A stretch of 35,681 bases of DNA from an uncultured Angelakisella sp. (GTDB lineage Bacteria > Bacillota > Clostridia > Oscillospirales > Ruminococcaceae). Position 1 is the first letter of the stretch, and each line of letters starts with the position of its first letter. This document shows positions 1 to 35,681 of the stretch, piece after piece. Below the pieces are notes generated by a model. That model ran no database searches. It was not told the origin of the DNA and saw only the letters and a program-made list of their open reading frames with translations. The stretch is taken from positions 1 through 35,681 of the forward strand of contig CAKSYU010000019.1 in the NCBI GenBank assembly GCA_934524965.1. The letters run 5' to 3'. A program made the translations under genes and the position numbers.

Positions 1-29
1 TGTTTGGTACTCCTTTTGGCATAGCAAAA

Positions 30-76
30 CACCCCACTTGTTAGATAGTATATCATACTGTCTAACAAGTGGGGTG
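30..76. promoter_or_regulatory. Long palindrome between divergent genes
   Basis: The arms at 30-50 and 56-76 match over 21 bases with one G/T difference, around a five-base centre. On the minus strand the palindrome is followed by a short T run and then AAAGGAG at about positions 13-19, which looks like the ribosome binding site of a minus-strand gene starting beyond the left edge. The palindrome therefore lies in the leader or promoter of a gene divergent from iclR. It could be an operator for the adjacent IclR protein or an RNA hairpin; the sequence alone does not decide. Confidence 0.5.
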
Positions 77-157
77 CGGTTCACACTATGACCGGACGGT
101 TTTCTTTTTCCGTCTCTCATTGCGGAATAATTATTCGATATTTGCGACCAAATCATC

Positions 158-186
158 TTGTATCTACGACGAAAAAGCGGTATAAT
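158..186 (+). promoter_or_regulatory. Putative promoter of the IclR gene
   Basis: A perfect TATAAT lies at 181-186, with TTGTAT 17 bases upstream at 158-163 as a weak -35. A GAGGAGG ribosome binding site at about 219-226 precedes the ATG at 240. Confidence 0.55.
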
Positions 187-239
187 AATGTGGTGAGCAT
201 TATTCTTTTGTAAGATGAACGAGGAGGACGGAAGGCACC

Positions 240-1004
240 ATGCAGGAAGCAGGCGGACGGGTACAATCCATTGAAAAGGCAGTAAAGATCCTTGAGATCC
301 TTGCCGAAGCGGGCGCGCCGATGCCGCTGCGGGAGATTGCAAGGCGCACTGAGCTGCCCAAAAGCACCCTGCATGGTATTATTTCCACGCTGCGGCAGAC
401 CGGTCTGGTGGAGCAATCCGCCGAGGACGGCTGCTACGGGCTGGGGCTGCACCTGTTTGAGCTGGGCTGCGCCGTCAACGGCAGTCGGGATATCACCGCC
501 ATCAGCCGTCCCTTTTTGCAGAGCCTTGCCGGTCGCGCGGGAGAGACGGCGTTCCTTGCCGCGCTGGACGGCACCGACGCCCTGCTGCTGGAGGTCTCCG
601 AGGCCTCCAACCCGCTGCGTGTCGCGCTGGGTCCCGGCACCCGCCTGCCGCTGCACTGCACGGCACAGGGAAAGGTGTTCCTGGCATGGAATGAAAACTT
701 GATGCGGCAGATCAGCCGCTCGCAGCCCATCGCCTATACGCCGCACACCCACACTACCCCCGAGCAGCTGCAAGCCGATGTGGTGGTGACCCGTGAGCGC
801 GGCTACGCCATTGAGGACGGCGAGCATCGCATCGGGCTGCGAGCCCTTGCCGCGCCGATCCCCGACGCGGAGGGAAGAGTGCGCTATGCCATCGGTGTAG
901 TGGGTATGTTCCGTCGGGTGCAGTCGGAGGAATTCACCACCGCCGCGCATCTGACAATGGAGGCTTCCCGTGCCATTGCCGCTTCCCTGCAGCGGAGACC
1001 GTGA
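240..1004 (+). CDS. IclR family transcriptional regulator
   Basis: 254 residues, the usual size for IclR proteins. Residues about 8-65 form the winged helix-turn-helix (VQSIEKAVKILEIL, then the recognition helix around LPKSTLHGIISTL). Residues about 80-250 form the effector-binding domain, with the typical ISRPFLQSLAGRAGETAFLA and YAIGVVGMF stretches. IclR regulators bind a small-molecule ligand and commonly repress or activate a neighbouring catabolic operon. The likely target is the divergent gene beyond the left edge, because a 47-bp palindrome sits between the two starts. The ATG is chosen for the GAGGAGG site 14 bases upstream, and the gene ends at its own terminator. The ligand cannot be read from the sequence. 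Confidence 0.93.
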   Translation: MQEAGGRVQSIEKAVKILEILAEAGAPMPLREIARRTELPKSTLHGIISTLRQTGLVEQSAEDGCYGLGLHLFELGCAVNGSRDITAISRPFLQSLAGRAGETAFLAALDGTDALLLEVSEASNPLRVALGPGTRLPLHCTAQGKVFLAWNENLMRQISRSQPIAYTPHTHTTPEQLQADVVVTRERGYAIEDGEHRIGLRALAAPIPDAEGRVRYAIGVVGMFRRVQSEEFTTAAHLTMEASRAIAASLQRRP

Positions 1005-1038
1005 GCCGTGATAAACAAGTAAGCATAATGACATAACG

Positions 1039-1065
1039 AAGCCGTCCCGAGGGGGCGGCTTTTTA
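1039..1065 (+). terminator. Intrinsic terminator of the IclR gene
   Basis: AAGCCGTCCC and GGGGCGGCTT pair over 10 bases (one G-T) around a GAG loop and run into TTTTA. It lies 35 bases after the stop. Confidence 0.85.
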
Positions 1066-1115
1066 TTGTAGAGAGCAGATCGCAGGTTGCTGCACGGGGT
1101 GTGCTCCCTCCCATT

Positions 1116-1159
1116 CAAAAGCAGCGCACCCTGCCAACCGGCAAAGCACGCTGCTTTTG
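1116..1159 (-). terminator. Terminator of the hydrogenase operon
   Basis: CAAAAGCAGCG and CGCTGCTTTTG form an 11-bp stem with an inner TGCC/GGCA helix. It lies 15 bases downstream of the group B hydrogenase stop on the minus strand. The T run is short because it is part of the stem. Confidence 0.7.
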
Positions 1160-1173
1160 CATTATTCTTTTTG

Positions 1174-2604
1174 TTACGGCTTCAGTTCCAGTGCCGCTAA
1201 GGCGTCGGTAATGGTTTTCTCGTTTGCTTCCATGCCGTATTTATCCACCTCGGCACGGCTGCGGGGTCCGTGGGTAAGGCACCCCGCCCCGCCGATGCAG
1301 CCGCCGGCGCACGCCATGCCCTCGATGAAGTTGGCGTCCAACAGGTTTTTGCTCTTTTTCAGCAGGGCGATGCGGCACTGCTCGATGCCGTCGCAGGAGG
1401 TGGCTTTCAGCTCGAAATCGGTATTGCCGTGCTCCTTGATGCCCTGCGCCACCGCTTCCGCCAGACCGCCGCAGCGGGCAAAAATGCGCCCGAAGTAGGA
1501 GGCTTCGTCCAGTACGCTTTCCTCCAGCGCGGTAATATCGATCTCGCGGCTGTCAAACAGTGCCTGCAGCTCCTCAAAGGTCATGGCGGCATCTACATAG
1601 GGACGCACCTCCGGCTTCTGCGCTTCGCCTTTTTTGGCAGTGCAGGGTCCGATGAACACCACCCGCGCCGTTTCGTCCTTTTCCTTCAGGTAGCGGGCGA
1701 TGGTCGCCATGGGGGAAAGGTTGTGGGAGATATAGGGCTTCATTTCCGGGAACGCCTTTTCGATATAGCTGACGAACCCCGGGCAGCAGGAGCTGGTCAA
1801 AAAGCCCTTTTCCACCAGCTCACGGCTTTCGGCATCGGCGACCATATCGGCGCCCAGCGCCGCCTCCGCTACCGAGTAAAAGCCCAACCGGTGCAGTCCG
1901 GTGACGACCTGCCCCAGCTTGGCATAGGTGAACTGGCTGGAGATGGAGGGCGCGATGACCGCGTAAACATGGTACTTGCGGTTCTCCTCGCTCTTTTTTA
2001 TCATGTCGATGACATTGAGGATATAGGATTTATCGGTGATGGCGCCGAAGGGACACTGATACACACACGCCCCGCAGGAGATGCAGGTATCATTATCGAT
2101 GGCAGCCGCCTTGTTTTCGTTCATAGTGATCGCCTTGATCTTACAGGCATTTTCACAGGGGCGCTTGCGATCCACAATGGCGGAATAGGGGCAGACCCGT
2201 GCGCACATACCGCAATCCACGCACTTCGCCTTATCGATATAGGCAACATGGTTGTGGAAGCTGATAGCGCCCTTGGGGCAGACGTCCTCACAGCGACGTG
2301 CCAAACACCCTCGGCAGGAGTTGGTGACCTCGTAGCCGCCCATGGGGCACTCGTCGCAGGCGATATCAATGACCTCGATGACATTGGGATTCTGCTTATT
2401 GCCGCCCATTGCCATGCGTACCCGCTCGCTTAGGATCGCGCGCTCCTTGTAGACGCAGCAGTAGATGGTCTCGGCATTGCGGGGCGCCAGCTCCCGCGGA
2501 ATGGACAGCACATTATCCAGCAGGGTATCGTTCCACGCCTGCCGCGCCACCTCCCGCAGCACCTTATATTTAAGGTACTGCACCTTGGTATCGAATTTTC
2601 TCAT
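1174..2604 (-). CDS. [FeFe] hydrogenase, group B (monomeric)
   Basis: 476 residues. It has an N-terminal region with several cysteines and [4Fe-4S] ferredoxin motifs (CRGCLARRCEDVCP at 97-110, CVDCGMCARVCP at 128-139, CISCGACVYQCP at 174-185). The H-cluster domain follows, with its three signatures: TSSCCPGF at 270-277, GPCTAKKGE at 319-327 and EGMACAGGCIGGAGC at 428-442. Family knowledge: the H-cluster catalyses reversible proton reduction and hydrogen oxidation, with electrons passing through ferredoxin clusters. The motif pattern fits group B (B1/B3) rather than the bifurcating group A enzymes, and no HydA-type flavin subunit is nearby. It is the last gene of the rex operon, 17 bases after the phosphatase gene, with AAGGGGGAA before the ATG. 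Its physiological direction (H2 production or uptake) is not known for the group. Confidence 0.9.
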   Translation of the reverse strand: MRKFDTKVQYLKYKVLREVARQAWNDTLLDNVLSIPRELAPRNAETIYCCVYKERAILSERVRMAMGGNKQNPNVIEVIDIACDECPMGGYEVTNSCRGCLARRCEDVCPKGAISFHNHVAYIDKAKCVDCGMCARVCPYSAIVDRKRPCENACKIKAITMNENKAAAIDNDTCISCGACVYQCPFGAITDKSYILNVIDMIKKSEENRKYHVYAVIAPSISSQFTYAKLGQVVTGLHRLGFYSVAEAALGADMVADAESRELVEKGFLTSSCCPGFVSYIEKAFPEMKPYISHNLSPMATIARYLKEKDETARVVFIGPCTAKKGEAQKPEVRPYVDAAMTFEELQALFDSREIDITALEESVLDEASYFGRIFARCGGLAEAVAQGIKEHGNTDFELKATSCDGIEQCRIALLKKSKNLLDANFIEGMACAGGCIGGAGCLTHGPRSRAEVDKYGMEANEKTITDALAALELKP

Positions 2605-2621
2605 GGGTTCCCCCTTATCGT

Positions 2622-3794
2622 TTAGAAATACATGATCTTGACCCGCTTGCCCATCTGCCGCAGCAGCTCGGAAAGCTCCTCCACCAGCTTCATTTTGATA
2701 TTGAAGCTGATGGGCAGGTTGGGGTCCTGATGGGCGGGATTGACCGCCCGCCCGACAAAGAAGCTGACGTCGGTGGCTTCCTCAAACAGCATTCGGCTGA
2801 TGAGACAGGCACCGTCATGCCCGTAGCCCCACTCCTCGTGGCGCTCGTTCTGGTCCAGCACATCTTTGGCGTACTCGATGACACGGCTGATGGTGATAAT
2901 TCCCTCCGTCACCAGATCCACGCCCTCCATGTGGGCAATGGGCGGCAGATCGCTGCTTTCGTACCGCAGCTCGGTGGTGATGGGCGCGCCGAGGTACTGC
3001 GAAGCGATGGAAGCGGTCGTTCCGCCGCAGATGATGCGCTTGCCGCCCTTGGAAAAGAACAGTGTCATCATGCGGGCATCGTCATCACGGTTGCGGGGCG
3101 GCCCGAACAGAATATTGACCGGCTCCCTGCGGCGCACCCGCACCACACAGGCGGTAGCGTCATCGCCGGGCTTGCCGCCGTACAGGCGGTCGCACTCCTC
3201 CACCAGCATGGTGGAAAGGGTCTTGGCATTGTAGCCCGCCACCGAAGCGGTCGCCACATAATCGGCAATGTCATTCAGCTGCCAGCCAAAGTTATACGCC
3301 ACGCCGATGCCGGCGTGGGGGCAGCCATCGCTGACCGCCACCAGAATATCTCCTTCCTGCAGGCGCAGCTCGGATTTATGTACCTTTTTGCCGCCCACGA
3401 TCATATCCCGTCCGGGCAGATCGGTGGGGGCGCCATCCCGAATGAGGACGACCGGCGGGTTATCGTAGCAGATGATCTCCGCCATCTCGTTATTGATCAG
3501 CCGGATAATGGTAAAGGTGGAGTACGCCACCTTACGCACCGAGCAGATGGGCAGCGTGGCGGCAATGGCTTTGACGCATTCCTCCAGCGGCAGCCCCTCG
3601 GCGATCATGGTGGAGATGATGCGGGAGGTGAGGATAGAAAGGATATTGGCTTTTACCCCGCTGCCCAGCCCATCTGCCAGCACCAGGACAGAGGAATCCT
3701 CCCCCTGCCCGACTGCCTCCACATGGTCGCCGCACAGCTCCTCCCCCACATGGTTGATGCTATTGTAGCCGATCTCTACGCACAGATCATTCAT
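2622..3794 (-). CDS. SpoIIE/PP2C-type serine phosphatase of the HydS cluster
   Basis: 390 residues. Residues about 20-225 are a PPM/SpoIIE phosphatase domain: ADGLGSG at 40-46, SDGCPHAG at 155-162 and GDDAT at 210-214 carry the acidic metal-binding residues expected of the fold. Residues about 226-390 form an extra C-terminal domain, with GGKRIICGGTTA and an EEWGYGHDGA stretch, that I cannot name. The start overlaps the end of the sensory hydrogenase gene by 8 bases, so the two are probably translationally coupled. Phosphatases of this kind are regularly found beside group C [FeFe] hydrogenases, where they are thought to carry a redox or hydrogen signal to a phosphoprotein. The substrate is unknown. 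No membrane segments are seen. Confidence 0.85.
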   Translation of the reverse strand: MNDLCVEIGYNSINHVGEELCGDHVEAVGQGEDSSVLVLADGLGSGVKANILSILTSRIISTMIAEGLPLEECVKAIAATLPICSVRKVAYSTFTIIRLINNEMAEIICYDNPPVVLIRDGAPTDLPGRDMIVGGKKVHKSELRLQEGDILVAVSDGCPHAGIGVAYNFGWQLNDIADYVATASVAGYNAKTLSTMLVEECDRLYGGKPGDDATACVVRVRRREPVNILFGPPRNRDDDARMMTLFFSKGGKRIICGGTTASIASQYLGAPITTELRYESSDLPPIAHMEGVDLVTEGIITISRVIEYAKDVLDQNERHEEWGYGHDGACLISRMLFEEATDVSFFVGRAVNPAHQDPNLPISFNIKMKLVEELSELLRQMGKRVKIMYF

Positions 3795-5457
3795 CGGATA
3801 CCGACCCTTTCAGTTTATACAGCGCTATCTTGGTCTCGGCGGCAGTCTCGCCCAGCAGCGAGGCGATCTCCTGCACAATGCGCATCTGCTTTGCCACCAC
3901 GCCGTCCGCTATCTCGGCGGTCTGGCGGCTCAGCTCCTCCTTCTGGCGGCGCACCCGCTCCTCCTCGGTCACATCACGCAGGATACAGATCAGCTGGTGG
4001 AATTCGTGATCCGGAATGATGGTCTCCTCGGCATAGCGGTCGTATTCCGAAAGATACACCCTCTTTTTCTCGATGCTGTGTCCGCTTTCCAGCACGGTAA
4101 AGAAATCGCTCGGATCCAGCACCCGCACCACCGGCGAACCCATCACATCGGCGGGCGAGGAAAGGTTCATCATGGCAAGCGCCGCGCGGTTGATCTGCTG
4201 GATCTCCAGCTTTTCATTCAGCAGGATAAACCCGTTGGGGGAATTATTGACGATATTGCCGGTGAAGCTCTCGGCACGCTCCTTGAGGTACGGCAGGCAC
4301 ATGGAAAGCTCCGCCTTGCCCTGATAAACGGCGACCGCCTTTTCCCGACAGGTATTGTAGCCGCAGGAGCCGCAGTTCAGCTCGTCCTCCGGCTTCTTTT
4401 TGCCCATCTGCCGCAGGATCGCGGCAATTTCCCGCTCGGAGGGCTGGTTCCGCTCCTTGATGAGCGGCAGCCGCTCCGCCAGCAATGCGGCGGGCGCCGG
4501 CTGGGGCAGGTCAAAGTCGATCTCCCCCGTGGCACGGTCTACCGCCTGGTAATCCCGCACCGGCGAGCGGTGGAATTTTTCCATGACCGGTCCGCCGATG
4601 CAGCTGCCCGCGCACATCGACATTTCGATAAAGCAGTGGTGCAGCCCACCGTGCAGCAGATCCTCCAGCACCTCCAGACAGCTCTGCGCGCCATCGACCG
4701 CCATGTAGGTATAGTCCCTGTTGGGCTTTTCCATGCTGCGCAGGATACCGCCCGCCGTGGGGAACAGCCGCGCCTTGCCGCCCTTTTGTGGCACGGGCGC
4801 CTGCCGCACGGAAATGTTCTCTTTGTTCAGCCAGTCGGTCAGCTCATCAAAGGTGAGGACGGCATCGACCTCCTCACATTCCTCCGCTTCGCCCTTTTTG
4901 GCGACGCAGGGACCGATGAACACCGTTTTCGCCGCGGGGATCCGGCGCTTGATATCGGCGCAGTGCGCCTGCATGGGCGACATGACCGGCGCCAGATAGC
5001 CCAGCAGCGCCGGATAGTACCGGCGGATCAGCAGATTGACCGACGGACAGCAGGAGGAGATGATGATATCGCGCTCATTTTCCTCCGCCATGCGGTCATA
5101 TTCCCGCTTGACCACCGTCGCGCCCAGCGCCGTTTCCTCGGCATCGTAAAAGCCGAGTTTTTTCAGCGCCTCGCGCAGCTCCTCTATGCCGCTGCCGGCG
5201 TAATTGGCAATAAAGGAGGGCGCCAGACTGGCGACCACCGGCGCGCCGCTTTGCAGCATCACGCGCACCTTGCCCACCTCGCTGACGATCTGCTTGGCGT
5301 CCTGCGGGCAGACCACAAAGCACTGTCCGCACATGATGCATTCGTCCTGAATGATATACGCCTGATTGCCGGAAAAGCGGATCGCCTTGACCGGACAGTG
5401 GCGGATACATTTATAGCAGTTTTTGCAGTTGGCTTTTTTCAGCGTCAGACATTCCAT
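3787..5457 (-). CDS. hydS: Sensory [FeFe] hydrogenase, group C (HydS-like), with PAS domain
   Basis: 556 residues. Domain order: two ferredoxin [4Fe-4S] motifs (CKNCYKCIRHCP at 11-22, CIMCGQCFVVCP at 40-51); an H-cluster domain with SSCCPSV at 134-140, GPCVAKKGE at 182-190 and EMSMCAGSCIGGP at 278-290; a four-cysteine cluster motif (CGSCGYNTC at 362-370 plus C387); a PAS domain at about 400-500; and a C-terminal coiled-coil-like helix. This architecture is the group C type proposed to sense H2 or redox state rather than to turn over hydrogen quickly. The L1 motif has SV after the second Cys-Pro instead of the catalytic-type residues, consistent with a tuned or slow site. It sits between the [2Fe-2S] protein and the phosphatase, which is the likely output partner. 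GGAGGAA precedes the ATG. Confidence 0.9.
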   Translation of the reverse strand: MECLTLKKANCKNCYKCIRHCPVKAIRFSGNQAYIIQDECIMCGQCFVVCPQDAKQIVSEVGKVRVMLQSGAPVVASLAPSFIANYAGSGIEELREALKKLGFYDAEETALGATVVKREYDRMAEENERDIIISSCCPSVNLLIRRYYPALLGYLAPVMSPMQAHCADIKRRIPAAKTVFIGPCVAKKGEAEECEEVDAVLTFDELTDWLNKENISVRQAPVPQKGGKARLFPTAGGILRSMEKPNRDYTYMAVDGAQSCLEVLEDLLHGGLHHCFIEMSMCAGSCIGGPVMEKFHRSPVRDYQAVDRATGEIDFDLPQPAPAALLAERLPLIKERNQPSEREIAAILRQMGKKKPEDELNCGSCGYNTCREKAVAVYQGKAELSMCLPYLKERAESFTGNIVNNSPNGFILLNEKLEIQQINRAALAMMNLSSPADVMGSPVVRVLDPSDFFTVLESGHSIEKKRVYLSEYDRYAEETIIPDHEFHQLICILRDVTEEERVRRQKEELSRQTAEIADGVVAKQMRIVQEIASLLGETAAETKIALYKLKGSVSDE

Positions 5458-5501
5458 AAAAAGCGTTCCTCCCCACCGCGGCGGTTTCTTGCTTTATAGC
5501 T

Positions 5502-5750
5502 TTATTGCTTATTCAGGGGCTTCAGCACCTTTTCCTCAAAGAAGGCGCGGGTCCCCTCCGGCGTGACGGAGCAGAATTCCTCATCTACCTTGACGCAGAC
5601 ACCCAGCTGGCACTGCCCCATGCAGAACGCACCGCACAGCTCCACCTCATCACTGAGGTCATGGTCCCGAATGAGATCCTGCAGCTGCTCCACCACCTGA
5701 CGGGAGCCGCGGACATGACAGGACGACCCGATGCAAACCGTAATCTTCAT
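5502..5750 (-). CDS. Small thioredoxin-like [2Fe-2S] ferredoxin
   Basis: 82 residues. The cysteines C6 and C11, with C39, C43 and C47, match the C-x4-C and C-x3-C pattern of the NuoE/HydC-type thioredoxin-fold [2Fe-2S] domain, here without the helical extension of NuoE. It probably passes electrons to or from the sensory hydrogenase encoded next. Its ATG overlaps the stop of the upstream kinase-like gene in an ATGA junction, and a GAGGTG site precedes it. A small gene of this kind is common in rex-HydS operons. Confidence 0.85.
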   Translation of the reverse strand: MKITVCIGSSCHVRGSRQVVEQLQDLIRDHDLSDEVELCGAFCMGQCQLGVCVKVDEEFCSVTPEGTRAFFEEKVLKPLNKQ

Positions 5751-6529
5751 GTGAAATTCACCTCTGTTTCAATCTCTCCCGCCTTTTCGGGGTTATCGAT
5801 CCATTCCTGAAGCAGCGCCCGGCTGCGGGCGTTGGCATTGACTGTCTGGGAAGCCGCCACCAGCGGGATCCAGCGGCGGATATACTGCGGCTCGATGCCG
5901 CTTTTTTGACAGAAAAGCGTTAGGTAGCGCCCCGCCAGCTCCTCCTTGCCCCGCATACGCAGCAGCAGGTAGGTCAGCGCGGCATCGGCGGCGGCATTGC
6001 CCTGTGTGGCATGGAACCAATCGATGATATAGGGCTTGCCGGTAGCGGCGCAGATAATGACCTTGGACGGCACAAAGTTGCCGTGGCAGACCTCATTGTA
6101 CTTGGGGATCCGCTCCAGCTTGGAGTAAAGGTCGTAGCGGTCGGTGGCGGAAAGCTCCGAGCTGTTGATATTGCGCTGCAGTTCGTCCTTCAGCTTTTTG
6201 AACATGGGGCAGGACTGCCGGTGGATCTGATCGTGCAGCGCGGCGAACAGCTCCATATACTCCTCGGTCTTTTCGGGGTGCTTCGCCATCAGCTGGTCCA
6301 AATTTTCCCCCTTGATGTATTCCGAGACGATCGCCCATTTGCCGTTCACCCGCGTGACCTCCAGTATCTCGGGGACGGTCACGGTCGTCTCCTCCATGCG
6401 CGCCTGGTTCAGCGCCTCATTGATGACATCTGCCTTGGCGCAGTCCTCATTAAAGACCTTGAGGCAGCGGTCGCCGTCCCGAAATACGGTGATGCTGTTC
6501 TGTACCGAGATGATGCGGTCTAAGTTCAT
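5747..6529 (-). CDS. Aminoglycoside phosphotransferase-like protein, possible pseudokinase
   Basis: 260 residues with the APH/choline-kinase fold signature. K24 (RCLKVF) is the likely ATP lysine, and IIDWFHA at 168-174 holds the metal-binding aspartate (D170). The catalytic loop reads CHGNFVPSKVI at 148-158. The family consensus is H-G-D-x-x-x-x-N, so the catalytic aspartate is Asn151 and the metal-binding asparagine is Lys156. I checked this against the nucleotide sequence (CAC GGC AAC ... TCC AAG). The protein may therefore bind nucleotide without transferring phosphate, or use another residue. It lies between rex and the [2Fe-2S] gene and overlaps the latter by 4 bases, so a role in the same redox circuit is likelier than drug resistance. 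AAGGAGGG precedes the ATG. Confidence 0.8.
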   Translation of the reverse strand: MNLDRIISVQNSITVFRDGDRCLKVFNEDCAKADVINEALNQARMEETTVTVPEILEVTRVNGKWAIVSEYIKGENLDQLMAKHPEKTEEYMELFAALHDQIHRQSCPMFKKLKDELQRNINSSELSATDRYDLYSKLERIPKYNEVCHGNFVPSKVIICAATGKPYIIDWFHATQGNAAADAALTYLLLRMRGKEELAGRYLTLFCQKSGIEPQYIRRWIPLVAASQTVNANARSRALLQEWIDNPEKAGEIETEVNFT

Positions 6530-6541
6530 CTGCCGCCCTCC

Positions 6542-7153
6542 TTACAGTCTTGCTTTCAGGTGCGCCAGCGAAAGCGCCAGGTTCTCGTACTGAATGACGG
6601 CATCGGGGGGCAGCTGCAAACGGCAGGGGGCAAAACACCAGAACGCCCGCACCCCGCTGCGGTACAGCACATCGGTCACTGCCTGCGCCGCTTCCTTAGG
6701 CACCGTGACAATGCCGATGCTGACATGGTTCGCCGCACAGAAATCCGCCAGTTCCGCCATGGGGTACACCGGCTTTGCTTCGCTGCTGTCGCCCTCCGGC
6801 GGAACATTCAGGTCGAATGCCGCCAGAATGTTAGTGCCGTATTCCGAAAAACCGGCGTAATCCAGCAGCGCGCGCCCCAGCTTGCCCGCGCCCACAATGA
6901 CCGCCGCCGCGGGGCGACCGCCCAGACAATCCTCCAGGCACGTGGTCAGCTCGGCACGGTCATAGCCCACGCGGGGACGACCCGCGCCGCACACCGCGCC
7001 CAGGTCCTTACGCACCTGCACCTCGCCCAGATCCAGCGCCTTGGCAATGCCGGTGGCGGAAACGGTGGTGATCTCCTGCGGAAGCGAGCTGATATAGCGC
7101 AGATACTGCGGCAGCCGCCCGATGGTGGCTCTTTTGATCTCTTTGGTGTTCAT
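6542..7153 (-). CDS. rex: Redox-sensing transcriptional repressor Rex
   Basis: 203 residues, full length for Rex. The N-terminal winged helix (residues 1-75, with VSATGIAKALDLGEVQVRKDL as the recognition region) is followed by a Rossmann domain with AVIVGAGKLG at 84-93. Rex binds DNA when NAD+/NADH is high and releases it when NADH accumulates, de-repressing fermentation and hydrogenase genes. It is the first gene of the six-gene hydrogenase operon, so it probably autoregulates and links the operon to NADH. I did not find a full Rex operator palindrome upstream; only a partial TTGTGTAATAT motif is visible near 7246. Confidence 0.93.
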   Translation of the reverse strand: MNTKEIKRATIGRLPQYLRYISSLPQEITTVSATGIAKALDLGEVQVRKDLGAVCGAGRPRVGYDRAELTTCLEDCLGGRPAAAVIVGAGKLGRALLDYAGFSEYGTNILAAFDLNVPPEGDSSEAKPVYPMAELADFCAANHVSIGIVTVPKEAAQAVTDVLYRSGVRAFWCFAPCRLQLPPDAVIQYENLALSLAHLKARL

Positions 7154-7210
7154 ATGTATGGTTTGTTCCTTTCCCTTGGCGATAATGCGAAAACACTTCT
7201 TTCCAATGTC

Positions 7211-7239
7211 ATTCTACCACACCGCCCATGGCGTGGGAA
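7211..7239 (-). promoter_or_regulatory. Putative promoter of the rex-hydrogenase operon
   Basis: On the minus strand TTCCCA (7234-7239) and TAGAAT (7211-7216) are 17 bases apart, about 60 bases upstream of the rex ATG. The -35 matches the consensus at four of six positions. A CCCATGGCGTGGG inverted repeat overlaps the -35 region. Confidence 0.4.
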
Positions 7240-7305
7240 TTGCTTTTGTGTAATATCGGTATTGTTTTTATCGATATACCCTATACGAATAGCCACGCAC
7301 ATACA

Positions 7306-7333
7306 AAAAGCGCCTGCCGCGGCAGGCGCTTTT
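7306..7333. terminator. Palindromic terminator after the LysR gene
   Basis: AAAAGCGCCTGCC and GGCAGGCGCTTTT form a perfect 13-bp stem 25 bases after the LysR stop. T runs on both strands let it act in both directions. It separates the LysR gene from the rex operon. Confidence 0.85.
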
Positions 7334-7357
7334 CTTACAGAATTTACAGAAGGCACA

Positions 7358-8296
7358 TTATTGATCCCAGTTATCCGGCAGTTCCCGCTTGGTGGCGATC
7401 AGCTGCGCGATGAACTGCTTATCCAGCGGGGAAAGGCTGTAATCCTGCCGGTAGATCAGCACATCTTTGTACCGGCGGCGGCTGTCCACGCAGGGGCGGT
7501 GTACCAGCGCGTACCGCTCCAGCAGCTCCTGCGAAACGGGCGAGACCCACATAAATGCCTGCGGGTTGCGGGAAAGCAGCTCAAAGCGGCTGGCGCGCTC
7601 AAAAACATAGATACGCCGGTTGATATCGTCCGGCAGCTCCTCCCGCCGCACCTCAGAGGCAGGCAGCGAGGGCACATATGGGTCGGCATACGCCACACGG
7701 ATATAGTTTTTCAGGTCGTCGTAGGAAATACTCTCCTGATGCGCCAGCGGGCAGTCACGGCTCATCAGCAAGGCGTAACGGAACTCCGCCACCAGCTCGC
7801 ACCGCAGTCCCTTTTCCTCCATCAGTTCCTTGTAGTAGCGGTCATAGTTTTCGGCGTACCGCAGGATCCCCAGCTTGAAGTCGTCCTGCAATACATTTTT
7901 CAGGGTGCGCATGGCGTTGGTCTCCTTGTAAAAGACCTCAAACTCCTCATCGGCGGGCAGTTCGCAGGAAAAACGGGCAAACGCCTCCGAAATATAGCTG
8001 GAGCGCGGCACCGAGATGGAAAAATGCTTCTTTTTGGCGGAGCCTTCGGTGAACATGTGCTCCACCTCGTCCACCTGCTGCAATATCGCCTTGGCATACC
8101 GCAGGAACACCCCGCCCTCCGGTGTCAGCTCCATACCGCGGGCGCTGCGTTCAAAGATGGCGACGCCCAGGCTGCCCTCCAGCTCCTTGATGGCGCGGCT
8201 GAGGTTGGGCTGCCCCACAAACAGCTTTTCCGCCGCCTTATTGATGGAACCGGTCTCCGCCACCGCTACGGCGTATTTCATGTGCTGCAAATTCAT
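7358..8296 (-). CDS. LysR family transcriptional regulator
   Basis: 312 residues. An N-terminal LysR helix-turn-helix (GSINKAAEKLFVGQPNLSRA at about 16-35, then IFERSARGMELTPEG) is followed by a periplasmic-binding-protein-like effector domain (about 92-300). The start has AGGAGGG nine bases upstream. Its target is not evident. No gene is divergent from it, which is atypical for LysR regulators; the upstream DUF6320-like gene runs the same way, 52 bases away. The end is marked by a strong palindromic terminator. Confidence 0.92.
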   Translation of the reverse strand: MNLQHMKYAVAVAETGSINKAAEKLFVGQPNLSRAIKELEGSLGVAIFERSARGMELTPEGGVFLRYAKAILQQVDEVEHMFTEGSAKKKHFSISVPRSSYISEAFARFSCELPADEEFEVFYKETNAMRTLKNVLQDDFKLGILRYAENYDRYYKELMEEKGLRCELVAEFRYALLMSRDCPLAHQESISYDDLKNYIRVAYADPYVPSLPASEVRREELPDDINRRIYVFERASRFELLSRNPQAFMWVSPVSQELLERYALVHRPCVDSRRRYKDVLIYRQDYSLSPLDKQFIAQLIATKRELPDNWDQ

Positions 8297-8348
8297 AAGC
8301 AGCCCTCCTCTTTTCTCAATGCGTTTTCTTCATAGCTGTATATGCGGC

Positions 8349-9044
8349 TTACAAAAAGAATTTCTTTTGCAGCGATTCCCGCAGCGGACGGCAGCAGCCG
8401 ATGATGATAAACGTCAGCCCCAGTATGACCCCCGCCGCCAGCGGATAGATGGACCACAGCAGCACATCATGCACCTTAAAGGTGAGGTTTATCAGGAACT
8501 CCACCAGCACCGAGGTGCCACCGAACAGCATAAACGCCCCGCCGAACACAAACAGGTGTCCCCCCGGCAGGTAGCGCAGCAGCGTGACCATCGCCGTGAC
8601 GATAATGCCGATCGCCCCCACCACCGGAAAGGCAAAGGAAAGGAACCAGCGCCCGCCGGTAGCAAGATCGATATACAAAAGATAGACGCCCAGCGCCACA
8701 AAATCGACGGGAACAAAGATGACCGGATTGCCCCGCCGGAACCACAGCGGCAGCACAATGACCACATACGCCATCAGCAGTGCGCCGGTCACATAGCCCG
8801 ACCACACCAGTCCGCCGTTGATACGCCAGTCGCACAGCAGGCAGATGACGATGGGCAGCACCGTCAGCACCGTTACCACAAACAGCGCCCCGCTGCGGCT
8901 CACCTCCTTATGGATATGCTCCTCCGGCGGATAGGGGCCGTCCCCTTTCGGCGGCTCCATTTCCGGTTGAAACACCGTGGTGCCGCACAGCGGGCATTTT
9001 TTCTCGCTGTCGCCCAGCTCCACACCGCATTTAACACAGTACAT
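8349..9044 (-). CDS. Zinc-ribbon multi-pass membrane protein (DUF6320-like)
   Basis: 231 residues. A CxxC...CxxC zinc ribbon (C3, C6, C17, C20) is followed by about six hydrophobic segments from residue 52 onward (for example ALFVVTVLTVLPIVICLL and AGVILGLTFIIIGCC). The reading frame is open upstream, but the ATG at 9044 is preferred because AAGGGGGG lies just before it. This family occurs next to alpha/beta hydrolase and condensation-domain acyltransferase genes in Clostridia, exactly as here: the next upstream gene is a fusion of those two, only 23 bases away. A joint role in making or exporting an acylated product is inference; the function is unknown. Confidence 0.75.
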   Translation of the reverse strand: MYCVKCGVELGDSEKKCPLCGTTVFQPEMEPPKGDGPYPPEEHIHKEVSRSGALFVVTVLTVLPIVICLLCDWRINGGLVWSGYVTGALLMAYVVIVLPLWFRRGNPVIFVPVDFVALGVYLLYIDLATGGRWFLSFAFPVVGAIGIIVTAMVTLLRYLPGGHLFVFGGAFMLFGGTSVLVEFLINLTFKVHDVLLWSIYPLAAGVILGLTFIIIGCCRPLRESLQKKFFL

Positions 9045-9067
9045 AGCAGTTCCCCCCTTGGGCGCCC

Positions 9068-11236
9068 TCAGCGCCCGTTGCTTTCCGCCTTGACCGGCAG
9101 CCCCAACCAATGCAGCACCTCATAAAAATGCCGTTCCAGCTCCGGTTCGCGGATATTACGAATCATATTGATATAAACGGTATCACCCCAGGTGATGATG
9201 CCGCAGTTGTGCGGCGCTTTTGCCTGCACACCGATGATAAAATCCATGCGGCAGATATAGGGGCGCATAGCCTGCGGCACCTGCACCACGCCCAAATTGG
9301 ACATGCACAGGCAGCTTTTGCACTCTCCTACCGTATCAAATACCATCTTCATTGCGATATTCTTGATGAACAACGGCATCACCTTGAGAATGGGAATGCG
9401 CTCGCTGTTGACATTGGTGGCAATGCGGGCGCTCATATTCTTGCGGGTGACCTCCAATCCCATGCGGTGATGTACGATATTGCACAGCTCGTCCAGCGTG
9501 TAGTCGCCCAGCCGCGGGTCTGCCTCCGGCGTGACATACTGCGCAAAGTTCCGCAGCGACCGGCTGGGGAACAGCCCCCGCAGGTTCACCGGCACCAGCA
9601 CCTTTACCGGACGGCGGCGACGGCGGCTCGACACCTTTTTCGCCTGCAGGTTCAGGATCGCTTTCATCATGGCGGCGCACAGCAGCTCGGTCACGGTCAC
9701 ACCGTGCTCCTTCGCTTTTGCCTTCAGGTCGGCTGCCGGCACCATCAGGGTAGTCAGGTCAAGGTAGCCGTCCGGCTCCGGCGTTCCGCTCAGGTGGTAG
9801 GCAGTCGCCTCCCTGCGGCTTGCCTCCACCCTGCCCGCGTATTTCTGGAAGCTGTCCTCCAGCTCCTCCTCACGGGGCGGGTCAAGGCGGCGCAGCACCC
9901 CCTCCTCGGGCGGGATCTCCACACCGTACCTGCGGCACAGGTACTCCGCCAGCAGCGTTTTCAGGAAAATGGTGCCGCCGGTGCCGTCGGTCAGCGCGTG
10001 GAAAAACTCCACGGCGATGCGGTCGCGGTACACCAGCACGCGGAACGCGCACTTGCGGATATCATCAAACGGCATATGCACCAGCGGATAGCTCTTTTCC
10101 GGCTGAATGGCTGGTGCCGCCGGTATCTGCTCCAGATAGTACCAGAACATGCCCCTGCGCAGCCGCACCGCGATGGAGGGGAAGCGCCGCACCGTCACAT
10201 CAAGCGCGGTTTGCAGCGTCGGCACATCTACCGCTTCGGTCAGCGTGGCGGAAAGCCGGAACAGGTTGTTCCAGTTGCGGCGGCGGGCGGCGGGGTAAAT
10301 TTTCGCGGCGTTATCCAGCTGCATCCAGCGCAGCTTGCGTTCCCCGCCCATTACACGGTTCAGAAATCTGCCCATCTCCTCAAAGTCGGACATATTCTCA
10401 TTGAGGTAATACAGCACATAGGCATGCCAGCGCTCCGGCGCCGTGATCATCTTGCTGTCGCAGCCTGCCGCTATCAGCTTTTCGTGCAGGCGGCGGGTAT
10501 CGTCCAGCAGGATCTCATCGCCGCCCACAAACAGCAGCGTCGGCGGAAAGCCGGTCAGGTCGCCGTAAAGCGGCGAGACCAGCGGCTCTTTTTTATCGGT
10601 GATGCCGCCGGTGTAGCAGTCGGCGTAAAAGCGCAGCAGCTCCTCGGTCAGCGAAGGGTCTTCCTCGCGGTTATATTCATAGCTCTCGCCGGAGCAGGTC
10701 AGGTCAGTCCACGGCGAAATGGCAATAAGCCCCGCAGGCAGCATCATGCCCAGCTCCTTCAGTTTCAGGCACAGCGCGCAGATCAGCCCGCCGCCGGCGC
10801 TTTCGCCGCACAGCACGATCTGCTCCGGCGGGTAGCCCTTTTCCAGCAGGTAGCGGTACGCCTCCAGCGCGTCCTCCACCGCTGCGGGGTAGGGGCTCTC
10901 CGGCGCCAGGCGGTACGCGGCACAGAATACCCTTGCCCCGCATTCATCGGCAAGGGTGGCGCCAAAGCCCTTGGCATAATCCAGATCGCCGCAGGTATAG
11001 CCGCCGCCGTGCAGGTACAGGATCACCCCGCTGCGGCGCTCGTCACGCGGGATCAGCCACGCCCCCTCGAAGCGCTCAAAGGCGTAGTCCCGCACGATCA
11101 CATCTTTTTTGTGGATCGCCTCCATCAGCTCGCCCAGCTTATCCTGACCCTTTCGGGTCACCTCCAGCGAGCAGTTTGCCACAAAGGGCTTGAAGAAATT
11201 AAGCTGCGAGCGTACCAGACGGGCAGGAAGTCCCAT
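9068..11236 (-). CDS. Fused alpha/beta-hydrolase and condensation-type acyltransferase
   Basis: 722 residues from the ATG at 11236, which has AAAGGAGG upstream. Residues 1-300 are a hormone-sensitive-lipase-family hydrolase: oxyanion motif HGGGY at 76-80, nucleophile in GESAGGG (Ser146), acid D240 and His271. Residues about 305-722 resemble the condensation/alcohol acetyltransferase superfamily, with the active-site motif HALTDG (H413, D417) and a later VPVNLRGLFPS stretch. The two halves are usually separate neighbouring genes in related bacteria (recollection). Here they form one frame with no stop between, so one chain may carry ester hydrolysis and acyl transfer. The downstream DUF6320-like membrane protein is probably co-transcribed. 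The substrate is unknown; an acylated lipid or small secondary metabolite is a guess. Confidence 0.8.
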   Translation of the reverse strand: MGLPARLVRSQLNFFKPFVANCSLEVTRKGQDKLGELMEAIHKKDVIVRDYAFERFEGAWLIPRDERRSGVILYLHGGGYTCGDLDYAKGFGATLADECGARVFCAAYRLAPESPYPAAVEDALEAYRYLLEKGYPPEQIVLCGESAGGGLICALCLKLKELGMMLPAGLIAISPWTDLTCSGESYEYNREEDPSLTEELLRFYADCYTGGITDKKEPLVSPLYGDLTGFPPTLLFVGGDEILLDDTRRLHEKLIAAGCDSKMITAPERWHAYVLYYLNENMSDFEEMGRFLNRVMGGERKLRWMQLDNAAKIYPAARRRNWNNLFRLSATLTEAVDVPTLQTALDVTVRRFPSIAVRLRRGMFWYYLEQIPAAPAIQPEKSYPLVHMPFDDIRKCAFRVLVYRDRIAVEFFHALTDGTGGTIFLKTLLAEYLCRRYGVEIPPEEGVLRRLDPPREEELEDSFQKYAGRVEASRREATAYHLSGTPEPDGYLDLTTLMVPAADLKAKAKEHGVTVTELLCAAMMKAILNLQAKKVSSRRRRRPVKVLVPVNLRGLFPSRSLRNFAQYVTPEADPRLGDYTLDELCNIVHHRMGLEVTRKNMSARIATNVNSERIPILKVMPLFIKNIAMKMVFDTVGECKSCLCMSNLGVVQVPQAMRPYICRMDFIIGVQAKAPHNCGIITWGDTVYINMIRNIREPELERHFYEVLHWLGLPVKAESNGR

Positions 11237-11320
11237 ATCAGCGCCGCCTCCTTTCTCTCTCGTTAAAAGATAATTATAGCATTGACCGCCCGTAATGTAA
11301 AGCCGCACCGGAGGCACAAA

Positions 11321-11350
11321 AGCTCCCGTCTTTCGCAAAAAACGGGAGCC
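11321..11350 (-). terminator. Terminator after the amidase lipoprotein gene
   Basis: On the minus strand GGCTCCCGT and ACGGGAGC pair across a T-rich loop and are followed by TTTTG. It lies just downstream of the stop at 11369. Confidence 0.75.
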
Positions 11351-11368
11351 TTCGCAGTCTATATATTT

Positions 11369-12595
11369 TCAGTTCCAGCCGTAAATCTTGATCAGCTGCT
11401 GATAGGTGTAAAAGTAGGCGCCGGCGGGAAAATCGCGCAGGTCGCCGGTATTGGAGCAGATGAGGTAATCCACTGTATTGCCCGCCTCATCGGTCAGTCC
11501 CTCGCTGATCATTACGATATGGCGGAAGCGGTCGTTGCCCATGGCGATGACATCGCCCGCCTCGCCGGTATAGTAAGGTGCTTCGGCATCACCCACCAGC
11601 CCGCTGCCGGTGTTCGCCGCCACATAGCTCACAAAGTAGTTGACCCCCGACCACGAGGCGGTGCGGTTGCCGTTCCCGAACCAGTACCACGCGCTGCCGG
11701 TCGTATCCATCGGTACGCCGCCCGCGTTTATCGCCTGCGAAACATAGTTCATGCAGTTGCCGCCGTAGCGGTCATATCCCGCCCACTCGCTGTTGCGCTC
11801 GCCCGCCCAGCGGCGGGCATAGGCGACTGCCGCCGCGCGGTCGTAGCTGCCGCGGGCAGTCATCGCCTCCGCCTGCTCGCCCTGCTGCGCCAGCCGCGCA
11901 GCAAGGTTCTCCAGCGCTATCGTGCGCTGCTCCTCGTAGGTGCTGTACCCCACCTCTATGGGCGGCTTTGTCCCTTCGGAAAGCCCGTTATCCCGTGCCA
12001 CAAACCGCATAAAGGGATAATAAGCGCTGTCCCACGCCACATGGCGTTTTATTTTCCAGCCCGTCTCTTCGCTGCCCTCCAGCACAAACCCTTGGTACAT
12101 GCCCAGAATGGTGCTGTCCGCCGCGGGGCTGGCAGCAAAGTGCATCACGGTCGTTTCCTCAGTGCTCACCCGCACGGTGCCGTCCTCCTGCGGTTCCACC
12201 GCCGTGCAGTCCAGCGTCACGGCATAGTCCAGCAGCGTCAGGTCGCTCAGGGAAGCCCCGCGGATCTCGCACAGCAGCGACCACACCTGCCGGTGCATCT
12301 CCGCCTGCTCCTCATCGGCAAAAAGCGCCGCGCAGTCCTGCACCTCCAGCCGCCCCATCGACTGGTAATACCGCTCCATCAGGGCGGTGATGACCGTTTT
12401 CTGCCCCTCGGTCAGCTCTGCCGCCGCCTCACCGGTGATCTCGATGCTGCCGGGGACGGCATTTTCCTCCGGCTGCTCCTCGGTGGTCTGATTCGGAAGA
12501 TCTGTCTCGGTCGTCTGCGCACCGCAGCCTGCCAGTAGCAGGCACGCCGCCAGCAGCAGGGCTGCCCATTTGTATATTCTGCGGGGAGAGTGCAT
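11369..12595 (-). CDS. Lipoprotein with C-terminal amidase-like domain
   Basis: 408 residues. The N-terminus is a lipoprotein signal (positive start, hydrophobic stretch, lipobox LLAGC with C24), so the mature protein should sit on the outer face of the membrane. A threonine/glutamate-rich linker leads to a middle region of about 200 residues without a named domain. Residues about 251-408 match the putative amidase domain (PF12671 type): YDRAAAVAYARRWA, GGNCMNYVSQAI with a likely catalytic Cys281, and FRHIVMIS with His359. Domains of this kind resemble NlpC/P60 and CHAP peptidoglycan hydrolases, so cell-wall cleavage is plausible but not shown. The ATG at 12595 has AAAGGAG upstream and gives the proper signal peptide. 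Confidence 0.8.
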   Translation of the reverse strand: MHSPRRIYKWAALLLAACLLLAGCGAQTTETDLPNQTTEEQPEENAVPGSIEITGEAAAELTEGQKTVITALMERYYQSMGRLEVQDCAALFADEEQAEMHRQVWSLLCEIRGASLSDLTLLDYAVTLDCTAVEPQEDGTVRVSTEETTVMHFAASPAADSTILGMYQGFVLEGSEETGWKIKRHVAWDSAYYPFMRFVARDNGLSEGTKPPIEVGYSTYEEQRTIALENLAARLAQQGEQAEAMTARGSYDRAAAVAYARRWAGERNSEWAGYDRYGGNCMNYVSQAINAGGVPMDTTGSAWYWFGNGNRTASWSGVNYFVSYVAANTGSGLVGDAEAPYYTGEAGDVIAMGNDRFRHIVMISEGLTDEAGNTVDYLICSNTGDLRDFPAGAYFYTYQQLIKIYGWN

Positions 12596-12699
12596 CGTCT
12601 CGCTCCTTTCGGGTCGTTTATGTATAGGGTAATCATACAACCTAAAGCTGACTTTAAGGCAAGCCCCATTCCCCAAAATTCACAAAATTTTCATTTTGT

Positions 12700-12728
12700 C
12701 AAAAATATGGCCGCCGGTTTCCCGACGG
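12700..12728 (-). terminator. Terminator after the surface-protein gene
   Basis: On the minus strand CCGTCGG-GAAA-CCGGCGG forms a 7-bp stem (one G-U) with a GNRA-type loop, followed by CCATATTTTTG. It lies 33 bases after the stop. Confidence 0.7.
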
Positions 12729-12760
12729 TCACATTCACCCCCCACACAGAGGGATCATTT

Positions 12761-13648
12761 TTATTTACGCTTTGCCGCAAATACCAGTCCCGCGGAAAGC
12801 ACACCGACTGCCGCCAGTACCAGCGCCGCACCGTTTTCCGCCGCACCGGTCTGAGGAGGTGTTACCGGCTTGGTTTCCGGCACTCTTACCGTAACCTCGG
12901 AGCCGGTGGAGCCGCGCAGGGTAAAGGGTCCCACCTCGCCCTGCTCGTTCACGATGGTCAGCCACTCGCCTACCTTCTCAAAGCGTCCGTTTGCAGGCAC
13001 AACGATGTAGCCCTTAATGGCAGCCATATCCTCGGCAGTGAAGTGCGCATAGTTCATCAGCGGACCATAGGAAACGATCTCGGACTGCGCGTCCATGGCG
13101 ATCTTCTCCGCCCAGAAGTGGGCGTCACCATTCGCGCCGACCGTCAGCTTGCTGTTCACCAGGTCAATGCCGCCGTCCGTCATCCAAGAGAGGGTAACAA
13201 GATCGACCTTGCTGTTGATGAGCTTCAGCACCGTCAATCCGTTCACATTGGAATTATCGAACCTTCCATGGGGTATCGTCACATTTTCCAGCGTTAGATC
13301 GCCCTGCACCGCAATATCCGCCCGCAGCGATGAGCCGTTCTCGCCCTTGATGGTCAGGCTCTGCGCAGTGCCCGCCTCACGGGCTATGGTCCAAACCTCG
13401 CAGGTTCCCTTTACTATCACGGTACAGTCCGCCTTCGGCAGGTTAATGGTTCCATACAGCTCCAGGTTTTCCATCGTCAGGGTGTGGGTCGCCTCGTCCC
13501 AGGTGTAGCCATCCGCGGCAAGGGTCTTGCCGGAATGGTCGCCCGTGGTCAGGTCAATGTCCGTCTGCCCCTCCGCCAGCGCCGTGGCAGGCAGCAGCAG
13601 CGCCACCAGCAGCATGCTGATGAGTACCGTTATCAGTCGTTTCTTCAT
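12761..13648 (-). CDS. Secreted surface protein with sortase-type C-terminus
   Basis: 295 residues. A signal peptide (MKKRLITVLISMLLVALLLP... ending near ALA-EG) leads to a beta-rich region with repeated short strands of the LTLENVTI, LKLINSK and IDLVNSKLTV kind, which looks like a right-handed beta-helix. The C-terminus carries PPQTG, a hydrophobic stretch (AALVLAAVGVLSAGLVFAA) and the tail KRK. This is the layout of an LPXTG cell-wall anchor with proline in place of leucine. It is probably fixed to peptidoglycan by a sortase encoded elsewhere. No binding function can be read. GGAGG lies 9 bases before the ATG. Confidence 0.75.
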   Translation of the reverse strand: MKKRLITVLISMLLVALLLPATALAEGQTDIDLTTGDHSGKTLAADGYTWDEATHTLTMENLELYGTINLPKADCTVIVKGTCEVWTIAREAGTAQSLTIKGENGSSLRADIAVQGDLTLENVTIPHGRFDNSNVNGLTVLKLINSKVDLVTLSWMTDGGIDLVNSKLTVGANGDAHFWAEKIAMDAQSEIVSYGPLMNYAHFTAEDMAAIKGYIVVPANGRFEKVGEWLTIVNEQGEVGPFTLRGSTGSEVTVRVPETKPVTPPQTGAAENGAALVLAAVGVLSAGLVFAAKRK

Positions 13649-13730
13649 AGGTCATATCCTCCTTTTTGTTTTGCGGCGCGGCGCCCGCCGTCTCCAGTGT
13701 CATTGGGTCCCGCCCCGCTTTCTCCCCTTT

Positions 13731-13759
13731 ATTGTATCTTATTTATGGTCGCAAAACAA
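13731..13759 (-). promoter_or_regulatory. Putative promoter of the surface-protein gene
   Basis: On the minus strand TTGTTT (13754-13759) and TACAAT (13731-13736) are separated by 17 bases, about 80 bases upstream of the ATG. Confidence 0.55.
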
Positions 13760-13844
13760 GCAGAATTTCCCTCCCATGGCAAGTATTTATCGCGTGCCGC
13801 CGCGCCCCTTATCCGTGCTCCCCGCAGGAAATTCCGACATTTTA

Positions 13845-13874
13845 TTGACAAACCCATTTTATAGGTAGTATTAT
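13845..13874 (+). promoter_or_regulatory. Promoter of the ATC hydrolase-like operon
   Basis: A perfect TTGACA (13845-13850) and TATTAT (13869-13874) are 18 bases apart. The predicted leader runs from about 13881 to the ATG at 13993. The interval 13649-13992 holds this promoter, the divergent surface-protein promoter and the two leader hairpins; no gene is seen in it. Confidence 0.75.
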
Positions 13875-13915
13875 GGGGAAAAGGCGCAGAACCTCCCTTT
13901 CCGCCCCCCGCCGCT

Positions 13916-13966
13916 GCCGCAAGGCGGCTTTTCCAAGCCCTCTCGGTTAGCTTCTGCTAACTTTTT
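13916..13966 (+). promoter_or_regulatory. Two terminator-like hairpins in the operon leader
   Basis: Hairpin 1 is GCCGC-AAG-GCGGC followed by TTTT (13916-13932). Hairpin 2 is GTTAGC-TTCT-GCTAAC followed by TTTTT (13946-13966). Both lie between the promoter and the first gene, 26 bases before its ATG. This suggests transcription attenuation or a riboswitch-like control, but no known riboswitch core is recognised. Confidence 0.5.
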
Positions 13967-13992
13967 ATCTCAACCATAAGGAGTGCCCCGCC

Positions 13993-14703
13993 ATGAATGA
14001 TAACGAGCTGCAATTCGATCGGGAATGTCATGTTCTCTATTCCCCCCTCTGCAAGCAGGAGATACAGGCAAAAATCGCCCTCCACTACCCGCCGGAGGAA
14101 CAGGAGAAGGTCTGGACACGGGTGCAGCGGCAGTATGTCGATTTTCTCTCCGACTGGCGCACCGATCTCGGCGGCGCTAAGAACTTCCACAACGGCGCGG
14201 GCGGCACCTACGATTGCATCGCGCTGATGGCGTACTATTCCGTCTGCAAGGAGGTCACCTCCCTTGCGGAGATTGAGGAAATGGAAAGCAACCTGTTCCT
14301 CCCCTCCTTCCGTAAGCTGCAAAAGCTCAAATTCATCGACTGCAACAAGCCGTTTTTCAAAAAGCTGCTGTACCGTGCCTTCTGCAATGCCAAAAAGCAG
14401 TGCGATAAATGGGGCGATTACAAAATGTCCGTCGCGCCCTACCAAAAAGGAAAGCCTATTTACTACGAGTTTACCGCCTGCCCCTCGGCGGAATTCGCCA
14501 AAAAGCACGACCTGCTGGAGGTCATGCCCGCCCTGTGCAATCCCGATTATACCGCCATGGAGCTGATCGGCGCGCGGCTGGTGCGCACCACCACCTGCGC
14601 CAACGGCTGCCGGTGCGATTATACCATCTGCGGCAGCCGCGACCCTTATCTCAAAGATCACCCCGAATATCGGGACGAAGCCGGTTACAGGAGGAATCAA
14701 TGA
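13993..14703 (+). CDS. L-2-amino-thiazoline-4-carboxylate hydrolase-like protein (A)
   Basis: 236 residues. The C-terminal half resembles the ATC hydrolase family (PF14196): a TACPSAEFA stretch with C163, then CNPDYTAMELIGARL (C182, D185) and a cysteine-rich end, TTTCANGCRCDYTICG (C202, C206, C208, C213). The founding enzyme opens the ring of L-ATC to give S-carbamoyl-cysteine, but most Clostridial members are untested and the family name should not be taken as the substrate. No signal peptide or membrane segment is seen. It is the first gene of a three-gene operon and its stop overlaps the methyltransferase start (ATGATGA). AAGGAG lies 9 bases before the ATG. Confidence 0.75.
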   Translation: MNDNELQFDRECHVLYSPLCKQEIQAKIALHYPPEEQEKVWTRVQRQYVDFLSDWRTDLGGAKNFHNGAGGTYDCIALMAYYSVCKEVTSLAEIEEMESNLFLPSFRKLQKLKFIDCNKPFFKKLLYRAFCNAKKQCDKWGDYKMSVAPYQKGKPIYYEFTACPSAEFAKKHDLLEVMPALCNPDYTAMELIGARLVRTTTCANGCRCDYTICGSRDPYLKDHPEYRDEAGYRRNQ

Positions 14704-15542
14704 TGAAATACCATATCGAAAAGAACACGGTGCAGGAAACACTGGTCATTCCGCTGTACGGGCGCAAGATGTGCTCGGAGCTGTACCCCGCGCTGTACCG
14801 CGATGAGACCGCCGCCCGTATCATCAGTCAGGTGGATTATGATTTTTCCGTGCTGGAAAAGACCTCCGGCAGCGTTATGCAGCGCTTCGGTTTTCTGGAG
14901 CTTGCCATGCGGCAGAACGACCTCGCGTGGGAGGTGGAGGATTACCTCAAGACCCACCCCACGGCGGCGGTGGTCAATCTGGGCTGCGGACTGGATGATA
15001 CCGGTCGCCGCTGCGATAACGGCAGCTGCAAAATTTATAATATCGATTTTCCCACCGTCATCGCCGCCCGCAATGAGCTGCTGCCCGCCGGCGAGCGGGA
15101 GGAAAATATCCCCTGCGACCTCAACGATACCTCGTGGTTTTCCAAGATCGACGCCTCGGGCGGCGCGGTATTCTTCGCCGCCGGTGTGTTCTATTATTTC
15201 CTTACCCCGCAGGTCAAGGCGCTGGTGCAGGCTATGGCGGCAGCCTTCCCCGATGGACGGCTCGTCTTTGATGCCGCCAACCGCTCCGCCGTTAAGCTGA
15301 TGCTGAAAACATGGATCAAGACCGCCCAGATCCAAGATGTCGGCGCCTATTTCGCCGTCTCCGATGCCGAAAAGGAGCTTTCCCTGTGGGACAGCCGCCT
15401 TACCGTCTCCGCCCGCGGCTATATGCTGGGCTACAATGATCTTTCCGATCCCTCCGTCTCCGGTTTCTTCCGCTTTCTGGCGCGGGTCGGCGATAACAAG
15501 ATGAAAATGCGCATCGTCCGTCTGGATTTTGCAAAGGAGTGA
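14700..15542 (+). CDS. Class I SAM-dependent methyltransferase (LCM/COG3315-like)
   Basis: 280 residues from the first of two adjacent ATGs (14700 and 14703; AGGAGG at 14690-14695 suits either). Motif I VVNLGCGLDDT at 91-101 binds SAM, and NIDFPTV at 114-120 supplies the acidic residue for the ribose. This pair is typical of the leucine carboxyl methyltransferase-like group, which methylates small molecules or carboxylates and includes polyketide O-methyltransferases. Both neighbours are ATC hydrolase-like genes overlapping or abutting it, so the three products probably act on one substrate. The substrate is unknown. Confidence 0.82.
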   Translation: MMKYHIEKNTVQETLVIPLYGRKMCSELYPALYRDETAARIISQVDYDFSVLEKTSGSVMQRFGFLELAMRQNDLAWEVEDYLKTHPTAAVVNLGCGLDDTGRRCDNGSCKIYNIDFPTVIAARNELLPAGEREENIPCDLNDTSWFSKIDASGGAVFFAAGVFYYFLTPQVKALVQAMAAAFPDGRLVFDAANRSAVKLMLKTWIKTAQIQDVGAYFAVSDAEKELSLWDSRLTVSARGYMLGYNDLSDPSVSGFFRFLARVGDNKMKMRIVRLDFAKE

Positions 15543-15547
15543 TTTAT

Positions 15548-16186
15548 ATGAAATATGTCGGAATGCCCATGGGTATGTGGCTGCTGTTTTCCGCCTCCTT
15601 CCGCCGCGAGCTTACCAATGTACTGGGCTATGACAGCACCGCCGCCGGCGAGATCGCCCATAAAGCAAAGCCCCGCTACCGGCAGATCATTGCCTCCCTG
15701 CCGGAGTTTGAGAAAGCCGACCGCTTCCAGATGAATATTGTCAATGCCGCCATGCTGGGCGCGTTTATCCTCTCCATGCCGCAGCGCCCCGCGGTCGAGC
15801 CGCTCACCGAGTATTACGCCAAAGCCATGATGACCAAGCCGATGCGGTGGTTCTGCTGTAAAAGCGGCAAAGCCAAGTTCTCCTCCAAGGATCTGGCAGG
15901 AATGGAAGCGACCGCCAAACTCCACGCCGCCGACCGCAACCCCTATTCGTGGAATATGGATTACTACCCCTATCCCGACGGCAGCGGCTATGAGGCGCGC
16001 TTCACCCGCTGCGGCATCTGCGTCCTCATGCAGGAGCTGGGGCTTTACGACCTCGTCCCCGCCATGTGCCATCTAGATTACACCATGGCAGAAGCCGGCG
16101 GCACCTCCGACTTCGTCCGCGAATACACCCTCGCCTCCGGCGGTCCCTACTGCGACTGCGGCTATCACAAGAAAAAACACGCATAA
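15548..16186 (+). CDS. L-2-amino-thiazoline-4-carboxylate hydrolase-like protein (B)
   Basis: 212 residues. It carries the same C-terminal layout as the first gene of the operon: RFTRCGICVLMQELGL (C155, C158), MCHLDYTMAEAGG (C174, D177) and a late YCDCGY (C202, C204). Overall the two proteins are only distantly similar, so they are diverged family members rather than a recent duplication. The ATG at 15548 is chosen over a GTG at 15539 because AAAGGAG (15533-15539) is correctly spaced from the ATG and overlaps the GTG. It starts just after the methyltransferase stop and ends at a strong terminator. The function is unproven. Confidence 0.72.
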   Translation: MKYVGMPMGMWLLFSASFRRELTNVLGYDSTAAGEIAHKAKPRYRQIIASLPEFEKADRFQMNIVNAAMLGAFILSMPQRPAVEPLTEYYAKAMMTKPMRWFCCKSGKAKFSSKDLAGMEATAKLHAADRNPYSWNMDYYPYPDGSGYEARFTRCGICVLMQELGLYDLVPAMCHLDYTMAEAGGTSDFVREYTLASGGPYCDCGYHKKKHA

Positions 16187-16195
16187 AATCCATCT

Positions 16196-16234
16196 CCGCC
16201 CCCGACTTCTTCCGATCAGGGGCGGCTTTTTTCT
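16196..16234 (+). terminator. Terminator of the ATC hydrolase-like operon
   Basis: CCGCCCC and GGGGCGG pair and run into CTTTTTTCTT. It lies just after the stop and separates this operon from the converging CRISPR array. Confidence 0.85.
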
Positions 16235-16341
16235 TCTCTAAAATGCTTCAGTCCCACGCAGCAAAGGGGCACCGCTCGCTGCAGCACCCCCTGCCCTGTC
16301 CCGTTATGCGTGACCCCTGTCGGAACGCCTCCCCATTTCCG

Positions 16342-16705
16342 ATTTCAATCCACGCGCCCACCGTGGGGTGCGACCCATGACGATTGCAAGTGCCGCAAAA
16401 TTCTCAGCATTTCAAACCACGCCCCCGTGGGTGCGACTGTATTCAATAGTCAGCTTCGCCTTGTCGTTCTCATTTCAATCCACGCGCCCCGCGTGGGAAC
16501 GCGACCAGTTCCAACTCACGAGAGCCGTCTTCGATCGTATTTCAACCCCCGCACCTCCTGTGGGGTGCGACTTGCGCCGTTCCGCCGATCTCCAGTGTCA
16601 GCTTTGTTTCAACTCTCACGCCCTTACAGGGCGCGGCAAAAGCTGCGTATAAAACATCGCCACCAGTAAATTATTTCAACCCACACACCCCTTACAGGGT
16701 GTGAC
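16342..16705 (-). CRISPR. Degenerate type I-C CRISPR array, six repeats
   Basis: The repeats lie at 16342-16374, 16409-16437, 16472-16505, 16539-16571, 16606-16637 and 16673-16705. The five spacers are 34, 34, 33, 34 and 35 bases. Read on the minus strand, the repeats begin GTCGC (or GCCGC/GTCAC) and end TTGAAAT (TTGAAAC once), which is the type I-C pattern and the same direction as the cas genes. No two repeats are identical: lengths vary from 29 to 34 and the middles differ widely, but most keep a stem-loop. The first repeat is only 13 bases beyond the cas7c stop, so there is no room for a leader. Between the terminator at 16234 and the array I see nothing else. Confidence 0.9.
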
Positions 16706-16718
16706 AATTTCCCTCCTA

Positions 16719-17615
16719 TCACCCCATCTGTATGCAGGTCACGCCGGCAGGCAGCGCGGCTTCATTCACCTCCACGGTATAGTCCTCATAGCTTCTGGGC
16801 GCCAGAACACCCTCTTTGCGGCTCGCCTTTACCAGATCAAATACCTTATGCGCCGGCGCACAGCCCAGCTCAGTCTCATGCCGGAACACGATCAGCTCCC
16901 GCACCGCCATCTTGCCGCGACCGGCGGCATGGTCGTTTTCAAACATATTGATAATCGCCTCCCACAAAAGCGAGAGATCCTCCTCGGAAAATCCGGTCGT
17001 CTTGCGCGCCAGATTGGCGGAAACATAGCCCTCGACCCGATAAAGCCCGTAAGGAACAATGTACTTGCGTCCCATTTCGGTGTCTTTCCTTTCCGCGTCG
17101 GCTTCGGTCGTAATTGCCACACGGGTGATGGTGATCTCCTGCGGCAGAATGGGGTCAACGCTACGGGCAAAGCCCAGCTGGACCGGTCCGCGCACCTGCC
17201 CGCAGTTCAGCGCGCCTTTCATAAAGGTGGTCATCACCGCGCCGAAGGTACGGATATCGTAAAAATTGGCGCACATAAAGTCTCGCAGCTTTTCGTCCAG
17301 CCTTGCGTCCTTCTTTTTGGCTTCCTTCAGCTTTTCCTTCACCGGCTCCACGCCCACATAGGCGCAGGTCTCTTTGTCGCTGGTATTCAGCGGCACGCTG
17401 TCCTTGATGTAAATGCGGTAGCCGGGTTCGCCCTCCTTTACCGTCTCCACATAGTTGCGGATCTTGCGCTTCAGGCAGACGTCCGTGACCAGCCCATAGC
17501 CGGTCTCCGGATCCACGCGGGGCATATTGCCCGCATCGGGGTCGCCGTTGGGGTTGCCGTTTTCCACATCGAAGAACACCACAAATTCGTACCGGTTTTT
17601 GATCGGCTCAGACAT
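16719..17615 (-). CDS. cas7c: Cas7c (Csd2), type I-C backbone subunit
   Basis: 298 residues, the usual Csd2 length. The start of the family is recognisable: NRYEFVVFFDVENGNPNGDP near the N-terminus, then GLVTDVCLKRKIRNYV, and later RTFGAVM and GPVQLGFARSVDPI. Several copies of this RAMP protein line the crRNA to form the body of the type I-C Cascade complex. The ATG at 17615 is chosen over an ATG two codons earlier because GGAGG is then nine bases away; it overlaps the cas8c stop by 8 bases. The gene is followed almost directly by the array instead of cas4, cas1 and cas2. Confidence 0.95.
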   Translation of the reverse strand: MSEPIKNRYEFVVFFDVENGNPNGDPDAGNMPRVDPETGYGLVTDVCLKRKIRNYVETVKEGEPGYRIYIKDSVPLNTSDKETCAYVGVEPVKEKLKEAKKKDARLDEKLRDFMCANFYDIRTFGAVMTTFMKGALNCGQVRGPVQLGFARSVDPILPQEITITRVAITTEADAERKDTEMGRKYIVPYGLYRVEGYVSANLARKTTGFSEEDLSLLWEAIINMFENDHAAGRGKMAVRELIVFRHETELGCAPAHKVFDLVKASRKEGVLAPRSYEDYTVEVNEAALPAGVTCIQMG

Positions 17616-17976
17616 TCTCATTCTCCTCCTTTTTGGTATAGCGCTTTTGCTTTTGATGGTAATACCCAAGGTCGAAAGCGCCCTGCTGCGCCAGCGTCAG
17701 CCGTGCGGGATAGCTTTCGTCCAGCACGCCTTTCAGGGCGATGACCTGCTTATCGTAGTAGATGCGCTTCCCTGCCTCCAGCTTCCGCTGGTGCTTCTGG
17801 TACAGGTTGTTCAGCACTGGGAAGATGCTGGCAGGCATCGCCGCCGCGGCATTAAAATACTTATCCTTAATGGTCGCGTTGATGCCGGGGTTCGCTGCCT
17901 GCTGTGCCGCCTCATATACCGAGAAAAGGCGTCCCAGCGTATAGGCGGGGTTGGTGCTGTTTTCGTTCAGGCTCAC
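17608..17976 (-). CDS. cas11c: Cas11c, predicted internal translation product of cas8c
   Basis: Inside cas8c and in the same frame, AAAGGAGG (17985-17992 on the minus strand) stands 8 bases before GTG at 17974-17976. This would give 122 residues beginning VSLNENSTNPAYTLGRLF. It is known for type I-C systems that the small subunit Cas11 is made from an internal start in the 3' part of cas8c; the size and position here agree. The full Shine-Dalgarno match in the middle of a coding region is the direct evidence. Cas11c stabilises the Cascade belly and its binding of target DNA. Confidence 0.75.
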   Translation of the reverse strand: MSLNENSTNPAYTLGRLFSVYEAAQQAANPGINATIKDKYFNAAAAMPASIFPVLNNLYQKHQRKLEAGKRIYYDKQVIALKGVLDESYPARLTLAQQGAFDLGYYHQKQKRYTKKEENENV

Positions 17977-19341
17977 GGTCAAAACCTCCTTTGGGCAGTC
18001 GTTGTGTGGATTTTTCAGATAGTACGCTTTCAGGATCGCGGCACGACCCCATGTAATATTCCGCTCCGCGCGGATACGCAGCATCACCGCCTCCAGCAGC
18101 GAAGCCGGATACGGGCTGCCGGAAAAGACTGCCCGCGCCACGGCGCCTGCCATCACCGGCGAGGCTGCCTTGTCCTTCGTGTTCCGGTTCACGGTCTCCT
18201 GCAACAGGCTCCACAGCGGCAGGGTCTGGTATTTCGCTCCGGCGATCTCCAGCCGCTCATAGTGGTCGTTGATGTTCCGCATCAGCCTGCCAAAGCTGTC
18301 CCGCAGAAAAAAGCGCACCGAAAGCCGTGACTTATTGGGTGCCAGCCCCAGAATATAGAACGGGCGGTCGGGGTCGATCTCCAGCCCGTCGCAGGGCAGT
18401 CCATTTGCCAGTCTTTTCAGCATCGTCCGCAGGTCGTTATCGGTAAAGCCCTTTTCCTCTCCGCCGAACAGCGCCGCCATGGCGACCGTCTGATAATCCG
18501 GTTCCGCGCCCTCTGCCCAGCAAACCACCGTCGTATCACCGATCAGCTGCACATTGCTGCGGTCTGCCAGCAGATGATTGAGTGCCGCGGTGTAGGCAAA
18601 GGCGGCATATTGTCCTACCGGCGCGTTAAAGTTCTGCTCGTGCCCGTAGGAGCAAAAGGACGGCGTGTTAAAGGATACCAGCGCGGCGCCGCTGGACTGC
18701 GCGTCCCGCACGCCCTTGATCGATGGGTGGATCGCCGGTATCCCGTCCTGCCGTCCGGTCACCAGACACTGCATTTCCACCGTGTCCTCGCCGCCGTGGT
18801 CGCGGTATGCTCTCCACGCCTCGCGGATGGCTTCGTCCTCCTGCGGGCAGCAGCCATCTACCCGAAAGGTCATATTCCCTCCGGCAGTGATCTCCTCCAG
18901 CTGTCCCGCCAACACCGGGTGCTCCACCGCCGTTCCGGGCTGCCAGTTGTCAAAAAAATTCAGTATGGCGCGCGCCGTCGTGGTGTCTGCCCCGTCCAGT
19001 ACCGCATGGTGCAGCTCCTTTGCCGCGGCAAAGCACTCACGGCTGCGTTCCGGTTTGCCCTTTTGGTCGATCCCCAGCAGATAAGAGGAATTATCCCACA
19101 AAAAGTTGGAGGCAGCGCCCACCGTGCGCTTTACCGCCGCCGGCAGCGTCATGCTTTGCGGGCGAAGGACTGTTTTCTTCCCCGCCGTCACTTCCCGCAT
19201 CGTTGGAATGACCTGAACCGGCTGTCCCGCCCCATCAATGCACAGGGCATAGCTGATATTGGCGGGGCTCCAGCCGGGCGCCGCTATCTCGCCCCGCCGC
19301 AGCAGGTCCTCGTAATACCCGGTCAGCGCCTGCAGGATCAT
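17608..19341 (-). CDS. cas8c: Cas8c (Csd1), type I-C large subunit
   Basis: 577 residues from the ATG at 19341. The N-terminus MILQALTGYYEDLLRRGEIA and the phrase GWSPANISYALCIDGAG are typical of Csd1. In type I-C it recognises the PAM and recruits Cas3. The start overlaps the cas5c stop (ATGA), with GGGGAGGTG just upstream, so the two genes are translationally coupled. The last 122 codons also encode Cas11c. The frame is intact along its whole length, which argues that interference is still under selection. Confidence 0.95.
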   Translation of the reverse strand: MILQALTGYYEDLLRRGEIAAPGWSPANISYALCIDGAGQPVQVIPTMREVTAGKKTVLRPQSMTLPAAVKRTVGAASNFLWDNSSYLLGIDQKGKPERSRECFAAAKELHHAVLDGADTTTARAILNFFDNWQPGTAVEHPVLAGQLEEITAGGNMTFRVDGCCPQEDEAIREAWRAYRDHGGEDTVEMQCLVTGRQDGIPAIHPSIKGVRDAQSSGAALVSFNTPSFCSYGHEQNFNAPVGQYAAFAYTAALNHLLADRSNVQLIGDTTVVCWAEGAEPDYQTVAMAALFGGEEKGFTDNDLRTMLKRLANGLPCDGLEIDPDRPFYILGLAPNKSRLSVRFFLRDSFGRLMRNINDHYERLEIAGAKYQTLPLWSLLQETVNRNTKDKAASPVMAGAVARAVFSGSPYPASLLEAVMLRIRAERNITWGRAAILKAYYLKNPHNDCPKEVLTVSLNENSTNPAYTLGRLFSVYEAAQQAANPGINATIKDKYFNAAAAMPASIFPVLNNLYQKHQRKLEAGKRIYYDKQVIALKGVLDESYPARLTLAQQGAFDLGYYHQKQKRYTKKEENENV

Positions 19342-20000
19342 TTTTTCACCTCCCCGCTGTTCCACGCCGGTATCTCCAGCACACCGTCGCGCAGCTCGGC
19401 ACGGAAGAACCTCGGTGTGATATTCTGCGGGTCGGTATAGTCCATGTCCAGCAGTATCCAGCCCAGGTCACGGGTCCCCCGCAGTTCCTCCGGGCAGGGC
19501 GGCAGCTGCGCGCAGCGGCAAAAGTGCGCAGGGAATTCCCTTGTGCCAAAGTAGGGCATACTGTAAAACTGTCCCCGTTCCAGCCGCCGCTTTATCATAT
19601 CCTGGAATTTCCCCGGGTTATCGCCGATTGCCGCGTTTTCCGTCATGTCAAAGTGAGCGTCTATCACATACCGCACCTCCCGCAGCACCATGGCTGCCCG
19701 CTGCTGGATACTCTCCGGCGCGACAAGGTACAGCTCTCCCTCCCCCTTTTCCATCACGGCTTTTACATTCCTCGCGCTGATGGTATCCTTGACCTCATTG
19801 CGGCGGATATTGGTGAAGCGAATGGGACTGCATACATGGATCCGGTCGATGCTCCACCTCAGCCCGGGGTGCCAGTATATGCTTTCCAGCAGTCCGCGCG
19901 CCGCGGAGGGCGTCATCACATCATAGCTCACCCGTTCGGTTTTCATTTCCGGTCGGGTAAAGCAGGCGTAGTCTCCCCATACCTCCACTTGTATCGCCAT
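19338..20000 (-). CDS. cas5c: Cas5c (Cas5d), crRNA-processing subunit
   Basis: 220 residues from the ATG at 20000 (AAAGGGG upstream). MAIQVEVWGDYACFTRPEMK and SYDVMTPSAARGLLESIYW match the N-terminal RAMP fold of Cas5d. In type I-C this protein replaces Cas6: it cuts the repeat at the base of its stem-loop and stays on the 5' handle. It is therefore the protein that must recognise the diverged repeats of the adjacent array. A 78-base gap separates it from cas3. Confidence 0.95.
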   Translation of the reverse strand: MAIQVEVWGDYACFTRPEMKTERVSYDVMTPSAARGLLESIYWHPGLRWSIDRIHVCSPIRFTNIRRNEVKDTISARNVKAVMEKGEGELYLVAPESIQQRAAMVLREVRYVIDAHFDMTENAAIGDNPGKFQDMIKRRLERGQFYSMPYFGTREFPAHFCRCAQLPPCPEELRGTRDLGWILLDMDYTDPQNITPRFFRAELRDGVLEIPAWNSGEVKK

Positions 20001-20078
20001 AAATTCGCCCCTTTCTCTCCATTTCATTCCCATCATAGCATTTCATGTGTCCAATAGAACGGACTTTCCATGCTCTGC

Positions 20079-22250
20079 TCATACAAATTCCGCCTTGCCG
20101 CTCTCCGGCTCCATCGTCAGACCCATAGTCTCGCTGTACAGCGTCCGGTCGGTCAGGATCGCGCTGTTTTCGTCCAGCGCCGGTTCCTCCGCCGCTGTCA
20201 GCAGCGCTCCCGCACGGTACAGCGCCTCAAAATGCTGCTCATACACTGGGACCGCGTAGCGTCCCAGCCTGCGGTACAGCTCTTTTCCGTATTCTCCTGC
20301 CCGCAGCCGCCGGAGCAGCTCCTCCCCTTCGCCGTAGGGGATATAAACGGTTCTGGTCTCCCGCCCGATCAGGCGGAACTGCCTTGCCACCGTTTCAAAC
20401 GGGAATTCACAGCCCTCTATCCCGTCGGTAAAAGCTTTTATCACGCCCTGCTTATCCAGCGCCTCACCGGTCAGGCTGCGCAGGGCGCGGAAATACCGTG
20501 TCATCGTTTCCGGCGCGGCGGGGTCACGTCCGCCCTCCAGCGCCTCTTTTGCCGCCCCTATCGCCGTGCGGAACGGCACCGGCGGCAGCTCCGTCCGCTC
20601 AAAAATCGTCACAATACTGTCGTCCGCCGGTCGCAGTCCCTCCCGATTACAGCGTCCCGCCGCCTGCAATACGGAATCCAGCCCCGCCAGCTCCCGATAC
20701 ACCGTCGGGAAATCCACATCGACCCCCGCCTCGATCAGCGAGGTGGATACCACTCGGCACGGCTCGCCGTCCTTCAGCCGCTGGCGGATTTCCTCCAGCA
20801 GCTGCTGCCGCTGCGCCGGGATCATCAGCGTGGAAAGATGATAGCTTCCCTCCCGCGGCAGCGCGGAAAAAATACTCTGCGCCGCCTTACGGCTGTTCAC
20901 GATGCACAGCGCCTGCCGCTGCTCCCCCAGCCGCTTTGCTGTTTCCTCATCGGTCAGCGCCCCCTCCCGCCGGAAGGTCACACGGCGGAAACGCTCATAT
21001 TCCTCTCCGGCATGGGGGCAAAGCTCAGTCACAGGGCAGTGCGGCGCATAGTCGCGCAACAGGTCGTTCAGCGCGGGCTGCGTCGCGGTACACAGCACCA
21101 CCGTGGCACGGAACTGCTCCGCCAGCGCGCCCATTGCCGCCGTGCCGGGGCGCAGGTGCGGCAGCGGCAGCATCTGCGCCTCATCAAAGATGATCACACT
21201 ATCCGCCAGATTGTGCAGCTTGCGGCACTGGGAGGAACGGGCGGCATACATCGATTCAAACAGCTGTACCGCCGTGGTAACGACCATCGGCATCTCCCAG
21301 TTCTCCGCCGCCAGCGCCTTACGGATCGCCTGCGGCGGCGAGCCGTCCGCAAGCTCGAATCGCACACCGGAATGGTGCTCCAGCACATTTTCGTCCCCCA
21401 GAATATCGCGGAACACCTTGGCGTTCTGCTCGATGATGGAGGTATAGGGGATCACATAGATCACCCGCTTCATGCCATGCGCCGCCGCGTGCCGCAGCGC
21501 AAACGCCAGCGAAGCCACCGTTTTCCCTCCGCCGGTCGGCACCGTCAGTGTGTAAATGCCCCTCGGCTTGTCCCCCGCCTCCGCACAGGTGCGCAAGATC
21601 TCACCGCGCAGCCGGTTCAGGTCTGTTTGCGGCGATTGCCAAGGCGCGGTGTACACCCGCAGCCGCTCCGCCAGAACGGCGATCTCCTCCCCCTTGCCGC
21701 GGCGCACCTGCCCTCGGCTCATAAAGCGTTCCGCATCCAGATAATCCGCGTCCACCAGACAGGAGTAAAGCATTCTTGTCCAAAAGGAAGCCGCCAGTTT
21801 CCCTCGTACCGGCATCGCCGGTATCTGCGCCGGCAGGGAGATCCCGCTCTCCCCGCACTGCTCCGGGTACCGCCCCTCGATTCCTTTCTTTAGCCGACCG
21901 TACAGCGTCGCCTCCCCCGCGCGGTCGGCTGCCGCGCTGCCAAAGTCCGGCAGCCCGCCGTGGTGTCCCGCCACGCACGCCGCCGTGTAAAGCTGCCCCC
22001 TTTTCGCGCAGATGACCGCTCCCGCCGTGGCATGGTCTGCTATGGGGCCGTTCTCCAGCAGCCGCCTTTGGAACGCCTCGGTACACTTCCCCATATCATG
22101 CGTCAGTCCCGCCAGCTCCCCCTGCTCCGCCGCCCCAAAGGAAGCAGCAAATTTCCGGCACAGCGCAGCAGTCCCTGTCAGGTGTTCCTCCACCGTCTGG
22201 TACTCTGTTCTCCCGTCTTTATCCTCGCGGATATGCGCGTAGTATATCAT
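20079..22250 (-). CDS. cas3: Cas3, HD nuclease-helicase
   Basis: 723 residues from the ATG at 22250, with GGAGG upstream. The N-terminal HD nuclease has EEH at 21-23, THDMGK at 50-55 and GHHGG at 95-99. The helicase has PTGGGKT at 238-244, FDEAQ at 355-359, a CTATQP motif and STSLIEAGVDVDFP ending in QAAGRCNREG. Cas3 is recruited by Cascade to unwind and degrade the target DNA strand. It is the first gene of the cas operon, as usual in type I-C. All motifs are intact. Confidence 0.95.
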   Translation of the reverse strand: MIYYAHIREDKDGRTEYQTVEEHLTGTAALCRKFAASFGAAEQGELAGLTHDMGKCTEAFQRRLLENGPIADHATAGAVICAKRGQLYTAACVAGHHGGLPDFGSAAADRAGEATLYGRLKKGIEGRYPEQCGESGISLPAQIPAMPVRGKLAASFWTRMLYSCLVDADYLDAERFMSRGQVRRGKGEEIAVLAERLRVYTAPWQSPQTDLNRLRGEILRTCAEAGDKPRGIYTLTVPTGGGKTVASLAFALRHAAAHGMKRVIYVIPYTSIIEQNAKVFRDILGDENVLEHHSGVRFELADGSPPQAIRKALAAENWEMPMVVTTAVQLFESMYAARSSQCRKLHNLADSVIIFDEAQMLPLPHLRPGTAAMGALAEQFRATVVLCTATQPALNDLLRDYAPHCPVTELCPHAGEEYERFRRVTFRREGALTDEETAKRLGEQRQALCIVNSRKAAQSIFSALPREGSYHLSTLMIPAQRQQLLEEIRQRLKDGEPCRVVSTSLIEAGVDVDFPTVYRELAGLDSVLQAAGRCNREGLRPADDSIVTIFERTELPPVPFRTAIGAAKEALEGGRDPAAPETMTRYFRALRSLTGEALDKQGVIKAFTDGIEGCEFPFETVARQFRLIGRETRTVYIPYGEGEELLRRLRAGEYGKELYRRLGRYAVPVYEQHFEALYRAGALLTAAEEPALDENSAILTDRTLYSETMGLTMEPESGKAEFV

Positions 22251-22278
22251 TCCTGCGTCCTCCGTCAATAAAATAAAA

Positions 22279-22302
22279 TTGCCCCGCGCTCCCGCAGGGC
22301 AA
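22279..22302 (-). promoter_or_regulatory. Terminator-like hairpin in the cas operon leader
   Basis: On the minus strand TTGCCC and GGGCAA enclose an inner GCG/CGC helix with one mismatch, and the stem is followed by TTTTATTTTATT. The structure lies between the predicted cas promoter (22356-22384) and the cas3 ATG at 22250. It could attenuate cas transcription. Confidence 0.55.
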
Positions 22303-22355
22303 ATCATCGAACACAGCAGGTATATCGCCCCGTTGCAGTTAATTTCTCCAAATTT

Positions 22356-22384
22356 ATAGTAAAGCCTTTCATTCGGCAAGTCAA
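22356..22384 (-). promoter_or_regulatory. Putative promoter of the cas operon
   Basis: On the minus strand TTGACT (22379-22384) and TACTAT (22356-22361) are exactly 17 bases apart, about 106 bases upstream of cas3. The -35 lies next to the first tRNA-end-like repeat. Confidence 0.6.
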
Positions 22385-22389
22385 GCCGT

Positions 22390-22406
22390 CCCCCACCTCC
22401 CGCACC
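22390..22406 (+). repeat. tRNA-Leu 3'-end-like repeat, copy 1
   Basis: CCCCCACCTCCCGCACC matches 16 of 17 bases of copy 2 at 22560-22576 and the 3' end of the nearby tRNA-Leu. It is inverted relative to that tRNA. TCAAGCCG just before it resembles a T-loop remnant. Both copies are followed by an A/T-rich run. Confidence 0.5.
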
Positions 22407-22479
22407 CAAAATAAAAGTGAGTTATTTTATGATCTGCAAAAAAACACCGGCACCTCACCCCCGCAAGGAGGGGGTTGTG

Positions 22480-22511
22480 CGAAGGGGGAACCTTTGTCGG
22501 TTCCCTCTTCG
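22480..22511 (+). repeat. Inverted repeat, possible plus-strand terminator
   Basis: CGAAGGGGGAACC and GGTTCCCTCTTCG form a 13-bp stem with one mismatch around TTTGTC, followed by CGTTTTATAA. An additional CCCCC/GGGGG hairpin lies just before it (about 22458-22474). There is no plus-strand gene immediately upstream, so this may be a mobile palindromic repeat and not a working terminator. The interval 22251-22609 otherwise holds only the leader, promoter and tRNA-like repeats. Confidence 0.45.
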
Positions 22512-22559
22512 CGTTTTATAAGTGTACAAGCCTATTTCTTCATGATAAGCTCTGCGCTT

Positions 22560-22624
22560 CCCCCATCTCCCGCACCAATAAAAAAAGAGCCTGTCGGCTC
22601 TTTTTTTATTGGTGCGGGAGATGG
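22560..22624. repeat. Palindrome with ~30-bp arms containing the tRNA-Leu 3' end
   Basis: The left arm starts CCCATCTCCCGCACC (22562) and continues through AATAAAAAAAGAGCC to 22591. The right arm (22596-22625) is its exact reverse complement over 30 bases, around a TGTC centre. The right arm includes the last 16 bases of the tRNA gene, so the left arm is an inverted copy of the tRNA end. Confidence 0.85.
22580..22607 (-). terminator. Terminator of tRNA-Leu
   Basis: GAGCC-GACA-GGCTC followed by seven T on the minus strand, directly after the tRNA. The A and T runs extend the stem, so it can work in both directions. Confidence 0.85.
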
Positions 22625-22692
22625 GACTTGAACCCACACACAAAATGTACTGGCTCCTAAGACCAGCGCGTCTGCCATTCCGCCACTCCCGC
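22610..22692 (-). tRNA. tRNA-Leu (anticodon UAG)
   Basis: An 83-base class II tRNA with encoded CCA. Acceptor arms are GCGGGAG and CTCCCGC. The anticodon stem CTGGT/GCCAG encloses the loop CTTAGGA, giving anticodon TAG. A long variable arm and the T-arm GTGGGTTCAAGTCCCAT follow. Its 3' end forms one arm of a long palindrome and is repeated in inverted orientation nearby. Confidence 0.95.
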
Positions 22693-22706
22693 GTGGAACA
22701 GCTCCT

Positions 22707-22736
22707 ATCTTACCACGAAAGGGGCTGCGCTGTCAA
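22707..22736 (-). promoter_or_regulatory. Putative promoter of tRNA-Leu
   Basis: On the minus strand TTGACA (22731-22736) and TAAGAT (22707-22712) are 18 bases apart, 15 bases before the mature 5' end of the tRNA. Confidence 0.7.
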
Positions 22737-22858
22737 ACGCCGCCGCGGAGAAACCCTCCCCCGCCGCAGCGCCTTTTGTTTCTTATCCTATCATTTCGCG
22801 GTCTTTCCCGACCGCCGCGGGCAGCCGTGCCCTTCGTCCGGCGCTTTTGCCCCATCCG

Positions 22859-23623
22859 CTATCCCGTAAAGACCGTCACGCCGCTCACGGGCAGAAACCC
22901 CAGTCCGGCGTAGAAGCTCTCCCGATGGGCTTCACAGGCGACCAGCGGGGTCAGCCCCCGCTCCCGCAGCCAGGCGGCGCAGCGGTACACCGCCGCGCGT
23001 CCCAGACCCTGCCCCTCGTACTCCGGCAGCGTCGCCACATAGCTGATCTGCCCCCGGCGGGTGCCGCAGTCGGTCACTGCCGCCGCCGAGACCGCTTTGC
23101 CGTCCTGCCGCAGCGTTACCGTGTACCCCACATGGCGGCGTTCCGCCAGATGCAGGTTCACCACCGCCGTTTCGTACTGGGCAGGGGTCAGCTCCCCCAC
23201 CGCCAGGTTGCAGTCCGCCACCGCCGTGGCGGTGCGGGGGCAGTATTCCGCCTCCGGCAGTGTAAAAGCCGCGTCCTCCGGCAGCGTCATCACCGTCAGC
23301 GGAAGTCCCGTTTCGCCGGTCTCCTCCCGCCATGCGGCGGAAAGGGTCGGGCACAGCATCACCCAGCCCTCCTGCCGCCAACGCAGAAAGTCCACGATCT
23401 CCGGCGCCGCCTCGGGGCATAGGGCGGTCGCCCACAGGGCGTGTCCCTTTTGCAGAATAAACCCCTTGGGCACACGGTCACGCCGCCCCTCATAAACGCC
23501 CCAGAATTCGTACAGCAGCCCCATGCCGCAGCACCGCGCCGCCGATTCCACCATCGTGGCAAGCAGCGGCTCGCCGCCGATGTCCCGCAGCCGCCGGTCG
23601 TCATAGGCAAGGCTTCTTACCAT
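22859..23623 (-). CDS. GNAT family N-acetyltransferase
   Basis: 254 residues. The C-terminal half has the acetyl-CoA motif ISYVATLPEYEGQGLGRAAV (around residue 200), with the Q-x-x-G-x-G-type loop EGQGLGR and the later FYAGLGF that GNAT proteins share. The N-terminal 120 residues are less typical and may be a second, degenerate GNAT half. The start is taken as ATG 23623, which overlaps the upstream peptidase stop as TGATG, rather than the GTG one codon earlier. It is the last gene of the two-peptidase operon. The acceptor substrate is unknown. Confidence 0.82.
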   Translation of the reverse strand: MVRSLAYDDRRLRDIGGEPLLATMVESAARCCGMGLLYEFWGVYEGRRDRVPKGFILQKGHALWATALCPEAAPEIVDFLRWRQEGWVMLCPTLSAAWREETGETGLPLTVMTLPEDAAFTLPEAEYCPRTATAVADCNLAVGELTPAQYETAVVNLHLAERRHVGYTVTLRQDGKAVSAAAVTDCGTRRGQISYVATLPEYEGQGLGRAAVYRCAAWLRERGLTPLVACEAHRESFYAGLGFLPVSGVTVFTG

Positions 23624-24654
23624 CACAGCGCCAGCGCCTCCGGCAGCAGCCGCAGCAGCTCCAGCGTGTTCTCAATATCCCGTTCATCGGCAACACAGGC
23701 GGGGGAATGCAGGTAACGGCTGGGAACGGAGATCGCCAGCACCTCGCTGCCGCCGCGGGCGGTCATCAGGCTGCGGCTCTCGTTGCCGCCGAATACCCCC
23801 TCCTTGGTCTGGTTGGGAATGCCATGTTCATCGGCAAGGGCACGCACCTTGCGGTAAAGGTCGTAGGTGTAAATGGTGCCTCGATCCATAAAGGAAACAA
23901 CGGGGCCGTTCCCCAGACGGCATACCTTGCGCTCCTCCGGCACACCGGCAAGGTCGCCTGCCGTAGTGGTCTCCACGGCAATGGCAATATCGGGCTGCAG
24001 GGTGTAGGCGGCGGTCTTTCCGCCGAAGCACCCTACCTCCTCCTGCACCGTAAAGGAGAAGCAGCAGTCGCAGGGCAGCTCCTCACGGATCATCGCCAGC
24101 AGCATGGCGCAGCCGGCACGGTCGTCCAGCGCCCGACCCGCCACCTTGCCCTCGCCGTAGTGCAGCACCGGACCGGTAAAGGTCACCATATCTCCCAGCG
24201 CCACACGGCTTTCGGCGTCTGCCTTGTCCTTCGCGCCAATGTCTATCTTCATGCCGGAAAGCTTGCCGGGGTCGCTGCGCTCCTTGTCGTCGAACAGGTG
24301 CACCGGCTTGCAGCCCACCATACCGGGGATCGCGTCGTCGCCCACCAGCACCATGCGTCCGCCGGTCACTTCGGGCTGTACGCCGCCCACCGGCGCAAAG
24401 GAAAGGAAGCCCTTCTCGTCGATATTCGTCACAATAAAGCCCACCTCGTCCATGTGGGCGGAAAGCTGCAAAACCTTTTTGGCGGGTGCCTTGCCCTTTT
24501 TGCGCACCAGCAGGTTGCCCAGCGGGTCTACCTCATACTCGGCGTGACCCTTGATCTCACCGATCAAGTACTCCCGCACGGCGTCCTCTCTGCCGCTCGG
24601 ACCGCGCAGTGCGCACAGGGTCTCTATATCTTTCCACAACCGCTCGTATTTCAT
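23623..24654 (-). CDS. M42 family metallo-aminopeptidase (1)
   Basis: 343 residues. The dinuclear metal ligands of M42/TET peptidases are in place: SAHMDEVGF, GRALDDRAGCA, VQEEVGCFGG (general base glutamate) and SRYLHSPA. These enzymes form large cytoplasmic tetrahedral particles that trim peptides from their N-terminus. It starts two bases after the stop of a second M42 gene, so the pair is co-translated, and overlaps the GNAT gene downstream. The two paralogues may differ in residue preference or form mixed particles. Confidence 0.92.
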   Translation of the reverse strand: MKYERLWKDIETLCALRGPSGREDAVREYLIGEIKGHAEYEVDPLGNLLVRKKGKAPAKKVLQLSAHMDEVGFIVTNIDEKGFLSFAPVGGVQPEVTGGRMVLVGDDAIPGMVGCKPVHLFDDKERSDPGKLSGMKIDIGAKDKADAESRVALGDMVTFTGPVLHYGEGKVAGRALDDRAGCAMLLAMIREELPCDCCFSFTVQEEVGCFGGKTAAYTLQPDIAIAVETTTAGDLAGVPEERKVCRLGNGPVVSFMDRGTIYTYDLYRKVRALADEHGIPNQTKEGVFGGNESRSLMTARGGSEVLAISVPSRYLHSPACVADERDIENTLELLRLLPEALAL

Positions 24655-24655
24655 G

Positions 24656-25687
24656 TCAAATGCCCTCCTTTGCCGCCAGCGCCATCAGGCGGGCGGTGTT
24701 CGCCGCGTCCTCTGGGTCAATGGTCTCCGCCACAGTGTGCATGCTGCGCAGCGGAATGGACAAAAGCGCCGTTTTCACGCCGCGTCCGACAATCGCCAGC
24801 TCGTCGGCGTCGGTGCCGGTGCGTCCGCCCATCGGCTCGTGCTGCAGCGGGATCCCGTGCTGTTCCGCCAGTGCCTTCAGCTTCATGGTAAAGTCGCGGT
24901 TCAAAAGCGGCGAATAGCCCAGCATGGTGCCGCCGCCCAAAGGACTGGTCTTTTCCGGCGCGCAGCCAAAGCCATCGCCGAAGCTGACGTCCACCGCAAT
25001 GGCATAGTCAGGCTGTACGGCAAAGCCGCCGGTCATGGCGCCCTGTCCGCCTACCTCCTCCATCGAGGAAAGCAGCACCGTTACCTTGCAGTCGGGCTTT
25101 TCGGCGGCGATCTCCTCCGCCGCGGCGATGACGGCGGCGCAGCCGATGCGGTCGTCCAGCGCCGGAGCCGCCAGTCTGCCGTTCATCAGTTCTGCGGGCT
25201 TTGCCGCGAAGGTAACGATATCTCCGGGGGCAAAGAGCTTTGCCGCGGTCTCGGCGGTAAAGCCGGTATCGATGAGCAGGTTTTCGATCTTGATGGAATG
25301 GTCGGCGCCGTCCCCCGCCAGATGGGGCGGTACCGAGGTGATGATGCCGGAGTAGTCGCCCCCGGCGGCATGGATCACCACAGGGGTGGCAGGCAGCCAG
25401 CGGGCATCAATGCCACCCACCTTGGCAAACCGCAAAAAGCCCTCCTCCACACGGGTCACAATAAAGCCGATCTGGTCAAGATGCGCCTCCAGCAGCAGAT
25501 GCGGCGCGCCCTCTTTGCCTTCATTGACGCAGCACAGCAGGCTGCCCAGTGGGGTACGCTTCACCTCTCCCAATGGGGAAAGCATCTCCCGCGCGGCAGC
25601 GTAGGCGGCGCACTCCCGTCCGCTGGGGGCAGGTGCTTCGCACAGCCGGCGCGCGGCGGCGGTTATCTTTTCGGTCGTGATGTTCAT
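24656..25687 (-). CDS. M42 family metallo-aminopeptidase (2)
   Basis: 343 residues from the ATG at 25687, which has AAGGAGG upstream. An in-frame region upstream is open but has no such site. The metal-binding phrases are LEAHLDQIGF, APALDDRIGC, SSMEEVGGQG and RSMHTVAE. It resembles the downstream M42 gene in layout but differs in sequence, so the pair is an old duplication. It is the first gene of the operon; upstream lies the cloverleaf element at 25821-25905. Confidence 0.92.
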   Translation of the reverse strand: MNITTEKITAAARRLCEAPAPSGRECAAYAAAREMLSPLGEVKRTPLGSLLCCVNEGKEGAPHLLLEAHLDQIGFIVTRVEEGFLRFAKVGGIDARWLPATPVVIHAAGGDYSGIITSVPPHLAGDGADHSIKIENLLIDTGFTAETAAKLFAPGDIVTFAAKPAELMNGRLAAPALDDRIGCAAVIAAAEEIAAEKPDCKVTVLLSSMEEVGGQGAMTGGFAVQPDYAIAVDVSFGDGFGCAPEKTSPLGGGTMLGYSPLLNRDFTMKLKALAEQHGIPLQHEPMGGRTGTDADELAIVGRGVKTALLSIPLRSMHTVAETIDPEDAANTARLMALAAKEGI

Positions 25688-25820
25688 ATTTATCCTCCTT
25701 TTTTCGCTCCACTCATCTCTCATATGAAGCATGAGTAAAGCTCCTGCTTATACATTTGTCAAAAATCCGGGTACCACTTCGGGAAGTGCTTTTGAGGGGC
25801 TGTGCAGAGGGCAAATATCC

Positions 25821-25905
25821 GCCCGCAGGGCGCTCCGGCTTCGCCGGAGCTGGCGGCGGCTTCGCCGCCGTCAAAACCGTCCTTCGGACGGTTTGCCCTG
25901 CGGGC
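25821..25905. repeat. Cloverleaf-shaped palindromic element 1
   Basis: An outer 11-bp perfect stem (GCCCGCAGGGC 25821-25831 with GCCCTGCGGGC 25895-25905) encloses three consecutive hairpins. These are GCTCCGGC-TTC-GCCGGAGC (25832-25850), GGCGGCGGC-TTC-GCCGCCGTC (25852-25872, one G-T) and AAACCGTCC-TTC-GGACGGTTT (25874-25894). All three loops are TTC and almost no base is unpaired. It fills the space between murD and the M42 operon. No coding capacity is seen. Confidence 0.85.
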
Positions 25906-25945
25906 GTCCTGCCTTTTTGCAGCTTCTGCCTTTTTCAGCCTTAGT

Positions 25946-27340
25946 TCACTTCAGGGCATTCACCAGCGCCTTGTAGTGCTGCCCCCGCACCTCAAAGTTC
26001 GGGTAGCAGTCAAAGCTGGCGGAAGCCGGCGAAAGCGAAACGATATCCCCCGCTTTGGCAATGTCACGGGCAATCGTCACAGCCTCGTCCAGTGTGGCGG
26101 CACGCCGCAGCACCAGACCGCTTGCAGCATAGCCGGGGTGGGCGGTCACCGCCGCCGCTATTTTATCCGCCGTCGCGCCGGTCAAAATCAGCGCCTTGAC
26201 ATGGTGCAGCACCGGTTCGGCAAGCGGGGTGTAGTCCAAATGCTTGTCGTACCCGCCGGCAATGATGATGAGCTTCTGGTCAAAGCTCTCCAGTCCGGCA
26301 ATGGTGCGGGTAGGGCTGGTGGCGATGGAATCGTTGTACCAGCGCACCCCGTCCAACTCCCGCACAAACTCTATGCGGTGCTCCACGCCGGGGAAGGTCT
26401 CCGCCACCCGTCGAATGATCTCAGGCGGCACCAGTCCCCACACGGCGGCGATGGCAGTCAGCATATTCTCCACATTGTGCAGCCCCGGTATTTTTATCTC
26501 GCTCATCGAAAACAGCGGAGTATCGCCGCTGCCGTCGGTATAGTGCAGGGTACCATCGTCGTCCAGCCATGCGCCCCGCTCTACCGGGTGCCGGCGGCTG
26601 AACCACCGGCAGTCGCCCCTTACCTCTGCCGCAAAGCCGGCGGTGGTGGGACAGTCGGCATTCAGCACCGTGGCGGTAAAAGCCCCCTGGTGCAGGAAAA
26701 TATTTTTCTTGGCGGCAATGTACTCCTCCATCGTCCCGTGGACGTCCAGATGGTTGGGGGTCACATTGGTCACCACGGCAATTTCGGGGCTTTGCCGCAT
26801 GGATAAAAGCTGGAACGAGGAAAGCTCCACCACCGCCATGTCGTCGGGCTTTACGCTCTCCAGCTCCGGGAACAGCGCCCGCCCGATATTGCCGCCCAAA
26901 TGCACCGTTTTGCCGCTCTGCCGCAGCATTTCGGCAATGAGGCTGGTGGTGGTGGTTTTGCCGTCGCTGCCCGTCACCCCGATGATGGGGCAGGGACAGC
27001 ACTGCATAAACAGCTCCAGTTCGCTGGTGACGGCGGCGCCCGCCCGCATCAGCTCGCGCAGGCGCGGGTGATTAAAATACATACCCGGCGTGCGGAAAAT
27101 GACATTTCCCCGCAGCTTTTGCAGGTAATCCGCACCGGTGACAAATTTGACACCCATGGCGGCAAGCTCCGCTGCCGCCTCGCCCAGCTCCTCGGGGCTT
27201 TTTTTATCGTAGACCGTCACGCTCATGCCCTTTTGGGCAAGCAGCCTTGCCACCGGACGGTGGCTGACCCCCAGCCCGATGAGTGCAATCTCTTTCTTTT
27301 GCAGCTCCGCAAATACGGTAGCCGCTGTCAGCTTCTGCAT
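25946..27340 (-). CDS. murD: UDP-N-acetylmuramoylalanine--D-glutamate ligase
   Basis: 464 residues from the ATG at 27340, with GAGGAGGGG upstream; the frame is open further upstream but that part is GC-rich palindromic DNA. An N-terminal UDP-binding region (IALIGLGVSHRPVARLL at 18-34) is followed by the Mur ligase ATP loop GVTGSDGKTTT at 121-131, then VTNVTPNHLDVHGTMEEY, and a C-terminal domain with HRIEFV and YNDSIATSPTRT. It adds D-glutamate to UDP-MurNAc-L-alanine in the cytoplasm during peptidoglycan synthesis. It stands alone between mfd and the M42 operon, outside the usual division-cell-wall cluster. Confidence 0.95.
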   Translation of the reverse strand: MQKLTAATVFAELQKKEIALIGLGVSHRPVARLLAQKGMSVTVYDKKSPEELGEAAAELAAMGVKFVTGADYLQKLRGNVIFRTPGMYFNHPRLRELMRAGAAVTSELELFMQCCPCPIIGVTGSDGKTTTTSLIAEMLRQSGKTVHLGGNIGRALFPELESVKPDDMAVVELSSFQLLSMRQSPEIAVVTNVTPNHLDVHGTMEEYIAAKKNIFLHQGAFTATVLNADCPTTAGFAAEVRGDCRWFSRRHPVERGAWLDDDGTLHYTDGSGDTPLFSMSEIKIPGLHNVENMLTAIAAVWGLVPPEIIRRVAETFPGVEHRIEFVRELDGVRWYNDSIATSPTRTIAGLESFDQKLIIIAGGYDKHLDYTPLAEPVLHHVKALILTGATADKIAAAVTAHPGYAASGLVLRRAATLDEAVTIARDIAKAGDIVSLSPASASFDCYPNFEVRGQHYKALVNALK

Positions 27341-27375
27341 GGTCTCCCCTCCTCGGTTCACTTCCCCGCCGCCGC

Positions 27376-27489
27376 GGGCTTTCCCGCCGCCCGACCCCCA
27401 AAAAGGCTCCGCCTTTTTGGGGCGCCGCCCCCTGCGGGGGCGGCGGGGCGGGGGCATTTTTGCCCCCGCTGTCGGGCGGCGGGAAGCCC
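27376..27489. repeat. Cloverleaf-shaped palindromic element 2
   Basis: The outer stem pairs 27376-27395 (GGGCTTTCCCGCCGCCCGAC) with 27471-27489, 19 bp with one bulged T. Inside are CCCCAAAAAGGC-TCC-GCCTTTTTGGGG (27396-27422), CGCCGCCCCC-TGC-GGGGGCGGCG (27423-27445) and GCGGGGGCA-TTTT-TGCCCCCGC (27448-27469). The topology is that of element 1 with unrelated sequence. It fills the mfd-murD gap. Either strand could form it. Confidence 0.85.
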
Positions 27490-27545
27490 CGGCGGCAGGC
27501 ACAGGCTTCCGCCCTTATTATAGCCCACTCTTTCGGGTTCTGCAA

Positions 27546-30500
27546 TCAGTTTTGGACAGGCGTTTTCTCCGCCGTTTCCAGCACCGTCAGCACCTCGCGG
27601 ATCCCGTCCATCGGCTCCTGCCCCTTTTGCAGCTTGACGGTCAGGTAGGGCTTGGCGCCGGCGTTCATCAGCACCCTGCCCGGCAGGGCACGGGTCAGCG
27701 CCAGCAGGTCGCCGCGGTCAATGCGCTCGGAGTAGAACAGCAGGCTGCCTACCCACTGGTCGATCTCCCGAATGCCCAGCGCCGCCGCCCTGCTGCGGAT
27801 CAGCGCCACATCCAGAAGTCCCGCCACCGAGCGGGGCGGCTCGCCGAAGCGGTCGCACAGCTCGTCCATGGTGTCGCTCCAGTCCTCCTCGGAGCGGATC
27901 GCAGCGATTTTTTTGTAAATGTCGATGCGCTGCGCCAAAGACGGAATATATTTTTCCGGAATGTGCGCCTCGATCTGAATATCCACCAGGCATTCGAGGT
28001 TTTCCACCGGCTTTTCGCCCTTTTGCTCCCTTATGGCGTCCCCTAAGAGCCGCAGGTAGAGGTCGTAGCCCACCGCCTCCATCTGCCCGTGCTGGGCACT
28101 TCCCAGAATATTGCCGGCGCCGCGGATCTCCAGATCCCGCATGGCAATGCGGAAGCCGCTGCCGAAGCTGGTGAATTCCCGGATCGCCTCCAGCCGCTTT
28201 TCACTGATCTCGGAGAGCGCCTTGCCCCGCCGGAAGGTGAAGTAGGCATAGGCACGGCGGCCGCTGCGCCCCACCCTGCCGCGGAGCTGATACAGCTGGG
28301 AAAGCCCCATACGGTCGGCGTCCTCGATGATGAGGGTGTTGCAGTTGGGGACGTCCACTCCCGCCTCGATAATGGTGGTGCAGACAAGGATATCAATTTC
28401 CCGCTCCAGCAGTCGCTGCCAGATATCAGAAAGCTCGTCCTCGCTCATTTTGCCGTGGGCGGTAACGATGCGCGCCTCCGGCAGCTCCTCCTTGAGGTGG
28501 GCGGCGGTCAGCTCGATGTTATCGATGCGGTTGTGCAGGTAGAATACCTGCCCGCCCCGCCGCAGCTCCTTTTGGATCGCCTCGGTGATGATGTGGTCGT
28601 CGTATTCCAGCACATAGGTCTGCACCGGGTGGCGGTCCTGCGGCGCTTCGTTGATGACCGACATATCCCGAATGCCGCTCATCGCCATATTCAAGGTGCG
28701 GGGAATGGGGGTGGCGGAAAGGGTGAGGATATCCACGCTGCCCTTCATCTGCTTGAATTTTTCCTTCTGCTTGACGCCGAAGCGCTGCTCCTCATCGATG
28801 ACGCAAAGTCCCAGATCACGGAACCGGACGTCCTCCTGCACCAGACGGTGGGTGCCCACCACCACATCAATCTTGCCGTCCGCCAGCTTTTGCAGAATAT
28901 CTTTTTGCTGCTTTGGGGTGCGGAAGCGGGAAAGCAGCTCCACCGTGATGGGGTAGCCCTCCAGCCGCCGCAAAAAGGTTTGGTAGTGCTGCCACGCCAG
29001 AATGGTGGTGGGCACCAATACGGCGCACTGCTTGCCGTCCAACACGCATTTGAAAACGGCGCGCAGCGCCACCTCCGTTTTGCCGAAGCCCACGTCGCCG
29101 CACAGCAGCCGATCCATCGGGGCGGGCTGCTCCATATCGTGCTTGATCTCGGCGATGCAGCGCAGCTGGTCCTCGGTCTCCTCGTATTCAAAGCGCTGCT
29201 CAAATTCGGTCTGCCAGTCGCTGTCGGGGCTGAAGGCGAAGCCCTTTACCGTACTGCGCTTGGCGTAAAGCTGAATGAGCTCCGCCGCCATATCCTCCAC
29301 CGATTTTTTCACCCTTTGGCGGGTGCGGCTCCACTCGTTGCCGCCCAGACGGTTCAGCTTTACGGTCTGCTCATCTTTGCCGCCGACATAGCGGGTGACC
29401 AGATCCAGCTGGGTGACGGGGACATACAGCATATCGGTGCCGGCGTAGCGGATCTTGATGTAATCCTTGGTGACGCCGCCTACCTCCTGCTTGACGATCC
29501 CCTCAAAAATGCCGATGCCGTGCGCCACATGAACCACCGCCATGCCGGGGGTCAGGTCGGTCAGCTCCCGCAGCACCTCGCCCTGCTGGCGGCGGCTTTG
29601 CCGGCGGCGGGTGGTCGTGGGTGCCGCGCCGCCCCTTGCCGTGGTAAGCACCGCCCAGCGGAGCTCGGGATACTCGAAGCCGGAGGAAAGCCCGCCGGGA
29701 AGCACAAATATTTTACCATGAGTAATATTTTCGGGTGATTTTACAAATCTTGCGGCGAAGCCGCGGCGGTTCAAGTCCTCGGTAAGGGCGAGGGCGCCGC
29801 GCTCGGTACCGCCCAGCAGCCATACCGTCCAGTTCTGGCTGCGGTAGTTTTCCAGATCCTCGCACAGCGGGTCCAAAGCGCCGCTCCACACCGAAAGGGC
29901 GTTGGCGGCGACATGGTACAGCCCAGCCAGCGGCAAACCGGGGTAGCTGCGGGGGAAGCTATCCAGAATGACCGTGGGAAGCTGCGGAAGCTGTTCCGCC
30001 AGCACCGCCGGCTCCGGATAGAGGAAGGCGCAGCCCGGAGCTAAAGCTCCCTGCTCCAACAGAGCGGTAATGTCCTGCTTCTGCTGCCAGCAGGCGTGGC
30101 TCAGGCTTTCCTTGAGGTTTGCCCCCTCCGAGAGGATCAGCAGCCTATCGCCGCGGTAGGAAAGGAGGTTGCTATCCGGCGGACAAAGCAGACCGGCATA
30201 GCGGTCGGCGGCGGGCAGTCCCGCTCCGCCCCGCAGCAGGTCAATGTCCTGCCGCAAGCCCTCCTCACACAGGGCTTTCTGCTTGGGGGTAAGGCGGTTC
30301 AGCTTTTCGGTCAGGCGGTCGGCAAGCTCGGCAGGGCGGTACAAAAGCTCCCGCACCGGCGTGATCTCCACCTGCTTCATGCTGTCCTCCCGCCGCTGGC
30401 TTTCCAGCGAAAAGGCGGCAATGGAATCGACCTCGTCTCCCCAATATTCCAGACGCATGGGGTAGCTGTACTGCGGGGTGTAAAAATCCACGATGCCGCC

Positions 30501-31022
30501 CCGCGCGGCAAACTGCCCGATGCCCTCCACCTGCTCGGTGCGCTGGTAGCCTGCCTGCACCAGAAAATCCAGCAGCCTTTGGGGCGGGTATTCCTCGCCG
30601 ACCCGCAGGGTGAGGGTAGCGGCGGAAAGCTGCTGCGGCGGCAAGGTGGGCTGTAAGGCGGCAGTCACCGTGCCCACCACGATGAGGGAGGGATCCCTTT
30701 GCAGGCGGCGCAATACCCCCAGCCGGAGCTGTTCATATTCCCGGCTGACGCTTTCGACGCTGTGGTAGGTGAATTCCCTTTCGGGGAACAGCAGCGCCCG
30801 CTCCTCGCCGTAAAAGCGGTTGATATCCTCCATCAGGCGGGTGGCGGCGGCTTCATCGGCGGTGAGCACCACGGCGCCCCTGCCCAGATCGCTGCAAAGG
30901 GCAGCGGTAAGGTGCGCCTTATGAATGGCGGCGACGCCATCGAGGAGCAGAGGAGCCTTGCCCGCGCGCAGTGCGTCGCGCGCGAGGGAATAGGCAGTCA
31001 AATTTTGCAGCATACGGAACAT
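27546..31022 (-). CDS. mfd: Transcription-repair coupling factor
   Basis: 1158 residues, full length. The N-terminal UvrB-like part is followed by the CarD-like RNA-polymerase interaction domain ([20 protein letters not shown]), then a RecG-like translocase: [15 protein letters not shown] (Walker A), DEEQRFGV (Walker B), [14 protein letters not shown], and a late TRCF domain. Mfd pushes stalled RNA polymerase off damaged DNA and recruits UvrA. In Firmicutes mfd lies downstream of glmU-prs-pth, and the same order is kept here, interrupted by a 1.1-kb non-coding stretch upstream of mfd. GGAGGT precedes the ATG. Confidence 0.97.
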
Positions 31023-31285
31023 GGAATACCTCCTGTGGGGGAAGGAATGGGGATCAAAAAAGGGAGAGGGGCGGGGGCTTTACCGGTAAGAAAAGTCCCT
31101 TCTACTAATACGGACGAAACGGGGGAAATTTGCAGTAAAAGTGTTGAATTCGCACAAAGGTTTACAAAAAGTTTGCAATATTGGGAGAGGGTGGGAGATT
31201 TGGGGCGGATTTGGCTTGGTTCGCAGTCGCCTGACGGCGGCGGAAGATTTGACTATGGCATAGTGTCTCCGCCTACCGGCGGGGT

Positions 31286-31811
31286 GGTACTTTTGACCCG
31301 CCAAAAGTACCCAAAAGCGTTTTAGGGCTGCCGCCCTAAAGACCCGCAACGCTTGGCTGCGCTGGATACGAATGTTGTTTTTCTGCGGCAGCAGAAAAAC
31401 AAATTCGTACTGCGCGCAGATGCGCTCCAAAGGTAGCCTGCGGCGGCATTTTTATCGCCCGCGCGCTGGAGCGCGAAGGGCGAACCACCACCCCTCTCCC
31501 CTCCTCTGAGGAGGGGAACTATGCCGCAGGTGAGGTAACACTTTATAGCTGGCTGCCCCCTTATGCCCATGGCAGGCGGCACTTGCCAAGCGCTGAATTA
31601 AGACAAGCAGGGAGTTGGACAGGAACTCCCTCCCCCGCTTCGGGGGAGGGGAGGGAGAGGGGGCAGATGTGCCCACAGCCCCTTATAAGCACCGTTTAGC
31701 CCACGCTTCGGGAAGCCGCCCTTTGGCTTCCCGAGCGGGCGTTCCGGTGCGTCCGGGGTCTCGGGGTGCCCCCGAGCGTGTTTTGCTTCCTTTTGCACGA
31801 GCAAAAGGAAG
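31286..31811. repeat. Cluster of tightly packed perfect hairpins
   Basis: Consecutive inverted repeats: GGTACTTTTG/CAAAAGTACC (31286-31311); TTTAGGGC/GCCCTAAA (31321-31340); TACGAAT + GTTTTTCTGC with partners (31367-31409); TCGCCC + CGCGC with partners (31455-31483); TCCCCTCCTC/GAGGAGGGGA (31497-31517); CCCTCCCCCG-CTT-CGGGGGAGGG (31628-31650); TCGGGAAGCC/GGCTTCCCGA (31708-31734); CTCGGGG-TGC-CCCCGAG (31760-31776); CTTCCTTTTGC/GCAAAAGGAAG (31786-31811). The gene-free stretch 31023-32147 also holds, at 31023-31285, an A/T-richer segment likely to contain the mfd promoter; I see no convincing gene there. Confidence 0.8.
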
Positions 31812-31891
31812 TCCCCGCCGGATAGGCGTACAAACTAAGCCACCTAAAAAACTTTGCGACGCCGATAGGCGAGATGGGTCTAAGTCATAGA

Positions 31892-32060
31892 ACGGGTCGC
31901 GGTGAGTGGGATGCGGAGCCGAGCGCTGCCTGTGGCAGATGCAGCGAGGCGGAGCATCCGCAGCGGTCGAAAAAATCGAGCAAGCGAGCAGCGCGAAGAT
32001 TTTTTCGGGCACCGCAAGGCGGACGGAGTGGGAGCTGATTTTGCCCCGCCGCAGGCGGAG
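31892..32060. repeat. Structured dispersed element, copy A
   Basis: About 165 bases alignable with copy B at 33887-34053. The core has an outer pair GCGGTG/CACCGC (31899-31904, 32010-32015); hairpin I with GGATGC/GCATCC (31909-31914, 31954-31959) and inner CTGCC-TGT-GGCAG (31926-31938); and hairpin II CGAAAAAATC/GATTTTTTCG (31968-31977, 31998-32007) around a 20-base loop. It lies downstream of pth on the minus strand. The coding strand, if any, is unknown; short open frames across it are not supported. Confidence 0.8.
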
Positions 32061-32147
32061 ACGCGGCAAACCGGCAATGCCGCCGGAGACCGATGACGGT
32101 GCTGCGGCGGTGAAGTCGGGGTATGGAATTTCAGGGGAAAGCTGCGC

Positions 32148-32768
32148 CTAATTGAAGCGGCTCATGGCTTCCTCCGGCTTGCCCTGCATGATGAGGGTGC
32201 AGGCTTCGGCGGTATTTTGCAGCAGGGGGTAAAGGGTTTTCCCCTCCGCTTCGGTAAACTGTCCCAGCACCCAATCGGCAAGGTCGTATTCGGGGTTCGG
32301 CTTTTCTCCCACGCCGAATTTGATGCGGGGGAACTGATCGCTGCCGAGCTTTAAGATAATATCCTTTAGTCCATTGTGACCGCCGGCGGAGCCTTTGGTG
32401 CGGATCCTCATTTTGCCGACCGGTAGGCTGATATCATCGGAAAGGACGATGAGATGCTCCGGCGGGAGCTTATAGAACTGCATCGCCTCCTGCACCGCCT
32501 GTCCCGAAAGGTTCATATAGGTGGTGGGCTTCATGAGCAGCACATGCCTGCCATTTAACATGGCATCGCCGGTCATGGCGTGAAAGCAGGAGCGCTCCAC
32601 AGCGGCGCCGCAGACCTTTGCCAGCACATCAAGGGCGCAGAAGCCGATATTGTGGCGGGTATTGCCGTACTTGCTGCCCGGATTGCCCAGACCGCAGATG
32701 ACATATTCCACCGGTCCGTAGACCTGTACGGCGGGCGCGGCGGGCTGCTTTTTCTTGAGAAATCCCAT
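32148..32768 (-). CDS. pth: Peptidyl-tRNA hydrolase
   Basis: 206 residues with an 18-20 residue extension before the fold (MGFLKKKQPAAPAVQV). CGLGNPGSKYGNTRHNIGF carries the substrate asparagine (N29) and catalytic histidine (H39). MKPTTYMNLSG, VLSDDISLP and GSAGGHNGLKDI supply the remaining active-site residues. It releases peptides from peptidyl-tRNA that drops off ribosomes. It follows prs by 63 bases, as in the Firmicute glmU-prs-pth-mfd order. No ctc or fin-like gene is present between. Confidence 0.96.
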   Translation of the reverse strand: MGFLKKKQPAAPAVQVYGPVEYVICGLGNPGSKYGNTRHNIGFCALDVLAKVCGAAVERSCFHAMTGDAMLNGRHVLLMKPTTYMNLSGQAVQEAMQFYKLPPEHLIVLSDDISLPVGKMRIRTKGSAGGHNGLKDIILKLGSDQFPRIKFGVGEKPNPEYDLADWVLGQFTEAEGKTLYPLLQNTAEACTLIMQGKPEEAMSRFN

Positions 32769-32831
32769 AAGACCTCCGATGAGAAAAGGCAGGAGAGAGC
32801 GGCTCCCTCCTGCCGGAGTATATCACAAAAA

Positions 32832-33797
32832 TCAGGTGAAAAGGGGCGAAACGGGCTTGTCCTCATAGATGCGGCTGATCGCCTCGGCAAAGACAGGGGC
32901 AACAGAAAGCATCTTGATGCGGGCGGACTCGGCGCCCTCCTTGGCGGGAATGGTATCGAGGAACACCGTTTCGGTGATGACGCTGTCGGTCAGGCGCTGA
33001 ATGGCCGGTCCGGAAAGAACACCGTGGGTCGCGCAGGCATAGACCTCCTTGGCGCCGCCCAGCTTGATGAGGGCTTCCGCGCCGTGGCAGAGGGTACCGG
33101 CGGTATCCACCATGTCATCGACCAGCACGACGGTCTTGCCCTGGACATCGCCGATGATATTCATGACCTCGCTGACATTGGCGCGGGGACGGCGCTTATC
33201 AATAATGGCAAGGGGGCAATCCAGCCGCTCGGCGAACTTGCGCGCGCGGGTGACGGAGCCGAGATCGGGGGAAACGACGGCGATCTGCTCGCGGGGGATA
33301 TTCTTGAACTTTTCCACGAAATAGGGCGCCAGAATGGGGGTGCCCATGAGGTGATCGACGGGGATATTGAAGAAGCCCTGGATCTGTGCCACATGGAGAT
33401 CCATGCTGAGGACACGGTCGGCGCCGGCAACGGCGATGAGATCGGCGACCAGCTTGGCGGAGATCGGATCGCGCGCCTTTGCTTTTCTATCCTGACGGGC
33501 ATAGCCGTAGTAGGGAATGACGGCGGTGATGCGTGCGGCGGAGGCGCGCTTGAGGGCATCGATCATAATGAGCAGTTCCATCAGGTGATTATTGACGGGA
33601 CCGCAGGTGGACTGGACAACGAATACATCGGAGCCGCGGACGGATTCTTCGATGGAAATGGAGACCTCACCATCGGCAAACGCGCCGACGGTGCAGCGTC
33701 CCAGCGGCAAGCCCATAGCGGCGGCGATATCCTCCGCCAGCTTTTTGTTGGAATTGCAGGCGAAGATCTTGATGTCTTTTCCGTGGATACTTTTCAT
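32832..33797 (-). CDS. prs: Ribose-phosphate pyrophosphokinase
   Basis: 321 residues, the normal class I length. [14 protein letters not shown] at 63-76, [10 protein letters not shown] at 96-105, [11 protein letters not shown] at 133-143 and the PRPP loop [10 protein letters not shown] at 226-235 are all intact. It makes PRPP from ribose-5-phosphate and ATP for nucleotide, histidine and tryptophan synthesis. It lies between the stand-alone GlmU domain and pth; the structured element copy B fills the 258-base gap on its upstream side. Confidence 0.97.
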
Positions 33798-33886
33798 GAT
33801 TTTTTCTACTCCCTACTGATGATATTGATAATATGGTCAAACACCAAGGCGGTGTGTGTTCCCGATGGGGGCTTTTCGGAGGTGAT

Positions 33887-34053
33887 ACGGGTCGCGGTGA
33901 GAGGGTGCGGAGCCGAGCGCCGCCGGTGGCGGATGCAGCGAGGCGGAGCACCCGCAGCGGTCGAAAAAACCAAGCAAGCGAGCAGCGCGAGGGTTTTTTC
34001 GGGCACCGCAAGGCAACCGGAGCGGGAGATATGCTTGCCGCCGCAGTCGGAGG
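33887..34053. repeat. Structured dispersed element, copy B
   Basis: It has the same plan as copy A: GCGGTG/CACCGC (33894-33899, 34004-34009); hairpin I with GGGTGC/GCACCC (33903-33908, 33948-33953) and inner CCGCC-GGT-GGCGG (33920-33932); hairpin II CGAAAAAACC/GGTTTTTTCG (33962-33971, 33992-34001). Three stem pairs differ from copy A and all are changed on both sides. It begins within a few bases of the glmU-like stop codon and ends about 90 bases before the prs start. Confidence 0.8.
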
Positions 34054-34055
34054 CT

Positions 34056-34733
34056 TTACTTTTTCTCGCGGCGGAAGCGGCGGGCTAGCCCCGGCTTGAC
34101 GACCTGCTCGGCGCGGGCAATCAGCATAGCGTCCTCGGGAACATCTCGGGTGACGGTGGCGCCGGCGGCGGTGTAGGCGCCTGCGCCGATGGTAACGGGG
34201 GCGACCAGATTGGTATTGCAGCCGAGGAAGGCATGATCGCCGATGGTGGTACGGAATTTTTCTCTGCCGTTAAAGTTGGCGATGGCGACGCCGCAGCCGA
34301 AATTGACGCCGCTGCCGCAATCGGTATCGCCGACATAGGTGAGGTGGGCAATGGCGGTCTTTTCGCCAATATTGGAATTTTTGACCTCGACGAAATCGCC
34401 GATCTTGCAGCCCGCGGCGATATGGCAGCCGGGGCGCACCTGCGAGAACGGTCCGATGGAGACATTATCCTCCAGAGTAGACTGGGTGATATATGTATTC
34501 TTGACGGTGCAGCCGATGCCGATGACGGCATCGGTGAGGACGGAACCGGGACCGATGACCGAGCCAGCACCGATGACGGTATTGCCGCGGAGGATACAGC
34601 CGGGCAGAATGGTGGCGCCGGCGGCGACGGTGACCGTCTCATCTATGAGGATCCCGTCCCAAAGGGGGATATGAACGCCGGAGGCTTCCAGCGCGGTGAG
34701 CAGCGCCTCGCGGGCGGGGTCGGACTTTGGCAT
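34056..34733 (-). CDS. Stand-alone GlmU-type acetyltransferase (left-handed beta-helix)
   Basis: 225 residues from the ATG at 34733 (GAGGAGG upstream). It matches only the C-terminal half of GlmU: hexapeptide repeats from about residue 34, IGPFSQVRPG at 93-102, IGDFVEVKNSNIG, the catalytic-type AHLTYVGD (H130), NFGCGVAIANFNGREKFRT and NTNLVAPVTIGAGAYTAAG. The uridylyltransferase half with its LAAGxGTRM motif is absent, and no upstream frame contains it. It probably acetylates glucosamine-1-phosphate or a related sugar, while UDP transfer is done by another protein. Its place at the head of prs-pth-mfd is that of full-length glmU in other Firmicutes, which suggests domain loss or splitting at the original locus. 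Confidence 0.85.
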   Translation of the reverse strand: MPKSDPAREALLTALEASGVHIPLWDGILIDETVTVAAGATILPGCILRGNTVIGAGSVIGPGSVLTDAVIGIGCTVKNTYITQSTLEDNVSIGPFSQVRPGCHIAAGCKIGDFVEVKNSNIGEKTAIAHLTYVGDTDCGSGVNFGCGVAIANFNGREKFRTTIGDHAFLGCNTNLVAPVTIGAGAYTAAGATVTRDVPEDAMLIARAEQVVKPGLARRFRREKK

Positions 34734-34991
34734 GGGGGTTCCTCCTCTCTTGGTACAGCGGTATGCGAGTGCCATCGCTTGACCGCGGGGCGGTTGCCGA
34801 TGGGCGCAGCAAGACATTATCTACTGCTATTATGGGCTGTTTGCGGGGTTTTTGCAAGGGGAGAAGCGGCTAAAGAGGGAGAAAAAACGCCGCCGGCGGG
34901 CGGGAAAATTAGGCGTTATCCACAGAGGAGGGGCGGCTGCGGCGGCAAAGCGGGGCGATAGACGAAAAAATGATGAACTTATAAGGTATAT

Positions 34992-35020
34992 ATTATGAAA
35001 ACAGTCTGAAAAACTATCAA
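34992..35020 (-). promoter_or_regulatory. Putative promoter of the glmU-like/prs/pth operon
   Basis: On the minus strand TTGATA (35015-35020) and CATAAT (34992-34997) are 17 bases apart. The leader to the ATG at 34733 would be about 250 bases; it contains a GC-rich CGCC/GGCG stretch followed by TTTTTT near 34882-34903 that could be a weak attenuator. The gap 34734-35163 holds this promoter and the divergent ppdK promoter. Confidence 0.55.
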
Positions 35021-35047
35021 AAAAACTGTGGCAATCGCATGAAAGCG

Positions 35048-35056
35048 TGTTATAAT
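35048..35056 (+). promoter_or_regulatory. Extended -10 promoter of ppdK
   Basis: TGTTATAAT is a perfect extended -10. No good -35 is present 17 bases upstream, as expected for this class. Confidence 0.65.
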
Positions 35057-35065
35057 AATAACAAT

Positions 35066-35120
35066 GGCGCAGAGCGCCAACCGGTCGGACAGGCATTTTT
35101 CCCCCTTCGCGGTCTGTCCG
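35066..35120 (+). promoter_or_regulatory. Leader hairpins of ppdK
   Basis: GGCGC-AGA-GCGCC (35066-35078) and CGGACAG/CTGTCCG (35086-35092, 35114-35120) lie in the 5' leader, followed by AAGGAGG before the ATG. They may stabilise or regulate the mRNA; no known riboswitch is recognised. Confidence 0.35.
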
Positions 35121-35163
35121 CCAAGAACCAAATTCCAAATAATCCAAGGAGGAATACGCAAAA

Positions 35164-35681
35164 ATGTTTGGGAAGAAACACGCTGCGGAAAGCAGCAAGA
35201 AAAAGTACCTCTATATGTTTGAAGAGGGCAACAAGGACATGCGTGAGCTGCTGGGCGGTAAGGGCGCCAACCTGGCGGAGATGACCAATGCCGGCATGCC
35301 CGTGCCTCCCGGCTTTACCATCACCACCGAAGCCTGCACCCAGTACTACACCGACGGTCGCCAGATCAACGAGGATATCATGGCTGATATCTTTGTTTAC
35401 CTGGAGAAGCTGGAAAAGAAGGTCGGCAAGAAGTTCGGCGACGTAGAGAGCCCCCTGCTGGTCTCCGTACGTTCCGGCGCCCGTGCCTCCATGCCCGGCA
35501 TGATGGACACCATTCTGAACCTTGGTCTGAACGACGAGTCCGTACAGGGTCTTGCCAAGCAGACCAACAACCCCCGCTTTGCCTACGACAGCTATCGCCG
35601 CTTCATTCAGATGTTCTCCGACGTAGTGATGGAGCTTTCCAAGAAGCGCTTTGAGGAGATCATTGACGAGCTGAAGGAAAA
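35164..35681 (+). CDS. ppdK: Pyruvate, phosphate dikinase (N-terminal part, cut by window end)
   Basis: The first 172 codons are visible. [21 protein letters not shown] at 17-37 (glycine-rich ATP-grasp start), [20 protein letters not shown] and [20 protein letters not shown] are signatures of the PPDK nucleotide-binding domain. The enzyme interconverts pyruvate + ATP + Pi and PEP + AMP + PPi; in anaerobic Clostridia it often serves glycolysis in the pyruvate direction. AAGGAGG lies upstream of the ATG. The central phosphohistidine domain and the C-terminal barrel lie beyond the window. Confidence 0.95.

Follow-up and report, generated by a model that had tools for sequence, protein, structure and literature searches.

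Base changes that compensate for each other across a stem are commonly read as a sign of functional RNA. Among DNA systems, integron attC sites have GTT/AAC core boxes and an integrase, and Rickettsia palindromic elements are palindromic repeats that enter genes in frame. REPs, in the parts of PMC3733652 that deal with them, are small dispersed palindromes with unpaired tags, many of them downstream of genes, and those tagged GTAG are thought to be miniature transposons; the same parts link RPE-6 and RPE-4 to CGTC repeats, and the terms 'clostrid' and 'firmicutes' are absent from the main text of that paper. In IS608, according to the relevant passages of PMC5934647, a right guide that lies 5′ of a hairpin forms base pairs with the cleavage site. 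Mitochondrial hairpin elements of fungi and sponges are portrayed in passages of PMC2800124 as small and possibly mobile single or double hairpins whose movement is unsettled, and those of sponges have conserved stems and variable loops.

Here we describe two copies, A and B, of a two-hairpin element in a window of 35,681 nucleotides, the whole stretch of DNA that was analysed, from an uncultured Angelakisella sp. (contig CAKSYU010000019.1). The kinds closest to it are REP/CGTC repeats, IS200/IS605 ends and mitochondrial double-hairpin elements. Like REPs and BIMEs, the element is small, dispersed palindromic DNA with unpaired tags. However, REPs are palindromes of 20–40 bp and often form dimers, whereas the element has about 130 nt and two different hairpins; it also departs from REPs in its highly variable stems, in targeting hairpin loops and in lacking GTAG, an unpaired GTAG next to a hairpin having been counted in just 4 of 111 copies. 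CGTC or GACG stands at the foot of hairpin 1 in 26 of 111, and a link to CGTC REPs may therefore exist. With IS200/IS605 it shares folded single-strand ends and insertion 3′ of a short motif, but its target is GG in a hairpin loop instead of a fixed tetranucleotide. It reverses the sponge pattern described in those passages of PMC2800124, in that conservation lies in the unpaired parts, while the stems undergo compensated changes. Moreover, it is bacterial and often sits in tRNA loops, whereas the mitochondrial double-hairpin elements belong to fungi and sponges. The Rickettsia elements can be likened to it by description only, both being palindromic repeats. For GTAG REPs, IS200/IS605 MITEs and sponge elements alike, a tested defining feature fails in this family. 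Our data indicate that copies A and B very probably belong to a family of mobile or formerly mobile DNA elements with hairpin-loop targets.

Results

Copies A and B in the window

Copy A (31899–32025, + strand) lies in the pth–mfd intergenic region, within a gap of 1.1 kb, and copy B (33893–34019, + strand) in the glmU–prs intergenic region. All four genes are on the − strand, and both copies are therefore antisense to the genes that flank them. The initial annotation had placed the two copies in these regions with a two-hairpin plan common to both, which agrees with the 87% identity that we found over 137 nt, the longest repeat among the window repeats listed. A covariance model trained on 49 other copies (R1) scored copy A at 99.1 bits (E 3.6e-25) and copy B at 90.4 bits (E 7.6e-23), and the next-best match in the window reached 12.5 bits (E 0.04); hence the two copies are not a matter of chance.

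Hairpin 1 of copy A (31909–31959, + strand) comprises GGATGC/GCATCC with GCC/GGC, a GAGC/GCGA tier and the tip CTGCC-TGT-GGCAG, and corresponds to helices 1–3, which covary in the family; its counterpart in copy B spans 33903–33953 (+ strand). The tip follows the plan CTGCC-NGT-GGCAG, with the GGCAG side changed along with its partner in copy B. Hairpin 2 of copy A (31963–32015, + strand; helices 4–5) has the base GCGGT/ACCGC, an internal loop C/GGGC and an A6/T6 arm, and that of copy B (33957–34009, + strand) has perfect 10-nt arms (33962–33971/33992–34001). Just 5′ of hairpin 2, a guide-like CC (31958–31959 in copy A, 33952–33953 in copy B, both + strand) can pair with a GG in the tail (32018–32019 and 34012–34013), and both column pairs covary in the family.

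With GGGTGC of copy B aligned as partner of GGATGC in copy A, the stems of the two cores differ by six substitutions, which form three compensated pairs and leave zero uncompensated: GGATGC/GCATCC to GGGTGC/GCACCC, CTGCC/GGCAG to CCGCC/GGCGG, and AAAAAATC/GATTTTTT to AAAAAACC/GGTTTTTT. These are exactly the three pairs that had been reported as changed on both sides. The remaining core differences, said earlier to fall mostly in loops, are three loop substitutions and, immediately 5′ of stem 1, a T-to-A change together with an indel of 1 nt. An outer GCGGTG/CACCGC stem, which the initial annotation had also drawn, was rejected: the 3′ CACCGC instead closes hairpin 2 with the inner GCGGTC (31963–31967 with 32011–32015), relatives are without the outer GCGGTG, and the base stem of hairpin 2 is paired in 49/49 aligned relatives, all of them chosen for having that stem.

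Two further features of the window were seen. The pth–mfd gap near copy A contains several more perfect hairpins (31600–31820), and degenerate CRISPR-like repeats (ATTTCAATCCACGCGCCC...GTGGGGTGCGAC) with a spacing of roughly 65 nt occupy 16330–16680.

A dispersed family with patchy presence

Distant blastn against plasmid records found an 861-kb Vescimonas fastidiosa record with 22 blastn matches, in which the hairpin-2 search gave 24 matches and its control 0. In one clostridial order, that of an Oscillospiraceae MAG, the hairpin-1 pattern occurred in 64 of 295 sampled genomes, and the reversed control pattern gave 1 match. From 111 compiled copies, A and B among them, 49 were taken as alignment A2, the basis of R1; A2 leaves out A and B themselves, Vescimonas copies that are nearly identical to one another, copies whose hairpin-2 bases are different, and a number of others. 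Alignment A4, drawn from 98 chosen sources out of 291 loci, holds 116 matches at E <= 1e-9 fitted to the model, 114 of them distinct, and includes A, B and most A2 copies.

A covariance-model search of related genomes, as had been suggested, recovered copies outside the genome of the window: R1 detected the element in 16/40 genomes from the family of the Oscillospiraceae MAG and, under stricter filters, in 5/348 genomes of the phylum, the MAG included. By contrast with that 16/40, which serves as positive control, R1 gave no match in the 13 genomes nearest by Pth (the 12 closest among 394 sampled, plus An250; 57–61% identity). The element was likewise absent from 34 pth neighbourhoods of relatives, where the sole R1 match scored 11.4 bits (E 0.76). 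In 21 of these 34, mfd follows pth, and 19 of the 21 have <300 nt between the aligned parts, the other two being L251 with 0.7 kb and L008 with 1.3 kb; the window has 1125 nt. Because the 13 nearest genomes and the 34 neighbourhoods are all empty, the presence of this dispersed family is patchy. Most sampled genomes look fragmented, and several copies lie near contig ends. Among the options named by the initial annotation, that of a mobile structured repeat is the one supported.

The Vescimonas 'plasmid' pMM35_01 (NZ_AP023416.1, W01) carries rpmH–rnpA, dnaA–dnaN–recF–gyrB, rpoB and rpoC, and in view of such genes it looks like part of a chromosome. At 764940–765052 of this record a copy stands among prophage structural genes, just before the major capsid gene. 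Viral contigs among L104–L111 also bear copies; in one of them (L109:1577–1927) the copy lies within an open frame between two VPTPPVAEE repeats and the frame is unbroken.

Stem covariation, probably maintained in DNA

Pairing is very well kept while the sequences of the stems turn over. In A2, 91.8% of 1225 cells pair, both partners have changed in 18/25 pairs, and the covariation score of 0.456 falls to 0.125 after shuffling. In A4, 22/25 pairs change on both sides, 528 both-side cells compare with 144 in shuffled data, and the score is 0.474 versus 0.143; the counts of both alignments are uncorrected for kinship. The initial annotation had read the three compensated pairs as a maintained fold, and this very strong covariation bears it out; the outcome it feared, stems varying without compensation, is contrary to the 92.9% of cells that pair on the 114 copies. 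The unpaired motifs, in contrast to the stems, are nearly conserved, namely GAGCG..GATGNAGCGAG in hairpin 1, C/GGGC in hairpin 2 and a 3′ tail that is usually AA-NN-GG.

Such compensated change, together with the fact that tRNA neighbourhoods are transcribed, would suit a structured RNA (an ncRNA, a 3′UTR or an mRNA-processing element) under RNA selection. Selection on RNA would leave G.T commoner than A.C. However, one-sided changes in A2 are G.T in 9 and A.C in 16 of 1225 cells, with 73 and 61 expected from independent columns, and in A4 they are G.T in 23 and A.C in 20 of 2771 cells. In a control of 104 distinct tRNAs from loci L104 onward, G.T makes up 202/2362 pairs (8.6%), compared with 23/2575 (0.9%) for the element; this comparison concerns the G.T fraction only, as ARAGORN brackets show no A.C. 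From the equal rarity of G.T and A.C we infer that Watson–Crick matching is kept in DNA, and pairing thus looks maintained there, either because a DNA hairpin is selected for or because one arm is copied onto the other.

Orientation and homology searches likewise tell against a structured RNA. Among 21 of the 24 Vescimonas copies that could be placed among listed genes, 8 are sense and 5 antisense to co-directional genes, 6 lie between convergent and 2 between divergent genes, which is no clear orientation bias, and both window copies are antisense; no placed copy overlaps a listed gene in a gene table that is incomplete. An Rfam scan of the window gave nothing at gathering score except a tRNA, and permissive scans gave nothing on A or B. 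Apart from a tRNA in L100, all that a permissive scan of six family loci returned was below threshold; in L101 these models were chiefly microRNAs, mostly on its hairpin-rich flanks. A known Rfam RNA was accordingly rejected, because no family reaches threshold for the element. With G.T near absent and not commoner than A.C, mixed orientation and no Rfam family at threshold, the ncRNA and 3′UTR options raised earlier are not supported, and a structured RNA of any of these kinds is very improbable.

Element ends and search for a mobilizing enzyme

The dinucleotide just 5′ of hairpin 2 and the dinucleotide after the AA tail are Watson–Crick partners at 109/113 and 82/113 for their two places, compared with shuffle means of 52 and 55, shuffle maxima of 68 and 69, and only 10 and 11 of 113 with swapped partners. 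Seven complementary guide/tail pairs occur (TG/CA, GC/GC, GG/CC, CT/AG, GT/AC, TT/AA and CC/GG, the last in copies A and B), and GG comes next after the tail dinucleotide in most copies. Since 56 copies have TG/CA and 22 have GC/GA, which pairs at one place only, much of this guide–tail pairing is by subfamily. These dinucleotides occupy the place of the IS608 right guide and cleavage site, as those are described in the passages of PMC5934647 concerned.

The pairing of a guide-like dinucleotide with the 3′ end, the subterminal hairpins with bulges and the insertion 3′ of a short motif would all fit an IS200/IS605 (Y1 HUH) family MITE or an element of the REP type that a TnpA-REP mobilizes, and REP enzymes too read unpaired features of single-stranded hairpins according to the relevant part of PMC8266576. 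However, pairing of a left-end guide with the target was not seen by eye in the copies inspected, and the rarity of GTAG given above tells against a GTAG REP. Moreover, the enzyme itself is poorly associated with the element. Of 13 copy-rich genomes or records, 8 gave a hit to the Y1 domain PF01797 and 5 gave none, one of these 5 having 20 R1 matches; in the 40-genome sample, Y1 was found in 9/16 genomes with the element and 8/24 without. None of ten Y1 loci of about 3 kb carried the element. A Y1 transposase partner is therefore not supported, no TnpA association having been found, and an IS200/IS605 MITE or TnpA-REP element appears a distinctly doubtful reading. Most genomes look fragmented and their completeness is unreported, so the absence of an enzyme from them is weak evidence.

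A reverse transcriptase partner was not supported either, with reverse transcriptase in 4/16 genomes with the element and 6/24 without in the same sample, and no candidate mover enzyme was found among the Y1 and reverse transcriptase sets. An autonomous long form was sought in 20 stretches around hairpin-2 hits that had no hairpin-1 pattern match or were otherwise of interest. With 150 nt upstream covered, these stretches have no ORF-sized gap, and this candidate was rejected. The five Vescimonas stretches have a normal hairpin 1, most of the G301 ones show either a hairpin 1 of variant form or related hairpins in arrays, and L275, L280 and L284 are among the few in which hairpin 1 is not recognisable within 150 nt. 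No ORF between the hairpins was seen in any of the copies inspected.

Position of copies in hairpin loops and tRNAs

Neither copy A nor copy B is inside a tRNA or at an evident target hairpin, but many relatives are close to a tRNA. Of 92 copies tested, some of them in viral loci, 62 are in loci with a tRNA, and in 39 (34 loci) the left flank can be aligned with an intact tRNA from that locus. In 24 of those 39 the alignment ends at tRNA position 18–20, the GG of the D-loop; others stop at the tRNA-Pro anticodon loop (37–38) or in tRNA-Met (31–33), and in L115 the sequence extends to the anticodon loop beyond the end of the alignment. By eye, L175 and L188 are among copies that lie between apparent T-arm halves. 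An intact tRNA occurs within 1 kb in 52/79 loci of the order versus 0/25 control loci (p 1e-9), although the control is weak, as it consists of Y1 or pth neighbourhoods, many of which represent one gene region taken from several genomes.

In Vescimonas, none of 15 element loci has a tRNA within 1 kb. There the target is the TGGG tip of a GGGNCGATG/CATCGNCCC hairpin repeat, with 17 tips filled and 15 empty in 222.5 kb picked because it holds copies; a second repeat is filled in 2 cases and empty in 9. The filled tips have nearly constant element ends, and by eye nothing convincing was seen of a bias for replication direction in Vescimonas. In addition, the element enters itself: nested copies in L168 and L171 have left and right halves stacked at the hairpin-1 tip, with unequal numbers of halves. 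Where empty sites are known, insertion is usually just after GG. The count of GG in left flanks is partly circular, as copies were selected by the string GGGGA, and GG as target hence rests on the empty sites. Junctions are not clean, the right side differing from the empty site by about 1–2 nt. Copies in L122, L139 and L147 lie just after ATGAAAGC(A/C)ACAGG, which resembles the start of an AbrB/SpoVT-type gene and is by eye a recurrent target.

A direct repeat joins both flanks in 50/92 copies versus 0/75 control placements, and in 37 of these 50 the left copy of the repeat stops no more than 13 nt from the hairpin-1 core. At tRNA targets the repeat often consists of the 5′ portion of the tRNA plus the sequence upstream of it, after which the intact tRNA follows. 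Such repeats, the matched arms with their very few one-sided changes and the lack of a co-occurring enzyme would also fit a spread with no dedicated enzyme, in which replication stalls at host hairpins, the nascent strand switches template between arms or repeats, and gene conversion acts from arm to arm. At a few loci (L187, CCTGCTTTG..CAAAGCAGG, and L115) the target stem seems to have been extended by bases complementary to those of the loop. In the window, too, the 3′ end of tRNA-Leu (22610–22692, − strand), the sole tRNA gene found there, is copied together with a terminator-like stem into a perfect 30-bp inverted repeat with a 4-nt loop (22562–22625), which resembles the fold-back copying considered for the element. 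However, inverted flank matches occur in only 11/92 copies versus 3/75 control placements, hardly above control, and stem lengthening is thus not general. Moreover, the conserved unpaired motifs and tail imply recognition, and filled and empty tips with nearly constant ends, as well as copies at unrelated sites, suggest an end-specific step. An enzyme-free origin by stalling and template switching is therefore unlikely, if less so than a Y1-moved element.

Discussion

Taken together, our results suggest that A and B are probably copies of a non-autonomous, two-hairpin single-stranded DNA element of ~130 nt that is moved in trans and targets hairpin loops. The element would move as folded single-stranded DNA, and a nuclease or transposase supplied in trans would recognise its conserved unpaired motifs. 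The 3′ end may be cut after the GG of the tail, at a position set when the NN of the tail pairs with the dinucleotide that precedes hairpin 2, and the element would then be joined into the target strand at a GG that lies exposed in a folded loop. The match between the arms may be preserved by fold-back copying. The host loops found occupied are the D and anticodon loops of tRNAs, apparently T loops, the TGGG tip in Vescimonas and the tip of the element's own hairpin 1.

We searched the literature, mostly by narrow queries, and the matches listed included no description of this hairpin family; relative to that literature the family is apparently undescribed. More tentatively, it may represent an undescribed class of single-stranded DNA element, in which the target is a hairpin apex with exposed GG, the enzyme lies outside the known Y1 and reverse transcriptase sets, stems are rewritten by fold-back copying, and covariation records the structure of DNA and not of RNA.

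The family is a warning case, since very clear compensated stem changes occur in it with no excess of G-U. Counting G.T against A.C is a simple test that tells hairpins maintained in DNA from those of RNA. GG in a hairpin loop is a directly testable target, and the enzyme, if found, would be a loop-specific single-strand integrase. Moreover, the element could explain the truncated tRNA copies that stand beside intact tRNAs in this order.
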